From: Gulosibacter chungangensis
Lineage (GTDB): Bacteria; Actinomycetota; Actinomycetes; Actinomycetales; Microbacteriaceae
DNA: 64,000 nt
Direction: 5' to 3'
Assembly: GCF_008831155.1 (NCBI RefSeq)
Contig: NZ_WBKB01000001.1
Location: 186,001 to 250,000 of the forward strand
Shown here: positions 1 through 64,000 of the stretch, piece after piece
Layout: each line of letters opens with the position of its first letter
How positions within the stretch are numbered: position 1 is the stretch's first letter
Made by a program: the position numbers and the translations under genes
Notes under the pieces: generated by a model
The model's database searches: none
What the model saw: the letters and a program-made list of their open reading frames with translations, nothing else
What the model was told of the DNA's origin: nothing

Positions 1-394
1 CATACCGACGGCGGAGGAAGTCAACGTTACCTGCACCGGTGACGAAGGTCATGTGCGGAACCGGATTGATGAACTTGCTCGGCTCCGGAAGATCACCGCG
101 CTGCACGAGCGTGGCCCAGAGTTGCCGCGAGATCTGGAACTGCTCATTGATGGCGAGCGCCTTGGTGATGTCGATCTTGCCGTCTTTTTCCGGCGTGTAG
201 TTCAACTCACAGAAGGCCGTGTGGCCGGTACCGGCGTTGTTCCACGGGTCCGAAGACTCCTGGGCCACGTCGTCGAGTCGTTCGATGATCTTGATCGACC
301 AGTCGGGCTCGAATTCATTGAGGAGTGTGGCCAGCGTTGCCGACATCACACCGCCACCAATTAGGACAGCGTCATAAATCTTCGGGTTCGTCAC
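1..394 (-). CDS. mqo: Malate:quinone oxidoreductase, N-terminal part (cut by window start)
   Basis: The visible 131 residues begin with a Rossmann-type FAD-binding stretch ([15 protein letters not shown], about residues 10-24), followed by the Mqo-typical [16 protein letters not shown] segment. Mqo is a peripheral membrane flavoenzyme that oxidises malate to oxaloacetate and passes electrons to quinone, in the TCA cycle. The start is taken as GTG at 394; another in-frame GTG lies two codons upstream (400) and neither has a clear ribosome binding site. The rest of the gene, about 360 residues, lies outside the window. Confidence 0.9.
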
Positions 395-422
395 CCACAC
401 AGTCTATGACAACTCGGCGCTA

Positions 423-455
423 TGTCAGTGCGGCGATTGCATCACCGCACTGACA
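423..455. promoter_or_regulatory. Palindrome upstream of mqo
   Basis: A perfect 11-bp inverted repeat (TGTCAGTGCGG at 423-433, CCGCACTGACA at 445-455) around an 11-base centre. It lies 28 bp upstream of the mqo start and has no U-tract on either strand, so an operator is more likely than a terminator. The binding protein is unknown. Confidence 0.45.
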
Positions 456-516
456 CGGCATTGTGCACCGGCTGCGCGGAAATCCCTCGAACGATCCCCG
501 AGTAGGAGCGAAGCGA

Positions 517-614
517 CGTATCGAGGCGCGTCCGGAGAATCACCGCACCTCGATACGCCTACGGCTACTCGGTGAACGGAAGAGATACGCCTACGGCTAC
601 TCGGTGAACGGAAG
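517..614. repeat. Intergenic repeat: 10-bp inverted repeat followed by a 32-bp tandem duplication
   Basis: CGTATCGAGG (517-526) and CCTCGATACG (548-557) form perfect inverted arms. A 31-bp unit beginning GATACGCCTACGG is then present twice, at 552-582 and 584-614, with a 32-bp period. The second copy ends two bases before the asd stop codon. The CTCGATACG core recurs near 37,472, so this looks like a dispersed family repeat. Confidence 0.75.
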
Positions 615-615
615 G

Positions 616-1710
<1,095 letters not shown>

Positions 1711-1786
1711 TCAACGGATCAGCGGTGGCGTGGATGTGCATTGGCACGTGAAGCTCAAGAGTACCGCGCCGGTGCGTTGTTGGTAA

Positions 1787-2305
1787 CTAGCGGCCGGTGC
1801 CGGCGTAGACCACGGCCTCGGATTCGCCATCGAGACCAAACGCGGTGTGAATCACGCGGGCTGCCTCGGGAACGAGGTCGGCGCGGGTCACGATCGAGAT
1901 GCGGATCTCGGAGGTCGAGATCATGTCGATGTTGATGCCGGCGGTCGACAGGGCGTCAAAGAGCGTGGTCGAAACACCGATATTGGTGCGCATCCCGGAG
2001 CCAACGAGCGAGACCTTGCCGATCTGGTCGTCGAAGCGAATGCCCTCGAAACCGATCTCACCCTGCGCGGCGTTGAGCGCCGTGAGCACGCCATCCGCAG
2101 AGGTCTTCGGCAACGTGAAGGAGATGTCGGTGACACCGTCGTTCTGCGTCTGCACGTTCTGCACGATCATGTCTACATTTGCGCCCTGCTGCGAGACAAT
2201 GTTGAAAATCTTCGCCGCCGAGCCCGGAACATCCGGAACACCAACGACCGTAATCTTTGCCTGGCTCAAGTCGTGGGCAACACCGGCGATGGTGGCTTCT
2301 TCCAC
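1787..2305 (-). CDS. lysC: Probable aspartokinase beta subunit from internal GTG
   Basis: An in-frame GTG at 2305-2303 (codon 252 of lysC) is preceded by GAGGAG seven bases upstream. Translation from it would give 172 residues comprising the two ACT domains. The Corynebacterium glutamicum beta subunit, also 172 residues, starts at the equivalent point, just before the EEA-x-x-x-GVA motif. The site is directly visible; its use is inferred from the family. The alpha2beta2 enzyme is feedback-regulated through this subunit. Confidence 0.7.
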
Positions 2306-3058
2306 TTGGTTCTCCTCTTCGGGATTGTCGATGTAAACAGTCGTGCCCGGCTCGCTTGAGAACGACGAACGGACAACGAGGGTCACACCCTGACGTCGCG
2401 CGTACTCAACGGCGCGGATGTGCAGAATCTTGGAGCCCGATCCGGCGAGCTCAAGCATTTCTTCGCTCGAGATGCGGTCAAGCTTGTGGGCGTTGGGGAC
2501 GATTCTGGGGTCGGCCGAGAACACGCCATCCACATCCGAGTAGATCTCGCAGCGGTCAGCCTTCAACGCTGCCGCCAGCGCCACAGCCGTCGTGTCCGAA
2601 CCACCGCGGCCGAGGGTGGTGATGTCGCGGGTGTCACGGTTGAAACCCTGGAAGCCGGCGACGATGGCGATCGCGCCCTCGTCGAGCGCTTCCCGCACGC
2701 GGATCGGAGTGACGTCAACAATGCGAGCGTCTCCGTGTTTCGCGTCGGTGATCATGCCCGCCTGGCTACCCGTGTAGGAGCGTGCGTCATAGCCGAGCGA
2801 TTTGATCGCCATCGCGAGCAGCGCCATCGAGATCCGCTCGCCCGTAGTGACCAGCATGTCGAACTCACGCGGATCCGGAATCGGCGTGATCTGGTGGGCA
2901 AGATCAATCAGATCGTCGGTCGTGTCCCCCATTGCAGACACGGTGACGACGACTTCATGGCCCTCGCGCTTCGTGTCGACAATACGCTTCGCGACCCGTC
3001 GGATGCTCTCAGCGTCGGCGACTGAAGAGCCGCCATACTTCTGCACGATGAGGCTCAC
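1787..3058 (-). CDS. lysC: Aspartokinase (alpha subunit; contains internal beta start)
   Basis: 423 residues. Phosphorylates L-aspartate, the committed step to lysine, threonine and methionine. The N-terminus [15 protein letters not shown] is the kinase signature, and the C-terminal third carries two ACT domains (first at about residues 260-340, with [18 protein letters not shown]) expected to bind inhibitory amino acids. Starts at ATG 3058. Size and layout match the Corynebacterium enzyme, in which the same gene also encodes a separate C-terminal beta subunit from an internal start. Lies upstream of asd. Confidence 0.96.
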
Positions 3059-3206
3059 AAACCCTCACTCCCGGTAGGTGTTCTGGGCCCGCGGATGCGG
3101 CCCTCGATCGAGTCTAGTCGGCTCGCTGGGCCCGCCTCCATTCCTGCGCCATTTTCCTGCGGCTGCTGTGCCATTTTGGGACGTGCGACAGCGAGATTCC
3201 CTGTGG

Positions 3207-3806
3207 CTACTGGCCGATGATGCGGCGGCCGGCGAAGGCGCGGCCGAGGGTGACTTCATCCGCGTATTCGAGGTCGCCGCCGACGGGAAGACCGGAGGCG
3301 AGTCGAGATACTTGAACGCCGACGGCAGCCAGCAGCCGCGAGAGATAGCTGGCGGTGGCGTCGCCTTCAAGATTGGGGTCGGTGGCGATGATGACCTCGA
3401 CCACTTCCCCGGTCTCGAGCCGTGGCATCAGCCCGCGAATATTGAGCTGATCTGGACCGATACCGTCGATCGGCGAAATCGCGCCGCCGAGTACGTGGTA
3501 TAGCCCCTCATAGGAACGCGTCCGCTCAATCGCGGCGACGTCCTTGGGCTCCTCAACCACACAAATCAGGGTGCGGTCACGGTTCGGGTCGGCACAGATA
3601 TTGCAGACCTCGGACTCCGAGACATTGCCGCACTGCTCGCAAAAGCGCACGCGCTCACGGACTTCCAGCAGCACCTTCGCGAGTCGCGAGACATCGAATG
3701 TCTGCGTCTGCACGATGTGGAAGGCAATCCGCTGTGCCGACTTCGGACCTACTCCAGGCAGGCGACCGAGTTCGTCGATCAGTTCCTGGACTACTCCGTC
3801 ATACAT
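3207..3806 (-). CDS. recR: Recombination mediator RecR
   Basis: 199 residues, the usual RecR length. Acts with RecF/RecO in loading RecA at gaps. Helix-hairpin-helix segment [17 protein letters not shown] near the N-terminus, a four-cysteine zinc finger (CEQCG...CNIC, about residues 57-72) and a Toprim domain beginning [11 protein letters not shown]. Starts at ATG 3806, four bases after the dnaX stop, so the two are probably translationally coupled. Confidence 0.96.
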
Positions 3807-3810
3807 CTAT

Positions 3811-6567
3811 TTAGTACTCCTCAGGCGGCGGTGGCGCGTCAAAGTCATCGGGCGGTGGGATGTCCGCCGGGTCGAGCGATTCGGCACCCAGCGGGGCCAG
3901 CTCGATCAGTTCTTCCCCGACAAACCTGGCGCCGAGCCGTTCCCGGATGACCGACTCACCATAGCGTTCGGTACCACCGGCAAGTGCGGGGTGGCGACGT
4001 GAGGGTGCAGGTTCGGATGCGGGCACAGGTTCGGATGCTGACGCCGGTGCTGGTGGGCGCTGCCCCGTCGTCGCATCCCGAGTTTCTTGCCGCGGTTCTG
4101 GCTCCATTGCGGCGGCTTCCTTCGCCGCGATTACCTCCACAACCCGTTCTTCAACCGCAGCACCTGCCGTTGTCGGCTCTGAGCTGTCTGTCGCCAAGGC
4201 GTCCCAACCCGAACCCGGACCATCTTCCGACCCTGGAATCGCAACAACATCCCAGGTCGCCACTTTCGCCTCGGGCGCCGGCGAAGTCGGTTCTGGCTTC
4301 GGGGCAGGCTGCTGCGAAGCTGCACTGGACGCAGACTGCTGTGGTGCTGGGCTAGCGGCCGGAGGCTGCGCGGCCGCGTCGGATGCAATCACGGCGGTTG
4401 CAGGAGGAAGGTCAGACGAGGCGGATGAAGTGGCTTCGTACGAAGGCACTGTCCCGTGCGCGGCTTCCGTTGCTGACGGAGCAGACGCGTGTCCCTGTGC
4501 CTCGTTGGTTGTTGAGCGGTTAATCTCCGAACGCTCGGCGACAGCGCCTCGGTGGCGGTCAGGGTCGGCGGGTTGCGCATCCTGTGGTGGGACAGCCGAA
4601 GGCTCGCCGGGCTTCAGGACACGTGGGTGGATGAGCACTTCGAAGCCAAAGACCTTCGTGAGCGCTGTTTTGAGGTGGTTGGCCGGCGCGTTCTGCTGTT
4701 CCCGACCGCGCGCAAGCTGTTCCATCACGCCACGGTTCGGAACTTCGACGCGAAGGTTCCCCACCCCGTCACCCGGACCGTATTCGAGCGGCGAGAGCAT
4801 CTTCACGATGGCCGCGGAGGTGCCGTGACCATCCCGTGCGATCTGCTCGAGAACTTCCGGCCATGCCGCCCGCACCCGCGCGAGGTCGAAGCTTGTGGGA
4901 TCAGCAGGTCCAGTCGAAGGTGCCTGCGCCCGGGCCTGCGATTGGTCTGAGACCGGTTCATCCACATCTTGGCGCGGTTCAGCAGCCGAAGGCCCGCTCG
5001 TTCCCGCCGGTGCTGACTGCGGCGTTACCCCCGATGCCGTGGCAGTAGGTCGAGCCGACTCTTGCGTGGGAGCGGGGTCCGTAGGCGTCTGCGTAGCTTT
5101 GGATTGCTCTGATCCCTGCGACGCAACAGATTGCGAAGGTGTCTGTGATGTTCTCTGCTGAGCAGCCGGTTCCTGGGTCGACTCCTGCCGCTCGGTAGCG
5201 GGCTGCTGGGTCTCCGTGACCGGGCTTTGTGCAGGAGCAACAGCATCCCAAGCGGCTGCGGCGGCGGCAGCCGGGTTACGCACTTCGGGCTCGACGGGCT
5301 GCGCTTGCGCGCTCGCAGCCGGGCGAGGCTGTTCCTGTTGCCTAGGCGTCGGTGCCTGTGCGGGGCTCGGCGCCGCGGTCGCATTCGCCGGTCGTGCTGC
5401 AGGGCTCGCCGCTGGCGCAGCCGACGAAGCAACCGCGAACCCAGCCGCATCCCCAGCAAAGTCTGCCCGCATAGCGACCAGAATCCGCGCGACCATCAGT
5501 TCAAGCTGCACGCGCGGCGCGGTGACGCCGCTCATTTCGGTGAGCGTCTCGTTGACGATGTCCGCCATTTGACTCAGGGCCCGCGGCGAGAATCGTCCCG
5601 CGGCTCCGCGCATCTGTTCCAAATCATCCGGCGCCACTCCCCGTAGCACCGACCTGGCCGATTCCCCCAGCGCGCGCACGACAATGAGGTCGCGCACCCG
5701 CTCCAGGAGGTCTTCAACATAGCGGCGCGGGTCCTGACCAGACTGGATCACCGCATCCACCGAACGATAGGCCGAAGCCGCATCCCCACCCGCGAACGCA
5801 TCAATCGCGTCGTTCAATAGCCCCTGCGAGGTGAAGCCGAGCAGCTGCGTGGCCAATTCGTACTGCAACTCGGTCCCGTCGGTCCCGGCGATGAGCTGAT
5901 CCAGCAGCGACATCGTGTCCCGCGCCGAGCCGCCACCCGCGCGCACCACTAGTGGCAGCACGCCAGGCTGCGCCGTCACGCCCTCTGCCGCGCAAATCTC
6001 CTCGACGTATTCAAGCATCGGCGCGGGTGGGATGAGCCGGAACGGGAAGTGATGCGTCCGCGAACGGATCGTGCCAATCACCTTTTCGGGCTCGGTGGTC
6101 GCAAAGATAAACATGACGTTTTCGGGCGGTTCTTCGACCACTTTGAGCAGTGCGTTGAAGCCCGCCGAGGTCACCATGTGGGCCTCGTCAATGATGAAGA
6201 TTTTGAAGCGGTCTCGTGTGGGTGCGACCACCGCACGTTCGCGCAGCTCGCGGGCGTCGTCTACGCCACCGTGACTCGCGGCGTCGATCTCAAACACGTC
6301 GATCGAGCCGCCGCCGTCGCGCCCAAGTTCCAGACACGAAGGGCACTTCCCGCAGGGCTCCGGAGTCGGCCCCTCTTCGCAGTTCAGGCAGCGGGCAAGG
6401 ATGCGCGCGGACGAGGTCTTCCCGCAGCCACGCGGACCAGAAAAGAGGTAGGCGTGGTTGACACGACCGGTGCGGAGCGCCGTCACGAGTGGATCCGTCA
6501 CCTGCCGCTGCCCGATCATTTCGGCAAACGACTCGGGCCGATAACGACGATATAGGGCAGCAACCAT
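3811..6567 (-). CDS. dnaX: DNA polymerase III subunit gamma/tau
   Basis: About 918 residues. ATPase of the clamp loader. The N-terminus MVAALYRRYRPESF is typical; Walker A is GPRGCGKT, the zinc module lies in CLNCEEG...CGKCPSC, and motif B is IIDEAH. Residues from about 385 to 585 and again about 680 to 880 are long Ala/Pro/Gln/Ser-rich linkers, which makes the protein long for the family. The DNA-binding tau-like domain lies between them. Alternative starts exist at ATG 6576, ATG 6597 and GTG 6606; 6567 matches the family best. No slippery A-run like that of E. coli dnaX was seen. Confidence 0.93.
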   Translation of the reverse strand: MVAALYRRYRPESFAEMIGQRQVTDPLVTALRTGRVNHAYLFSGPRGCGKTSSARILARCLNCEEGPTPEPCGKCPSCLELGRDGGGSIDVFEIDAASHGGVDDARELRERAVVAPTRDRFKIFIIDEAHMVTSAGFNALLKVVEEPPENVMFIFATTEPEKVIGTIRSRTHHFPFRLIPPAPMLEYVEEICAAEGVTAQPGVLPLVVRAGGGSARDTMSLLDQLIAGTDGTELQYELATQLLGFTSQGLLNDAIDAFAGGDAASAYRSVDAVIQSGQDPRRYVEDLLERVRDLIVVRALGESARSVLRGVAPDDLEQMRGAAGRFSPRALSQMADIVNETLTEMSGVTAPRVQLELMVARILVAMRADFAGDAAGFAVASSAAPAASPAARPANATAAPSPAQAPTPRQQEQPRPAASAQAQPVEPEVRNPAAAAAAAWDAVAPAQSPVTETQQPATERQESTQEPAAQQRTSQTPSQSVASQGSEQSKATQTPTDPAPTQESARPTATASGVTPQSAPAGTSGPSAAEPRQDVDEPVSDQSQARAQAPSTGPADPTSFDLARVRAAWPEVLEQIARDGHGTSAAIVKMLSPLEYGPGDGVGNLRVEVPNRGVMEQLARGREQQNAPANHLKTALTKVFGFEVLIHPRVLKPGEPSAVPPQDAQPADPDRHRGAVAERSEINRSTTNEAQGHASAPSATEAAHGTVPSYEATSSASSDLPPATAVIASDAAAQPPAASPAPQQSASSAASQQPAPKPEPTSPAPEAKVATWDVVAIPGSEDGPGSGWDALATDSSEPTTAGAAVEERVVEVIAAKEAAAMEPEPRQETRDATTGQRPPAPASASEPVPASEPAPSRRHPALAGGTERYGESVIRERLGARFVGEELIELAPLGAESLDPADIPPPDDFDAPPPPEEY

Positions 6568-6624
6568 GCCCACCATCGTAGACCGCGGTAACGACATCCC
6601 GCGCACCTTATCGCATCCGCGACA

Positions 6625-7824
6625 CTACCCCGCGGTCGTACCAGCCGCCTGAAGCGACTGCCGCGCGATTTCGAGTTCCTCATCGGTCGGCACCACGAGC
6701 ACCCGCACTCGCGAGGAATCGGTCGAAATCTCTCGAATACCGTGGTTTGGCTCCGCGTTGCGCTGTGCATCCAGTTCGACGCCGAGCCATTCCATGCCCG
6801 CGAGCGCGCGCTTTCGCACTTCCACCGAGTTTTCACCGACCCCACCGCACCAGGCGATGACGTCCGCACCTTGCAAGGCCACAAGGTATGCGCCGATGTA
6901 GTGACGCAGTCGGTGCACGTAGACCTCAAGCCCCAGCTCCGCAAGTGCATCCCCCGCCGCCGCACGCGCGGTGACATCGCGCACATCGTTCGTGCCGGTT
7001 AGCCCGAGTAAGCCCGACTGCTTGTTCAGTAGCTTGTCGAGGTCCTCGACCGTGTAGCCACCCTTCCGGTGCAGGTGGAACAGCACGGCCGGGTCAATAT
7101 CTCCCGTGCGGGTCCCCATAACGAGGCCTTCAAGCGGGGTCATCCCCATCGAGGTCTCAATCGATTTACCACCGTCCACCGCACAGGCCGAGGCACCGTT
7201 GCCGATGTGCAGCACGACGGTGCGCAGCTCCTCATAGGGTCGATCGAGAAACTTCGCGGCGGTTTCCGAAACATATTTGTGGCTTGTGCCGTGCGCACCG
7301 TACTTTCGCACCCGGTACTTCGCCGCCACCTCGCGATTGAGCGCGTAGTAGCTTGCGGCATCCGACAGCGTCGTGTGGAAGGCAGTGTCGAATACCGCCA
7401 CGTGCGGGATGTCGGCAAAGACACGTCGCGCGGCCCGCACGCCGGCAAGGTTCGGGCCGTTGTGCAGCGGCGCGAGCGGGATGAGCTCCTCAATGTCCTG
7501 TTCGATCGCCTGATCAATGATGGTCGGCCCGAAGAAGCGCCGCCCACCCTGCACGATCCGATGCCCCACCACTGCCGGTGCGGCATCGGCCATCGACGGC
7601 CCAAAGTCCTCAAAGTTTTGCATCATGATGTCGAAGGCGTAATCGTGGTCGGTGATTTCGGCCTCTTGCTCGGTCTTGTCGTCACCGTACTTGTGCACGA
7701 CCGCCCCCGTCGGCTCACCGATGCGCTCGATGAGGCCCGACGCGAGCACCCGCTCGTCTCGCATGTCAATCAGTTGATATTTCAGCGAGGAAGAGCCGGA
7801 GTTAACGACGAGCACGACAGTCAT
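6625..7824 (-). CDS. ackA: Acetate kinase
   Basis: 399 residues. Transfers phosphate from acetyl phosphate to ADP, the last step of acetate overflow, and works reversibly for acetate activation. The N-terminus MTVVLVVNSGSSSLKYQ is the acetokinase signature 1; VVGHRIVQGG, AVFDTAFH and HIGNGASACAV are further family motifs. Starts at ATG 7824; a TTG lies two codons upstream. It follows pta by 50 bp on the same strand, the usual pta-ackA order. Confidence 0.97.
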   Translation of the reverse strand: MTVVLVVNSGSSSLKYQLIDMRDERVLASGLIERIGEPTGAVVHKYGDDKTEQEAEITDHDYAFDIMMQNFEDFGPSMADAAPAVVGHRIVQGGRRFFGPTIIDQAIEQDIEELIPLAPLHNGPNLAGVRAARRVFADIPHVAVFDTAFHTTLSDAASYYALNREVAAKYRVRKYGAHGTSHKYVSETAAKFLDRPYEELRTVVLHIGNGASACAVDGGKSIETSMGMTPLEGLVMGTRTGDIDPAVLFHLHRKGGYTVEDLDKLLNKQSGLLGLTGTNDVRDVTARAAAGDALAELGLEVYVHRLRHYIGAYLVALQGADVIAWCGGVGENSVEVRKRALAGMEWLGVELDAQRNAEPNHGIREISTDSSRVRVLVVPTDEELEIARQSLQAAGTTAG

Positions 7825-7874
7825 TGGCAAAACTTTCGGTAGAGATTCGGGGCGCGACAGGAACTTTGGCGACG

Positions 7875-9980
7875 TTACTGCGCCTGCGCCTGGATCGCGG
7901 TGATTGCGACCGTATTGATAATGTCCGAAATCAGCGCGCCGCGCGAGAGATCATTAATCGGCTTGTTAAGCCCCTGCAACACCGGCCCAATCGCGACGGC
8001 TCCTGCCGAGCGCTGTACCGCTTTATAGGTGTTATTTCCCGTGTTGAGGTCGGGGAAGATAAAGACGGATGCGCGCCCGGCTACCTGACTGCCCGGCATT
8101 TTCTTCGCAGCCACGGCCAGATCAGTCGCAGCGTCATACTGCAGCGGCCCTTCCACGGCGAGTTCCGGGGCACGCCCGCGCACAATTTGGGTGGCTTCGC
8201 GAACCTTATCGACATCGGCGCCGCTCCCCGAATCGCCGGTGGAATAGCTCAGCATCGCCACGCGCGGTTCGATGTGGAACTGCTTCGCGGTCTCCGCCGA
8301 GGAAATGGCAATATCAGCGAGTTGCTCGGCGTTCGGCGAGGGGTTCACAGCGCAGTCCCCGTACACCAGTACGCGGTCAGCCAGCGACATCAAAAACACA
8401 CTCGACACAATCGAGACGCTCGGCTTCGTTTTCACGATCTCAAAGCTCGGCTTAATGGTGTGCGCGGTGGTGTGCGCGGCGCCCGAAACCATGCCGTCGG
8501 CCAGCCCCAGGTGCACCATCATCGTGCCAAAGTAGGAAACATCCTGCATGCGCAGTCGCGCATCCTCCACCGTCATGCCCTTGTGGGCACGCAGCCGCGC
8601 GTACTCTTCCGCGAACCGATCCAGCAGGTCTGGATTCTTCGTGGACAGAATCTCGGCCGCATCCAGATTGATCCCGAGTTCGACCGCCCGGCGGCGGATC
8701 GCATCCGCATCGCCCAGAATCACCAGGTCCGCGACCTCGCGAGCCAGCAGGGTGGATGCGGCGATCAAGATGCGATCGTCGTCGCCTTCCGGCAACACAA
8801 TTTTCTTGCGATCGCGGCGGGCACGATCAAGCAGTGTGTACTCGAACATCAACGGCGTTACCACCGACGGCTCGGGGACATTGAGCAGACCCACCAGCTC
8901 TTCGGCATCGACGTACTTGGCGAAGTCCTTCAGTGCAGCATCGACCTTGCGGCGGTTCGCAGCCGAGAAGCGACCGCGCGTGTTGACAATGCGTTGCGAG
9001 GTTTCAAAGGTGCCGTACTGGGTGCGCACGATTGGCAGGTTGAGGTCGACGCCGCGCAGCAGCGTCTCGATGGTGTCAGAGAACTCGAACGGACCGTTGA
9101 CCACAATCGCCGCAAGCGAAGGGAAGTTGTCGGCTTGCTGAGCCAATAGGAGCGCAACCAGTGTCTCGGTACGGTCGGAGGCAACCACGGCGACACCGGA
9201 CTCGAATGTGCGTGGGAGGACATTCTCCATCGACATGCCGCACACCGTGACGCCGAGAACCTCGCGGGACATCAGCGCTTCGTCACCCGAATACAGTGAA
9301 CCGTCCACGGCGTTGGCGAGTTCCACCACGGTCGGGGCAATAAGAATCGGGTTCTGCGGTAGCGCCCATACGGGGACCCGCTGGTCAGTGAGCGCTTCGG
9401 TAACGGCCTGATCGACCTCGGTGCGGATCTCTTCCAGGGCATCCGGTTCGGCGCGGTTCACAATGACGCCGATGAGTTTGGTGTGCTCATCCTGCAGTTC
9501 GGGGATGGTGCTCCCGGCAACCTGCGCGAGTTCTTCCGCGGTGCGCGGAGTGAGATCGTTTTGGTTTCGACCAGAAAGCACCAACAGCACCGGCGCCCCG
9601 AGATTCGTGGCCACGCGAGCATTGAAGCCGAGTTCAGCAGGGTTACCAACATCAGTGAAATCACTGCCAATAATCACCACTGCCTCGCAGCGGCGGGCAA
9701 TCGCGTCGTAACGCTGAATAATTTTCGCAAGCGCCGCATCCGCATCATCGTGAACGCCGTCGTACGTCGTGCCGAAGCAGTCTTCCGGCGTGAGCCCAAG
9801 TGAAGAGTCCACTCGATCAAGCATGTGCGATAAGACATCATCACTGGCGGGGTCCTCAACAATCGGGCGGAAGAGCCCAACCCGCCCCACGTGTTTGGTG
9901 AGCGTATCCAGCACGCCAAGCGCTACGGCCTGTTTGCCAGAAAAACCTTCAGAGGACGTGATGTAGATGCTTGCGGTCAC
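7875..9980 (-). CDS. pta: Phosphate acetyltransferase, long form
   Basis: 701 residues. Makes acetyl phosphate from acetyl-CoA and phosphate. The N-terminal ~350 residues are the P-loop/DRTGG-type regulatory part of long Pta enzymes (N-terminus TASIYITSSEGFSGKQ). The C-terminal ~325 residues are the catalytic PTA_PTB domain, with VLPEGDDDRIL, VSGAAHTTAHTI and AMLSYSTGDSGSG. Starts with GTG at 9980. Upstream of and probably co-transcribed with ackA. Confidence 0.96.
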   Translation of the reverse strand: MTASIYITSSEGFSGKQAVALGVLDTLTKHVGRVGLFRPIVEDPASDDVLSHMLDRVDSSLGLTPEDCFGTTYDGVHDDADAALAKIIQRYDAIARRCEAVVIIGSDFTDVGNPAELGFNARVATNLGAPVLLVLSGRNQNDLTPRTAEELAQVAGSTIPELQDEHTKLIGVIVNRAEPDALEEIRTEVDQAVTEALTDQRVPVWALPQNPILIAPTVVELANAVDGSLYSGDEALMSREVLGVTVCGMSMENVLPRTFESGVAVVASDRTETLVALLLAQQADNFPSLAAIVVNGPFEFSDTIETLLRGVDLNLPIVRTQYGTFETSQRIVNTRGRFSAANRRKVDAALKDFAKYVDAEELVGLLNVPEPSVVTPLMFEYTLLDRARRDRKKIVLPEGDDDRILIAASTLLAREVADLVILGDADAIRRRAVELGINLDAAEILSTKNPDLLDRFAEEYARLRAHKGMTVEDARLRMQDVSYFGTMMVHLGLADGMVSGAAHTTAHTIKPSFEIVKTKPSVSIVSSVFLMSLADRVLVYGDCAVNPSPNAEQLADIAISSAETAKQFHIEPRVAMLSYSTGDSGSGADVDKVREATQIVRGRAPELAVEGPLQYDAATDLAVAAKKMPGSQVAGRASVFIFPDLNTGNNTYKAVQRSAGAVAIGPVLQGLNKPINDLSRGALISDIINTVAITAIQAQAQ

Positions 9981-10154
9981 AGGTTCATATTAACCAGCAA
10001 CGTTGGACAACTCGCGGAAGTGCATTTCATACGCGCGCAAGCTAAGCTTGACGACGGCTCCTCGCGTGGCGCCACCCAGGCCAACTCCCCCAGGTCGGAA
10101 ACGAAGCAAGGGTAACCAGGCTCTGGCGGGTGCGCGAGGGGTCCTTTTTATTTC

Positions 10155-10637
10155 TCAGACGCGGGCGATCCGGGTAGGCGCCACCGCGGCGACAATCTCG
10201 GTCGCGGCATCTCCAAGGGCACGGACCTGTTCGGGCGTGAGGTTATCGAAGACATAGCGGCGCACCGTGGCCACGTGTCCGGGAGCCGTCGCCACGACTT
10301 TCTCCCATCCAGCTTCCGTGAGCACCCCGAGCGTCGCGCGACCGTCGGTAGGGTCCGGTTCACGTCGCACCCAGCCGGCGTTCTCCATCCGCGAAACCAC
10401 GCGAGACAGGTGCGAGATGGTGATGTTCGCTACTTCCGCGAGCTCGCTCAGACGAATCCGTCGCTCGGGAGCCATCGAGATCTGCGAGAGGACGTGATAT
10501 TCCGCCAGACTCAGGCCCGCATCCTCACGCAACTGCGCGTCAAGCCGTGTGGGTAGCCACGCCACCATCGACCACAGTTGCAGCCAGGTATCGACCTCGT
10601 TCGAATCCAGCCAACGGACATCCTCGTTTTCCATCAT
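10155..10637 (-). CDS. MarR family transcriptional regulator
   Basis: 160 residues with a winged helix in the middle (LSLAEYHVLSQIS, LAEVANITISHLSRVVSRME, then the wing VRREPDPTDGRATLGVLT). Divergent from the aldo/keto reductase gene, sharing a 105-bp intergenic region with two palindromes. A repressor of itself and of the reductase is the simplest reading. The ligand is not predictable. Start at ATG 10637 or the next codon. Confidence 0.9.
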   Translation of the reverse strand: MMENEDVRWLDSNEVDTWLQLWSMVAWLPTRLDAQLREDAGLSLAEYHVLSQISMAPERRIRLSELAEVANITISHLSRVVSRMENAGWVRREPDPTDGRATLGVLTEAGWEKVVATAPGHVATVRRYVFDNLTPEQVRALGDAATEIVAAVAPTRIARV

Positions 10638-10657
10638 GGCTCGAGCCTATCCGGGGA

Positions 10658-10704
10658 TTACTTGACGCAACAAGTAAAAATCCCTAGATTGGTTGCTATA
10701 GCAA
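10658..10704. promoter_or_regulatory. Promoter and two operator-like palindromes between marR and the aldo/keto reductase
   Basis: TTACTTG-N6-CAAGTAA (10658-10677) is a perfect inverted repeat, and TTGCTATAGCAA (10693-10704) is a second perfect palindrome. A sigma-70-type promoter reading right, TTGACG (10662-10667), a 17-base spacer and TAGATT (10685-10690), has its -35 box inside the first palindrome; the second palindrome follows the -10 box. This geometry suits repression of the reductase by the divergent MarR protein. Confidence 0.75.
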
Positions 10705-10742
10705 GTAAATTGATCGCTAGATGTTGTACTGAAGGAGCATTC

Positions 10743-11684
10743 ATGACCCGCATTCCGCGCACTGACCTCGAAATCTTCCCCATCAACCTCGGCGGAAATA
10801 CCTTCGGCTGGACCTCTGATCGGGACGCTTCCTTTGCGGTGCTCGACGCATTTGTTGCCACCGGCGGTAACTTTATCGACACCGCCGATTCCTACGCGCA
10901 GTGGCAGGAAGGTAGCGACGGTGGTGATTCGGAGCGCATCCTCGGGGAATGGATGCAGGCACGCGGCAACCGCAAGGATGTCATCATCGCGACAAAGGTC
11001 GGGGGCCTCACGGCGCGTCAGGGTCTGGCTCGCGAGAATGTTGACGCGGCGTTGAATGAATCCCTCGAACGTCTGCAGGCGGACTACGTCGACATCTACT
11101 ACGCGCACTATGACGATGAGTCGGTCTCGATCGCGGAGCAGGTGGAGATCGCGCACGACCTCGTACAGTCGGGTCGCGTACGTCACCTCGCACTGTCGAA
11201 TTTCACGCCCGACCGGATGCGTGAGTGGTTCCAGACCGCGACGGACAAGGGTCTGACGCTTCCGATTGCGATCCAGCCGCACTACAACCTTGTCTCCCGC
11301 AAGGATTACGAGCAGGGCTACGCCCCGATCGCTCGAGAGTTTGGCGCAGCGGTGTTCCCATACTTCGCACTCGCATCGGGCTTCCTCACGGGCAAGTACC
11401 GCAAGGCTCAAGATCTGGAGGGTGCTGCGCGCCAGGGTATGACTTCGGGCTACGCCACTGACGAGGGATTCAAGGTTGTGGATGCCGTGGTCGAGATTGC
11501 GGAGGCTCGCGGCATGGAGCCCGCCACTGTGGCCCTGGCTTGGCTGCTCGCGAAGGGCGTGACGGCACCGATCGCCTCGGCATCGAAGCCCGAGCAGCTG
11601 GACGCGATCATGGCGGCACCGAAGCTCGCGCTCACGGCTGCTGAGGTTGAGAAGCTCGACGCAGCGTCGGCTTCTTTCGCTTAA
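10743..11684 (+). CDS. Aldo/keto reductase
   Basis: 313 residues. NAD(P)H-dependent oxidoreductase with a (beta/alpha)8 fold: FIDTADSYAQW carries the catalytic Asp/Tyr pair, IIATKVGG the Lys, and YVDIYYAHYDD the His region. The start ATG 10743 has AAGGAG seven bases upstream; the frame continues upstream but without support. Divergent from a MarR gene, so probably induced by a small molecule, possibly a reactive carbonyl. Substrate unknown. Confidence 0.93.
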   Translation: MTRIPRTDLEIFPINLGGNTFGWTSDRDASFAVLDAFVATGGNFIDTADSYAQWQEGSDGGDSERILGEWMQARGNRKDVIIATKVGGLTARQGLARENVDAALNESLERLQADYVDIYYAHYDDESVSIAEQVEIAHDLVQSGRVRHLALSNFTPDRMREWFQTATDKGLTLPIAIQPHYNLVSRKDYEQGYAPIAREFGAAVFPYFALASGFLTGKYRKAQDLEGAARQGMTSGYATDEGFKVVDAVVEIAEARGMEPATVALAWLLAKGVTAPIASASKPEQLDAIMAAPKLALTAAEVEKLDAASASFA

Positions 11685-11736
11685 TCCTGCGAGCTCGAAG
11701 CGGCGTAACTGGGACTACCTGGCTGCGCCGCTTCGG

Positions 11737-12114
11737 CTATGCAGCTGGTCGAAGTTCTCGTTCGTCCATCGGGAATGATGCCCGGTAGTACACCGAGGGT
11801 GCAGTCATATCGCCACAGTCTTCCTGTTTCAATGAGATAACAGCGGTCGAAACTTCGATGATCCGGACCGGCTGCCATTGACCGGTTTCCAGTTTGAGCT
11901 CGTATTTGTCGGCAAGGTAGCCGATACCCAGTTCCTCTAGAAACTCTTCTGCGGCCAGCCAGTCGAGTGCTTCCGTGCGTTCCCGCCCGAGCAGGTCGAT
12001 GACGACGAATGCATCGCCTTCGGGACGCATCCACCCAAGGAGCTCACCATCGAGCCCTCGACGGTGCTCAATCCAGGCTGTTGTATCCACGGTTGCGCCA
12101 TTCCACGCCATCAT
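11737..12114 (-). CDS. Conserved hypothetical protein (125 aa)
   Basis: A small soluble, acidic protein rich in Trp and charged residues (WIEHRRGLDGELLGWMRPEGDAFVVIDLLGRE), with no signal peptide or membrane segment. The family is not recognised with certainty. The start is probably one of the tandem ATGs at 12114/12111; an upstream extension to 12132 lacks support. It lies 26 bp downstream of the broken DUF222-HNH gene on the same strand. Confidence 0.6.
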   Translation of the reverse strand: MMAWNGATVDTTAWIEHRRGLDGELLGWMRPEGDAFVVIDLLGRERTEALDWLAAEEFLEELGIGYLADKYELKLETGQWQPVRIIEVSTAVISLKQEDCGDMTAPSVYYRASFPMDERELRPAA

Positions 12115-12140
12115 TTCCACGCAACAAGGCAATGTGCCTA

Positions 12141-13754
12141 TTAGAACGGTGGCAATTCATCGTCTTCAGGTGCATCGCCACACCAGGCACCATCAGCTGC
12201 GAAACCACTATCAGTATTGACTGCCGTGTCGGTCTCGGGATCGAGACTCCCAGAATTTTCTTCGGCCGCCGTTTGCGCCTGGCTTGTTGGTCGGAATTCT
12301 GGTCCGGTCGCGGTCGCCGCATGAGCTTGTCGCGCGTATGGCATTGGTTCGCTGGTGACCACTTGCCCCAGTGGTGTGCGCCATTCCAGGACCCCGTCAC
12401 CAAGGTTGATGACGGACCAGGGTTTTTCGTGTTTCATCACGTGATGGCTCTTGCACAGTGACGCAAGATTCTCGATGCTCGTGGCGCCGCCTTCGCTTGC
12501 CGGGTGCGTGTGATCAATGTCGCACCGAGCGGCTGGGCGCATGCACCCGGGAAGCCTGCAGGTCACGTCGCGGATTTGGATGCACCGGCGCTGCGCCGGA
12601 GTGGAGTGGTAGCGATCCACCGCGACCACGTGCCCGGTGAGGGGATCGTTGAACACCCGCTGCCATGCCGGCGCGGTCGCGGTGAGCTAGCTCGCCTCGG
12701 CGAAGCTCATGGGCTCCATCCCGTTCACCAGTGCCGGCGCGGTCCCGTTTTCGCGACCGTTCATGAGTGCGAGCGCGGGGATGGTGATGTTCACCTGCGC
12801 GGTCACGCGCGAGTCACCTGGAGTGGCGCACAGCAGGGTCTCGGCGAAGATATCGGCACGCAGCTGATCCATCGTGCGGGTATCGGTCGCGGCGGGATCC
12901 ACCCCGGCAGCGGCGGCACTCATTCCGTCACCGTTTGGGCCACCAGTGGCAGGAGCATCACTCGCCGCCGCCTCAGTAGCAGCACCGGCAGCGGCAGCGC
13001 TGGAGGCATCGCCGTTGACCCTGGTGCCGAACGCGGTTTTCTGGGCCTGCTGATTAGTTTCCCGCAGAGCCTTGGCTTGCTTATCGAGGAGGTCTTTAAT
13101 CGGCAACGCCAACTCGACCGGCAGATAGGCAGTGAGTGTTGCCATGCCCCACTCATCTGGGGTAATCGACACATATCGGGCGGCGCGGGCTTGCTCACAG
13201 GTCTGCTCGAACGCATCGGCCGCGAGCGTAGCGACCAGGCGCGCGGCCTCGGCGGCGGTGGCACGCACCGTGTGAGTCTCCGCGAACGCGAGCAACTGCT
13301 TACCGTAGTCCGCATACTGGTCTTCCCGCAGTAGGTGGGTTTTGCGGAGCATCGCGCGAGCGTGTTCGAGATCGATACGCCCTGCTTCGATCGAGGTGAC
13401 CCAGTCAGGGAACAAGGTCACCAGGGTATGGGCTTGGTATCCACGATTCGTCAGTGTTTGGGGAGACTCGTTGGATTTGATCGCAAAGTCCGTGAGTAGT
13501 GAGCTGAAGTGCCAGGAGAACACTTTGGCTTGCGCGCCGAACGCGTTACTGAGATCCGCGAGCGTGCGGTCCACCGCGATCTCGTACACCGATGCCAACA
13601 GGCGCAGGATCCCGGCCTCGGCGGCGCCCCGCGCGGCCCGTAGCTCGGTGAAGTCTTCAAGCTTCGCGCGGGCTTCGTCCGCGCGAATGTCATCCGCAGG
13701 AGTATGCCGGCCGGTGTTCACCCGCGGGGTGTCGGTGCTCGTGTGCGTGGACAT
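12141..13754 (-). pseudogene. DUF222 / HNH endonuclease gene interrupted by an in-frame TAG
   Basis: The first 355 codons (13754-12690) encode the DUF222 (13E12-type) domain found before HNH nucleases in actinobacteria. A TAG at 12689-12687 stops the frame. Reading on in the same frame gives LTATAPAWQRVFNDPLTG, then the HNH domain with CRLPGCMRPAARCDIDHTH and NLASLCKSHH, ending at 12141. No shift is needed; one base change (for example GAG) would restore a ~537-residue protein. A separate HNH fragment could start at GTG 12656. The DUF222 part contains an Ala/Gly-rich insert near residues 250-285. Most simply a recent nonsense mutation; readthrough or split expression is possible. Confidence 0.85.
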
Positions 13755-13995
13755 GCGATCCGACCTCCTGCGTGTTCCCCGATGTTACCTGGCTCGAATA
13801 GAGTATCGAATTAACCTGGGAGAATCCATAGAGCAAACGATCTAACGCAACTGGTGAGGTGTCTTTCGATAGCGAGTCGAAGCAGGTTTTCTCCACACGG
13901 TATAACTGGCCACCGACATCTTGATTCGCCTGGCAATGAAGGCGGAGATCTGCAGCCCCAAATCCCTGCCGCCCGCCCCGACACAGGAACTAAAC

Positions 13996-14036
13996 ATGCC
14001 CCCGACCAAGTGTGTTAAACACGAGGTCAAGGGCAT
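13996..14036 (-). terminator. Hairpin downstream of tRNA-Ser
   Basis: ATGCCC/GGGCAT outer arms (13996-14001 and 14031-14036) with inner GACC/GGTC and GTGT/ACAC pairs. It lies just downstream of the minus-strand tRNA-Ser gene, so it probably ends that transcript; the T-tract on that strand is weak. Confidence 0.6.
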
Positions 14037-14046
14037 ATTTCTTTGG

Positions 14047-14131
14047 CGGAGGATAGGGGATTCGAACCCCTGAGGGCTTGCACCCAACACGCTTTCCAAG
14101 CGTGCGCCATAGGCCACTAGGCGAATCCTCC
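14047..14131 (-). tRNA. tRNA-Ser (anticodon GGA)
   Basis: 85 bases read on the minus strand from 14131. Acceptor arms GGAGGAT and ATCCTCC, discriminator G, anticodon loop TTGGAAA giving GGA, a long variable arm typical of class II tRNAs, and T-loop GGTTCGAATCC. No CCA is encoded. Confidence 0.97.
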
Positions 14132-14198
14132 AGGCCCGCACAATTGTGCGGACATCGGTATATCGTACCTGCTTTTTTAACGTCCTGCTGACACCACG

Positions 14199-15056
14199 CT
14201 ATTCGCCGCGTTTACGTAGTCGCAAGACCACGAGAACCAGGCCTCCGACAACCAATAGCGCACCGATTCCGAGCACGATGAGCAGTTCATTCGCACCGGT
14301 AGCGGCAAGTGCTTCGCTCTTCGTCGACGCTGCGGGGTCTGACGATTCGCTTTGCTCCGGGTCAACCGGCGTGTTCAACGTGGGCTGCCCAGACTGTTCG
14401 TCGGCACGGCGCGGGGAGTGCGGGTTCTCCACCTTGCCCGGTTCGTCGGGAACCACCGTGGGACCGTTGTTTTCCGGCTTCGGCTCGACCGGCTCAACAG
14501 GGAGTTCCGGCTCCGGTTCTGTCGCGGGCGGCTCAACCGGGTCGGGAGTTTGCTCGGGTTCGGTGCCGCTGCCGTCAGCATCAGCGTCGTCATCACCGAC
14601 GGTACTTTCGGATCCGGCAGCATCTGCGTCAGCATCAGTGTTGGATCCATCACCGTCACCCGCACCGGCACCATCCGCCCCGGCGCTTTCATCCGCGCCC
14701 GCGGATTCATTACCTCCATCGCTACCACCAGCGCCCTCAGCATCCTGCCCAGAACCCTGAGCATCCGCATCCTCGCCGGCGGCGCCTGACTCAGCCTCGG
14801 CCGCACTTCCGTCGTCAGCACTGGCGCTGGCGTCCTCGGATGCATTCCCCGGCTCTTCCGGAACGGATGCGGGAGCAAAGGCCTGCGAAGTGGTCATCTG
14901 GGCTTGCGCACTTGCGGTGACAGAGACCCCTGGGACACTCGAGACTGCATCCTCTTCTTCCGCAGCCGCGGCTGGTAGAGCCGTAGCAGCTGCGAGGATG
15001 CAGGTAGCAGTGACCACAATTGCCGATCGAGAAAAGTTCCGGGCACTGATTGCCAT
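14199..15056 (-). CDS. Acidic LAxTG-anchored surface protein
   Basis: 285 residues. A signal peptide with a hydrophobic core (IVVTATCILAAATALPAAAA) is followed by about 200 low-complexity residues rich in Asp, Glu, Ala, Ser and Gly, then a Pro/Glu segment, the sorting motif LAATGAN, a transmembrane helix and the basic tail RLRKRGE. This is the layout of a sortase E (LAxTG) substrate attached to the cell wall; the sortase is not in this window. The 200-residue region looks like a disordered stalk. Function unknown. Followed on the same strand, after a terminator, by no partner; the next surface gene lies upstream. Confidence 0.8.
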   Translation of the reverse strand: MAISARNFSRSAIVVTATCILAAATALPAAAAEEEDAVSSVPGVSVTASAQAQMTTSQAFAPASVPEEPGNASEDASASADDGSAAEAESGAAGEDADAQGSGQDAEGAGGSDGGNESAGADESAGADGAGAGDGDGSNTDADADAAGSESTVGDDDADADGSGTEPEQTPDPVEPPATEPEPELPVEPVEPKPENNGPTVVPDEPGKVENPHSPRRADEQSGQPTLNTPVDPEQSESSDPAASTKSEALAATGANELLIVLGIGALLVVGGLVLVVLRLRKRGE

Positions 15057-15140
15057 AACTTGTTCTCCCCTTAGATCTCTGCGACGAAAACTGTCGCCGT
15101 TGCCAAAATGATATCGAGCCTTGATGTCAACGCCTGAAAA

Positions 15141-15177
15141 ATACTGCGGGCCGGAAGGAAATCCCGGCCCGCAGTAT
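15141..15177 (-). terminator. Rho-independent-type hairpin after the repeat surface protein
   Basis: A perfect 14-bp stem (15141-15154 with 15164-15177; core CTGCGGGCCGG/CCGGCCCGCAG) with a nine-base loop, lying 53 bp downstream of the stop at 15230 and upstream of the second surface gene. The minus-strand T-tract is short (TTTTT lies just after at 15136-15140 in complement). Confidence 0.8.
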
Positions 15178-15229
15178 GGTCGCAGCCCTACTTCAGGGCC
15201 ACATTCTCAGAGGTATCACCCTCGAAGAA

Positions 15230-16645
15230 TTAGGCCTCCATGCGGCGGCGGACCACGAAGAGTCCAGCACCAGCAGCCATCAGCACGAGGCCACCCGCGA
15301 GGAACACTGGCAGCATGTCGTCAGCACCGGTCTGTGCGAGCTCGTCACCCTTGTTGCCGTTGTTGCTCGACTCGTCCTCGGTCGGTGCCGCGGTCTCAGT
15401 CGGGTCTGCGGTCTCGGTCGGCTCAGTGGTCGCTTCGGCAACGGTGAAGGATGCTTCAGCCGCGAGGGTCTCGCCGTCAACTTCCTGAGTTACACGGACC
15501 TGGTATGCACCCTCCGGGAACTCGATCGGGTCACCGGTCTCAAGGTTGTAGTAGGTCAGGGCGCCGTAGACCTGGCCCTCGCCATTCGAAACCTGCTCGT
15601 TCGACTCATCGGTCGGAGTGTCGGTAACTTCGGTCCACTCGGTCTCACCGGGCATGATCACCCAGAGCTGGAACGCGGTGGATGGAGCGAAACCTTCACC
15701 GAAGTACTCAACGCCCTCGAGCGTCTCGGCCGGGGTGTAGGTCTCCTGCTCGACGCCGAGGGTCTGAGTGGCCTCTTCTTCGCCCGGAGTCTCGTCATCG
15801 TCTTCCGTCGCACCGATGGTGAACGACGATACGGCCATGAGCACTTCCCCATCAACGTCCTGGGTAACACGGAGCTGGTAGTCGCCCTCGGCCGGGAACT
15901 CGGTCGTCTCGCCTGTGTCCTGGTTGAAATAGTTCACGGTGCCCGCGAGGTTACCGTCAGCGTCCGTGACGAATGCATCGCCCGCTTCGCTCATGTCCGG
16001 AACCGGGAGCCACTCGTCGCTGCCGGGAACCTGCAGCTCTACCGTGTATCCGGCGTCGGGTGCGAAGCCGGTACCCGAGAAGTTGAAGCCCTCAACCGAA
16101 TCTTCCAGAGTGCTCTCGGTCGGCTCAACAGTCAGCGTCTGCTCGACGGGAGTCTCTGCGTCTTCGTTGTCCTCGAGTTCCTCAACCACAGTGAACGCGA
16201 CCGAGTTTGAAACCTCTTCGCCATCAACATCCTGGACGGCAATGAGTTCGTAAGTACCGAGAGGGAATACGACGTCACCGGTCCCGTCGTTAAGGACCAC
16301 GCTTCCGGAGATCGCACCGTCAGCATCGGCGATCTGCGCGGCATCCTCGTCGTCCACGTCGAGAACCGATCCGTCCGGCAGCACCATCTGCAGGCTGAAA
16401 GCCACGTTCGGCGCGAATCCAGTGCCGGTGTAACCGACACCCTCAAGGGTCTCCGCCTGGGCGTAATCAAGCGCCGTGGTGGCAATAGCGGCAGTCTCGT
16501 TGTAGTCCACCGCCGATGCGTTCTCGTTCGTCTGAGTGTCGTCAGCCGGTGCCGCGTACGCAGCAACCGGGGTGAACACGGCTGCGGCTACGAGTGCGGA
16601 ACCTGCGAGGGCTGCTCCGGCGGTGCGCTTGCGCGAAATGGTCAT
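15230..16645 (-). CDS. LAxTG-anchored surface protein with three internal repeats
   Basis: 471 residues. Signal peptide (TAGAALAGSALVAAAVFTPVAAYA), three ~110-residue repeats each holding a GxGFAP motif (GTGFAPN, GTGFAPD, GEGFAPS), an acidic YNxxTG strand and a QDVDGE or QEVDGE strand, then a Thr/Glu/Pro stalk, the sorting motif LAQTGAD, a membrane helix and the tail RRRMEA. The repeats look like Ig-like or prealbumin-type beta domains. Probably cell-wall anchored by sortase E. Adhesion or envelope structure is plausible but not shown. Confidence 0.82.
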   Translation of the reverse strand: MTISRKRTAGAALAGSALVAAAVFTPVAAYAAPADDTQTNENASAVDYNETAAIATTALDYAQAETLEGVGYTGTGFAPNVAFSLQMVLPDGSVLDVDDEDAAQIADADGAISGSVVLNDGTGDVVFPLGTYELIAVQDVDGEEVSNSVAFTVVEELEDNEDAETPVEQTLTVEPTESTLEDSVEGFNFSGTGFAPDAGYTVELQVPGSDEWLPVPDMSEAGDAFVTDADGNLAGTVNYFNQDTGETTEFPAEGDYQLRVTQDVDGEVLMAVSSFTIGATEDDDETPGEEEATQTLGVEQETYTPAETLEGVEYFGEGFAPSTAFQLWVIMPGETEWTEVTDTPTDESNEQVSNGEGQVYGALTYYNLETGDPIEFPEGAYQVRVTQEVDGETLAAEASFTVAEATTEPTETADPTETAAPTEDESSNNGNKGDELAQTGADDMLPVFLAGGLVLMAAGAGLFVVRRRMEA

Positions 16646-16801
16646 AAACAGCTCTCTCTTTTGCGATGTCGATCACCGCCCGACAGGCAGATCCGACAGC
16701 TTCCTTAAAACAACCTGCGAACGAGGTTACCTTCCTGTTACCTTTTGCCGCAATCAGCCTTTCGTCTTATATGACGAACTTTCGCATCCGTCGTGGCATA
16801 A

Positions 16802-16839
16802 AAAACGCGGGTCAGGACGTTTGTCCTGACCCGCGTTTT
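16802..16839. terminator. Strong bidirectional terminator after rplL
   Basis: AAAACGCGGGTCAGGA and its exact complement TCCTGACCCGCGTTTT form a 16-bp stem with a six-base loop, with A- and T-rich flanks, about 60 bp after the rplL stop. Ends the rplJ-rplL transcript. Confidence 0.93.
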
Positions 16840-16901
16840 GAGATCGCGTCACGCGTTCCCGAAGCAGCACTGCAACGCTAGCGCCTGGCTAGCGGCCGAA
16901 A

Positions 16902-17288
16902 CTACTTGAGGGTAACGGTTGCGCCAGCAGCCTCGAGAGCTGCCTTTGCCTTCTCAGCGTCTTCCTTGTTTGCGCCCTCGAGCACAGCCTTGGGAGCGCC
17001 GTCAACGAGAGCCTTTGCCTCGCCGAGACCGAGCGAAGTGAGGCCACGGACCTCCTTGATGACCTGGATCTTCTTGTCACCAGCCGACTCGAGGATGACG
17101 TCGAATTCCGACTTCTCTTCCTCAGCAGGTGCAGCTTCGCCACCAGCGGCGCCAGCAGCTGCAACAGCAACCGGAGCAGCAGCGGTAACCTCGAAGGTCT
17201 CCTCGAAGAGCTTGACGAAGTCGCTGAGCTCGATGAGGGTCAGTTCCTTGAAGGCCTCGATGAGCTCTTCAGCAGTAAGCTTTGCCAT
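16902..17288 (-). CDS. rplL: Large ribosomal subunit protein bL12 (L7/L12)
   Basis: 128 residues. N-terminal dimerisation helix ([24 protein letters not shown]), Ala/Gly-rich hinge (about residues 38-52) and C-terminal factor-binding domain ending with [17 protein letters not shown]. Forms the ribosomal stalk with L10 and recruits translation GTPases. AAGGAG ribosome binding site nine bases before ATG 17288. 51 bp downstream of rplJ. Confidence 0.98.
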
Positions 17289-17339
17289 TTGTTTTCTCCT
17301 TGTAATGAATTTTGCCGCAGTACTACAGTCCGGAATGGA

Positions 17340-17855
17340 CTAGTTCGCGGACTCCTGCTTTTCGCGCAGTGCGTCGACGGTACGAACCGCCTTCGACGCG
17401 GGCGCGGTGAACATGTATGCGGCTCCGAACAGCGAGGCCTTGAAAGCGCCGGCAAGCTTGCCAAGCAGCGTTTCGCGGTTCTCGAGGTTCGCCAGCTTCT
17501 GGACCTCTTCCGCGGTAATCGGGTTGCCATCGAAGTGGCCGCCCTTGATCACCAGGAGGGGGTTATCCTTGGCAAAGTCACGCAGTGCCTTGGCAGCGTC
17601 AACAACCTCACCCTTTACGAACGCAATTGCGGTCGGTCCGGTGAAGTACTCGTCGAGGCCTTCGATTCCAGCGTTCTTGGCTGCAATCTTGGCAAGGGTG
17701 TTCTTCGCCACGGCGTAGTTTGCAGACTCACCGAGCGAACGACGCAGCTCCTTGAGCTGCGTCACGGTGAGACCGCGGTACTCAGTCAGCACGATGGCCG
17801 AAGAGCTCTCGAATTCCTTCGCGAGCTCTGCGACTGTAGCTTCCTTCGTCGCCAT
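17340..17855 (-). CDS. rplJ: Large ribosomal subunit protein uL10
   Basis: 171 residues. Base of the ribosomal stalk, binding 23S rRNA and the L12 dimers, and usually the autoregulator of its own operon. The N-terminus [19 protein letters not shown] is typical. The frame runs to 18077, but ATG 17855 has GAGAGGAG just upstream and fits the family length. Preceded by a structured leader. Confidence 0.97.
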
Positions 17856-17875
17856 GGGTCTCCTCTCATCTGTAT

Positions 17876-17970
17876 CGCGCGCCAGAAACGGGTGCTTCTG
17901 TCGCACCGTTGGCGCGCGCTCGGGGAGCGCATCCACAACTAAAAAACGCTCCGACGCAGATGCCGGAGCG
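17876..17970 (-). promoter_or_regulatory. rplJ leader: attenuator-like hairpin followed by a long hairpin
   Basis: Reading the minus strand, CGCTCCG (17970-17964) pairs with CGGAGCG (17953-17947) and is followed by six T (17946-17941): a classical intrinsic terminator. Next comes a compound hairpin (17918-17876) with outer arms CGCGCGCCA/TGGCGCGCG and inner arms ACGGTGC/GCACCGT-like, ending about 20 bases before the rplJ start. The second element sits where an L10 leader is expected. The first could end the upstream marR transcript or attenuate the ribosomal one. Confidence 0.65.
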
Positions 17971-18140
17971 TGAACGCACATACCTCTACAGAAACGAGGA
18001 TGCGCTGCTACAGTCACCTGCGATGGCCGTCCCTTTGCCGGGAACCTTCGTCGGAACGCGAATCGAAATACGCACACCGAGCACCAACGGTCTAAGGCTG
18101 TTGATCAGCCTAGGGCATTTAACCCGAGCTGCGCAAGCGA

Positions 18141-18710
18141 TCAATCAGTCTCGCCCCAAGAATCAATCGGCGTGGAAAGCTCAGCGGTCATATCGTCAAG
18201 AAACCGGATCACGATTTCACGCTCAGTCGGCGTCAGTCGTGCCGCGGCATGAAATCGTCTGGCCTGCTGCTTACCCACTGTGGCCATCGCTGCACGTCGA
18301 GTCTCTGCCGTCACCGCAATAGCAAGCGCACGCCGGTCGATTGGATGCGGATCTCGACGAACGTGTCCCGCTCGCTCTAGCCGATCCAACATTTTCGTAG
18401 TCGAGGCACTCGAGATATTGAGATGCGAAGACAGCATGCTCGGGGTGGCAATTTTCTCGGTATTTCCGCACACAATCAGGAAATGGAGCGCCCGCATATC
18501 GGTGGCGTTCAACTTCATATATTCCAATGAAGCATCGGAAAGTCGCTGCTCAGCCTCACGCAGTCGCCCCATGGCACGCATGACCGCCCCGATTTGCGCA
18601 ATCTCTTCGACACTGAATTCGCCACGCTCAATCAATTCACCTCGCGGGTCACTCGCGTTGAGGTCATAGACACTGAAACGCTCTGCACCCTCGGCCTCTA
18701 AATCTCCCAT
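18141..18710 (-). CDS. MarR family transcriptional regulator
   Basis: About 189 residues. The winged-helix core is LNATDMRALHFLI, SMLSSHLNISSASTTKMLDRLE and the wing VRRDPHPIDRRALAIAVT. The longer frame to 18917 would overlap the divergent transporter gene, so ATG 18710 is preferred. Divergent from the MMPL exporter with about 80 bp between, so it probably represses that gene. Confidence 0.85.
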   Translation of the reverse strand: MGDLEAEGAERFSVYDLNASDPRGELIERGEFSVEEIAQIGAVMRAMGRLREAEQRLSDASLEYMKLNATDMRALHFLIVCGNTEKIATPSMLSSHLNISSASTTKMLDRLERAGHVRRDPHPIDRRALAIAVTAETRRAAMATVGKQQARRFHAAARLTPTEREIVIRFLDDMTAELSTPIDSWGETD

Positions 18711-18789
18711 CACAACATCATAGCCAATCTCATATCGTGCTAGGGTTCTTACTAGCCAAGCTAAGGATTTTTCACAGTTAGGACGGTCC
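18711..18789. promoter_or_regulatory. Divergent promoter region of marR and the MMPL exporter
   Basis: An AT-richer stretch. It holds an interrupted dyad, CTTACTAGCCAAGCTAAG (18750-18767), with TTA-CTAG and AGC-TAA half-sites; a MarR operator is plausible, but symmetry is imperfect. The exporter start at 18790 has TTAGGACGG upstream as a weak ribosome binding site. Confidence 0.4.
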
Positions 18790-21108
18790 ATGCCTACGAA
18801 GCCCAGCGCTAAGCACGCAGCCCCCGATTCTGAGCCATCACCGGGTTCGCCCTCTGACGCACCGAACCCACCAAAGAAACGTCGCTGGCTGCGGGTCCTC
18901 TTACCCGCCGTACTCATCTTGGTTTGGCTGGTCGGTGCCGCAATTGGTGGCCCTCTCTTCGGCCGGGTCGCCGAGGTTTCGTCGAACGATCAGACCACGT
19001 ATCTTCCCGAGTCTGCAGATGCGACCCAAGTGCAAGAGCTACTCGGTGAGTTCAACGACTCAGAGTCGATCCCCGCGATCGTCGTCTTCGTCAGCGACGA
19101 GGCTTTGACTGAGACGCAGCTCGCCCAGATCAGCGAACAAGTGGCCGCGCTCGCTGACGCCGAGGGTGTTGAAGGCGAGGTCTCCCCCGCTATTCCTTCG
19201 GAAGACGGTCTCGCGATTCAGGCGTTCGTGCCGCTGAACAGCGACGGTGAAATCGCGGATGCGGTTGAGCAACTCACCGCGTCGCTGCGCGCAGACGTAC
19301 CGGACGGTGTTGAGGTCTACGTTACCGGCCCTGCCGGTTTCACCGCCGACCTCGCCGCAGGCTTCGCGGGTATTGATGGGCTCTTGCTCCTCGTGGCACT
19401 TGGCGCTGTCTTTATCATTCTGATCCTTGTCTATCGCTCACTGCTCCTCCCCGTCGCAGTGCTATCCACCAGCCTCTTCGCACTCTGTGTCGCCCTCATG
19501 ACCGTGTGGTGGCTCGCGAAAGCCGAAATCCTGATGCTCAGCGGCCAGACCCAGGGCATCCTCTTCATCCTCGTCATCGGTGCCGCGACCGACTATTCGC
19601 TGCTCTACGTCGCACGGTATCGCGAAGCGCTTCGCTCAACGCAAGACAAGTGGGCCGCAACGAAGGATGCGCTGCGAGGTTCGTTCGAGCCAATCCTGGC
19701 TTCGGGCGGAACCGTTATCGCGGGTCTTCTTTGCCTCCTGCTGAGCGACCTGAAGTCGAACAGCACGCTCGGCCCGGTCGCGTCGATCGGCATTATTTTC
19801 GCGATGCTCTCCGCACTTACTCTGCTTCCCGCGCTGCTGTTCGCGTTCGGTCGTGCCGCCTTCTGGCCGCGCCGTCCGAAGTACGAGCCAGAAATTGTCG
19901 CGGCAGAAGACGGCATTCCTAATAAGAAGGGCTTCTGGGTAGCGGTCGCCCGCCTCGTGCAGCGTCGCCCGCGCATGGTGTGGGTCCTGACGACCGGTGT
20001 TCTCCTTCTCGGTGCCCTCGCCGCGACGCAACTCAGCGCATCCGGAGTCCCGCAGTCAGAGCTCGTGCTCGGCGAATCGGAGGCTCGCGACGGGCAAACC
20101 TACCTCGGCGAGCATTTCCCCGAAGGTTCCGGCAGCCCCGCATACGTGGTGGTAGCTGAGGGTGAACTCGCAGAAGTCGCCGACATCCTGCTCGCTAACG
20201 AGGGCATCGACTCGGTCTCCGTGACCGCAGCAGATTCGCCAAGTGGCAGCGCTCCGGTCACCGCTGAGGGCATCCAGCCGCTGGGCCCTCCGGGAACTCC
20301 CGCGCCAGAACCCACCGTGGTCGATGGTGAAGTCCTCCTTCAGGCGACCCTCACCAACGCTCCCGACTCGAACGAGGCGGCGGACACTGTACGTGAGATC
20401 CGTGCGGAGCTTTCGGACACGCATCCGGATGCACCCGTCGGTGGCGTCACCGCGACTTCGATTGACACGAACGACGCTTCGGTCCACGACCGCAACCTGA
20501 TCATCCCGATCGTGCTGGTTGTCATCACGCTGATTCTGATGATCCTGCTGCGCTCGATTCTCGCGCCTGTCCTGCTCATCCTGACCACAGTGCTTTCCTT
20601 CGGAACCGCGATGGGCGTCTCGGCGCTCGTATTCAACAACCTGTTTGATTTCCCCGGCGCCGACCCAGCGGTTCCGCTCTACGGGTTTGTGTTCCTCGTG
20701 GCACTCGGTATCGACTACAACATCTTCTTGATGACCCGAGTGCGCGAAGAATCCCTCAAGCACGGTACCCGTCAGGGCGTGCTCCGAGGCCTCACGATTA
20801 CCGGTGGTGTCATCACGTCGGCAGGTCTCGTGCTCGCCGCGACCTTCGCAGCGCTGTCGGTCATCCCGATCCTGTTCCTCGTGCAGCTCGCGTTCATCGT
20901 CGCATTCGGTGTGCTGCTTGACACGTTCGTCGTCCGCACCCTGCTCGTCCCGGCGCTCGCGTACGACATTGGCAAGGCCATCTGGTGGCCCTCGAAGCTG
21001 TCGCGTCACGAGGTCGAAGGCGATGACCGCGAAACGGCCGGGCGCATCCTGGATGCCGATGACGAGCCGGCGCCCGACTCGAAACCGAAGCACGCTGTAG
21101 AGGCCTAA
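18790..21108 (+). CDS. MMPL/RND-type membrane transporter
   Basis: 772 residues. Two halves, each with a transmembrane helix, a large extracytoplasmic loop and five further helices: helices begin near residue 38 (VLLPAVLILVWLVGAAIGG), cluster at about 195-360, and again at about 405 and 565-720. Motifs ATDYSLLYVARYREAL and GIDYNIFLMTRVREES are the paired GxDYxxF/L-x-R signatures of the MMPL family. A proton-driven exporter of lipids or drugs; the substrate cannot be read from sequence. Probably controlled by the divergent MarR. Confidence 0.93.
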   Translation: MPTKPSAKHAAPDSEPSPGSPSDAPNPPKKRRWLRVLLPAVLILVWLVGAAIGGPLFGRVAEVSSNDQTTYLPESADATQVQELLGEFNDSESIPAIVVFVSDEALTETQLAQISEQVAALADAEGVEGEVSPAIPSEDGLAIQAFVPLNSDGEIADAVEQLTASLRADVPDGVEVYVTGPAGFTADLAAGFAGIDGLLLLVALGAVFIILILVYRSLLLPVAVLSTSLFALCVALMTVWWLAKAEILMLSGQTQGILFILVIGAATDYSLLYVARYREALRSTQDKWAATKDALRGSFEPILASGGTVIAGLLCLLLSDLKSNSTLGPVASIGIIFAMLSALTLLPALLFAFGRAAFWPRRPKYEPEIVAAEDGIPNKKGFWVAVARLVQRRPRMVWVLTTGVLLLGALAATQLSASGVPQSELVLGESEARDGQTYLGEHFPEGSGSPAYVVVAEGELAEVADILLANEGIDSVSVTAADSPSGSAPVTAEGIQPLGPPGTPAPEPTVVDGEVLLQATLTNAPDSNEAADTVREIRAELSDTHPDAPVGGVTATSIDTNDASVHDRNLIIPIVLVVITLILMILLRSILAPVLLILTTVLSFGTAMGVSALVFNNLFDFPGADPAVPLYGFVFLVALGIDYNIFLMTRVREESLKHGTRQGVLRGLTITGGVITSAGLVLAATFAALSVIPILFLVQLAFIVAFGVLLDTFVVRTLLVPALAYDIGKAIWWPSKLSRHEVEGDDRETAGRILDADDEPAPDSKPKHAVEA

Positions 21109-21534
21109 GTGCGCATCTGGTCACTCCACCCGAGCAGCCTGGACCGGGTCGGTCTCGTCGCCTGTTGGCGCGAAACCCTCCTGGCCCAGGCCGTGCTCGC
21201 GGATGCGACAAAGGGCTACCGAAATCATCCCCAGCTGCTGCGGTTTCGGCGTACGGAAAATCCGATCGGTGCGGTCGGGGTCTACCTGGCGGGGCTCGCG
21301 GAAGAAGCCACTCGGCGTGGCTATAAGTTCAATGCCAGCAAGATCATCTCGCGTGACTTCGATGACAAATTGACGGTCACGCAGGGGCAGCTCGACTACG
21401 AGTGGCAGCATCTCGGAGCGAAACTCGCGGTCCGAAGCCCCGAGGATGCGCTGCGCTGGCAGACGACGGCGGCCGCACCGCATCCGCTATTCACGGTCGT
21501 TCCTGGCGATATCGAAGGCTGGGAACGAACCTAA
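21109..21534 (+). CDS. Pyrimidine dimer DNA glycosylase / endonuclease V family
   Basis: 141 residues. The N-terminus VRIWSLHPSSLDRVGLVACWRETLLAQAV matches the T4 denV-like Pyr_excise family in bacteria, which cleaves UV-induced dimers. It starts with GTG immediately after the transporter TAA, so the two are co-translated. The functional link to the exporter is unclear; the pairing may be incidental. Confidence 0.85.
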   Translation: MRIWSLHPSSLDRVGLVACWRETLLAQAVLADATKGYRNHPQLLRFRRTENPIGAVGVYLAGLAEEATRRGYKFNASKIISRDFDDKLTVTQGQLDYEWQHLGAKLAVRSPEDALRWQTTAAAPHPLFTVVPGDIEGWERT

Positions 21535-21565
21535 TTCCGCCTTCGCCACGGTCGACCGGCGTCAG

Positions 21566-21901
21566 CTACTGACGTCGGTACACCGTGGTGTTGGCGCCGA
21601 GCCGCTTGAGCGGCTCGTTCGAGTTATCGCCCCGGATGCGCCGCTGACGCGTCCCGGTGATGTGGTTGACCTTGCGGTCATAGGCCTGCACGTTCACCAT
21701 TTCGCTATTGGAATCGTGCTCGTATTTGAAGCGCTTGTCGTGGTTGCGGTAGCGACGCATCATGGCGCCGTAGAAAAGCACTCCGGATGCGGGGCCTAAG
21801 AACAAGAGGTAGAGGATTCCGTCGCCGTCACTCGAGGAATCGGCGAGGGTCGTGGTGTGCTGGGCCAGCTCCATGAGGCCCATCGCGAGATCAACTGACA
21901 T
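21566..21901 (-). CDS. Small membrane protein of the SPFH/zinc-ribbon module
   Basis: 111 residues. One strong transmembrane stretch (GILYLLFLGPASGVLFYGA, about residues 28-46) followed by a basic, hydrophilic cytoplasmic-type tail (MMRRYRNHDKRFKYEHDS...). Family not recognised. It starts 12 bp after the zinc-ribbon gene on the same strand, so is probably its operon partner and perhaps a membrane anchor for the module. Confidence 0.7.
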   Translation of the reverse strand: MSVDLAMGLMELAQHTTTLADSSSDGDGILYLLFLGPASGVLFYGAMMRRYRNHDKRFKYEHDSNSEMVNVQAYDRKVNHITGTRQRRIRGDNSNEPLKRLGANTTVYRRQ

Positions 21902-21913
21902 CCTGCATCCTCC

Positions 21914-23512
21914 CTAGAAAGCCAGCCATGCGGCGGCAATCACACCACTGACAATCGTGCCGACAATCGAAATGGCGGTAGAGACGCCGATGAGGCGGCC
22001 CTTTCGCACCGGCACGCTTCCCATGGTCGCTCCCGTCCGGCCGTTCACCGCGACGTAGTGGGTGAAGGCGCGGTCGCCGCGCTGCTCGTAGTAACTGTAG
22101 AGCCACACCGGCACGTAGAGCGCGACCCAACGACTGCCGTGCACGACGAGTTGCTCTTTCTCCCAGCGCACACCGCGACCATACTTCCGGATGGTCTGGC
22201 CGGCACGCGCGCGGGCCACCGAAAGGATCTGCCCGTTCGCCTTGGGCTCGACCGCTTGCACGTCGAGGTCGCGCCGCTCCGAGGTGTAGCCGCGGAGATA
22301 ATTCGCGTTGTACGAAACCGCCTGCTTCGTGTCGAAGGGCTGGATCGCGTTGATGACGTTATTGGTGTTGAGGTCGGTGTCGAAGTTTGAGCGCTGCTGT
22401 GAGGACTCAATCAGGATGTCGTCCACGTAGAGGTCGAACTTGCGGCCGATCTGATACACGTCGGCGTCGTAGACCGTGTATTTGTTGTCGCCAGAACCGC
22501 GGGTGTATTGGCGGGTTTGCACCTCGCCGGTGCCGTTGAGCTCGATCTCCGCATTCGCATCCATCGTCAGATACGGCATGTAGACGCCGACCACTTCCTC
22601 GGGTGCGAATTCCTTTACAAACTGCGGGTGCGCGAAGAACTTTCGTTTCGTCACGAACTCGCGAATGTTCTCGATCGCCTTATCTTTCGGCAGTGAGAAG
22701 GGCAGCACCCCGTCGGGCACCGCGCCGTTTGGCACCTGCTGGTTCACCGACAGATTATTGCGGCACCAGTGGCAGCGAGCGCTCATCGCCTCATTCGTGT
22801 TGACCACGACATCGGCGCCGCAGGCCCCGCATTTCAGTGTGAGGACATCGTCAGTTGATTCCTGAATTCGGGTTGCACCGGAACCCATGTGGATCCCATG
22901 GAGTTCCGAGATCGCCGACTCGAAGCCAAACTTCTCATCGATCGTCTTTTCGTTCCACTCATAGCGGCAGAACTGGCAGATCAGGGTGCCCTCAGAGACC
23001 CGCAGCACGATCTCTGTCGAGCCACACTTGGGACACTTATCGAGCCCGTCGCCTTTGCCCGTCGAGGTGTCAACGATATTGATCGTCGGACCCTCGGTCG
23101 CCGCGACCGGTTCGGATGAATTGGCAGCGGCTGAGGCCGGATTCGGGTTGGTTGTCTGGCCCGCTCCCGGAGGGGTCGGCTGTTGGCCGGGATGCTGGGG
23201 ATCTTGGTACTGCTGGTCGGGGTGCTGGCTGCCCTGTTGCGATGGTGCGGTCGGTTGGTGCTGGCCGTAGCCAGGCGTCGGCGCGCCATATTGGTTCGGC
23301 GGCTGCTGGCTGCCCTGCTGACTGCCGTAGGCATCTTGCGAGTAATTACCCTGCGCATCCCGACGCTTGCTTCGCTCATTGCGCTGGGATGCGGAGAAGT
23401 CATTGCCGAGGAATGAGTTCAAACCGTCCTGCGCATCCTTAGGCAGATTCGACTTGATCGAATTAAAAATTTCGCGACCGATGTCGCCCCCGAACGGAAA
23501 ATTTCCCGCCAT
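21914..23512 (-). CDS. Double zinc-ribbon membrane protein (YdjG-like, TFIIB-type ribbon)
   Basis: 532 residues from ATG 23512, which has GGAGGGG upstream. Order: short N-terminal helix, Gln/Pro/Tyr-rich low-complexity region (about residues 50-120), a TFIIB-type ribbon (CPKCG...CQFC, about 160-185), a second ribbon (CGACG...CHWC, about 225-250), a ~250-residue beta-rich domain, then a C-terminal membrane segment (LIGVSTAISIVGTIVSGVI). This layout resembles Bacillus subtilis YdjG, which with its partners recruits PspA to the membrane. The low-complexity region is extra. Confidence 0.75.
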   Translation of the reverse strand: MAGNFPFGGDIGREIFNSIKSNLPKDAQDGLNSFLGNDFSASQRNERSKRRDAQGNYSQDAYGSQQGSQQPPNQYGAPTPGYGQHQPTAPSQQGSQHPDQQYQDPQHPGQQPTPPGAGQTTNPNPASAAANSSEPVAATEGPTINIVDTSTGKGDGLDKCPKCGSTEIVLRVSEGTLICQFCRYEWNEKTIDEKFGFESAISELHGIHMGSGATRIQESTDDVLTLKCGACGADVVVNTNEAMSARCHWCRNNLSVNQQVPNGAVPDGVLPFSLPKDKAIENIREFVTKRKFFAHPQFVKEFAPEEVVGVYMPYLTMDANAEIELNGTGEVQTRQYTRGSGDNKYTVYDADVYQIGRKFDLYVDDILIESSQQRSNFDTDLNTNNVINAIQPFDTKQAVSYNANYLRGYTSERRDLDVQAVEPKANGQILSVARARAGQTIRKYGRGVRWEKEQLVVHGSRWVALYVPVWLYSYYEQRGDRAFTHYVAVNGRTGATMGSVPVRKGRLIGVSTAISIVGTIVSGVIAAAWLAF

Positions 23513-23601
23513 GACCCCTCCGTACGTACCAGACTGACTACTGTGCATCCCCCTGGCTCGAGACTCAAAATTGCCTGACTCGAACCAGCGTGACCCAGCT
23601 T

Positions 23602-24864
23602 TTAGCCGAGACCGAGCGCGCGATTCTTCGCGGCGTCGTAGTCCTCCTGCGTGATGAGGCCCTGGTCGAGCATCTGCTTGAACTTAGCGAGCTGTGCGAC
23701 TGGGTCCTCGGGTGCCTGTTGCGGAGGCTGCTGCTGTTGCGGGGCCTGCTGCTGCGGAGGCTGCTGCCCCTGCTGGTAGCCCTGCTGCTGTTGTTGCTGG
23801 CCCTGGAACGGGTTTTGGTAGGGCGCGGGCTGGTTCGGGTTCTGCTGGAAGTTCACGGCACCCCCGGCAGCGCCCACACCCATTCCCATCATCGCGATGC
23901 CCTGGCCGCCCGAGTTCTCGCCGGCGGCTTCGAAGCCGCGAGCCATGGACTGCTGCAGGAACGACTGGCCACGCGAGCCGGACAACGCATCCGCCTTCTG
24001 CGCATCCGCGAGGAGCTTCTTCGTTGTCTCGTCGTACTCGATCGCCTGAATCGCCGTCTTCACGATTGCGAGCCCGCGATCGGATGACCACTGGTATCCT
24101 TGCTCGACCGCGGCCGACAGCGACTGCGCGAATCCGAGGGCGTCGCCCTGGATGCGCGCCATGCGGTTGCCCTTATTCGGGTCGTTCGTGTAGTTCGAGA
24201 ACGCCGGAGCGAGGGAAGAGACGACTTCGTTGAACAGCTGTGCGCCGGCAGGGTTGTCGACATCGCTGAAGTCGAAAATCGCTGGCGAGGCGCTGATGTA
24301 GTTGGCCGGCACAAAATTGCGCACGAAGAGGATGGGGTCGACGATCCGCAGCGTGTAGGTACCGCGAGTGATCGCCGCGACCTGCGTGCCGAGGTAGGCG
24401 TCGTCCCAGTAAATTTCCGACTGGGTACCGAAGCGGTTATTCGGGATTTCCTTGAGGTTGACGTAGAACGCGAGCTGCTGAGTGCTCGGGCGGCCGCCGA
24501 ACTTGAAGCGTTCCCACGAGGTGATGACGGTGGATGAGAGCAGTCCCCCGCCGGTGAAGATCGACTTCGAGTCCTGGCTGTCCGATTCGAAGATGAAGCC
24601 GCCGGGCTCTGCCACGAGGCCCGTGATTTGGCCATCCTGGATCGTGATCAGCCCCATGCCCTCGGGGACGACGATCTTCGAGCCGTTGGTGATGACGTGC
24701 TGCGAGCCCTTGGTGTTCGAGCCGCGGCCCGCGTTCGTACCGGAGGTGACTGCGGGAAAAATTGCGGCCGTCGGCGGAACGTTCCGCGGCGGCTCGAGGA
24801 AGTCAATCCACTGGTCTGCGAACATGCCGCCGATTGCACCGGCAAATGCTTTGATGAAGCCCAT
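23602..24864 (-). CDS. SPFH-domain protein with C-terminal SHOCT (YdjI-like, virion core protein family)
   Basis: 420 residues. The N-terminus MGFIKAFAGAIGGMFADQW is a probable membrane-associating helix. The SPFH domain covers about residues 30-300 (QHVITNGSKIVVPEGMGLI, FVNLKE and DPILFVRNFVP segments), followed by a Gln/Pro-rich linker and a ~30-residue SHOCT motif (LAKFKQMLDQGLITQEDYDAAK). ATG 24864 has AAGGGG upstream; the longer frame to 25137 is unsupported. First gene of the three-gene module. Confidence 0.85.
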   Translation of the reverse strand: MGFIKAFAGAIGGMFADQWIDFLEPPRNVPPTAAIFPAVTSGTNAGRGSNTKGSQHVITNGSKIVVPEGMGLITIQDGQITGLVAEPGGFIFESDSQDSKSIFTGGGLLSSTVITSWERFKFGGRPSTQQLAFYVNLKEIPNNRFGTQSEIYWDDAYLGTQVAAITRGTYTLRIVDPILFVRNFVPANYISASPAIFDFSDVDNPAGAQLFNEVVSSLAPAFSNYTNDPNKGNRMARIQGDALGFAQSLSAAVEQGYQWSSDRGLAIVKTAIQAIEYDETTKKLLADAQKADALSGSRGQSFLQQSMARGFEAAGENSGGQGIAMMGMGVGAAGGAVNFQQNPNQPAPYQNPFQGQQQQQQGYQQGQQPPQQQAPQQQQPPQQAPEDPVAQLAKFKQMLDQGLITQEDYDAAKNRALGLG

Positions 24865-25032
24865 CAGTTCCCCTTGTCTCGAGTGAGGCACAGCGTACGA
24901 GTGTGGCTCAGCGTAATTGAGCCGGCCGAATAGAGTCTGTAGACAGGGGCGATTCTGTGCCCGGTCATCCTCAAGTTGCGCGCGATCATTCTTGAGCCTG
25001 ACGGTGCCTTGAAAAGTGCGAGACTGGTTCTC

Positions 25033-25737
25033 ATGCGTAATGGTTACTCCGCCGCCCAGATTCGCGAGGCCGAAGCCCCCTTCCTCGAGCGGGGTGTACC
25101 GCTGATGATTCGCGCGGCGCAGTCCCTTGCCGAGCACGTCACGAGTATCCTGCCTGCTCCTTCCGAGTCGCGTGTGCTGGTGCTCGCAGGCCCCGGTGAC
25201 AACGGCGGCGACGCCGCCTATGCGGCGTCATTCATCGCGAATGCTGGCGTGAAGGTACAGGTCGTTGCGGTTTCGGGTCGCCTGCACGAGGCAGCCGAGG
25301 CGGCAGCACGCGATGAGGGCGCGGAGATCCTGTTGGATGCACCCCCAGAGTCAGCCGCGGCATTAGTTGCGGGTGCGGACGTGGTGTTGGATGGCGTGCT
25401 CGGGATCGGTAACGGTGGCGCGGCGGCAGGCGGTACGCCCGCACTTCGCGACCCGGCCCGCGCGTTCGTCGTCGCGGTCAAGGAAGCCATCGCATCCGCC
25501 CCTGACCCCGCGCCAATCGTTATCGCGGTCGATATGCCCTCGGGAATCGACCCCGACGATGGTTCGGTACCCGACCCGGATGCGGTGATCAAGGCCCAGC
25601 TCACCGTCACCTTCATCGGGGTGAAGGCCGGGTTGCTGCTTGAGCCTGCAGCTTCCCTGTCCGGCAAGGTTTGGCTTGAGCCGCTCGGCGCCTCGCAGGG
25701 GCTGCTGCGGGTGCGGCCGGAAGTGTCGCTGCCCTAG
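25033..25737 (+). CDS. nnrE: NAD(P)H-hydrate epimerase
   Basis: 234 residues. Epimerises the R form of hydrated NAD(P)H so that the dehydratase can repair it. YjeF_N fold: N-terminus YSAAQIREAEAPFLERG, the nucleotide loop VLAGPGDNGGDAAYAA (about residues 50-65), VLDGVLGIG and AVDMPSGIDPDDG. Only the epimerase half is present; no fused carbohydrate-kinase half follows. The ribosome binding site at ATG 25033 is weak. Followed by a terminator. Confidence 0.9.
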   Translation: MRNGYSAAQIREAEAPFLERGVPLMIRAAQSLAEHVTSILPAPSESRVLVLAGPGDNGGDAAYAASFIANAGVKVQVVAVSGRLHEAAEAAARDEGAEILLDAPPESAAALVAGADVVLDGVLGIGNGGAAAGGTPALRDPARAFVVAVKEAIASAPDPAPIVIAVDMPSGIDPDDGSVPDPDAVIKAQLTVTFIGVKAGLLLEPAASLSGKVWLEPLGASQGLLRVRPEVSLP

Positions 25738-25776
25738 CGAAAAAATGAATGAGCTCACACTTCTGTGCGATTTTCG

Positions 25777-25847
25777 AAGTGAAGAAAGCGCCATCTAGCT
25801 GCCGCTAGATTTTTTGCAGGTTGTGCAGTTTTCGCTTCTTTCCACTT
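25777..25847 (+). terminator. Intrinsic terminator nested inside a longer inverted repeat
   Basis: ATCTAGC (25793-25799), loop TGCC, GCTAGAT (25804-25810) and five T (25811-25815) form a terminator 55 bp after nnrE. Outside it, AAGTGAAGAAAGCG (25777-25790) is nearly complementary to CGCTTCTTTCCACTT (25833-25847), so a 71-base compound stem can form just before the promoter of the next gene. Confidence 0.75.
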
Positions 25848-25863
25848 TGTCGCTGGCCGCTCA

Positions 25864-25876
25864 TAGTATTCACACA
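25864..25876 (+). promoter_or_regulatory. Probable leaderless promoter of the helicase-sigma gene
   Basis: TAGTAT (25864-25869) is a reasonable -10 hexamer. The expected transcription start, seven bases on, is at or next to the A of ATG 25876, and no Shine-Dalgarno sequence precedes the ATG. Both facts suggest a leaderless mRNA, common in actinobacteria. No convincing -35 box is visible. Confidence 0.45.
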
Positions 25877-28800
25877 TGACTGAAACTCTCTCAGCCGACG
25901 ATGTAGAACCGGATATTACGTCGTCTAGTAGGCACGACATGTCGGCTCTGCAAAGTAACCTCAGCCCTGAAATTATTGCGGCGCAAACCGTCGGCCTCTC
26001 TTCTTTAGAGATTGCGGAGCTCATTCAAGCCTTGCAACAGCAACAGATTCGCGCTGTAGCAGCAGAGAGAGCTACGAGTGCTGTAGCTGCAATGCCGCTT
26101 GATCTTGGATTGTTCGACTGGCAGCGTGAAGCCTTAGACAAGTGGAAGTCAGCTGGAAAAATTGGAGTCGTTGAGGCGGTAACGGGGACCGGCAAGACAC
26201 GTGTCGGCCTCGCCGCCATCCAAGAGGCAAGGGCTCACGGATTCCGAGCCGTTGTCTATGTCCCGTCTTTGGCGCTACAGCGTCAGTGGATAGAACAGAT
26301 TGAATCGCTTCTCCCCGACCTCCGAGTTATCGGTCAAGCCGATCCACGCACTGAATCGGATTGGGATGTCACAGTCATCACTATCCAGACAGCGATTCGA
26401 CGAAAGATTCTTCCCGCAAATGAACAAGCGCTCCTCGTTGCTGATGAGTGTCACCGATATGGGGCACCCCAGTTTCAAAAAGGTCTCCGCTTGGATTCCT
26501 TCCCGATTCGTCTTGGGCTTAGCGCAACTCGAACACGGGGTGACTCCGGCGATGCTGCCATTGAAGAATTCTTTGAGCAAACCTGTTTCAACCTTGACTA
26601 TGAGCGCGCGGTCAAAGACGAGCTAATTGCGCCCTTCAAGGTCGCGTTTGTGCGGGTACCCTTCACGCCCAGGGAACGAGAGGCGTATGAGCTATTCAGC
26701 AACGAAATGCGTGATGTTCGAAGCAAGCTCCTCGACACAGTGCCAGCCGAGCCTTTGGGTGAATTCATGTCAGCTGTACAGCGACTTGCCAATGATCGTG
26801 CACATCGCAAGAGCGGTTTGGCACGTTGGTACCTCAAGCGATTCAGCGACCGCCGAAACCTCTTGGCTTCAAGCGAACAAAAGCAACATGCTTTACGTGC
26901 GCTAACACCAGTAGTTGCTGCTTCCAATGGAACGCTCGTCTTCACCCAGACAAAATCGTCAGCCGAGTCCGCTGCACAGATATTGAGCGAAGAGGGCGTC
27001 TCGAGTGCAGCTGTCGACTCCGGCGTGGAATCTGACGACCGAGTGGAAGTCATTCGCTTGCTGGGGGCGGGGCAGATGAAAGCGCTCGCAGCACCGACGC
27101 TTCTCGACGAAGGCATTGACTTGCCCAACGTCGATCTGGGAATCGTAGTTTCCGCTACGCATCAGCGTCGACAAATGATTCAACGGTTTGGGCGCGTCCT
27201 CAGGAAAAAATCGGACGGCTCGACTGCAAAATTTGTGATTTTTGTACTGGCCGGTTCATCGGAAGACCCAAGCTCGATAACTCACGAGCCCACATTGGCC
27301 GACGAACTTCGATCACTCGCAGAAGCAGCGGAGAACTTCGACCTCAGTATCGAAAATGAGCTCGGACGTCTCGTATCGTTCCTTGAGCCGGGAATCGACC
27401 CACAATCAATCACCAGCTTCGACGAAATAGCCACGAATAATTCAGATGAACCTGAAGCAGAGGACGATGCCCCAGACGCCGATGATGGCTCCATTTTCGT
27501 TCCTAACAATGTTCCCCAGATTGACGACGAATCGATTGAGTCGCCGGGTTCCACAGCTGGTCCGATCGACTCATCGACAGGGCCGTTCTACGAACGTGTT
27601 GTCATACGACGTGTCAGCGGCACCGCAGAAGATCCTTCACGGTTCCCGGAAATCGCCGGCCCAGGCGACGACGGCGACAAGTACTACCAAAATGACATCC
27701 GCAAAAATGCAGTGCTCTCCAGGGAAGAAGAGCGGACCCTTATGGAACGTATCCGCGCAGGGGAGGCCGCTGGCGTACGTATCAAGAATAACGAGGCGAA
27801 AACCCGCGCTGAACGCAAGGCGTGGGAAAAGCTCGTGCGTGTGGGGGATGAAGCCCGCACATATTTTATCGTATCAAATCTCAGATTAGTTAAGTCGATT
27901 GCGCTATCAAAGTACCCACAGGCCAAACGTCTTGAATTGATGGATCTGATTCAAGAGGGAAACATCGGACTTCTACGGGCAATTGAGAAATTTGACCACA
28001 CTCGCGGTACGAAATTTTCTACTTATGCAACTTACTGGATCCGACAGTCCATAGACCGAGGTGTCGATAATACTGACCGGCTAATTCGTCTGCCCGTCCA
28101 CGTCGTAGGCGCTGTCCGGAAGATTGAGCAAGCCAAGAAAAATCTCCGACGCGAGCATGGCCGGGAAGCATCCATAGCTGAGCTCGCAGAAACGACTGAA
28201 CTCTCCCAAGAGAAGGTCCTTCAATCGCTCAAAGCTGAGTGGCGAATCGATCCCCTCGATTCGATACCGTCAAATCTGGTAGATGACGAACAGAGCATGT
28301 TCGAGGAGGCCATCGAATCTCGCGATATTGATGCACGATTCAGAGCAGCGATGGACTGGCTCCTCGACAAACGCGAAATAAAGATCCTGAAGATGCGATA
28401 CGGAATCGATACCGTAGACGGTAAAGGCCGAACCCTTGACCAAATCGGTGTGGAGTTTGGAGTTACTCGGGAACGAATCCGGCAAATTGAACGAGACTCG
28501 ATGACGAAGCTCCGAGACGCTCTTCCGGATTTCCTTGCAAATGGAGGGGGTCGTGACTTGAGCGAACCTCAACTGCACGATGCTGTCCTGAGACCGGGAA
28601 AAAGGCATTCCGGTATGAGTCCACGACCGCTGGACGCTCGGCCATCACTTGAAAAAAGTCACGCTGCTGGTAAGCCGATCACGGGTTTCGGCGATCCTGT
28701 CTTGCCTTCAGCGACCCTTCCTGCACCCCAACCAGAATCAGAACTCTCTGCAAACGAGATCAGAGACGTCATTGAACTATTAGAACTGGTAAGAGAAGGC

Positions 28801-29127
28801 GACTCCGCGGCAAAGAGCTTGAACGAGCGCGATTCGTGGACACCTACTGAGCACAAGAATCTCACCGACTTGGACCGTAGTGGTAAGTATGCTCGTGCCG
28901 AACTGGTGTCCAGGGGCCTTATCCAGGAAAGCTCATCACCCGGCGACCTCAATGAAATACTCACCATGGTGAAGGAGAGCGGTGACCAAAGCTACACTCG
29001 CCCGGCTCGCGACCAATCTGTAACCTCCAACCACCTGGAATCCAAGAGTGGCAAGAAGAGGAAAAGGACGTCACTGCAAATCAACCTGAGTGCCGCCATT
29101 ACGAAGAACTGGCCTCAACGAGACTAA
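25876..29127 (+). CDS. SF2 (XPB/SSL2-like) helicase fused to a sigma-70 family sigma factor
   Basis: 1083 residues. N-terminal helicase (about 75-460): FDWQREALDKW, Walker A AVTGTGKT (101-108), motif II VADECH (188-193), motif III LSATRTR (215-221), motif IV TLVFTQTKSSAES, motif V LLDEGIDLPNVD (409-420), motif VI QRFGRVLR (436-443). An acidic linker (about 517-600) follows. Then a sigma factor: region 1.2 (about 613-635), region 2 (664-745, with LMDLIQEGNIGLLRAIEKFD and KFSTYATYWIRQSI), region 3 (746-810) and region 4 (820-886, recognition helix TRERIRQIE at 864-872). There is no region 1.1. A ~195-residue unassigned tail ends in a basic patch (KSGKKRKR). Codon use is visibly more AT-rich than its neighbours, which suggests transfer. 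The frame is intact and continuous through both parts. Role inferred: RNA polymerase recruitment coupled to DNA unwinding or remodelling. Confidence 0.93.
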   Translation: MTETLSADDVEPDITSSSRHDMSALQSNLSPEIIAAQTVGLSSLEIAELIQALQQQQIRAVAAERATSAVAAMPLDLGLFDWQREALDKWKSAGKIGVVEAVTGTGKTRVGLAAIQEARAHGFRAVVYVPSLALQRQWIEQIESLLPDLRVIGQADPRTESDWDVTVITIQTAIRRKILPANEQALLVADECHRYGAPQFQKGLRLDSFPIRLGLSATRTRGDSGDAAIEEFFEQTCFNLDYERAVKDELIAPFKVAFVRVPFTPREREAYELFSNEMRDVRSKLLDTVPAEPLGEFMSAVQRLANDRAHRKSGLARWYLKRFSDRRNLLASSEQKQHALRALTPVVAASNGTLVFTQTKSSAESAAQILSEEGVSSAAVDSGVESDDRVEVIRLLGAGQMKALAAPTLLDEGIDLPNVDLGIVVSATHQRRQMIQRFGRVLRKKSDGSTAKFVIFVLAGSSEDPSSITHEPTLADELRSLAEAAENFDLSIENELGRLVSFLEPGIDPQSITSFDEIATNNSDEPEAEDDAPDADDGSIFVPNNVPQIDDESIESPGSTAGPIDSSTGPFYERVVIRRVSGTAEDPSRFPEIAGPGDDGDKYYQNDIRKNAVLSREEERTLMERIRAGEAAGVRIKNNEAKTRAERKAWEKLVRVGDEARTYFIVSNLRLVKSIALSKYPQAKRLELMDLIQEGNIGLLRAIEKFDHTRGTKFSTYATYWIRQSIDRGVDNTDRLIRLPVHVVGAVRKIEQAKKNLRREHGREASIAELAETTELSQEKVLQSLKAEWRIDPLDSIPSNLVDDEQSMFEEAIESRDIDARFRAAMDWLLDKREIKILKMRYGIDTVDGKGRTLDQIGVEFGVTRERIRQIERDSMTKLRDALPDFLANGGGRDLSEPQLHDAVLRPGKRHSGMSPRPLDARPSLEKSHAAGKPITGFGDPVLPSATLPAPQPESELSANEIRDVIELLELVREGDSAAKSLNERDSWTPTEHKNLTDLDRSGKYARAELVSRGLIQESSSPGDLNEILTMVKESGDQSYTRPARDQSVTSNHLESKSGKKRKRTSLQINLSAAITKNWPQRD

Positions 29128-29160
29128 TCTCTCGTGGGGACTTGATCATTGCAAGGGCAT

Positions 29161-29189
29161 GTCATTCCAAGCGGCGGATTGGGAATGAC
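29161..29189 (+). terminator. Hairpin after the helicase-sigma gene
   Basis: GTCATTCCAA (29161-29170) pairs with TTGGGAATGAC (29179-29189) with one bulged G and an eight-base loop, about 35 bp after the stop codon. No clear T-tract; it may act in either direction because the YqaJ gene converges on it. Confidence 0.55.
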
Positions 29190-29223
29190 CATTCCGAGGC
29201 CTCACACTCGGCGTCTCTTAGCG

Positions 29224-30036
29224 CTAAGCCCCATGGTGCACGCGCGCGAGGACCTCATCGGCGAGCTTCACGAGCTTTTCGATCTCGGCGTCATCGCGGT
29301 CAATCCAGACAAACTTCGGTTCGGGATCCTGCACGACAAAGTTCTCGTGGCGCTCCCACACGAACAGGGTGCGCTGCGCGCCCAGCACATACTGCTGCCA
29401 CCAGACCTGTCGCAGGTAGTTCCGCGGGATGCGTTTCCAGGTCTTATTGACCGTCTTAATCTCGGCGAGCACCACTTCCTCGCCCCATTCGGCGAGACCA
29501 TCCGGAGTGGCAAGGTGACGAGGGTTACCTTCCGAACGGAATAGCAGCCCGCAGCTTGCGATGCCGTGTTCCCGGTGCATCCAGTCGGCGATCACTGGCT
29601 CCCGCTGCCGACCGAAGTCGGTGAAGGCATTGCCGCTGAAGGAGCTGCCGTAAATCTTGTCGGCGGCCACCGCCTTGACTGAGGTCGGCGTCGCCAACCG
29701 CGCGGCGTCAGTCGCGGTGATACCCCGCCGGCGCTCCGCGAGCCAATTATCTCGGTCTTCTGAGGAACAGACGATGCGGGATGCCACCGGGCCCTTGGGG
29801 CGCGAGTTCCGCAGTTCTTCCAGGATGCCGGACTTCCACACTGTTCCTTCGACCGGCAGGCTCGGGGCCATTGCTGGCCGCGTTTGCCGTACGACATAGG
29901 TTTCGAAGGACTCGGTGCGTCGCTTCATTTCCTCCGGCTCAGCCGCCTTGAGTTCAGCGAGCGCGAGGGGCCCAAAATCCTCCGCAGATACTCGAGAGTC
30001 AGGCTGCTGCGCAGTCGTCGGACGGAAATACACCAT
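29224..30036 (-). CDS. YqaJ-family viral recombinase / exonuclease
   Basis: About 270 residues. A PD-(D/E)xK nuclease of the lambda-exonuclease type: WLAERRRGITATDAARL, the Glu in DFGRQREPVIADWM, and the catalytic pair ATPDGLAEW (Asp) and VLAEIKTV (Glu-x-Lys). The N-terminal 100 residues are not conserved in phage YqaJ and look like an added region. No RecT/Bet annealing partner is adjacent. ATG 30036 is chosen; a TTG at 30081, seven bases after the stop of the upstream kinase, is an alternative. Confidence 0.82.
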   Translation of the reverse strand: MVYFRPTTAQQPDSRVSAEDFGPLALAELKAAEPEEMKRRTESFETYVVRQTRPAMAPSLPVEGTVWKSGILEELRNSRPKGPVASRIVCSSEDRDNWLAERRRGITATDAARLATPTSVKAVAADKIYGSSFSGNAFTDFGRQREPVIADWMHREHGIASCGLLFRSEGNPRHLATPDGLAEWGEEVVLAEIKTVNKTWKRIPRNYLRQVWWQQYVLGAQRTLFVWERHENFVVQDPEPKFVWIDRDDAEIEKLVKLADEVLARVHHGA

Positions 30037-30087
30037 CTGCCCATTGTGCCAGCAGCCGACGACACCCGAAGCCGGCGTCAACGGCGA

Positions 30088-31107
30088 TTAGAAAATCTTC
30101 GTGGGTTCCGAAAGTGGCTGGTCCACCGGCACCTCGCCGATTTCCGGCGTCGGCGCATCCGCCATGGACTCGATAATGGTCGTCGGCACGGTCACCGCTA
30201 ACGCTCCGTATACGACCGCCTTGCCGAGGCCAGCACGCAGCGAAAGCTCCGGCAGACTCCCGAAATCAGCTCGTCCGCCCAACTGTCCCGGCCCAAGTAT
30301 CGAGTGGCCGACGAATCCGGCGAGGGATGCATCCCCTGCCCCGGTGGTATTGACCACCTCATCGACATCGGCGAAGGCCCAAATCGCCTGATCCTTCGAC
30401 ACCGCAATCGCCCCATCGCCACCCATCGAGGCGAGGACCACCTCGAGATCGCAGGTTTTGATGACCTCACGGCTCGCCTCGAGCACGTCCCCGACGGTGT
30501 GCAGTTCGCGGTTCACGAGCGTCGCGAGCTCATCAGCATTGGGCTTGATGAGGTTCACCAGCCCCGAACGCGCCCACTTCTCCAGCGAAGCGCCGGACGA
30601 GTCAAAGGCCACGCGAGTGCCAAGGCGACGGGCCTCGGTGAAGAGCCGGGTGAAGTCCACCCGCTGATCGTTTTCGGGATGCCGCGGTACCGAACCCGAC
30701 ACCACCAGCCAGTCGGCGTGCAACGATTCGATCTCGCTGATCGTCATATCCACGACCGCTTCCCAATCACGCTGCGGAATCGGTACCGCCTGCTGGTTCA
30801 CGTTCGTGGTCCGGCCGCTTTTTTCGAGCACGGCCGTGTTGACACGCATCCGGCCCGGGATCGGCAGGATGCGCAAAATCTGCGGGTACGGCGTGCGGAA
30901 AAGCAGGTGCTCATCCTCGCGACCGATCGGCAACACCGCCGAGGTGGCGATATTGGCGACACGGAGCGTCCGGGACACGTTGATGCCCTTCCCCGAGAGG
31001 AACTCGTGAATCTCGGTAGCGCGGTTGACCTTCCCCGCGTCGAATGCATCCACAAAATAGGTGCGGTCGATCACCGGGGCGGGAGTTAGCGAGACTACTG
31101 CGGGCAT
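30088..31107 (-). CDS. PfkB-family hexose kinase (1-phosphofructokinase type)
   Basis: 339 residues. Ribokinase fold: SLTPAPVIDRTYFVDAF at the N-terminus as in 1-phosphofructokinases, GKGINVSRTL substrate loop, LVVSGSVPRH, IKPNADEL, and the anion hole/catalytic motif TTGAGDASLAGF. Phosphorylates a sugar phosphate, most likely fructose 1-phosphate or tagatose 6-phosphate; no PTS gene is adjacent to decide. Probably in one transcript with the YqaJ gene. Confidence 0.85.
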   Translation of the reverse strand: MPAVVSLTPAPVIDRTYFVDAFDAGKVNRATEIHEFLSGKGINVSRTLRVANIATSAVLPIGREDEHLLFRTPYPQILRILPIPGRMRVNTAVLEKSGRTTNVNQQAVPIPQRDWEAVVDMTISEIESLHADWLVVSGSVPRHPENDQRVDFTRLFTEARRLGTRVAFDSSGASLEKWARSGLVNLIKPNADELATLVNRELHTVGDVLEASREVIKTCDLEVVLASMGGDGAIAVSKDQAIWAFADVDEVVNTTGAGDASLAGFVGHSILGPGQLGGRADFGSLPELSLRAGLGKAVVYGALAVTVPTTIIESMADAPTPEIGEVPVDQPLSEPTKIF

Positions 31108-31233
31108 GTGGGCTCCTTCCGAGGGACCCTATAACGCTACCGCGCCGCCGTGAACAAATCTGAATCCCAGGCGTCCGCGCCTACCCGCCCGCGCATCCAC
31201 GTCATCTTGCGCCCGACATGCAAAACTTTCTCC

Positions 31234-32205
31234 ATGACTGATCTGATGCGCGCATGTCTTGTTTCTGAGTTCGGTGGCCCGGAGGTACTGCAGTTCGGCG
31301 AGGCGCCCCGGCCGTATATCGCCAATAGCGACACGCTCGTGCGGGTGAAGGCCGCAGGGGTGAATCCCATCGACGTGAAGACACGTTCGGGGAAGGGCGT
31401 TTCGCGGTTTGTGGATCGGTTCCCGTGGATTCCGGGGAATGAATTCGCCGGAATCGTTGAGGAGGCGCCCTATGAGCTCGCTCCCTTCCAGCCCGGTGAC
31501 GAGGTGTTCGGGATGCTGCTGACCCCGCACTATCAAGGTTCCTTTGCCGAATACGTTTCGGTCCCGTTTATGTCGCTCGCGAAGAAGCCCAAGTCAATGT
31601 CCTGGGCACAGGCCGGTGCCACTCCCCTCGCCGCGCTGACTGCCTGGGCCGGGGTGGTCGATGCGGCCCGGGTGCACACCGGCCAGCGGATGCTCATCCA
31701 CGCGGGTGCCGGTGGTGTCGGCCACTTCGCGGTGCAGTTGGCGCATTTCTACGGTGCGTATGTGATCGCGACCGCCTCGGAGCGGAATCTGGAGTTCCTG
31801 CGCGAGCTCGGTGCGGATGAGGTGATCGACTATCGCAATCGACGCTTTGAAGAGGCGATCACCGAGCCTGTGGATGTCGTGCTCGATTTGATCGGGAATG
31901 TCGCCGCGAATACCGGGTCACGTTCGCTTCAGGTGCTTCGCGACGGCGGATTGATTATTAATGTGCCAACCGGTTCCTGGCCCGAAATGCACGAGGAAGT
32001 TGCCGCGACAAACCGCTCGCTGCAAGCATCCACGTTGAAGCTTTCCCCGGAGGGCCGCATTCTTACGACGATCGCGCAGCTTGCCGATCAGGGTGACCTG
32101 CGCTGCCACCTGGATGCGACGCTGCCGCTCGAAGAACTCGCGCAGGCTCACGAGCTGATCGCCGACGGCCACGTGCGCGGGAAGATCGCGGTGGAAATCG
32201 GCTAA
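31234..32205 (+). CDS. NADP-dependent medium-chain oxidoreductase (quinone oxidoreductase-like)
   Basis: 323 residues. MDR superfamily without zinc ligands: N-terminal GroES-like part (ACLVSEFGGPEVLQFGE, VNPIDVKTRSG), then Rossmann loop HAGAGGVGHFAVQLAHF and DEVIDYRNRRFEEAI. Probably reduces quinones or enones with NADPH. ATG 31234 or ATG 31246; neither has a good ribosome binding site. Confidence 0.87.
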   Translation: MTDLMRACLVSEFGGPEVLQFGEAPRPYIANSDTLVRVKAAGVNPIDVKTRSGKGVSRFVDRFPWIPGNEFAGIVEEAPYELAPFQPGDEVFGMLLTPHYQGSFAEYVSVPFMSLAKKPKSMSWAQAGATPLAALTAWAGVVDAARVHTGQRMLIHAGAGGVGHFAVQLAHFYGAYVIATASERNLEFLRELGADEVIDYRNRRFEEAITEPVDVVLDLIGNVAANTGSRSLQVLRDGGLIINVPTGSWPEMHEEVAATNRSLQASTLKLSPEGRILTTIAQLADQGDLRCHLDATLPLEELAQAHELIADGHVRGKIAVEIG

Positions 32206-32530
32206 TTATGAGTGGGCGTGCTCGCTGCGAGTCGGGCTGCAGACCCGCAGCGGGCAAACGTCCCGGTAGGCACGCAAACTTTCGGGAAATGCTTATCGCC
32301 CCCGTCCCGGGTTCGGGATGGGGGCGACTGTTCGCTAGTCTCGCCCGGCGCCTGCTCAGGTACTCCTGAGGCCCGGCCAGGGACTTGCGGGATTTCCATA
32401 TGCTCCACTCGGCAACGCTGCTGACTGGAGATGGGCGAGAGAAGCATCCTTTGCTTTTCCCACTCACATCCTTGTTCCCCTCTGGTGAGGTTCACGGAAG
32501 TTACCTTATCCCCGATTGGTCACGCGAACC
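32206..32530 (-). ncRNA. Candidate structured RNA of unassigned family
   Basis: A non-coding stretch with dense secondary structure. A GCGTGC/GCACGC stem (32216-32221, 32270-32275) encloses two hairpins (CTCG/CGAG at 32221-32231 and GCTGC/GCAGC at 32236-32251). A 13-bp near-perfect stem with a GGTT loop follows (32297-32326), then CTCAGG-TACT-CCTGAG (32355-32370) and a smaller hairpin near 32433-32455. The strand is uncertain; minus is preferred because the segment lies beyond the + strand gene's stop. It does not match RNase P, tmRNA or SRP RNA motifs that I know. Confidence 0.45.
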
Positions 32531-32786
32531 TGAGAATCGTGACGCTATTTGACACATTGTGCGGTGTCGGGGCCGTATATTCGCGGAACTGCGAGTAATC
32601 CTCTCGAAAACCTGCCGGTGACTGCACGCTTCTCTCCAAACTCGTCACCGGATGCACATCCAACCAGCCAAAACTACAACCAGTGACGAGTTAGCGAATT
32701 TGATGGCGGTAGTGTGCGAGCACGGTGGGAGCGAGGGGTTGGCGTTGGGCGCAGTGGGCGCGTACGGGGCGGTGGGTCGGCAGACG
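32531..32786. other. Intergenic stretch with no gene seen
   Basis: About 255 bp between the structured segment and the rplA terminator. TTGACA occurs near 32,550 but no -10 box at proper spacing follows it. GACGAGT and ACTCGTC occur as partial inverted copies (32,640-32,692). No credible frame with a ribosome binding site. Confidence 0.5.
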
Positions 32787-32788
32787 CA

Positions 32789-32826
32789 GCGAGGCCCCGC
32801 ATCCGACACGGGATGCGGGGCCTCGC
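32789..32826. terminator. Terminator after rplA
   Basis: A perfect 16-bp stem: GCGAGGCCCCGCATCC (32789-32804) with GGATGCGGGGCCTCGC (32811-32826) around a six-base loop, 33 bp past the rplA stop. Strong hairpin without a marked T-tract. Confidence 0.8.
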
Positions 32827-32858
32827 GAAGTTAGAGCGCTAGGGCTGTAGCCAGCTGC

Positions 32859-33548
32859 TTAGAGCGCCGAAACGTCGAGCGGGATCGACGGACCGAAGGT
32901 GGTCGAAACAGCAGCCTTCTGCACGTAGCGACCCTTGGCCGACGACGGGCGGAGGCGGATGACCTCTTCGATGGCAGCTTCGAGGTTCTGCACGAGCTGT
33001 TCAGCCGAGAACGATGCCTTACCAGCGATGAAGTGCAGGTTGGCGTGCTTGTCCACGCGGAACTCGATCTTACCGCCCTTAATGTCGGTAACAGCCTTGG
33101 CTGCGTCCGGGGTAACGGTACCGGTCTTCGGGTTCGGCATCAGGCCGCGGGGACCGAGGACCTTACCGAGACGACCGACCTTACCCATCATGTCGGGGGT
33201 AGCAACGGCCGAGTCGAAGTCGGTCCAACCGTCGGCAACCTTCGCGATGAGTTCGTCCGAACCGACCTCGTCTGCGCCAGCTTCGAGAGCTGCCTCTGCC
33301 GCGGGGCCCTGTGCGAACACGATAACGCGAGCGGTCTTACCGGTGCCATTGGGGAGGCTCACGGTACCGCGAACCATCTGGTCTGCCTTGCGGGGGTCAA
33401 CAGCGAGGCGCATTGCGACCTCAACGGTGCTGTCGAACTTCTGCGAAGCGGTCTCCTTCGCGAGGGCTGCTGCCTCGGCGACGGTGTAGACCTTGCCCGC
33501 CTCAATCTTCTCTGCCGCGGCGCGGTACGCCTTGGACTTCTGTGCCAT
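32859..33548 (-). CDS. rplA: Large ribosomal subunit protein uL1
   Basis: 229 residues, standard L1 length. Contains the signature region [21 protein letters not shown]. Part of the L1 stalk and usually a translational repressor of the L11-L1 operon. ATG 33548 has AAGGAGCA upstream. Downstream of rplK. Confidence 0.98.
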
Positions 33549-33621
33549 GTTGTGCTCCTTACGAGAGTGTGCGGTTGACGAGCTTGGCCAGCTCTCCCGC
33601 GGAATAATTCATGCGTCGCTC

Positions 33622-33640
33622 CCGAAGCCGCATGCTTCGG
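33622..33640 (-). promoter_or_regulatory. Hairpin between rplK and rplA
   Basis: CCGAAGC (33622-33628) and GCTTCGG (33634-33640) form a perfect 7-bp stem with a five-base loop in the mRNA between rplK and rplA. This is a possible L1 binding or processing site; position is the only support for function. Confidence 0.4.
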
Positions 33641-33667
33641 AATGAGTCGACGAAGTGGCCCGGGTGC

Positions 33668-34102
33668 TTAGGCGCCCGTAACCTCGATGCCCATCGAACG
33701 AGCGGTACCGGCGATGATCTTCGCGCCAGCCTCGATGTCGTTCGCGTTGAGGTCAGCCTTCTTCGTCTCAGCGATCTCGCGGCACTGGTCGAGCGTCATC
33801 TTGCCGACCTTGTTGGTGTGGGGCACACCGGAGCCCTTCTTGACGCCAGCAGCCTTCTTGATGAGTTCTGCGGCGGGAGGGGTCTTGAGTACGAACGTGA
33901 ACGAGCGGTCCTCGTACACGGTGATCTCGACCGGAACCACGTTGCCACGCTGCGACTCGGTAGCCGCGTTGTAGGCCTTGCAGAACTCCATGATGTTCAC
34001 GCCGTGCTGACCCAGCGCCGGACCAACCGGGGGTGCGGGGTTCGCGGCGCCAGCCTGGATCTGCAGCTTGATCAGACCCGTGACCTTCTTCTTCGGTGCC
34101 AT
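33668..34102 (-). CDS. rplK: Large ribosomal subunit protein uL11
   Basis: 144 residues. N-terminus [20 protein letters not shown], with the [17 protein letters not shown] motif of L11. Binds the 23S rRNA GTPase centre. ATG 34102 has GAAGGAAAA upstream. Between nusG and rplA in the conserved secE-nusG-rplK-rplA order. Confidence 0.98.
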
Positions 34103-34197
34103 GTGTTTTCCTTCTTTCGTGCGAGCTTGTGGGTTGCGGCCCACGCGCTCTCCCGGGAGCCCGGCCGTTCCGGGTTCCGGTGGTATTTGGTGATCAG

Positions 34198-35106
34198 CTA
34201 GAGCTTCGAGACCTGGTCAAACGCGAGTTCAACCGGGGTCTCGCGGCCGAAGAGCGAGACCAGAGCCGTGAGCTTGCCGCTGACGGGATTGATTTCGCTG
34301 ATCGACCCGGTGAGGCCCTCGAAGGAGCCTTCCTTGATCGTGATGGTCTCGCCGATCTCGTAGTCGACTTCGGCGACGGGAGCCTTACCGGCTCCGCCTT
34401 CGGCCTTCTTGCTTTCAGCCGCGGAGGCTTCTGGCACGTCGACAAGACTCTTAAGCATGTCAAATGCTTCCTTGAAACGCAACGGGGTCGGGTTGTGGGC
34501 GTTACCCACGAAGCCGGTCACGCCCGGGGTGTGGCGAACCACTGACCAGGTGTCCTCGTTGAGCTCCATGCGCACGAGCACGTAGCCCGGGATGCGCACG
34601 CGGGTGACCATCTTGCGCTGGCCGTTCTTGATCTCCACGACGTCTTCCATGGGGACCTGCACCTCGTAGATGTAGTCCTCAACGTCCATGGTCTGCGCGC
34701 GCTGGTTCAGGTTGTCGCGCACCTTGCGCTCAAACCCGGCGTAGGTGTGGATGACGTACCACTTACCGGGCTTGAGGCGCAGTTCCATCTTGAACTCGGC
34801 GTAGGGGTCGACTTCTTCGACTTCGCTTTCATCTTCGGTTGCGGCAGCCTGTGCCGCGGCTTCCTCAGAGGTGTCGATGTCGAGCACGTCATTGACGAAT
34901 GCGTCAACTTCGGGGTCCGAAACCTCGCTGGTGATGTCAGCCTCGTCGCTGTCGTCGTCGTACTTGGCGTCAGCCTGCTCGATGATCGAGTCGGCGTCCA
35001 CATCTTCGACGTAGTCACCTTCCTGTGCTTCGTGCACTTCCGAGTCTTGTTCCTCAGCGGCACTGAACAGGTCGTTGGGGTCGGAAAGATTGCGGTCTTC
35101 AGCCAT
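34198..35106 (-). CDS. nusG: Transcription termination/antitermination factor NusG
   Basis: 302 residues, against about 180 in E. coli. The first ~105 residues are a Glu/Asp-rich disordered extension ([20 protein letters not shown] and similar), common in actinobacterial NusG but of unknown role. The NGN domain ([19 protein letters not shown]... [15 protein letters not shown]) follows, with a ~35-residue Ala/Glu/Lys insert, then a KOW domain ([17 protein letters not shown]). Binds RNA polymerase and couples to the ribosome. 70 bp downstream of secE. Confidence 0.97.
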
Positions 35107-35176
35107 TGTGAGTTCGCTCGCTTTTCTTCAGTGGATGCATCGGGAAAGTCCCGAATGGAATGCTTAGTTTGGGTGC

Positions 35177-35725
35177 CTACGCGGTTGGCAATAGGTCGCT
35201 GGATTGGTCTACTGACAGCCCAAAGAGCTGCATGCCATCGCCGAATGCCCAGGACGCAAGGTAGTTAAAGACGAAGTCAAAGAGGGCCACGAGCGCCATC
35301 ACAATAATAAGGAAGGCCACGACCACGAGAACGTAGCGCCATAGCTCCTTGCGGGTCGGCGTGACGACCTTCTTGACTTCGGCGATCACCTCGCTAAAGA
35401 AGCGCGCGAGACCGTTCTTCTCGTTCTTCTTTTTAGCGGCAGCTTCTGCCTCGGAGCGCTTGGCAGTCTTACCCTGCTTCTCGCGCTTGTCCTTGACAAC
35501 CGTTTTTGCTGCAGCGGCGCCGGCAGCGGCAGTGGTTACTGCCTTACTCGAGTCACCCTTTGATTCATCAGAGTCTTCCGCCTCCGAGTCTTTAGCCGCT
35601 ACCTCGTCCACCTCTGCCTCATCGGCAGCAGCTTCCGCGTCGTCAGTCGTTTCGGCGTCAACAGCCTCACTTGTTGCGTCAGTGAGTTCGTCGTCACGCT
35701 CATCGCCAGACGTGCCAGTCGCCAC
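35177..35725 (-). CDS. secE: Preprotein translocase subunit SecE
   Basis: 182 residues. The SecE domain is only the C-terminal ~65: amphipathic segment (LARFFSEVIAEVKKVVTPTRKE) and one membrane helix (YVLVVVAFLIIVMALVALF). The first ~115 residues are an acidic then Lys/Ala-rich extension. Stabilises SecY in the translocon. Upstream of nusG as usual and divergent from tRNA-Trp. Confidence 0.95.
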   Translation of the reverse strand: MATGTSGDERDDELTDATSEAVDAETTDDAEAAADEAEVDEVAAKDSEAEDSDESKGDSSKAVTTAAAGAAAAKTVVKDKREKQGKTAKRSEAEAAAKKKNEKNGLARFFSEVIAEVKKVVTPTRKELWRYVLVVVAFLIIVMALVALFDFVFNYLASWAFGDGMQLFGLSVDQSSDLLPTA

Positions 35726-35996
35726 GTGGTTTCCCTTCGAAGTATGTTGACCGGCGCGCCCGAGCTTGAAACAGAGTTATATGCACCCGAGTTTTCAGGC
35801 ACGCCACATGATGCCGATTGGCAACTTCAATAGGTTACTTCACGGAGGTTAACACTGTCGAGTCTGACACTTTCGGGCAGGGTGCTGAGCCAAGCGCTAA
35901 GGCGGATCATCAACACCCGCGGCCCGCTTAGCAGCAGGACTGGCAAAGCCCCTGCGGATGGCGTATCCTTTTCAAGTTGTCATTTCACGACAGCCT

Positions 35997-36069
<73 letters not shown>

Positions 36070-36072
36070 CTC

Positions 36073-36112
36073 ACCGGTCAGATCCTCAAAAGGGATCGGC
36101 CGGTTTTGCTTT
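36073..36112 (+). terminator. Terminator of tRNA-Trp
   Basis: ACCGG/CCGGT (36073-36077, 36100-36104) and GATCC/GGATC (36081-36085, 36093-36097) form a two-part stem followed by TTTTGCTTTT. It begins four bases after the tRNA. Confidence 0.85.
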
Positions 36113-36185
36113 TCCACAAATCCCACCCCTTGCTACTGTGCATGCGGGTAGCTCTCTTTCGGCGAGGCTGGCTACTCTTGAAGTC

Positions 36186-37385
36186 ATGACTGAATCGCGT
36201 CTCGCGCCCCGCATCGCATCCATCGCTCCTTCCGCCACCATCAAGGTTGATACCAAGGCCAAGGCACTCAAGGCTCAGGGCCGTCCGGTGATTTCTTATG
36301 CCGCCGGTGAACCCGACTTCGCCACCCCCGATCACGTGGTCGAGGCCGCTCTCGAAGCGGTGAAGGACCCGAAGAACCACAAGTACACGCCGAATGTCGG
36401 CCTGCCAGAACTGCGCGACGCCATTGCCGCCAAGACACGTCGCGACTCGGGGCTGGATGTTCCCGCAAGTCGCGTGCTGGTCACCAACGGTGGTAAGCAG
36501 GCGGTGTTCGAAGCGATCAACGCTGTCATTGGCGACGGCGACGAGGTGCTCGTCCCGACCCCGGCATGGACGAGCTACCCCGAAATCATCAAGGTTGCCG
36601 GCGGCAAGACCGTCGAGGTCTTCGCCGGCGCAGACCAGGGCTACAAGGTCACCCCGGAACAGCTCGAGGCTGCCTACACCCCGAACACCAAGGCGATCCT
36701 CTTCGTCTCGCCCTCGAACCCCACCGGCGCTGTCTACTCGGAAGCAGAAACTCGCGCCATTGGCGAGTGGGCGCTATCGAAGGACATCTGGGTCATCGCC
36801 GACGAGATCTACCAGAACCTTACCTACGACGGGGTACGGGCAATTTCGATTGCAGAAGCCGTGCCGCTGCTTGATAACCGCGTAATCCTCGTAAATGGTG
36901 TCGCGAAGTCCTTCGCAATGACCGGTTGGCGAGTGGGCTGGATGGTCGGCCCAGAAGATGTCATCAAGGGTGCCGCGAACCTGCAGTCGCACCTCACCAG
37001 CAACGTGAACAACATCGCTCAGCGCGCCGCACTTGCCGCACTGACCGGCCCCAGCGAGCCGATTGAGGAGTTCCGCCTCGCCTTCGACCGCCGCCGCAAG
37101 TTGATCGTGGAGGAGCTCTCGAAGATCGAGGGCGTTACCGTCCCGGTACCCCAGGGCGCGTTCTACGTCTACGCCGATGTTTCGGCGCTGCTCGGTCGCG
37201 AGTACAACGGCAAGGTCATCAACACTTCACTCGACCTGGCCGACTACATTCTCGACGAAGCCGAGGTTGCCGCGGTCCCCGGTGAGGCATTCGGCCCATC
37301 CGGCTACCTGCGTTTCAGCTACGCGCTCGGTGACGAACAGCTCGTCGAGGGCATCCAGCGTCTACAGAAGCTCTTCAACAAGTAG
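36186..37385 (+). CDS. PLP-dependent aminotransferase, class I (aspartate aminotransferase family)
   Basis: 399 residues. Fold-type I enzyme with [13 protein letters not shown] near the N-terminus, [22 protein letters not shown], and the PLP lysine in [18 protein letters not shown]. Most like AspC/AspB-type aspartate aminotransferases of actinobacteria, making aspartate from oxaloacetate and glutamate. ATG 36186 fits the family start; an upstream extension crosses the tRNA and is rejected. Confidence 0.92.
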
Positions 37386-37486
37386 AGCAGCCGACCAAAG
37401 CTGAGTATGCGCGGCGGGGCTATTGCAGCCTCGCCGCGCTGTTCGTTTCCGTCTGAATGCGCGGCGTACGTCTCGATACGGCTACG

Positions 37487-37596
37487 CCTACTCGACGAAC
37501 GACAAGCACCTACTCGACGAACGACAGGTGCCTGCTCGACGACTGAAAAGCGTCTACTCGACGAACGACAAGCGCCTGCTCGACGAACGGGAGTCC
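37487..37596. repeat. Five tandem copies of a 22-bp repeat
   Basis: Units at 37487-37508, 37509-37530, 37531-37552, 37553-37574 and 37575-37596, consensus CCTACTCGACGAACGACAAG plus two bases. A CTCGATACGGCTACGC stretch just before (37473-37488) resembles the repeat near position 550. The array fills the gap between two convergent genes, and the last unit overlaps the stop codon of the minus-strand one. Confidence 0.85.
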
Positions 37597-38381
37597 TAGA
37601 ACTCGAAGCTAATGGCGTGATACATCGCCATGAGTTCTTCGTTACCCGCCACCGAGGTACTGTCCCACAGCACGATGTGGAAGCGCGCTCCGGTGAGCGG
37701 CATCACCCGTTCGACGAGCCACAGCTCGCCACCGTCGCAGCCGTCGACTTTTGCGACCAGCACTTCCAGCTTCGTATCGTCAGCACCGGTGAGCACATCC
37801 ACCACCGGATCGCCCTGCGGTCGCACGTTGCTGCTCGCCGAGCACTCATCGCCGACCCGGTTCAGCTGCGCGATCGTGAGCGCCTCATCCGACTGTGGAG
37901 TATCAAACACGCTCGTCTGCCATACCTCGATCGAGGCGCCGTAGTCGGGGCTCACCGCGGTGAACTGGTCCGGCCGGTTGATGATGTCCTGTTCCGTCCA
38001 GTCGCCGAGTTCCGGCGGCAGCAGCGTTACCCCGTCAGGAAAGAGCGCGTCCACGTCGATCGGCACGGTGTCCCCGGCGCTAACCGTGTGGGGCGGATGC
38101 GTGGCATCCGGCCCAATCAGGTCACCATCTTCCGCACCGGTCTCAGTGGGACCTGTCACCCCTTCACTCTGACCATCCTGATCAACCGCGACCGGTTCGG
38201 TGGTCGTCCCCCACAGCATCACCAGCGCCACGACGAGCGCGACCACCACCACGCCCGTCGAAATCGACGCGAAAATCAGGCCGCGCGGACGACGCGAGGG
38301 GCCCTCGGGAACCTGCTCCAACGCATCCTGCCGCCGAAATTTCGGCTCAGGAGGACGGAAGTCATAGTCGCGAGGGCTCAT
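37596..38381 (-). CDS. Membrane-anchored hypothetical protein
   Basis: 261 residues. Cytoplasmic N-terminus of ~35 residues (basic, Pro-rich), one membrane helix (IFASISTGVVVVALVVALVML) and a ~200-residue extracytoplasmic domain with two cysteines (in GDECSAS and VDGCDGG) that could form a disulfide. Family not recognised. Alone on its strand before murB. Confidence 0.65.
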   Translation of the reverse strand: MSPRDYDFRPPEPKFRRQDALEQVPEGPSRRPRGLIFASISTGVVVVALVVALVMLWGTTTEPVAVDQDGQSEGVTGPTETGAEDGDLIGPDATHPPHTVSAGDTVPIDVDALFPDGVTLLPPELGDWTEQDIINRPDQFTAVSPDYGASIEVWQTSVFDTPQSDEALTIAQLNRVGDECSASSNVRPQGDPVVDVLTGADDTKLEVLVAKVDGCDGGELWLVERVMPLTGARFHIVLWDSTSVAGNEELMAMYHAISFEF

Positions 38382-38432
38382 GCGGCAAGGCTATCGATGG
38401 GATACGACACAGTGGTGGATGCGCGGCCCTGG

Positions 38433-39497
38433 CTAGATTTCCAGGCCGATGAGATTCGGCTCCGGCACGAGCACGACCCCGAATTCCTGCTGCACCCGAG
38501 CCCGCACGAAGCGCGCGAGTTCAATGATGTCCTGCGCAGTGGCAGAACGCTGATTGGTGATCGCAAGCGTGTGTTTGGTGGAAATTGCCGCACCCGAGCC
38601 GGGGAGCGCATAGCCGCGCTTAATTCCCGCGTGGTCGATGAGCCAGGCTGCCGAAAGCTTCGTCAGCGGCTCTCCGGCCTCATCTTCCCCCGCGGGGAAC
38701 TTGGGAGCGCCAGCGGGCAGCTCGCGCGCGAATTCGTGGCGCACGATCGGGTTCATAAAGAAGGAGCCGCTCGAGCGGGTGTCGGTGTCGGCTGTATCCA
38801 GGACCATGCCCTTCGAGGCACGCAGGCGCAGCACGGCGTCTCGCTGGGCAGCGACGTCGACGCGCTCACCGATCTCGACGTCGAGCGCTTTCGCCAGTTG
38901 GGCGTACTTCACGGGTGCCCCGATGGCGGAGCCGGATTCGGCATCCTTCGTGACTCGCGTCAGTTGCAGCTCCACGCGCAGCACCAGACCCACCCGCTCG
39001 GCGCGCTTGAGCACCGAAGTGCGGTAACCAAGGCCGAGGTCGGCCGCGGCCACCCACTCCACCTCACCGGTATCGGCATCGAGGAGTTCAATGCGGGTGA
39101 GCACATCCGCAAGCTCTTGGCCATAGGCGCCGATGTTCTGCACCGGCGCTGCCCCAACCGAGCCGGGAATGCCGGCGAGCGCCTCAATGCCGCTGAGCCC
39201 ATCCGCGACTGTTCGGTCCACGAGCGCCGACCAGGATTCCCCGGCCTCCGCACGCACGAGCACGTGACCATCCGCATCCTCGAACTCGAGACCGCGCGTG
39301 ACAATCCGCAAGACCGGGCCGGGAAAGCCCTCGTCGCTCACGATCGTGTTCGAGCCGCCCGCGATGATGAGGAAGTGTTCGTCTTCCTCGGTAAGCGTGC
39401 GATAAGCCTCGATGAGCTCTTCGCGGGTGCCGGGTGTGATCAGCTCGGCCTCGGCCGCGGAGACCGCGGTCGTGGTGAGTTCAGCGAAGGTGGTCAT
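38433..39497 (-). CDS. murB: UDP-N-acetylmuramate dehydrogenase
   Basis: 354 residues. Reduces UDP-GlcNAc-enolpyruvate to UDP-MurNAc with NADPH and FAD. Contains IIAGGSNTIVSDEGFPGPVL, the FAD region GSVGAAPVQNIGAYGQE, and the C-terminal catalytic region SSGSFFMNPIV and TKHTLAITNQ. Starts at 39497, overlapping the end of the upstream MaoC gene by four bases, so they are translationally coupled; murB next to the MaoC pair is a known actinobacterial arrangement. Confidence 0.96.
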   Translation of the reverse strand: MTTFAELTTTAVSAAEAELITPGTREELIEAYRTLTEEDEHFLIIAGGSNTIVSDEGFPGPVLRIVTRGLEFEDADGHVLVRAEAGESWSALVDRTVADGLSGIEALAGIPGSVGAAPVQNIGAYGQELADVLTRIELLDADTGEVEWVAAADLGLGYRTSVLKRAERVGLVLRVELQLTRVTKDAESGSAIGAPVKYAQLAKALDVEIGERVDVAAQRDAVLRLRASKGMVLDTADTDTRSSGSFFMNPIVRHEFARELPAGAPKFPAGEDEAGEPLTKLSAAWLIDHAGIKRGYALPGSGAAISTKHTLAITNQRSATAQDIIELARFVRARVQQEFGVVLVPEPNLIGLEI

Positions 39498-39931
39498 ACG
39501 GCAAACCGCGCGCGGACCTGAGCCTTGCCGAGCACGGCCTTACCCTCGTAGATCACCTCGAGGTCGATGCGGCCGATGCCGTTCTCGTCGGCGACCTGGC
39601 CGATCTTCGCGGTCACCGAGACATCCGCACCGGACTGCGGATCGACCACCACCGGCCGGGTGAACTTCACCTGGTATTCGACCACCCGGCCGGGGTCGCC
39701 GAGCGCGTCGATGACGGGCTGAATCGCAGCTCCCATGGTGAGCATCCCGTGTGCGAGCACCCCCGGCAGGCCGACCTCGTGCGCGATGTCATCGCGATAG
39801 TGGATCGGGTTGAAGTCACCGGATGCACCGGCATACCTCACGAGCGAATCGCGGGTGAAGTGCAGCTCGCGCTGCGCGATCACGTCGCCGACGGTGTACT
39901 GTCCGAGGTCGTGTTTGGTGAGATCGGTCAT
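39494..39931 (-). CDS. MaoC-like (R)-hydroxyacyl dehydratase, HadB type
   Basis: 145 residues, single hot-dog domain. Catalytic Asp/His motif YAGASGDFNPIHYRDDIA and LPGVLAHGMLTMG. With the following gene it probably forms a heterodimeric dehydratase like mycobacterial HadA-HadB, acting on fatty acyl-ACP or -CoA. Starts three bases after the stop of the upstream gene and overlaps murB. Confidence 0.88.
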   Translation of the reverse strand: MTDLTKHDLGQYTVGDVIAQRELHFTRDSLVRYAGASGDFNPIHYRDDIAHEVGLPGVLAHGMLTMGAAIQPVIDALGDPGRVVEYQVKFTRPVVVDPQSGADVSVTAKIGQVADENGIGRIDLEVIYEGKAVLGKAQVRARFAV

Positions 39932-39934
39932 GGT

Positions 39935-40381
39935 TTATTCCTCCCCACCGATAACGAGCGTGGCAAGCGAAGTCACAACCGTTTCGCCGTTGATATCGCG
40001 AATTACAGTCGTCGCCTGAATCATGTTGACGCGGCCACGGGCCACCACCTTGGTGACTTCGAGCTCGGTGGTGAGCTGGTCACCGGCAAGCACGGGGCGC
40101 GCATACTCATATTTCTGGTCGCCGTGCACGATGTTTTTCAGCTCGAAGGTGACCATCGGGTCTGCAAGCAGCAGCTGCAGACCGCGGTCCTGCAGCACCG
40201 CGGTGAAGGTCGGCGGCGCGACGAGGTCGGCATATCCGGCAGCGCGGGCGGCGGCGAGGTCGGTGTGGATGGGGTTGGTGGCGAAGACAGCGCGGGCAAA
40301 CTCCCGCACGTGCTCGCGGCCGACAAGGTACGGCTCTTGCAGCTCGAACCGGCGGCCCATAAGTTCAGGGTTCACAGTCAC
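39935..40381 (-). CDS. MaoC N-terminal-domain dehydratase subunit, HadA type
   Basis: 148 residues. Hot-dog fold of the FAS1_DH/UPF0336 group: MGRRFELQEPYLVGREHVREFARAV and DLVAPPTFTAVLQDRGLQLLL, with no catalytic Asp-His pair, as expected of a structural or substrate-binding partner. First of the three-gene hadA-hadB-murB unit. Confidence 0.87.
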   Translation of the reverse strand: MTVNPELMGRRFELQEPYLVGREHVREFARAVFATNPIHTDLAAARAAGYADLVAPPTFTAVLQDRGLQLLLADPMVTFELKNIVHGDQKYEYARPVLAGDQLTTELEVTKVVARGRVNMIQATTVIRDINGETVVTSLATLVIGGEE

Positions 40382-40401
40382 CCATCCAGTCTATGGGGCC
40401 C

Positions 40402-41676
40402 TCACCGGGTGCGCGCGATGAGGGCCGCGCGATTGGGTACGTTGAACTTCCGCAGCAGGCTCGCGACGTGGAATTTCACGGTGTGCTCGGAGACGCTCAG
40501 CTTGGCCGCGATATCCCGGTTGCGGGCACCCGTGGCGACCAACTGCAAGACCTCGCGTTCGCGGGTCGTGAGCTGGCCGTGAATATCAATCTTTGCGGCC
40601 TGAGTGGGCTGATCGAGCGGTATTCGAATTGCTAGGTCCGAGCCCCAGCCCGCGGTCGCGTTCACTTCGCAGTCGCCCTGCAGGGCTGTGATGCGTTCGA
40701 TCATCGGCGCGAGTTCCGCATCCGCCGCGGCACGCTGGCCTTCCCCGTTATCGCGCAATTTGATCAGCAGGTTCTCACCGTCGCAGCCCCATTCCACGCG
40801 CAGGCGCGTCGTCTCTGGCTCATTCATTAGGGACAGCGCAAAGGTGCGCACGAGCCAGCGGGCCGCGTGGGCAACCTCGCCGGGCAGGGCGCGACCGTCC
40901 TTGGGCGGCGGGATGAGGTCGAGATCAAGATCTCCCAGGGCGCTAAAGGGTTGCAGATCTCGACGCAACTGCGAGAAGGCGCCCGTCACCGGTTCCACCG
41001 ACATGGCGCGGTTGGTGAACGCAGTGTCACGAGAGGATCGCAGCGCCACCGTGAGCTGTTCTATTGCGGCCTTCCGTGCCGTGGCGTCGTCAAGATGCCG
41101 CGAGCGCAGCGTCGCGAGCACCGCTTCCAGCGCGACCGTGTGACCATCGGTGAGTTCTTGCACGACCCGGTTCCGTTCGGCAGACAGCACGCGCGACTCG
41201 GCGAGGTATTCGGGTGACGAACCCTCCACCTGGTGCTGGATGCTCGTGTCGGCCAGTTGCCACAGTTGCTCGATCACGCGACGCTGATCGGCAGTCGGCT
41301 CCGCGCTTTCGCCGGATGCATCCGGCTGGTTCCCGAAACCGGGGTCGGCGCGTTCGAAGAGCACCAGCAGCGCGTCGTGGCGAGAGCGCCAGGTGCGCAC
41401 GAGGCGTTCCTGGCCACCGATTTTGGCGCGGATGCGCTCGCCGGTGTGCGGCGCATCCTCCCGGTCGCGAAGCGCCACGAGTTCATCGATTGTGACGCGC
41501 TCGGTGATCCGCGCATCCCCCGCCTTCTTGGTGGGTCGACCGGTGCACACGAGCGTGAAAATCACCAGCGCCCGGTGTGACCACGCGGGTTGAATTGCCT
41601 CCGACAGTTCACTTGCAACGTCAAGCAGCGAGGCGCTCGCAATCTTGTTCGCGAGCGAAAGTACGTCCTCCACCAT
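40402..41676 (-). CDS. Degenerate histidine kinase fused to a LuxR-type HTH
   Basis: 424 residues. An N-terminal ~160 residues of unassigned, mostly helical sequence; then a dimerisation helix resembling HisKA_3 in which the usual ELHDG is ELTDG (174-178), so the phospho-accepting His is Thr176; an ATPase-like domain (about 230-355) with a recognisable DNGEG (309-313) and a weakened GWGS loop (343-346); and a LuxR HTH (369-420: LTTREREVLQLVATGARNRD...HTVKFHVASLLRKF). There is no receiver domain. Divergent from hxlB, 77 bp away, hence a candidate regulator of the formaldehyde genes. Confidence 0.82.
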   Translation of the reverse strand: MVEDVLSLANKIASASLLDVASELSEAIQPAWSHRALVIFTLVCTGRPTKKAGDARITERVTIDELVALRDREDAPHTGERIRAKIGGQERLVRTWRSRHDALLVLFERADPGFGNQPDASGESAEPTADQRRVIEQLWQLADTSIQHQVEGSSPEYLAESRVLSAERNRVVQELTDGHTVALEAVLATLRSRHLDDATARKAAIEQLTVALRSSRDTAFTNRAMSVEPVTGAFSQLRRDLQPFSALGDLDLDLIPPPKDGRALPGEVAHAARWLVRTFALSLMNEPETTRLRVEWGCDGENLLIKLRDNGEGQRAAADAELAPMIERITALQGDCEVNATAGWGSDLAIRIPLDQPTQAAKIDIHGQLTTREREVLQLVATGARNRDIAAKLSVSEHTVKFHVASLLRKFNVPNRAALIARTR

Positions 41677-41753
41677 CGACCTAGCCTAACGGGTAGGTAG
41701 GTCTGTGCTTCTGAGGAGCGTTGCCGGCCGGTGAATCCCCGAAGACTGAAGTC
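41677..41753. promoter_or_regulatory. Divergent promoter region of the LuxR fusion gene and hxlB
   Basis: ACCTAGCC (41689-41696) and GGTAGGTAGGT (41691-41701 region) make an imperfect dyad close to the start of the LuxR fusion gene. No good -10/-35 pair seen for hxlB. A binding site for the divergent regulator is possible. Confidence 0.3.
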
Positions 41754-42323
41754 ATGTTAGTTACGAGTTCACTGCAAAGCAGCCTCACCGAGATCGCCGC
41801 CGAGGTCTCCGCTTCGGCCGCAGGTGTGCGGTGCGAGCCGAGCGACGCACAGGTACTCGAGGCACTCACCGCCGCCGATCGAATCTTCGCGCTCGGCGCC
41901 GGCCGTTCCGGGCTCGCGCTGCAAATGACCGCGATGCGACTGATGCACCTCGGGCTCACCGTCAGCGTGGTTGGCGAAGTGACCGCGCCGGCGATCGGCC
42001 CAAAGGATGTGCTGCTCGTGGCCAGCGGCTCCGGCACCACCGCGGGGATTGTCCGTGCGGCCGAAAATGCCAAGCGTGCCGGTGCCCGAGTGATCGCAAT
42101 CACCACGGCGCCCGAGTCCCCGCTTGGGCAACTGGCCGATGAACGCATCCTCGTGCAGGCACCCCAGAAGCAGGATCACAGCGCCGTCGCCTCTGTGCAA
42201 TACGCGGGCAGTCTCTTCGAACAGACCGTGATGCTCATCGGGGATGTGCTCTTCCACGAGCTCTGGGCTCGCTCGGGCGCAAGCGCCGAAGAGCTCTGGC
42301 CGCGGCACGCGAATCTCGAATAG
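41754..42323 (+). CDS. hxlB: 6-phospho-3-hexuloisomerase
   Basis: 189 residues. SIS-domain isomerase converting D-arabino-hex-3-ulose 6-phosphate to fructose 6-phosphate, the second ribulose monophosphate pathway step. Motifs IFALGAGRSGLALQMTAMRL, VASGSGTTAGIVRAAENA and EQTVMLIGDVLFHELW. ATG 41754 gives the family length. Upstream of hxlA with an 80-bp gap; together they detoxify or assimilate formaldehyde. Confidence 0.94.
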   Translation: MLVTSSLQSSLTEIAAEVSASAAGVRCEPSDAQVLEALTAADRIFALGAGRSGLALQMTAMRLMHLGLTVSVVGEVTAPAIGPKDVLLVASGSGTTAGIVRAAENAKRAGARVIAITTAPESPLGQLADERILVQAPQKQDHSAVASVQYAGSLFEQTVMLIGDVLFHELWARSGASAEELWPRHANLE

Positions 42324-42402
42324 GGGGCAGGCGGCCGGACTCCACTGCTCTGCAAATCTCAAAACCACATCCCGAAAACACCTCCCGAAAGGACTATTTC
42401 TC

Positions 42403-43044
42403 ATGCAGTTACAAGTCGCCATGGACGTACTCACCACCGAAGCCGCCCTTGAGCTCGCCGCCAAGGTTGCCCCGCACGTGGACATCCTCGAGCTCGGTAC
42501 CCCGCTGATCAAGAGCGAGGGACTGTCGGCCATCACCGCCGTCAAGGAAGCACACCCCAACAAGATTGTCTTCGCCGACCTGAAGACTATGGATGCGGGC
42601 GAGCTGGAAGCCGAGATCGCCTTCGCTGCCGGTGCCGACCTCGTCACCATCCTCGGCACCGCCGGTGACTCGACCATCATCGGCGCCGTGGCAGCGGCGA
42701 AGAAGCACGGTAAAGGGGTCGTGGTTGACCTCATCGGTGTTGCCGACAAGGCAGCCCGCGCCAAGGAAGTCGTGGCGCTCGGTGCGCAGTTCGTTGAGGT
42801 CCACGCTGGCCTCGACGAGCAGGCAGAACCCGGTTTCAGCTTCCAGACCCTGCTCGATGCGGGTCGCGCAGCGGGCGTGCCGTTCTCGATCGCGGGCGGG
42901 GTTCGCCTCGAGACCATTGCGAGCGTCGCCGAAGCAGGCGCACGCGTAGCCGTGGTCGGTGGCGCCATCTACGGTGCCGAAGACCCGGCGCAGGCTGCCG
43001 CTGACCTGCGCGCGGCAATCACCCTCGAGCCGGCAAACGCCTAG
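42403..43044 (+). CDS. hxlA: 3-hexulose-6-phosphate synthase
   Basis: 213 residues. Condenses formaldehyde with ribulose 5-phosphate. OMP-decarboxylase-like barrel: QVAMDVLTTEAALELA, VFADLKTMDAGELEAE (catalytic Asp/Lys), VVDLIGV and IAGGVRLETI. GAAAGGA ribosome binding site upstream of ATG 42403. Confidence 0.96.
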   Translation: MQLQVAMDVLTTEAALELAAKVAPHVDILELGTPLIKSEGLSAITAVKEAHPNKIVFADLKTMDAGELEAEIAFAAGADLVTILGTAGDSTIIGAVAAAKKHGKGVVVDLIGVADKAARAKEVVALGAQFVEVHAGLDEQAEPGFSFQTLLDAGRAAGVPFSIAGGVRLETIASVAEAGARVAVVGGAIYGAEDPAQAAADLRAAITLEPANA

Positions 43045-43055
43045 CACTCACCACA

Positions 43056-43090
43056 AATCCCCGGTCGCGTTCCTCACGCGACCGGGGATT
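43056..43090. terminator. Bidirectional terminator between hxlA and the amidotransferase gene
   Basis: A perfect 15-bp stem (43056-43070 with 43076-43090; core CCCCGGTCGCG) and a five-base loop, T-rich on the + side and A-rich on the other. It separates two convergent genes. Confidence 0.92.
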
Positions 43091-43102
43091 TTGCGAGGTC
43101 GG

Positions 43103-44023
43103 CTAGATTGCCCAGTTGAGCGGGTCGACCTGCTGGCGACGCGGCGCGAGCTCGTGGATGGTCGCATCGTGCAGGGCGGTCGGCTCGAGGCGCGAAGCGG
43201 TCTGCGTGGTATCGAAAATCTTGCGCTGCGACAGCTCGAGAGTCTCAAGGTCAACGCGGGTGATCGTGTCATCCGGCACTCGCGTCCAACCGGCGAGGTC
43301 AATACCCGTCGAAGAAAATACGATCGTGCCGTCGGCGGCCTGGTGCATCGCCAGTTTGTAGTAGTACTCGCGGTGATCGAGCGGCAACTGCTCGGGGTCA
43401 ACCCCGTAGCTGCGGAAGGTCGCGTCGTTCACAAATGCGGTCGAGTTGGCGTGCACCACGATGAGCTCGTGATCGGTCAGCACCACCGCATTCAGGCTGG
43501 CAACCGGGAAGGTCGCGCGCAGTTTCTGTACGGCGCTCACGACACCGTCAGCAACGGTGCCACCAACCTCGCGAATCTCCTGACGGAGGAACGCGAAGTA
43601 CAGCTCCGAGTCGGTCGTGCCTTCAACGTCTTCATAGTTTTCGGCGTGCAGCAGCTCGCGGAAAATCTCGACCGGGATGATCGTCCCGTTGTGCGCAAAG
43701 GAGAACCCCTCTTTGAGGAAGGGGTGGGTGTTGACCTTGGTGCGCTTGTGCGAGTCGGTTGCCAGGCGCAGGTGCACGAGGCGCGCGGTGGAAGCATCAG
43801 CGGTGATGGCAGATTCCAGCAGCGGGTCGTGCTGACCCGGGGTGGACACTCGCAGTGATTCAAGCTCCGGGGTAGCTTCACCGGGACCGGCAGCAAGCCA
43901 GGCAGTCCCCCAACCGTCGTTGTGGACGGTTGTCATTCGCTGGAAGGCTCCGGCGTTTTCTGCGCCGATCACCTCCGAGACGGTCGTCTCCCGGGGTGCG
44001 GCGTAGGCAAGCAGTCGGCACAT
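43103..44023 (-). CDS. Class II glutamine amidotransferase
   Basis: 306 residues. Ntn-hydrolase with the nucleophile Cys2 directly after the initiator Met (MCRLLAYAAP), NDGWGTAWLA, LRLATDSHKRTKVNTHPF and FAHNGTIIPVE. Close to YafJ/EgtC-type amidohydrolases; the substrate is not determined, and no ergothioneine genes lie nearby. ATG 44023 with an AAGGGAGAAG ribosome binding site. Confidence 0.87.
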   Translation of the reverse strand: MCRLLAYAAPRETTVSEVIGAENAGAFQRMTTVHNDGWGTAWLAAGPGEATPELESLRVSTPGQHDPLLESAITADASTARLVHLRLATDSHKRTKVNTHPFLKEGFSFAHNGTIIPVEIFRELLHAENYEDVEGTTDSELYFAFLRQEIREVGGTVADGVVSAVQKLRATFPVASLNAVVLTDHELIVVHANSTAFVNDATFRSYGVDPEQLPLDHREYYYKLAMHQAADGTIVFSSTGIDLAGWTRVPDDTITRVDLETLELSQRKIFDTTQTASRLEPTALHDATIHELAPRRQQVDPLNWAI

Positions 44024-44163
44024 GACTTCTCCCTTTCGCTGCGTTCACCGCGCTTCCGATCCGAAGCACGAAGTTCGTCTATCTTCCCACCGGCCCAAGA
44101 AAGAAGCGAAGGCGTGTGACGATTGACGTCATATTCGCTGCGAGGTGGGAGAATGAGAGCGTT

Positions 44164-44316
44164 ATGTTCTCGATTCTCTCTGCCCAGACCGCATCCACGG
44201 CGCCCGCCGAAACTTCGACTGACCCGGTCGCTTTCGTGATCGTCGGAGTGATTGTGCTGGTGCTTTTCCTCGGCATCGTGATTCGCATCCTTCGCCGCAA
44301 TCGCCTCAAGAAGTAG
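44164..44316 (+). CDS. Small single-pass membrane protein (50 aa)
   Basis: N-terminus MFSILSAQTAST, one membrane helix (VAFVIVGVIVLVLFLGIVIRI) and the basic tail RRNRLKK. GAGAATGAGAG precedes ATG 44164. Type I-like topology, with the basic end inside. 42 bp upstream of the HAD gene on the same strand. Function unknown; possibly a regulatory micropeptide. Confidence 0.6.
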   Translation: MFSILSAQTASTAPAETSTDPVAFVIVGVIVLVLFLGIVIRILRRNRLKK

Positions 44317-44358
44317 CCACGCCGATCCGGAGCCGCGCGGGCTCCTGAGGAGGTACCA

Positions 44359-45024
44359 ATGCTCGATCTCACTGTCTCCGGCCTGCTGCTCGATATGGAC
44401 GGCACGCTCGTCGATTCAAATGCCCTGGTCGAGAAAATCTGGCAAGAATTCGCGCATCGACACGGCCTTGAGCTCGCGAGCATCCTCGAGGTGTCGCACG
44501 GTCGACCCTCGATCGACACGGTTCGCGAGTTCCTCCCTGATGCCGATGCGGCAACCCATTGGGAGGAACGCAATTGGATTGAGGCACAGGGCCTTGCCAG
44601 CACCGACGGGGTCGTCGAAATCCCCGGCGCGGCCGAGTTCATGACTCGGGTGGATGCACTGGGCATCCCGGTTTCAATCGTCACCTCCGCCCCGCGGGAC
44701 CTTGCGATTAAGCGGTTCGACGCCGCCGGAGTGCCGTTTCCCGCGAATGCGATCACCGCCGATGACATCACCACGGGAAAGCCCGACCCACAGCCATTCG
44801 CGCTCGGCGCGCAGCTGCTTGGGCTCCCCGCGGGAGTCTGTGCGGCCTTCGAGGATTCCGGCGCGGGCCTCAATTCCGCCCGCGGAGCCGGATGCGCGGC
44901 GGTGGTGGTCGGTTCCTATGACGGCCCCGAGACGATCGGGCTGCCACGGATCTCCAATTGGGATGCGGTGGGGCTGGAGTCTGCTGGTGAGGCTTTCCGA
45001 GTTTTCACCGCCTCGGAGGCGTAG
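44359..45024 (+). CDS. HAD-superfamily sugar-phosphate phosphatase
   Basis: 221 residues. Subfamily IA: catalytic LLLDMDGTLVDSNAL, motif II SIVTSAPRD, motif III Lys in ITTGKPDPQPF, motif IV AFEDSGAGLNSARGAG. Close to hexitol/2-deoxyglucose 6-phosphate phosphatases. AGGAGG nine bases upstream of ATG 44359. Confidence 0.87.
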   Translation: MLDLTVSGLLLDMDGTLVDSNALVEKIWQEFAHRHGLELASILEVSHGRPSIDTVREFLPDADAATHWEERNWIEAQGLASTDGVVEIPGAAEFMTRVDALGIPVSIVTSAPRDLAIKRFDAAGVPFPANAITADDITTGKPDPQPFALGAQLLGLPAGVCAAFEDSGAGLNSARGAGCAAVVVGSYDGPETIGLPRISNWDAVGLESAGEAFRVFTASEA

Positions 45025-45062
45025 TCGAGGCGGGCACGTGCTGATCTGCCTACCATGACGCT

Positions 45063-45920
45063 ATGGCTGACATTCTGCTGATTGGGTATGGCACGATCGG
45101 GCAAGACCTCGTGTCATTGCTGGAACCGGAGATCGCGCGCGGAGAGATCCGTATTCTTGCCGCCGCGGTGCGTGACCCGCAAAAACCTCGACCCACAGCA
45201 AGCGCCGTGCCGCTCATCCACACCGATAAACTCGCGAACTACCTCCCCCAGGCCGACCTCGTCGTCGAGTGCGCGGGCGTTCCCGCCGCAATCAGCCACG
45301 GCTCGGAAGTAATCAGCGCCGGTCGAGAGATGATCCTCACGAGCGTCGGCGCGCTCGCACATCGGGATGCGCGGCTCGGCATGCTTTCCGGTCCCGGAAA
45401 GCTCACGGTCACCAACGGTGCGATCGGCGGCTTCGATCTGCTCGGCGCGGCGGCACAGGCAGGTGGCATTGCGGAGATTTCAATCCAAACCTCAAAACTC
45501 GCGGCTTCGCTCGTGCGGCCCTGGATGACGCAGGCCGAGCGGGCGCGGTTACAAGACCTCACACCAACGGACGAAGCGTTCGTGCTGTTTGATGGGAACC
45601 CGACGGACGCGATTGAAAAGTTTCCGGCGAATGTGAATGTCGCGGTCGCGCTTGCCTGGGCTACCCGGGAGCTTTTACCTGCCGACGCGCCCGGCGCGGA
45701 ACAGTCGCAAGCATTCGAGCGAGCTTTGGCACAGGTGCGGGTGCGCATCCTGGCCGACCCGAACGCGAGGCTGAGTCTGCACGTGATTCGTGCATCCGGC
45801 CCGGCAGGGACCTATGAGTTCTCGCTCGAGAACGCACCTTCGCCGTCGAATCCGCGCACGAGTGGCTTGACTGCGATGTCGGTGGCTCGTGACGTACGCG
45901 AGTCAATCTTGCGCTGCTAA
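45063..45920 (+). CDS. Aspartate dehydrogenase-like protein
   Basis: 285 residues. N-terminal Rossmann domain (LLIGYGTIGQDLVSLLEPE), VECAGVPAAISHGSEVI, then an aspartate-dehydrogenase-type C-terminal domain (GAIGGFDLLGAAAQAGG; FPANVNVAVALAWATRE). In characterised members this makes iminoaspartate for NAD synthesis; no nadA or nadC gene is adjacent, so the role is open. Confidence 0.82.
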   Translation: MADILLIGYGTIGQDLVSLLEPEIARGEIRILAAAVRDPQKPRPTASAVPLIHTDKLANYLPQADLVVECAGVPAAISHGSEVISAGREMILTSVGALAHRDARLGMLSGPGKLTVTNGAIGGFDLLGAAAQAGGIAEISIQTSKLAASLVRPWMTQAERARLQDLTPTDEAFVLFDGNPTDAIEKFPANVNVAVALAWATRELLPADAPGAEQSQAFERALAQVRVRILADPNARLSLHVIRASGPAGTYEFSLENAPSPSNPRTSGLTAMSVARDVRESILRC

Positions 45921-46196
45921 CAAAAGTCGCGGTTACAGAAATGCAATATCCCGGGTAGTGTTGCTATCAATGCGAAATTCCCCGGTTGTGGTTTTGTAGA
46001 AAATCCGGCAAATTCGCAAAGTTTTGACGATGGATGGGGACCACATCGTTCCTGAGTAACCCGTTCATCTCTGTCAACAATCTCGAGATCGTGCGCTAAG
46101 CGACGACGCGACGCGCGACTCCATCAGCTTCGCGGTGGCAAATCACCGTGGAAAACAGAACCGCATACGTGGTTCAGCACAACGAAGGAAAAAAAT
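45921..46196 (+). promoter_or_regulatory. Long upstream region of the cold-shock gene
   Basis: 276 bp without a gene before cspA. A long 5' leader is usual for cold-shock mRNAs and may fold with temperature. A GAAGGAAAAAAAT ribosome binding site ends it. No firm promoter hexamers identified. Confidence 0.45.
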
Positions 46197-46400
46197 ATGC
46201 CAACTGGCACCGTCAAATGGTTCAACTCGGACAAGGGCTACGGCTTCATTGCTCCCGACGACGGCTCGGCCGACCTCTTCGCGCACTACAGCGAGATCGA
46301 GGGTCGTGGACACCGCAACCTTGAAGAAAACCAGAAGGTCGAATTCGACACCGAGCAGGGCCAGAAGGGCCCCCAGGCTACGAACATTCGCGGCCTCTAA
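46197..46400 (+). CDS. cspA: Cold-shock protein
   Basis: 67 residues. A single OB-fold RNA/DNA chaperone: [20 protein letters not shown] contains RNP1, and [10 protein letters not shown] contains RNP2. Starts at ATG 46197. Ends transcription at the hairpin about 75 bp downstream. Confidence 0.97.
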
Positions 46401-46473
46401 GTCGAACACGGTCTGACGCGCTCAGTGGCAATTCGTTTCTGACCTCGTCAACACGTCCACCTTCGGGTGGTGC

Positions 46474-46501
46474 GGCGGTCAACTTTTCGGAGTTGACCGC
46501 C
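46474..46501 (+). terminator. Terminator after cspA
   Basis: GGCGGTCAACT (46474-46484) and AGTTGACCGCC (46491-46501), an 11-bp perfect stem with loop TTTCGG, followed by GTTGTGGTTT. Confidence 0.85.
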
Positions 46502-46740
46502 GTTGTGGTTTCCGGCGCCGCGAACAGTTCCGAGCCCCGGGCCGCGACCCGTTCGCTGACCCGTTCGTAATACAATGCAGCGATTTCGCGGTTTCTTGCC
46601 CGGAACATCCCCCGCTGAGAATTTGGCGTGTAACTCTTCGTTATACAGCTACCGCTGGAGCGAGGTTTGCACCAAAGTAGACACAGAACTCCGAACCATC
46701 GCCTCATTCGAGGCTTCGGCCACCACTACGGAACAGTGCT
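46502..46740 (+). promoter_or_regulatory. Upstream region of the flavin reductase gene
   Basis: About 240 bp with no gene seen. It has a short direct repeat (GACCCGTTCG at 46547 and 46558, 11 bp apart) and AT-rich stretches near 46,565 and 46,620-46,640 that could hold the promoter. Confidence 0.35.
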
Positions 46741-47328
46741 ATGTCTATGACCCAAGTAATCCGACCGCCATACCTGAAGGGCAGCGTCACGGAAGATGAC
46801 TTCCGCTCGCCAGAGCAAGCATCGGCGGATGAATTCAAGAACGTCTTCCGGAACCACCCGGGTGGCGTCGCGCTGATCACCGCCGACGACGGGAACGGTC
46901 CGGTTGCGCTGACCGCGACCTCGGTGTTCTCAATTTCGGTTGACCCACCGCTGTTGGGTTTCTCGGCTTCCGCAATCTCCTCAAGCACGCCAACGCTCCT
47001 GCAGGCTGACACGGTCGTGGTGCACTTCCTTACTGATGAAAACCTCGCCGTTGCCAAGCTCGGTGCGACCAGCGGCATTGACCGCTTCGCCGACACCAGC
47101 ATTTGGGGGCGCCTGGAAACTGGGGAACCCTATTTCCACGGTGTGAAGACCTGGGTTCGCGGCGAAATCGTCTCGCGTCTCGAGACCGCGGGCGGCATCC
47201 TGCACGTGGTTCGCGGGCTGAGCACCTCCATTGCTGAGGGTCCGGCGGAAGACGACTCAAACCCAATCGCCTACGTGAACCGCACCTGGCACGCACTCAC
47301 GCAGGGCTCTTCACTGCCCGCAAACTAA
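46741..47328 (+). CDS. Flavin reductase domain protein
   Basis: 195 residues. A split-barrel FMN-binding reductase: FRNHPGGVALITADDGNGPVAL, TSVFSISVDPPLLGFSAS, NLAVAKLGA and IAYVNRTWHAL. Such proteins supply reduced flavin to two-component monooxygenases or reduce FMN directly; no oxygenase is adjacent. Start at ATG 46741 or ATG 46747. The stop overlaps the convergent FHA gene by four bases. Confidence 0.87.
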   Translation: MSMTQVIRPPYLKGSVTEDDFRSPEQASADEFKNVFRNHPGGVALITADDGNGPVALTATSVFSISVDPPLLGFSASAISSSTPTLLQADTVVVHFLTDENLAVAKLGATSGIDRFADTSIWGRLETGEPYFHGVKTWVRGEIVSRLETAGGILHVVRGLSTSIAEGPAEDDSNPIAYVNRTWHALTQGSSLPAN

Positions 47329-47909
47329 TCTGTCTGTGATCCGGCCTCCCGCGCGCGGGCGATCTTTTCTTGGTCTATCGCGCCGGTGTGAGCGTCCCGG
47401 TAGTCCGGTGGCGCATCCTGCCGCGATTGCTTAGAGCCTTCACCACCTTCGCGCCCACCAAAGGGGCGACCGTGGTCGGCGTATTCAGCACGCTGGAAGG
47501 AGAAGGCGTGCGGACCGATTCGAAATTCCGAACCGTGGCGCAGCCGAGCGCCCTTGGGCGCGTCATCAAAGGGTGATTCTTCTCCCGCACTTGAAGTGTG
47601 GGTCTCCCCCTGCGAATCGAGCACATACTCATCCGTATGCGTGTGGGAGATCGTCGCGTGGTGCGGCAAGAGGCCTTCCAACACGATGTCGCAATCGGCT
47701 GAGGAACCCAGGGTGACGACTTCACGATTGATCGGATAGACCGGCGGGCCAGCCGGATCTTCCACACCGATCATCACGATCCGCGGTTCGCCCGCACCGT
47801 AAGTACTGTGGGTTGTCGGCCCGCGACCATAGTGCGGCGGTTCCCGGTGCAAAATATTGGGAAGATCTGGGTGACGGCGTGGGTTGACACCGCTGTCATG
47901 GTCAGTCAT
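47325..47909 (-). CDS. FHA-domain protein
   Basis: 194 residues. The FHA-like core (about residues 55-130) has NREVVTLGSSADCDIVLEGL, LPHHATISHTHTDEYVLDS and GARLRHGSEFRIGPHAFSFQR, with the Gly-Ser and Ser/His phosphothreonine-binding positions recognisable. Flanking ~50 residues on each side are hydrophilic and disordered. No kinase or phosphatase gene is adjacent. ATG 47909 is preceded by GAGGTGTC. Confidence 0.8.
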   Translation of the reverse strand: MTDHDSGVNPRRHPDLPNILHREPPHYGRGPTTHSTYGAGEPRIVMIGVEDPAGPPVYPINREVVTLGSSADCDIVLEGLLPHHATISHTHTDEYVLDSQGETHTSSAGEESPFDDAPKGARLRHGSEFRIGPHAFSFQRAEYADHGRPFGGREGGEGSKQSRQDAPPDYRDAHTGAIDQEKIARAREAGSQTD

Positions 47910-48225
47910 CGTTGACACCTCTTTTCGCGGCCGTGATTGCTGCTGCATCACGAATTCGCATCCCGTCGGGGTCTGCGGGGTTGGGCCCCGAATCTTTACT
48001 CCACGGTAGAACTTCAGTCGTAAGGCTGGCTCAAAGTTCGGCCTCGACTTCCCGCGGGATTGCTAGCTCAATTAATTGTGAAGAATCCCTTCGAATGTGC
48101 TGTTTTGTCCGACTTTGTCACCAATAACCAAGCCTTCGCGCCTTTCTCGCGTTGATGACGATAAAATCGAAGAAATCACTGCACGCTGCCGCGATTCCCT
48201 TCTTTTCCGTTCATGGAGTTCCGCA
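47910..48225. promoter_or_regulatory. Intergenic region between the FHA and LacI-type genes
   Basis: 316 bp, no gene seen. CAATTAATTG (48069-48078) is a perfect 10-bp palindrome, and the sequence around 48,095-48,170 is AT-rich; autoregulation by the LacI-type protein through this site is a guess. Confidence 0.3.
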
Positions 48226-49227
48226 ATGTCCCCTCTCGGTCGAATGACGCTCAAGGAACTCGCAACGATGGCTGGTGTGACTCCTTCCACAGTGTCGCGC
48301 GTGCTCAACGACCCAGCCGGGACGGGCACGAAGTGGGCAAGCCCCGAGACGGCCCAGCGCATCCTCGATCTCGCGCGCGAAACGGGTTACGCGAAAAATC
48401 CACACGCCGCCTCCCTACGCACCAAACGTTCGGGCCTACTCGGCATCGTGTTCCCACGACTTAATGACTACGTCTATTCATCGATGTACGAGGGTGTTGA
48501 TGAGGCCGCGACCGCTAACGGCTATTTCGCAATGGTCACCACGACGCATGAGGACCCGGAGCTGCGTGATATTCGGGTCCGGCAGCTCGTGGAGCGTCGG
48601 GTTGATGGCATCGTCCTGAGCGATGCCCAATTGGATGACCCGGTTGTCGAAGACCTGCGGGCCCGCGACTTCCCAATCGTCGTGCTGAACCGGCGCTCCG
48701 GTCTCGCGGTCTCTTGCGTCACGGATGACTACCGCGGCGGTTATCTCATGGGAGAGCACTTCATCCAGCAGGGATACGAATCCATCGCCATCATCGCCGC
48801 CAGCAACTTGATTTCCACCAGCGTGGATCGTCGCGATGGCTGTCTCGCCGCCCTGCGCGACCGCGATTTCGATACCGACAGCGTACGCGTCGTGCACGAA
48901 GGCTTCACCGTGGAAAGTGGCGCCCGGGCAATGACGAAACTCCTCGAGTCAGAGACCGCTCCGCGAGCGGTATTCGCGGTGAACGATGCCTCCGCGCTCG
49001 GTGCTATCGGAGTGATCCGCGAGCGCGGGCTGCGCATCCCCGACGATATTGCTGTGGCGGGCTATAACGATACCCCGATCGCACGTGCCCTAACCCTGAC
49101 CACGGTCACCACGCCCCTACACGAGATGGGGAAGGAATCGGTGAAGCTGCTCGATAAACTGCTTCGCAAACAGCAGCCCGAATCCGTCCTGCTGCCGGTG
49201 AGATTGACGGTTCGCGACAGCGCCTAG
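48226..49227 (+). CDS. LacI family transcriptional regulator
   Basis: 333 residues. N-terminal HTH MTLKELATMAGVTPSTVSRVLNDP with hinge AKNPHAASLRTKRSGLLGIV, then a periplasmic-binding-like effector domain (VNDASALGAIGVIRERG, IAVAGYNDTPIA). ATG 48226 has GGAG seven bases upstream; ATG 48244 is an alternative. The effector is probably a sugar, but no sugar genes are adjacent. Confidence 0.93.
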   Translation: MSPLGRMTLKELATMAGVTPSTVSRVLNDPAGTGTKWASPETAQRILDLARETGYAKNPHAASLRTKRSGLLGIVFPRLNDYVYSSMYEGVDEAATANGYFAMVTTTHEDPELRDIRVRQLVERRVDGIVLSDAQLDDPVVEDLRARDFPIVVLNRRSGLAVSCVTDDYRGGYLMGEHFIQQGYESIAIIAASNLISTSVDRRDGCLAALRDRDFDTDSVRVVHEGFTVESGARAMTKLLESETAPRAVFAVNDASALGAIGVIRERGLRIPDDIAVAGYNDTPIARALTLTTVTTPLHEMGKESVKLLDKLLRKQQPESVLLPVRLTVRDSA

Positions 49228-49240
49228 GCCAGCAACCTGC

Positions 49241-49930
49241 CTAGACCAGCTGCCGCGTCTTGATTTGCCCATCCACTAGGTTCACCTCTCGGTGCAGGTG
49301 CGGTAGGTGCACGAGGTCGTGGGTCACCAGCAGCGTCGCGGTGTTGAGGCGATCCGTCAGTTCAAGGATGAGCTGGATGATTTGCTCACCGCGGGCCTGG
49401 TCGAGCGCGCTGGTGGGTTCGTCCACGAGCAGCACGCTGGGATTGTTCATGAGCGCGCGGGCAATATTTACGCGCTGTCGCTGCCCGCCGGAGAGCTGGT
49501 GCGGTCGTTTCTCGAGGTGCTCACCGAGCCCCACCGCGTTGAGCAGTTCCACGGCTCGGGCCGCGGTTTCCCGCCTGGTGCTGCGGCGGCCGCGCCCGCC
49601 GAGTTCATTCGTCACGCAGAGTTGCTCGACGGCCGTGAGGGCGGGGAGCAAGTTCGACTGCTGAAATACGATGCCAATACGCTCGCGTCGCAGGGCGGTG
49701 GCTTCGTCTCGGCTAAGTCCGGTCACATCAATACCGTCAATAGCGACGCGTCCGGATGTGGGCCGGATGAGCGTGGCCGCGACCGCGAGCAGGCTGGATT
49801 TACCGCTGCCGCTGGGCCCGGTGATTGCGGTCACGGTGCCAGGATGCGCGGTCAGCGAGACCTCGTCGAGTGCGGTGATCGTCGAGTCGCCATCGGGAAA
49901 GCGGAGGCTGATCTGGTCGAGGGTAAGCAT
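49241..49930 (-). CDS. ABC transporter ATP-binding protein (MacB/LolD type)
   Basis: 229 residues. Walker A GPSGSGKSS, Q-loop VFQQSNLLPALTA, signature LSGGQRQRVNIARAL, Walker B VLLVDEPTSALD, and H-loop LVTHDLVHLP. CAGGAG precedes ATG 49930. Paired with the FtsX-like permease just upstream; together they form a lipid/peptide exporter or envelope-stress machine. Confidence 0.95.
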   Translation of the reverse strand: MLTLDQISLRFPDGDSTITALDEVSLTAHPGTVTAITGPSGSGKSSLLAVAATLIRPTSGRVAIDGIDVTGLSRDEATALRRERIGIVFQQSNLLPALTAVEQLCVTNELGGRGRRSTRRETAARAVELLNAVGLGEHLEKRPHQLSGGQRQRVNIARALMNNPSVLLVDEPTSALDQARGEQIIQLILELTDRLNTATLLVTHDLVHLPHLHREVNLVDGQIKTRQLV

Positions 49931-49956
49931 TTTGAACTCCTGAACGATGGTGGGAT

Positions 49957-51045
49957 TTAGCGGCTGCTGCCGAGTGCGGTGAGGGGATCGACGCGGGTCA
50001 CTGAGCGCACCGCGAATCCCGCACCCCCTAACCCGAGCAGGGTCATGATGACCGCTGGCACGAGGGTGGTCAGCGGTGAGAACACGAAGGGCAGTGCCTG
50101 GCTTGCCAATAGGCCCAAGCCGGTGACTACGAGCATCCCGATGCCGATTCCCGCGAGGAGGACGATAAGCGCCTGCCCGAGCGAATCGCGCACGAGTGAG
50201 GATGTGCTCGCGCCGAGTGCTTTGAGTACCGCGACGTCTCCCCGACGCTGCATGGTCCATACGGTGAAGAACGCACCGATCACGAGGCCGGAGATCCCGA
50301 ACAGCATCCCGACCATCAGTAGGAGCGAACCGATTTCGGATTTGAAGGAGCTCAAGGCCATGAGCGTCCCAATCGTCGATTCCGAGACCGTCCCCGCCGC
50401 TGCATCCGCCGCATCCCAAGCCGCGGAGTCAAAGTCTGACCCAGTCGAGATCGCGAGGACGGTGGCGTAGGCATCGGCGTTCCCCGTGGCGGCCGCATAG
50501 GCCTGCCAATCTTCGAGGACTACCTGAGCGACCGGGGTGTGGCTGTACCACCAGTCGCCGCCGATGGCGTCGACGGTGAAGTCATGTCCGGCAACGGTGA
50601 CGGTGTCTCCCACGTCCACGCCGAGTTCCTTAGCTGCGGGGGCGGAGAGCGTCATGCCACCGGACTCGGTGGGTGCCGGCTCAAGGGAATCCGCAGCGGC
50701 CGGGGTCACCCCGAACAGCGCAATGCTGGTGCGTGCCGAGGAGGTCTCCGCGCGAGTTTGACTGATCCCGATCGGCGCCACGGCGGTGACCCCGGCGGTG
50801 TCGGACCACTGCTGTGCCTGCTCAGCCGTGACCGCAGAATCGGTGAAACTCACTTCGCCCTCCGAGGCTGGGGCAAACACCACGCGCTCCCCCGGCATTG
50901 CGAGTACGGCGGAAATATTCTGTTGCGCGAGCCCGCCGGTGAGTCCGCTCAGGAAACCGACGAGGAGAGTAATGAGCGCCACGACGGAACCGATTAGGAG
51001 GAATCGGCCGCGGGCAAAACGCAGATCGCGCAGGGCGACAAACAT
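49957..51045 (-). CDS. FtsX-like ABC transporter permease
   Basis: 362 residues. One N-terminal helix (GRFLLIGSVVALITLLVGFL), a ~200-residue extracellular domain, then three C-terminal helices (LLLMVGMLFGISGLVIGAFF, LIVLLAGIGIGMLVVTGLGLL, LVPAVIMTLLGLGGAGFAV). The MacB/DevC-type layout. ATG 51045 has AAGGAC upstream; the longer frame to 51345 is not supported. Divergent from a two-component system that probably controls it. Confidence 0.92.
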   Translation of the reverse strand: MFVALRDLRFARGRFLLIGSVVALITLLVGFLSGLTGGLAQQNISAVLAMPGERVVFAPASEGEVSFTDSAVTAEQAQQWSDTAGVTAVAPIGISQTRAETSSARTSIALFGVTPAAADSLEPAPTESGGMTLSAPAAKELGVDVGDTVTVAGHDFTVDAIGGDWWYSHTPVAQVVLEDWQAYAAATGNADAYATVLAISTGSDFDSAAWDAADAAAGTVSESTIGTLMALSSFKSEIGSLLLMVGMLFGISGLVIGAFFTVWTMQRRGDVAVLKALGASTSSLVRDSLGQALIVLLAGIGIGMLVVTGLGLLASQALPFVFSPLTTLVPAVIMTLLGLGGAGFAVRSVTRVDPLTALGSSR

Positions 51046-51210
51046 GGTGCGGTCCTTTCTGGCCACCGGGGTGGTGACGGCTTCCAGCCTCTCGAGAATT
51101 GCGCCGCGAGCCATCACGCATAGGCAGGTCGCTGCCCGACCGAAGGCACAGCTTCGCTTTCCTTCTTTTGGAGGATGCTCGGCTTTGTCCGCCTGGCTAC
51201 AGTTCGCGAT

Positions 51211-52449
51211 ATGCCTCAAGCCGCCCCTCAGTTCGCTCGCTCTTCGGCGTCCGCACGCTCCCGCGTGCACATTGCTCTCGAACTCGGGCTGGTGGTGCTC
51301 TTTGTCGGATTGATCGCACTGCCGCTGCTGCGCTCGGTGCAGCATCCTTCACCCAATAGCCTCGCGATTCAGTTGATCTGTGTGCTGATGCTCGCGCTCT
51401 TTCTCGGGCTGGGCTACCTCGTTGTGGTGTACGGGAGGGCAAGAAGGTCGGCTGACCGGATGCGATGGCTGCGCGCCCTGTGGGTCCTCGGGCTCACCTG
51501 TCTGTGGCTCATGCTGCTGTGGCTTACGGCGGATGCGGCTTGGGTCGTTTTCGCGCTCTTCTTCCTCTATCTCTACAGTTTTCCGCCGCTTCTTGGCGCG
51601 CTGGCCGTCCTCGCCTCCGCGCTCGTGACCGGAGCGACGCTGCATTTTGGTGACGGCGGTGGCTTTGCTTCCTTCGCGGGGCCGATGGTCGGTGCGGCCT
51701 TCGCGATCGTGATCGGCCTCGGATATCGCACGCTGCGGCGGGAGACCGATGCCAAGGATGAACTCATTGGCCAGCTTGCCGAAGCGCTCGAGGAGCGGGA
51801 TGCGGCGGAGCGCGAGGCCGGTGTGCTCTGGGAACGTGAGCGGCTGGGCCGGGAGATTCACGACACGGTCGCGCAGGGTCTTTCGAGCATCCAAATGCTC
51901 TTACACGCCGCCGAACAGGCCGATCCCGACAGGCCCGGAATCGAGCACATCCGCCTCGCTCGCGAAACCGCCGCCACCAACCTCGCCGAGACGCGCCGAT
52001 TCATTGAGCAGCTCTTGCCGGCGCGGCTCGAGGAGCAGGGACTCGGGCAAACGCTGCGGCGGATGGCGCAGGGCGAGTGGGCGGGTAGCGGCCTGGAGGT
52101 TCGCGTGCGGGTTGATGAGGGTCCGGACTTGCCAATGCCGGTGCAGAGTGCGCTGCTACGTATTAGTCAGGGCGCGATCGCGAATGTTCTGCAGCACGCA
52201 CAGGCGACGCTCGCGACGATCACACTGCTGCGCAATGACGAATCGCTCAGCTTCACGATCACCGATAACGGGCGCGGGTTTGATCCCTCCGCCACGAAGT
52301 TCACGCCCGGGCGCGGGTCATTCGGTCTGCAGTCGATTCGCGAACGCGTTGAGCAGCTCGGTGGCACGCTCACCATCAGTTCCGAGGCGGGCGCGGGCAC
52401 TACGCTGACCGTAACCCTCGATGCCGCGCTCACGGAAGGTTCGCTGTGA
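51211..52449 (+). CDS. Sensor histidine kinase (NarL/DesK type)
   Basis: 412 residues. Six hydrophobic segments at the N-terminus (about residues 20-170) with no large extracellular domain, then a coiled coil, HisKA_3 (ERERLGREIHDTVAQG, phospho-His) and an HATPase (ANVLQHAQATLA, ITDNGRGFDPS, GLQSIRERVEQLGG). An intramembrane-sensing kinase of the type paired with ABC exporters. An ATG at 51175 abuts GGAGG with no spacer; 51211 is preferred but uncertain. Confidence 0.9.
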   Translation: MPQAAPQFARSSASARSRVHIALELGLVVLFVGLIALPLLRSVQHPSPNSLAIQLICVLMLALFLGLGYLVVVYGRARRSADRMRWLRALWVLGLTCLWLMLLWLTADAAWVVFALFFLYLYSFPPLLGALAVLASALVTGATLHFGDGGGFASFAGPMVGAAFAIVIGLGYRTLRRETDAKDELIGQLAEALEERDAAEREAGVLWERERLGREIHDTVAQGLSSIQMLLHAAEQADPDRPGIEHIRLARETAATNLAETRRFIEQLLPARLEEQGLGQTLRRMAQGEWAGSGLEVRVRVDEGPDLPMPVQSALLRISQGAIANVLQHAQATLATITLLRNDESLSFTITDNGRGFDPSATKFTPGRGSFGLQSIRERVEQLGGTLTISSEAGAGTTLTVTLDAALTEGSL

Positions 52450-53075
52450 TCCGTCTCCTCCTTGCAGATGATCACCCCATCGTGCGCGCGGGGCTGCGAG
52501 CACTGTTCGCGCTGGAAGGGGATCTCGAAATCATCGCCGAAGCCGACACCCCCGAAGAAGCAGTGCGCCTCGCCGAGCTAGAAGGCCCGGACGTGGTGCT
52601 GATGGATCTGCAGTTCGGCCCCCACGGTGCCTCGGGCGGGGCGGATGCGACGCGCAAGATTCGCGCGCTCCGACAGCCTCCCTTTGTGCTGGTGCTTACC
52701 AATTACGACTCGGATGCGGATATCCTCGGCGCGGTCGAGGCGGGGGCAAGCGGCTATCTCCTCAAGGATGCCCCGCCAGCGGAGCTGATCGCGGCGGTGC
52801 GGGCCGCTGCCGCCGGTGAGAGTGCGCTCGCTCCGGTGATTGCTGGGCGGCTACTGGAACGGATGCGATTGCCACAGGTCTCGCTTTCGGGCCGCGAGAT
52901 CGAGGTGCTCGGGCTCGTTGCGGACGGGAACACCAATGCGGAGATCGCAAGTGCCCTGTTCCTGAGCGAAACCACGGTGAAATCGCATCTCGGGCATATC
53001 TTCACCAAGCTCGGAGTGACCACGCGTACTGCCGCGGTCGCGGAGGCTCGCGACCGCGGGATTCTGCGCGCGTAA
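52446..53075 (+). CDS. LuxR-type response regulator
   Basis: 209 residues. Receiver with acidic pocket LLADDHPIVRAG, phospho-acceptor Asp54 in VVLMDLQFG and Lys in YLLKDAPPAEL; C-terminal LuxR HTH (LSGREIEVLGLVADGNTNAE...KSHLGHIFTKLGV). Starts with GTG overlapping the kinase stop by four bases, so it is coupled to it. Probably activates the divergent ABC genes. Confidence 0.95.
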   Translation: MIRLLLADDHPIVRAGLRALFALEGDLEIIAEADTPEEAVRLAELEGPDVVLMDLQFGPHGASGGADATRKIRALRQPPFVLVLTNYDSDADILGAVEAGASGYLLKDAPPAELIAAVRAAAAGESALAPVIAGRLLERMRLPQVSLSGREIEVLGLVADGNTNAEIASALFLSETTVKSHLGHIFTKLGVTTRTAAVAEARDRGILRA

Positions 53076-53102
53076 CGCCCCGGAGCATTAGGACTCGGCG
53101 CT

Positions 53103-53172
53103 GGCTGCCGGGCACTGACTGCTGGGCACCGCCTGCCAGACATCGACTGTCGAGCACTGACTGCCGGAGACT
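53103..53172. repeat. Five imperfect tandem copies of a 14-bp repeat
   Basis: Units of 14 bp at 53103, 53117, 53131, 53145 and 53159, consensus near GACTGCCGGGCACT. Sits 28 bp after the response regulator stop and about 120 bp before mshA. Copy-number variation between strains would be expected. Confidence 0.8.
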
Positions 53173-53296
53173 GACAAATGAACGACTTTGTCACACCTAG
53201 CAGTCGGGAGCAATTTCGTGCCGAACATTATGCGCTGCGCGTAACCTTGCGCCTTCCGACTCGGTATTCGCGCTGCCTACCGGGTAACGTCGAACC

Positions 53297-54547
53297 ATGA
53301 CTCTCGCCGACAGCGCGGCATCGCCGCTGTGCATCGCATTCGTGGTGCTCCACACTTCGCCCATTGACGAGCCCGGAACGAAGGACGCTGGCGGCATGAA
53401 CGTCGTCGTGCGCGCGCAAGCCGAAGAGCTCGCAAAACTCGGCCATCGAGTGGAACTGATCACCCGCCGGCAAGACACCACCTCCCGCGCCCTCAGCGAG
53501 CTGGCACCGAACTTGCGACTGCACATCCTCGATGCCGGCCCCGCCGAGACCATCGAAAAGGGCGACCACGAGCTGTACATTGACGAGTTCCGCGAGCAAC
53601 TCAGGCCCCTGCTGGAGGAACTGGACGTCGATGTCATTCACGGCGAGCACTGGTTCTCTGGCATCGCCGCGCTGCCCCTCGCTCGGGAGCTCGAGGTGCC
53701 GCTCGTACAGAGCTTCCATTCCATTGCGGCGAAGGACTCCTCTCCGCTAGCCGACGGTGAGCGCGCCGAATCTCCGGGCCGTCTGGCCGGTGAAGCCATG
53801 CTCGCCAAGGAGTCGGACGCACTCGTCGTCATTAGCGATGCCGAACGGCACACTGCTGTCTCCCGGCTCGGCGCCAACCCCGAGCACGTCAAGATCGTGC
53901 CGCCGGGCGTGGACCACGACCTGTTCTACCCGGCCGAGCACAGCGACGCGAACACCTCGCGACGCAAGCGGCTGATTTCTGCCGGGCGCCTGCATCCACT
54001 CAAGGGTTTCGACCTCATCATTGAAGCCCTCGCACTCATCGACGAGCAGATCCGGCCGCTGCTGGTGATTGTCGGTTCCGCGCCGCCCGACTCCACGGCT
54101 TACGAGACTTCGCTGCACGAGGCCGTCGAGCGGCTCGGGCTTGCCGATGACGTACTCTTCGTGGGCCCGAAGACCCGCGCCCCGCTCGCCGAGGAGCTCC
54201 GCGCGAGCGATATTGCCCTCATGCCCTCCCACTCGGAAACCTTTGGGCTCGTCTCGCTCGAATCTGCGTCAAGCGGGTTGCCGGTGATCGCGTACCGTTC
54301 CGGTGGGTTGCAAGAGTCGGTGCTCGATGGTGTGACGGGACTCCTCGTTGACTCGCGTGACCCCGCAGAATGGGCCGCGACCATCACGCGACTGCTCACC
54401 GATGAAGCGCTCACCCGCAAGCTCAGCGAGCAGGCTCGACAGCATGCCCTCGAAATGACCTGGCAGGCTTCGGCCGAACAGCTCCTCGCGGTCTATCGCG
54501 AACTGACCGCCGCATCCTTCGACACCGTGGATGCCGCGCATGAGTGA
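53297..54547 (+). CDS. mshA: D-inositol-3-phosphate glycosyltransferase (mycothiol step 1)
   Basis: 416 residues. GT4, GT-B fold. FVVLHTSPIDEPGTKDAGGM and NVVVRAQAEELAKLGH match MshA; HGEHWFSG, PPGVDHDLFYP, ISAGRLHPLKGFDLI and the EX7E-like SHSETFGLVSLESASSG follow. Transfers GlcNAc from UDP-GlcNAc to inositol 3-phosphate. The adjacent deacetylase supports the assignment. The start is ATG 53297. Confidence 0.85.
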   Translation: MTLADSAASPLCIAFVVLHTSPIDEPGTKDAGGMNVVVRAQAEELAKLGHRVELITRRQDTTSRALSELAPNLRLHILDAGPAETIEKGDHELYIDEFREQLRPLLEELDVDVIHGEHWFSGIAALPLARELEVPLVQSFHSIAAKDSSPLADGERAESPGRLAGEAMLAKESDALVVISDAERHTAVSRLGANPEHVKIVPPGVDHDLFYPAEHSDANTSRRKRLISAGRLHPLKGFDLIIEALALIDEQIRPLLVIVGSAPPDSTAYETSLHEAVERLGLADDVLFVGPKTRAPLAEELRASDIALMPSHSETFGLVSLESASSGLPVIAYRSGGLQESVLDGVTGLLVDSRDPAEWAATITRLLTDEALTRKLSEQARQHALEMTWQASAEQLLAVYRELTAASFDTVDAAHE

Positions 54548-55337
54548 CCCCGCCGCCGCATCCATCACCGACCTGCTCTCGCGCGCCAAGCGCATCCTCG
54601 TGGTGCATGCGCATCCCGATGACGAGGCCCTCGCCGGTGGTGCACTCTTGCGCGAATTTCATGAGCGCGGCATTCGGGTCACGCTCGTGACGTGCTGCCG
54701 CGGTGAAGCCGGCGAGATCGTCGCCGGGGTACTCCCCGAAGGGACCGATCCGGCAGAGCTTTCGCGCGTACGCGAACAGGAATTGGCGGGATCGGTCGCG
54801 GCGCTCGGGATCGACGCCGCCCACTGGTTGGGCCTGCCGCCGGTTCGCGCCGCGGGGTTGCCTGCCCGTGTCTATCGAGACTCGGGGATGCAGTGGCTCC
54901 GTCCGGGACTCGCGGGCCCCGCGGACACCACCGATCGCGAATCACTCACGGCCGCGCCACTCGAAGAAGTCACCGCAGATCTCCTTGCGTTGGCCTCCGC
55001 GGAGGCTCCCGATCTCATCATTAGCTATGACGATGCTGGCGGCTACGGGCATCCGGATCACGTCCGCGCACGCGAGGCGACCCTCGCTGCGGCGCGTGAG
55101 TTGGGCATCCCCTACGCCGAATTGGTGGAAGAGGAAGCAAGCGACGAAGACTCGGTCGATTTCGATGCCGACGATGCCGCCTGGTTCTCGCTCCCGCAGC
55201 ACCTGCCAGCTGTGTTGGATGCGCTGCGCAGCCACCGCACGCAGCTTACGGTTGATGAAGATGGTCGCGGCTTGACGCACTCGGGCGGGCAGCGTCAGGA
55301 AGTGCCCTTCTCGATCGGGCTGCGGCTGCTTCGGTAG
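54540..55337 (+). CDS. mshB: PIG-L family deacetylase (MshB type)
   Basis: 265 residues. Zinc motif HAHPDDEALAGG (His25, Asp27-Asp28), and distal GYGHPDHVRAREAT. Removes acetyl from GlcNAc-inositol in mycothiol synthesis. It starts at ATG 54540, overlapping the mshA stop by eight bases. Mycothiol S-conjugate amidase (Mca) is a close relative, but the short length and mshA linkage favour MshB. Confidence 0.85.
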   Translation: MSDPAAASITDLLSRAKRILVVHAHPDDEALAGGALLREFHERGIRVTLVTCCRGEAGEIVAGVLPEGTDPAELSRVREQELAGSVAALGIDAAHWLGLPPVRAAGLPARVYRDSGMQWLRPGLAGPADTTDRESLTAAPLEEVTADLLALASAEAPDLIISYDDAGGYGHPDHVRAREATLAAARELGIPYAELVEEEASDEDSVDFDADDAAWFSLPQHLPAVLDALRSHRTQLTVDEDGRGLTHSGGQRQEVPFSIGLRLLR

Positions 55338-55376
55338 CTGACTCGCTCGTTCAGTAAGGCTGCTTATCGTGGCGGG

Positions 55377-56174
55377 ATGGCCAACACGTTCAAGAAATCT
55401 CCCGGCAACCCGCGAGGCGAAGCGGCGGGGCTGCGCTGGCTCGCTGCCGGTGAAGCCCGCGGTGGTGCGCACGTCGCCGAGGTGATCTCGGTCACCGATC
55501 GGGTGCTCGAGATTGAATATCTGCCTTCGACGCGCCCCACGGCCGAGGCCGCACGTGCCTTCGGCGGCGCCCTCGCCGTCACGCATGCGGCGGGTGCGAG
55601 TTGGTGGGGTTGCCCGCCGGATGGCTGGGTTGGTGGGGCGAATGTGGGGAATTCCCGCACCCCGCTGGTGCTCGATGAGGCCCAGGCGGCCGCGAGCTGG
55701 GGCGAATTTTATGCGCGCTCGCGCATCCTCGAATTCGCCGACCGTCTGCGTGAGAGCGGCTCGATCACTACGGCAGAGTACGGGGTATTTGCGGAACTCG
55801 CCGAGCGACTCCGGGCCGGTGATTTTGATGTTCCGCAGCCTTCGCTGGTGCGTGCGGCCGGTTTCGAGGTGGCACGTGTTCACGGAGATATGTGGTCCGG
55901 GAATGTGCTCTACGACGGCGGTGCGACCGGCGCGAGCTTGATCGACCCCATGGCACACGGTGGTCACGCTGAGACCGACCTCGGCACCCTCGCGGTCTTT
56001 GGTTTTCCCTATCTGGATGAGGTCTACCGCGGCTATCACGCTGCGTCACCGTTCGCTCCGGGCTGGGAGGACCGCATCGCGCTGCACAAGCTTGGGATTC
56101 TGATCATGCACGCGGATCTCTTCGGTGGCGGCTACATCGGCGAATCCCTTCGGATTGCGAAGAGCTACCTGTAG
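55377..56174 (+). CDS. Fructosamine/ketosamine-3-kinase family protein
   Basis: 265 residues. Aminoglycoside-kinase-like fold: VLEIEYLPSTRPTAEAARAFG (hinge), catalytic RVHGDMWSGNVLYDG and metal-binding LIDPMAHGGHAETDLG. Phosphorylates glycated amines so that the sugar is released, a protein/metabolite repair role. Follows mshB by 39 bp on the same strand. Confidence 0.9.
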   Translation: MANTFKKSPGNPRGEAAGLRWLAAGEARGGAHVAEVISVTDRVLEIEYLPSTRPTAEAARAFGGALAVTHAAGASWWGCPPDGWVGGANVGNSRTPLVLDEAQAAASWGEFYARSRILEFADRLRESGSITTAEYGVFAELAERLRAGDFDVPQPSLVRAAGFEVARVHGDMWSGNVLYDGGATGASLIDPMAHGGHAETDLGTLAVFGFPYLDEVYRGYHAASPFAPGWEDRIALHKLGILIMHADLFGGGYIGESLRIAKSYL

Positions 56175-56212
56175 CTGGGAGAGTGGCGGGCACGGGTCGT
56201 ACGCTGGGCAGT

Positions 56213-58024
56213 ATGACTCGTGGATTGCTTCGCCTCGCTGCGCTCTTTGCACTCGCCGGAGGCGTTTTGCTGAGCAACGTCATCCTGCCAGCATCGCCTA
56301 CTGGCGCGGCAGCAGCGCCCACACCGGGGCCGGTCGAAGCGGAAGCTGCGCCGCTAATGATGGTGCCGCAACCGAGCCAGCTACCGCCGGCAGACGAGAC
56401 ACCATTCACCGGGTCTTGGACACCCGAGTCGGGGACGCGCATTCTCGTGGGCGATGCGAGTTTCGCGACCGAAGCATCCCGCTTGGCGGAGGAGCTCGCG
56501 GCCCTGGGCATCCTGCTGGCCGAGCCCGAGATCTTCTTATTGCCCGAAGGTGGGGCCGCGGCAGCAGAGGTGCTGGCTGGCGACATTGTGCTCGAACAAG
56601 GGTCGAATGGCCCCGCAATCCTCGCAACCCCGGAAGGGCTCACTATTTCGGGTGCGGATAGCCAAGAGATCTTCCGCGCCACCAGGCCCTTCCTTCAGCA
56701 GCTGGTGGCCACTGAGAGTGTTCCTGCCGGGCATTTCGTCTTCGACTTACCCGCGGAGCAGATTCGTTCGGTGCACATCGACATTGCCCGCAAGCACTAC
56801 CCAATTGCCTCACTCGAGGCGCTCCTTTTTCAGCTGAGTTGGTACGGGTTCAACGAACTCGAGCTGCATTTCTCGGAGAACGAGGGGTTCGCGATCGAAT
56901 CCACCACGCACCCGGATATTGCTTCGGAAGACGCCCACTCGCAAGCCGGGATCAGCGAGCTGATCGACCTAGCCAATTCGCTGCACATCCGGGTGGCGCC
57001 CTCGCTCGATATGCCCGGCCACCTCGATCACGCGCTCGACACCTACCCGGAACTTCGGCTGCGGGATCCCTCCGGCGGAGAAGTCTTCGGTGCCCTCGAT
57101 ATCACGAACCCAGATGCACTGGCCTTCGCGCAGGACCTCATCGGCGAGTACACCGAGCTCTTTAGTCAGCCGGAGTTCAATGCACCGGTGGCTTGGCATC
57201 TCGGCGGCGATGAATTCGTGAATTTCGATAGCGACTACGAGGTTGCCGCGCTGACGGCTTCCGCCCAGGCCGAATACGGCGCGAACGCAACAGCCTACGA
57301 CGCGCTTACCGCGTTTGTGAACGATATCGCCGCGACGGTTCGTGACGCCGGTTTCCAGCCGCGGGTGTTTAGTGACGGGATGCTGCGCTCTGACGAAGTG
57401 CCACTCGACCCGCAGATTGAGGTCACCTATTGGACCCAGCGCCCGCCGGGCGCGGTACCGGCGAGCGAGTTCGCGGCGGCCGGCTACCGGCTCGTGAATG
57501 TGAACGACGAGTACCTGTATTTTGTGCTCGGCGAGCGAGTGGGATACGACTATCCAACCGGGGAAGCCATACTCGCCGAGTGGAATGACACGGTCTACCC
57601 CTCGGTCGCCGGCGCTCCCGAAATCATCGAAGCATCCACCGGCGGGATGCTCGCGATCTGGAGCGACATTCCGGATGCGCTCGACGCGGATTCGGTGGTC
57701 GCAGCCGTGCGCACGCCGATGGCGGCGATGGCGGTGAAGTTTGCGAGCCCCGAGACGACGATGCCGTTCAGCTACCTCGAGACGATGCTGGATGCATCCG
57801 ACGAGCCCCCGGCCGTTCGGGCGAGCGACCCCGGAGAGCTCGATACCCTCGCTGGCGAGAGCACGATGCCCCCAACCGAACCATCGGGGACTGATGATCC
57901 TGGTGGGGGCGTGCCCATGTTCGAGTCACTGCTGGCGAACCAGTGGCTGTGGTGGCTCGGCGGGGCGCTCGTGGGGATCGCTGCGATTGTCGCGACCGCC
58001 GCCGTGCGTCGCAGGCGCGGCTGA
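56213..58024 (+). CDS. Membrane-anchored family 20 beta-N-acetylhexosaminidase
   Basis: 603 residues. Signal peptide (LLRLAALFALAGGVLLSNVI), an N-terminal GH20b-like domain (to about residue 180), the GH20 barrel (VHIDIARKHYP..., acid/nucleophile pair in AWHLGGDEF), a Pro/Glu/Gly linker and a C-terminal helix (LWWLGGALVGIAAIVATAA) with RRRRG. Probably cleaves terminal GlcNAc or GalNAc outside the cell while attached to the membrane; cell-wall recycling or chitin oligomers are candidate substrates. Confidence 0.9.
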   Translation: MTRGLLRLAALFALAGGVLLSNVILPASPTGAAAAPTPGPVEAEAAPLMMVPQPSQLPPADETPFTGSWTPESGTRILVGDASFATEASRLAEELAALGILLAEPEIFLLPEGGAAAAEVLAGDIVLEQGSNGPAILATPEGLTISGADSQEIFRATRPFLQQLVATESVPAGHFVFDLPAEQIRSVHIDIARKHYPIASLEALLFQLSWYGFNELELHFSENEGFAIESTTHPDIASEDAHSQAGISELIDLANSLHIRVAPSLDMPGHLDHALDTYPELRLRDPSGGEVFGALDITNPDALAFAQDLIGEYTELFSQPEFNAPVAWHLGGDEFVNFDSDYEVAALTASAQAEYGANATAYDALTAFVNDIAATVRDAGFQPRVFSDGMLRSDEVPLDPQIEVTYWTQRPPGAVPASEFAAAGYRLVNVNDEYLYFVLGERVGYDYPTGEAILAEWNDTVYPSVAGAPEIIEASTGGMLAIWSDIPDALDADSVVAAVRTPMAAMAVKFASPETTMPFSYLETMLDASDEPPAVRASDPGELDTLAGESTMPPTEPSGTDDPGGGVPMFESLLANQWLWWLGGALVGIAAIVATAAVRRRRG

Positions 58025-58047
58025 CAGGATGCGCGACTCGCGCACCT

Positions 58048-58080
58048 AAAAAAGCCCGGCCCTTGTTTGGGCCGGGGTTT
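58048..58080. terminator. Bidirectional terminator between the GH20 and M23 genes
   Basis: AAAAAAGCCCGGCCC, loop TTGTTT, GGGCCGGGGTTT: a 9-bp GC stem with A- and T-tracts on both sides, between convergent genes. Confidence 0.93.
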
Positions 58081-58102
58081 AGTCGCTTATCCGCGTGGGT
58101 GC

Positions 58103-59287
58103 TTAGGCGTTTGCCTGCAGGTAAGCCAGCGGGTCGGTGGTCGAACCGTTGACGTGCACCTCGAAGTGGAGGTGAGCACCGGTCGAAACACCGGTGTTGC
58201 CGACGTTACCGATGGTCTCGCCCGCAGCAACGCTCTGGCCAACCGACACGTTGATTGACGAGAGGTGCGCGTAGCGGGTCAAGATGGTCTGACCGTTGAT
58301 GGTGTGCTCAACGTCGATGTAGTTGCCGTAGCTGGTCGAACCGAAGTCGGTGGCGACAACGGTACCGGCGGCCATCGAACCAACAGCTGCACCGTAACCG
58401 GGCGTGAAGTCGACGCCCTCGTGCCAGCTCGAGGCACCCGCGGTCGGCGAGGTGCGCGGACCGTAGTAGCTGCTGATGCTGGCGCTTGCGCCAACCGGCC
58501 ACACAATGCCAGCCTGCGCGGCGGTGGTGCTCGAGGTCGATCCCGAAGCGGCCTGGGTGGTGGCTTCTTCCACGGCCTCTTCCTGCACGGCGAGGCCCGC
58601 AACGGTGTCCGCGTCGAATGCGGTGACCGAGGTCACCTCGATCTCGGGTGCGGTTGCGGCGGCAACCTGTGCGTCCGTGACAGTGGCGTCTTCGGCAGCA
58701 ACCTGCTCAGGTGCGACTGCAGCCATGATGGATGCGGTCTCGGGCGAGACGGTCGCGGTGGCTTCACCAATCTCGGTGCTCCCGGCGGCGGCGAAGGCGG
58801 CGGCCGAACCGGTGCCGATTACTGCGGCACCGGCCATCAGGCCGAGTGCCACGGTCGAGCCCGAAACGTTACGGCCAGCAAACACGCGGCTTGTGCGGGT
58901 GCGGCCACCCTTCCACTGTGCGCGGAAGGATTCGGGAATTTCGATTTCGAAGGTGTCGACCTGGGAAGGGCTGAAGGGGGTGATGTCCAGAGTCTTGGCA
59001 ACGCGTGCTGCGCGCAGCGACTCCGCGAATGCCTCGACACGAGCCTGGGCTTCAATCGCACGCTCGGCTTCGCGACGTTCGCGGCGAGTGGCATACTGGA
59101 TGGGCTCGGTCGGGTTGGTCTCAGAAAGTGCGTCTACAGTGGCCAACTGCGGTGCATCCTCCAACGCACAAAGCGAGGGGGTGACCTCAAGCTTCGTGAG
59201 GCTAACGCCAGCCTCCGCTGCAGCTGCCAGTTCTTCGAACTGTGCGTCAGCCTGAGCGGGACGGACCTTGGTGGGGATAAACGACAT
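58103..59287 (-). CDS. M23-family peptidoglycan endopeptidase
   Basis: 394 residues. An N-terminal ~140-residue cytoplasmic-type region, a signal-anchor-like helix (STVALGLMAGAAVIGTGSAAAFAA), an Ala/Thr/Val-rich linker and a C-terminal LytM domain with WHEGVDFTPG (zinc His and Asp), RYAHLSSI and GAHLHFEVHVNG (HxH). Hydrolyses cross-bridges in the wall. The very long N-terminal region before the membrane helix is unusual. ATG 59287 with GAGGAG upstream; promoter adjoining. Confidence 0.9.
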   Translation of the reverse strand: MSFIPTKVRPAQADAQFEELAAAAEAGVSLTKLEVTPSLCALEDAPQLATVDALSETNPTEPIQYATRRERREAERAIEAQARVEAFAESLRAARVAKTLDITPFSPSQVDTFEIEIPESFRAQWKGGRTRTSRVFAGRNVSGSTVALGLMAGAAVIGTGSAAAFAAAGSTEIGEATATVSPETASIMAAVAPEQVAAEDATVTDAQVAAATAPEIEVTSVTAFDADTVAGLAVQEEAVEEATTQAASGSTSSTTAAQAGIVWPVGASASISSYYGPRTSPTAGASSWHEGVDFTPGYGAAVGSMAAGTVVATDFGSTSYGNYIDVEHTINGQTILTRYAHLSSINVSVGQSVAAGETIGNVGNTGVSTGAHLHFEVHVNGSTTDPLAYLQANA

Positions 59288-59321
59288 AAGAAAAGTGGCT
59301 CCTCGTAATTGGGACTTGAGA

Positions 59322-59367
59322 ACCATAACGAAAAAATAACGAACAGGTCAACCCCTCGTTATTTTTT
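59322..59367 (-). promoter_or_regulatory. Promoter of the M23 gene with flanking inverted repeat
   Basis: Read on the minus strand: TTGACC (59351-59346), an 18-base spacer and TATGGT (59327-59322). Perfect 12-bp inverted arms, AAAAAATAACGA (59331-59342) and TCGTTATTTTTT (59356-59367), bracket the -35 box. ATAACGA also occurs as a direct repeat 11 bp apart (59325 and 59336), a spacing of one helical turn. A regulator that covers the -35 box is likely. Confidence 0.7.
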
Positions 59368-59707
59368 CCGTGATTTTTCTCGCGTGTGAGCGCCTTAAGC
59401 CGACACCCTTCCGCATGCTGGTGCGGATCTCACGAAACCTGAGAGTTCCTCGCGTTCAGTAACATGGCCGTTATAAACCGTCGTGATTTTCGTAACCTTT
59501 GTGACAAACACCGCACCCTGTTAGCATCCACAGCCCGCGGGCCATCTTCCCCACTGTTTCAATCAGCGGTGCGTCGGTAGTGTTTCAGAGGTGGGCACAC
59601 CACGCCCAGGAGCCACTTCTGGCTCAGCATCACCCCAGACCCATTGGCTCTCTATGCCTAATGCCTTCCTATTCGGGCAATGGGTCACCTCGAGTGAACG
59701 GATAACC
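59368..59707. promoter_or_regulatory. Intergenic region between the M23 and dmlA-type genes
   Basis: 340 bp with no gene. GTAACCTTTGTGAC (59495-59508) and AGTAACATGGCCGTTATAA nearby are AT-rich and repeat-like, possibly the + strand promoter. CATGCTGGTGCGGATC resembles no riboswitch I recognise. Confidence 0.35.
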
Positions 59708-60760
59708 ATGACGAATAAGTACGTGATCGATTCAATCCCCGGCGATGGAATTGGCGTGGACGTCACCGATGTCGCAATGCGGATGGTCGACGCGGTCGCC
59801 GAGTTGCACGATTTCTCGATTGAGTGGCGCATTCGAGATTGGAACAGTGACCTTTATAAGAAGACCGGTCGCATGATGCCCGTCGACGGCATCGAGCAGC
59901 TTGCCACGGGTGATGGCATCTACCTCGGCGCCGTGGGCACCCCGGATGTTCCCGATGACATCACGCTGTGGGGCCTACTGATCCCGCTGCGTCGCAAATT
60001 CGACCAGTACATCAACCTGCGCCCAATGCGCCTGCTCCCCGGCGTCAAGGGCAGCATGCCGGGACTCGAGAGCCTCGATGTCGTTGTGGTTCGTGAAAAC
60101 GTGGAAGGCGAATACTCGACGATCGGTGGCCGCTTCGGCACCGGGACCCCGGAAGAGTTCGCCCTGCAGGAGGCCGTCTTCACCCGTAAGGGCATCACTC
60201 GCGTGGCCCACTACGCAGCGAAGATCGCCGCTTCCCGCAACGGCAAGCTGGTGTCGGCAACCAAGTCGAACGGCATCATCCACAGCATGCCGTTCTGGGA
60301 CGAGGTCGTTGCCGAGACCCTTGCCGAGTACCCCGCAGTGGAAGTTGAGAAGGTCCTCATCGACGCACTCGCAGCGCGCGTGGTGATGAAGCCGACCACC
60401 CTGTCGACGATTGTCGCCTCGAACCTCTTCGGCGACATCCTCTCGGACCTCGTTGCCGGAGTTGCGGGTTCGATCGGTATCGCGCCGAGCGCGAATCTCA
60501 ACCCCGAACGCCGCTTCCCCTCGATGTTTGAGCCGGTGCACGGCTCGGCACCCGACATTGCCGGTAAGGGCATCGCAAACCCGATCGGCGCCCTGTGGGC
60601 CGCGGCGATGATGCTCGAGCACCTCGGCGAGACCGCCGGTGCCCAGTCGCTCACCAAGGCTTTCGAAAGCGCACTTGCCGACGGCATCGCCACCCCGGAC
60701 CTCGGCGGCACCGCGACCACCGAGTCCTTCGCCGACGCAGTCCGCGAGCGCCTGAGCTAG
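59708..60760 (+). CDS. D-malate/tartrate dehydrogenase family (isocitrate/isopropylmalate type)
   Basis: 350 residues. Beta-decarboxylating dehydrogenase: [45 protein letters not shown] and [19 protein letters not shown]. The substrate-loop sequence and [13 protein letters not shown] favour the DmlA/TtuC group over LeuB. Oxidises D-malate or tartrate to pyruvate or oxaloglycolate. ATG 59708 fits the family. Confidence 0.88.
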
Positions 60761-60776
60761 CCACTCCCCACAAACA

Positions 60777-60812
60777 ATCCGCCAGTTGCTCCCCAGCAGC
60801 TGGCGGATTTTT
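60777..60812 (+). terminator. Terminator after the dmlA-type gene
   Basis: TCCGCCAG and CTGGCGGA, with inner TGCT/AGCA and a four-C loop, followed by six T (60808-60813). A clear intrinsic terminator. Confidence 0.93.
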
Positions 60813-60942
60813 TCGCGCGCCTATTGAGTACGGCAGGATGCGCAGACTGTCACGGGTTCGCTCGACAGCTACCGGATTACCTTGCTCGCTGACTGGCTAG
60901 CCGACCGATTTTCCGTCAAGCCGGCAGGAGGCCGTCGTGCCG

Positions 60943-61248
60943 CTAGTCGGCGAGGTTTTCTACGTGCGCGCGGATCGCATCCGCCTCGGCGTCATACCAG
61001 CCCCGCTCGGCGCCGAACCCAACGAGCCGCTCGATGTGCTCATTGCGCTCCTCACTGGTGTCGCCGTTGCGAAGAAAATCGATGGAGATCCAGAGGTGGT
61101 CGGCATCGGTGATCGGGACGATCGAAATGTGATCGGTGGCGAGATCGGAAAGCTGGGTCGCGGTTCGCCCCTGCGCATCCACGTGCAGGCGCGAGAAGTC
61201 ATTGGGCTCGTCGAGCGTAAAGCCGTCGTCATTGGCGGTGATAATCAT
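60943..61248 (-). CDS. Small hypothetical protein (101 aa)
   Basis: Acidic, soluble protein (N-terminus MIITANDDGFTLDEPNDFSR, C-terminus ADAIRAHVENLAD) with alternating beta strands and a final helix. Family not recognised. ATG 61248 is preferred over the 61326 extension, which would run into the divergent promoter. Divergent from the Gly/His-tailed MarR gene. Confidence 0.6.
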   Translation of the reverse strand: MIITANDDGFTLDEPNDFSRLHVDAQGRTATQLSDLATDHISIVPITDADHLWISIDFLRNGDTSEERNEHIERLVGFGAERGWYDAEADAIRAHVENLAD

Positions 61249-61318
61249 GCACTCCAGCCTGCTATAGGCGCATCGGCGTTGGCTGGATACCCATGCTTTA
61301 ACGCGCAGAAACTTTCCT

Positions 61319-61385
61319 ACAGGCACCTGTTGCTATTTCCTGCGTGTACCTGTAGATTATTCAACAGGTACTGATTGAACAGGTA
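61319..61385 (+). promoter_or_regulatory. Promoter with repeated ACAGGTA operators
   Basis: TTGCTA (61330-61335), a 17-base spacer and TAGATT (61353-61358). Half-sites ACAGGTA or its complement occur at 61319-61330 (ACAGGCACCTGT palindrome), 61347-61353, 61364-61370 and 61379-61385. Strong evidence for autoregulation by the following MarR-type gene. Confidence 0.75.
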
Positions 61386-61414
61386 CCATCATCTTTAGGA
61401 AAGGATCCAACACT

Positions 61415-62116
61415 ATGGATACCGAAACGCTTTTTCACAAGTTTCGACACATTTCTCGCCTCATGAAGCCTCGCGGTCGTCGCGGCGGTCAACCTGGCGG
61501 ACCCGGCCGAGGCTTCGGTACAGGCCCGGGCGGTCGCCACTACGGCGAACCTCAAGTAGCCGACCCAACTCGCGGGCAGGGGCGCATCATTGCCGCACTC
61601 AAACTGCAGGATGCAGTTCCCACCAAAGACCTCGCTTACATTCTTGGGATGCGAGTTGCGTCCCTGAACGAGCTCCTCGGCAAGCTCGAGCGAGCCGAGC
61701 TCATCACTCGCGAACCATCCGAGGCGGATAAACGCGTGATCCTCATCAAGCTCACCGAGGAGGGGCGCAGCACCGAGCAGTTCAAGCCCCAGCGACCGGA
61801 TGCGTTTTCGACGCTCTCGGAGGAAGAGCAGGAACAGCTCGGCGAATACCTCGACCGCATCATTGAGCACCTCGAGTCACAGCTCGGCGATGCAGACGAA
61901 GCCCCCGATGAGGACTTCGAGCGCTGGAGTGAGCAGGCCCGTGCCCGCATGGGCGAAGAGAACTTCGCCCGGTGGATGTCGCGGATGTCCGAGTACGAAC
62001 CAGAGGGCTATGCCGGCATGTACTCGCGTCGCTTCGGTGGGCCGGGTCGCGGCGGGCACGGACACGAAGGACACGGTCGCGGTCATGGCCACGGTTATGG
62101 TCGGGAACACCACTAG
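61415..62116 (+). CDS. MarR-type regulator with Gly/His-rich tail
   Basis: 233 residues. Basic Gly/Arg-rich N-terminal region (about 20-45), winged helix (IIAALKLQDAVPTKDLAYILGM, ASLNELLGKLERAEL, wing REPSEADKRVILIKLT), an acidic helical segment, and the C-terminal GHGHEGHGRGHGHGYGREHH with eight histidines. PadR/MarR-like. The tail looks able to bind nickel, zinc or copper. AAGGA ribosome binding site before ATG 61415. No transporter or target gene adjacent. Confidence 0.85.
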   Translation: MDTETLFHKFRHISRLMKPRGRRGGQPGGPGRGFGTGPGGRHYGEPQVADPTRGQGRIIAALKLQDAVPTKDLAYILGMRVASLNELLGKLERAELITREPSEADKRVILIKLTEEGRSTEQFKPQRPDAFSTLSEEEQEQLGEYLDRIIEHLESQLGDADEAPDEDFERWSEQARARMGEENFARWMSRMSEYEPEGYAGMYSRRFGGPGRGGHGHEGHGRGHGHGYGREHH

Positions 62117-62145
62117 CCACTCAGTTTGAATCCGAGCAAGAATCC

Positions 62146-62179
62146 CGCGAGGGTCAGCGTCTTCACGTTGACCCTCGCG
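62146..62179 (+). terminator. Terminator after the Gly/His-tailed regulator
   Basis: CGCGAGGGTCA (62146-62156) and TGACCCTCGCG (62169-62179) with inner CGT/ACG and a CTTC loop; 14 paired bases with one mismatch. Weak T-tract. Confidence 0.85.
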
Positions 62180-62244
62180 CTCGTTTCCACCGCATATCAG
62201 CACACAACCAGGCTCGCCCAACGAAGCGGTCGATAATAAGAGGC

Positions 62245-62994
62245 ATGTTTGTGGCGAATCCCGAACGTGCCCAGAACCAGCTCCGAGCCTTTCTCTTCGA
62301 CCTAGATGGAGTGATCACGCCGACTGCGGAAGTGCACCGGCGAGCTTGGGCCGCGCTGTTCACCGCCGAGTTTGCTGCCCGCGGCGCTGCGCCGGAATAT
62401 ACGGAAGCGGATTACTTCACTTATCTCGACGGCAAGCCGCGCTTCGACGGGGTGCGGGACCTACTCGCATCCCGCGGCATCACGCTCCCTGAAGGAGAGC
62501 CAACCGATCCGCCAGAGCGCGAGACTATCGCGGGGCTCGGCAACCGCAAGAACGAGCACTTCCTACGCATTCTTGAAGAAGGCGGGGTCGAAGCCTATCC
62601 GGGGTCGCTCGCACTCCTCGAAGCCTGTCGGCGGTTCGAGTTCGAAGCCGCGATTGTCACCAGCTCTCGCAATGGCAAGCGAGTGCTGCTTGCTGCGGGC
62701 CTTGCCGACCGTTTTGAGGTCGTCGTCGACGGCATCCACGCGAGCGAACTCGGTTTACCGGGTAAGCCCGCCCCCGATACCTATTTACAGGCTGCCCACG
62801 AGCTCGGCATTCCAAGTAGCGAGTGCGCGGTGGTCGAGGATGCCGTCTCGGGTGTCGCGGCGGGAGCCGCGGGAGACTTCGGCCTCGTCATCGGTGTCGA
62901 CCGCGGGGTCGGTCAGGATGCACTAGTCGCCGCGGGCGCGGACCTCGTCGTGACCGACTTGGCCGAGCTCATCCCAATGCTTGGGGCAGAATAG
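62245..62994 (+). CDS. HAD-IA phosphatase / beta-phosphoglucomutase-like protein
   Basis: 249 residues. Catalytic FLFDLDGVITPTAEVH (DxD, with the second Asp as acid), cap region DYFTYLDGKPRFDGVRD, motif II IVTSSRNGK, motif III GKPAPDTYL and motif IV VVEDAVSGVAAG. The GKPRxxG cap motif resembles beta-phosphoglucomutases and the HAD proteins found with trehalose/maltose phosphorylases; none is in view. The longer frame from 61972 overlaps the previous gene and is rejected. Confidence 0.87.
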   Translation: MFVANPERAQNQLRAFLFDLDGVITPTAEVHRRAWAALFTAEFAARGAAPEYTEADYFTYLDGKPRFDGVRDLLASRGITLPEGEPTDPPERETIAGLGNRKNEHFLRILEEGGVEAYPGSLALLEACRRFEFEAAIVTSSRNGKRVLLAAGLADRFEVVVDGIHASELGLPGKPAPDTYLQAAHELGIPSSECAVVEDAVSGVAAGAAGDFGLVIGVDRGVGQDALVAAGADLVVTDLAELIPMLGAE

Positions 62995-62999
62995 TTCGG

Positions 63000-64000
63000 A
63001 TGTCTCACTTACTGTTCGAACCACTCACACTTCGCGGGTTAACGATACGCAACCGGATCTGGGTGCCACCAATGTGCCAATACTCGGTCGAGAAGCTCGA
63101 CGGAGTCGCCACCCCCTGGCACCTTGTGCACTACGGCGGGATGGCCCGCGGCGGGGCCGGCGCAGTGATCGTCGAGGCCACCGGGGTCGTCCCCGAGGGG
63201 CGTATCTCGCCCAAAGACCTCGGCCTGTGGAACGACGAGCAGCGGGATGCACTGGTCCCGGTTGTTGAGTTCATGCATTCCCAGGGTGCGGCAGCGGGGA
63301 TCCAGCTCGCACACGCCGGGCGCAAAGCATCCACTTGGCCGGAATGGGGCGTCGATGGCGAGGGCAGTTTGCCCGAAGCTGAGGGCGGCTGGCAGACCGT
63401 GGCGCCTTCAGCGGTGGCTTTCCCGGGACTTGCCGAACCGCGAGCGATGACCGTCGAAGAGATCGCACAGGTAGTGACAGCGTTCGCAACGGCTGCCCGA
63501 CGTGCGCTTGACGCGGGCTTCGATTTCATCGAGGTTCACGCGGCGCACGGTTATCTCCTGCATGAGTTCTTGTCGCCCCTGAGCAACCTCCGCACCGACC
63601 AATACGGAGGCAGCGAGGAGAACCGCGCGCGATTCCTCCTCGAAGTCGTCGACGCGATCCGTGCTGAGGTTGGTGAAGCCGTACCGGTACTCGTGCGGCT
63701 TTCAGCGACCGACTGGACCGAAGGTGGACTCACCCTCGACGACACCGTAGAGATAGTGCGAAAGCTCGGCGACCGTGGCGTGGACCTTATTGATGTGTCC
63801 ACGGGCGCGAATGTTCCCGCAAAGATTCCGGTTGGTCCCGGTTATCAGGTCGCTTTTGCTGCGGGTGTTCGCCAGCAAACGGGCGTCCCCACTGCAGCGG
63901 TCGGGATGATCACCGAGCCGTTCCAGGCAGAACAAATCCTCGCTACCGGGCAGGCCGACGTTGTGCTCCTGGGCCGCGAGATGCTTCGCGACCCAAATTT
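63000..64000 (+). CDS. NADH:flavin oxidoreductase, Old Yellow Enzyme family (cut by window end)
   Basis: The first 333 residues are visible. FMN-barrel: LFEPLTLRGLTIRNRIWVPP, GIQLAHAGRKAS, the catalytic His/His region FIEVHAAHGYLLHEF, LSNLRTDQYGGSEENRARF and GQADVVLLGREMLRDPN. YqjM-like thermophilic-type ene-reductase. Starts at ATG 63000, five bases after the HAD gene, so probably co-transcribed. Confidence 0.93.
   Translation, partial: MSHLLFEPLTLRGLTIRNRIWVPPMCQYSVEKLDGVATPWHLVHYGGMARGGAGAVIVEATGVVPEGRISPKDLGLWNDEQRDALVPVVEFMHSQGAAAGIQLAHAGRKASTWPEWGVDGEGSLPEAEGGWQTVAPSAVAFPGLAEPRAMTVEEIAQVVTAFATAARRALDAGFDFIEVHAAHGYLLHEFLSPLSNLRTDQYGGSEENRARFLLEVVDAIRAEVGEAVPVLVRLSATDWTEGGLTLDDTVEIVRKLGDRGVDLIDVSTGANVPAKIPVGPGYQVAFAAGVRQQTGVPTAAVGMITEPFQAEQILATGQADVVLLGREMLRDPN

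Follow-up and report, generated by a model that had tools for sequence, protein, structure and literature searches.

Can a DNA helicase and a complete sigma-70 factor be parts of one bacterial protein and, if so, what would such a protein be for? The question is raised by a gene in a 64,000-nucleotide stretch of the Gulosibacter chungangensis genome (hereafter, the window; contig NZ_WBKB01000001.1, positions 186,001 to 250,000), for which the initial annotation claimed both kinds of domain in one unbroken frame. This claim is borne out: the coding sequence (25876..29127, plus strand, as for all features of the gene given below, coordinates including the stop) is a single ATG-started frame of 1083 codons with zero internal stops, and Pfam detects domains of both kinds, the originally proposed borders (residues 75-460 and 613-886) being correct within about ten residues. 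A short stretch, partly modelled at low confidence by AlphaFold2 (residues 1-75), precedes an XPB/PbeA-like SF2 helicase core (residues about 78-470; 26107..27285) that is recognised by Pfam, by the PADLOC PbeA profile and by Foldseek matches to XPB, with ResIII (78-219) and Helicase_C (343-444) exceeding their gathering scores. The hallmarks of SF2 helicases are in place, namely, two RecA-like domains, the Walker A motif (motif I, GTGKT, residues 104-108; 26185..26199), the DExH box (motif II, DECH, residues 190-193; 26443..26454), the SAT/TAT motif and motif VI (QRxGRxxR, residues 436-443; 27181..27204). The catalytic residues T103, G104, G106, K107 and T108, D190, E191 and H193, and Q436, R437, G439, R440 and R443 are invariant across the 33 aligned members of the family described below.

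A linker predicted to be disordered (residues 507-597; 27394..27666) leads to the sigma half, in which regions 1.2 to 4 together span about residues 600-888. Region 1.2 (603-631; 27682..27768) is weak in the window protein (17.4 bits against a cut-off of 22) and is detected at E<=0.001 in 31 of the 33 members. Region 2, for core binding and -10 recognition (665-726; 27868..28053), region 3 (747-787; 28114..28236) and region 4, for -35 recognition (830-880; 28363..28515), all exceed their Pfam gathering scores. Regions 2 and 4, with their core-binding and promoter-reading residues, are found in 33/33 members, F714, S715, T716, Y717, A718, W721 and Q724 in the former and R865, E866, R867, R869 and Q870 of the RERxRQ motif (865-870) in the latter being invariant. 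The protein ends in a tail (889-1083; 28540..29124) that is mostly of low confidence in the model. Third-position GC is practically identical in the two halves of the gene (0.524 versus 0.525), as expected for one gene. A simple promoter scan returned a single promoter-like site, which is intragenic and not above shuffles, and 5 terminator-like sites compare with 4.4 +- 2.0 in shuffled sequences, so that a promoter of its own is not supported for the fusion gene.

The AlphaFold2 model, built on an alignment of 31 window and locus sequences, has a mean pLDDT of 71.9 and a pTM of 0.51, with the helicase and sigma regions mostly confident, the linker and the tail at pLDDT <50, and the mutual placement of the two halves left unpredicted. 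The first three Foldseek matches in the PDB are XPB structures (6p4w, 5tnu and 6p4f), and matches 4 and 6-9 come from initiation complexes that contain SigA of mycobacteria. Thus, the initial assignment of the helicase to the XPB/SSL2 branch holds by fold, but PbeA of defence systems is the nearest relative by sequence profile.

To delineate the distribution of this architecture, we used the helicase domains of eight fusions as queries against genome contigs. The scan reported 238 relatives, of which 80 loci were kept and examined for sigma domains using a profile derived from SigA proteins of Microbacteriaceae (21 sequences). The helicase and sigma domains share one stop-free frame at 31 of the loci kept, one of which, L054, has a shortened sigma half; two plasmid records and the window bring the total to 34 fusions. 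The 31 loci come from Arthrobacter/Pseudarthrobacter (11), Brevibacterium (7), Pseudoclavibacter (4), Propionibacterium-labelled metagenome-assembled genomes (2), and Enteractinococcus, Nocardioides, Granulicoccus, Aestuariimicrobium, Tessaracoccus, Gulosibacter and Geodermatophilaceae (one each). The two plasmids are pYJN5-1 and pACHL01, whose records label the fusion 'sigma-70 family RNA polymerase sigma factor'. Among the matches listed, the fusion is established in at least 5 of the 398 genomes of the bacterial family (G000, G377, G133, G233 and G070). The suspicion that relatives might always be split into separate genes between residues 500 and 610 is dispelled by Gulosibacter sediminis, which encodes an uninterrupted 1052-codon relative, 48% identical to the window protein; sigma open reading frames apart from the helicase were encountered only twice among the loci examined, both where no fusion occurs. 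An assembly join or a read-through of two neighbouring genes is virtually impossible, being ruled out by the single open frame at 34 loci from many independent assemblies, complete plasmids included, and contradicted by the uniform codon-position GC across the helicase-sigma junction. The fusion of a helicase with a sigma-70 factor is real, and the 34 proteins probably form an actinobacterial family of single origin. A phage or viral provenance was considered and rejected: a scan of viral contigs with the helicase alignment yielded one weak relative (L128) with no sigma domain, and tblastn against phages matched single halves only, with 0 records covering 80% of the query.

We compared 87 helicase domains in a tree built by a quick method and rooted at the midpoint. 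All 34 fusions and four non-fusions fall on one side of a single branch (SH-aLRT 98), and the fusion label requires 3 changes compared with 27 in shuffles. The four non-fusions are a stand-alone helicase (L070) and three proteins from Geodermatophilaceae, each about 1300-1350 aa long. Resolution is poor in the sigma tree, which has long branches and diverged fusion sigma halves; those of two loci, L056 and L058, cluster with SigA (99), a grouping that suggests occasional replacement of the sigma half during the history of the family. Between related pairs, which share branches and do not include the window protein, omega is 0.03-0.09 for the helicase (11 pairs), 0.05-0.16 for the sigma half (10 pairs, the remaining one being saturated) and 0.14-0.53 for the linker (9 pairs), so that purifying selection acts on both halves in the tested pairs. 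Divergence is faster in the sigma half than in the helicase half, and strikingly so in Gulosibacter.

In the window, the fusion lies between a putatively NnrE-like gene (24976..25737, plus strand, start as listed) and a gene for a YqaJ-domain protein (29224..30036, minus strand), which bound the insertion on the left and on the right. Of the 9 other Gulosibacter genomes, 8 have these two genes adjacent, 24-212 bp apart, and the ninth has another gene between them; among 11 Gulosibacter genomes, the window genome and G. sediminis are the only ones with the fusion at this place. The YqaJ gene was rejected as a partner since it is present in 11/11 Gulosibacter genomes searched, fusion or not. The fusion gene has a GC content of 0.532, compared with 0.619 for the window, and a third-position GC of 0.53, compared with 0.73-0.75 in its neighbours. 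The helicase halves of the two Gulosibacter fusions are sisters in the tree and 58% identical, and the flanking genes are 56-69% identical; the two copies may be old and lost elsewhere in the genus, or may have been gained twice at one site.

Across the family, the fusion keeps company with defence genes. Matches to PADLOC at E<=1e-15 were obtained for at least 17 of 63 immediate neighbours, compared with at most 5 of 60 control genes. The 63 are the first gene on each side at 32 loci, taken unselected, with the window and L085, where the fusion was uncalled by the gene caller, set aside; gene calls were made by script and checked by eye against an annotated plasmid (L037). The 17 comprise seven NERD-type genes, three PDC-S37, two HEC-05, two DrmD, one HNH (L058) and two at L073, some of these assignments to loci resting on gene clustering, and seven belong to one Arthrobacter clade and are therefore not independent. 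The figure of 17 combines the scan of these neighbours with PADLOC scans of 28 genes that were hand-picked for their defence-like look. Genes in the neighbourhood of the fusion include PDC-S37 at L056 and L061, ZacC at L066, Druantia DruE and HEC-05 at L094, and BrxHI, a type IV enzyme and HNH at L058. The excess over the control holds for the family and not for the window locus itself: a reading of the called genes next to the fusion recognised no directly adjoining defence gene in the window, nor in G. sediminis, L062, L068, L069, L085 and L098. The control set was revised. Its first version comprised four random 17-kb stretches with 51 genes and gave matches to 61 PADLOC families; the stretch taken from G133 lies about 16.5 kb from the fusion of that genome and includes genes for Hma and a methylase. 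This stretch and the one from G233 were swapped for random stretches of two fusion-less Gulosibacter genomes, and the other two were kept.

We propose, with a probability of roughly 40%, that the fusion is an anti-invader factor that acts directly and consists of a defence-type XPB-like translocase, a flexible linker and a sigma-70 factor. The sigma half would bind core RNA polymerase and housekeeping-type promoters, such as those on plasmid and phage DNA; the helicase half would spend ATP to travel along or open the same DNA; and transcription there would be blocked or cleared, or the DNA would be passed to nucleases, often encoded next door. The defence role, the activity of either half and the order of events are what we infer from the domains and their genomic company. 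Direct action is preferred over control of a private regulon given the housekeeping promoter residues, the operon-less window copy and the restriction enzyme that takes the place of sigma in the same clade; the unchanged RERxRQ of region 4.2 likewise argues against a private regulon. Also in favour of the proposal are the intact key residues and the purifying selection of both halves, the PbeA-like profile match of the helicase, the defence neighbours, the presence or absence of the gene at a single Gulosibacter site, and the 4-bp overlaps of the fusion with an AddB-like PD-(D/E)XK nuclease gene at L049, L052 and L055 and with a DrmD-like helicase gene at L111. Among the mechanisms floated in the initial annotation, ATP-driven promoter opening, removal of RNA polymerase or nucleoprotein blocks, and a mobile-element or phage-response programme, only the last has gained positive evidence, from the defence neighbours and the patchy distribution; the sequence speaks neither for nor against the other two. 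The first control set was also rich in PADLOC matches, with one stretch near a fusion, which counts against the proposed explanation, as do the loci with no recognised defence gene next to the fusion, the single clade behind seven of the defence neighbours and the faster evolution of the sigma half, and, given that the neighbours vary between lineages, simple residence in defence islands fits too.

The main rival, somewhat unlikely in our estimate, is an infection-responsive switch, in which the helicase would sense foreign or damaged DNA and free or position the sigma half for transcription of a linked defence operon. The operonic members fit this scheme well, as the fusion sits inside varied defence operons: it is flanked by NERD and AddB/AddA-like genes at L049, L052 and L055, precedes DrmD-like and type IIG genes at L072 and L111, and follows a DndH/HerA-like gene by 68 bp at L073, where a mad7-like gene is also nearby. 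Furthermore, a separate sigma factor, MzaA, belongs to the MZA defence system in the account given in parts of PMC9523054. However, the window and G. sediminis copies stand alone with no linked operon, and promoter-reading residues of the housekeeping type in nearly all members leave no obvious private regulon to be switched on.

These same residues bear on a second alternative, which we consider distinctly unlikely, that the protein is a general or stress initiation factor whose motor opens, in the manner of TFIIH, the promoters bound by its own sigma half. Consistent with it, the Foldseek matches include SigA in RNA polymerase open complexes and, among the first 50, chains of yeast TFIIH, Ssl2 in the pre-initiation complex among them. 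The position of W720, presumably that of an aromatic residue with a role in promoter melting, is W in 30 of 33 members but is taken by Y in the window protein, by H in that of G. sediminis and by N in L068, so that melting may be weaker in the two Gulosibacter copies; we take the E. coli sigma equivalents of W720/W721, Q724 and RERxRQ to be W433/W434, Q437 and R584-Q589. Nevertheless, with melting residues of the housekeeping type in nearly all members, a motor should be unneeded, and the patchy presence of the fusion is ill-suited to a general factor.

A housekeeping role at the interface of transcription with replication and repair appears less probable still. A sigma-tethered translocase would, on this account, clear stalled polymerase, the comparison being with Mfd, RapA and HelD, or channel DNA to AddAB-like repair nucleases. 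In its favour, the Arthrobacter group has a recurring gene order, NERD-UvrD gene, fusion, AddB-like nuclease and AddA-like helicase-nuclease, with the latter two directly downstream of the fusion, and in Brevibacterium an AddA/AddB-like pair lies beside the fusion, divergent from it at L063 and with one or more genes intervening at L060 and L064. Yet the fusion is not a core gene, and its neighbours in other lineages are defence rather than repair genes.

Regardless of which account is correct, a helicase and a full sigma-70 factor in one bacterial protein hold up as a new described architecture. The initial statement that no bacterial protein of this arrangement had been described holds for the open-licence literature that we searched, phrase search included, in which no description of a helicase fused to a complete sigma factor was found; database records exist under the name 'sigma-70 family RNA polymerase sigma factor'. 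To our knowledge, sigma-70 factors do not use ATP, sigma-54 requires a separate ATPase, and eukaryotes employ XPB in TFIIH. Tentatively, the fusion could represent a class of initiation factor not yet described in bacteria, in which sigma brings a DNA motor of its own and promoter engagement is coupled to ATP-driven translocation; it could also be an immune device, with invaders recognised by their housekeeping-type promoters and the polymerase on them. A sigma-70 covalently joined to an XPB-like motor would allow motor-driven promoter action in bacteria to be tested with one protein, and such a fusion would tie transcription initiation to immunity against foreign DNA. Given the size of the family and its presence in cultured actinobacteria, these ideas are directly testable.

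How does the fusion compare with known systems? The best PADLOC match of the helicase half is PbeA (2.2e-62, residues 45-487), the helicase of PbeABCD / CxC-ATPase, a defence system linked to DNA phosphorothioation, and the best NCBIfam match, TIGR04095 dnd_restrict_1 (1.2e-38), is well under its cut-off. According to portions of PMC10853773, PbeA combines an HKD nuclease with an SF2 helicase, and some DndH proteins have a sigma-related HTH. Only positions 219-664 of the 672 in the PbeA profile are matched, positions 1-218, on the HKD nuclease side, having no counterpart in the fusion, which has a sigma factor after the helicase instead. With XPB/RAD25/Ssl2, the fusion helicase has the fold and the SF2 motifs in common (XPBII is matched by the helicase alignment at 1.4e-51 in hmmsearch). 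However, the window protein falls below the gathering score for ERCC3_RAD25_C (residues 384-465, 25.2 versus 27). At the position of the RED motif, which reads RED in chain 6p66_A, R221 and D223 are invariant in 33 members and the middle residue is variable, being G in the window. XPB itself has no sigma factor attached; the role of bacterial XPB is given as unknown in sections of PMC3353954.

The closest solved relative of the sigma half is Mycobacterium tuberculosis SigB (7pp4), and its best NCBIfam match is PRK07921 SigB (4.1e-69, 233.1 bits versus a cut-off of 464). Regions 1.2-4 are shared with actinobacterial SigB/SigA of groups 1-2, but the sigma of the fusion is joined to a motor domain and forms long diverged branches in the sigma tree. 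As in MzaA of the MZA anti-phage system, compared here by profile alone, the sigma-70 module is C-terminal in a long defence-linked protein. Identity with MzaA is rejected on score, the match (NCBIfam, 2.1e-65, 221.9 bits against a cut-off of 800; PADLOC, 5.3e-41) being confined to the sigma part and the first 453 of 726 profile positions being unmatched by the fusion; no MzaA was detected at E<=1e-120 when 41 genomes from the phylum were searched. Excerpts of other reports describe mzaA as encoding a sigma factor (PMC9523054), a sigma-HTH-like domain in BrxL (PMC12839542) and sigma factors of jumbo phages (PMC7824862). Close to the fusion, too, are the Geodermatophilaceae proteins that join a helicase of the same clade to a type IV restriction enzyme (L058 and, judging by the tree, L059 and L065; 100 with the L058 fusion). 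The L058 protein, which is encoded in tandem with a fusion, carries mREase_IV (6.9e-211) rather than sigma at its C-terminus, a replacement which suggests that this slot accepts an effector or targeting module.

In the sigma tree, the sigma halves of the helicase-sigma fusions at L056 and at the Geodermatophilaceae locus L058 cluster with the housekeeping SigA; in the helicase tree, the helicase halves of the same two proteins fall inside the fusion clade. Thus, it is possible that in these lineages the sigma half was renewed in the course of evolution. In the two Gulosibacter fusions, the terminal branches leading to the sigma halves (residues 600-888 in the window protein) measure 1.4 and 1.85 changes per column, and those leading to the helicase halves 0.32 and 0.46, so that the sigma half is evolving several times faster than the helicase half.

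L058 also carries, in tandem, a helicase joined to a type IV restriction enzyme, an HNH protein and the helicase-sigma fusion (L058:8239-16230), i.e., one helicase type with two different partners, the restriction enzyme and sigma, in close succession.

The region of the NnrE-like and YqaJ-domain genes, in which the window fusion resides, separates two gene pairs, ~15 kb apart, which from their sequences we take to be rplJ/rplL (window 16905-17855) and rplA/rplK (32862-34102); the same placement, with this region in between, is found in G. sediminis. Just upstream of the fusion gene lies a terminator-like hairpin followed by a T run (window 25793-25810); such sites are no more frequent than in shuffled sequences.

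One of the PADLOC control stretches, L152 (G133:C1:332303-349302), belongs to the Pseudoclavibacter genome of L062 and lies ~16.5 kb from the fusion gene of that locus. The control set that included it matched the HmaB, HmaC and type II methylase models, and these matches disappeared once the G133 and G233 stretches were replaced.

Two Micrococcaceae megaplasmids, of 440 (L037) and 427 kb (L038), each carry a fusion close to their own dnaE and ssb and, in L037 only, also to nrdIEF. Of the 33 family members, 3 contain HA, the helicase-associated domain of Pfam; judged by sequence, these 3 are the plasmid group.
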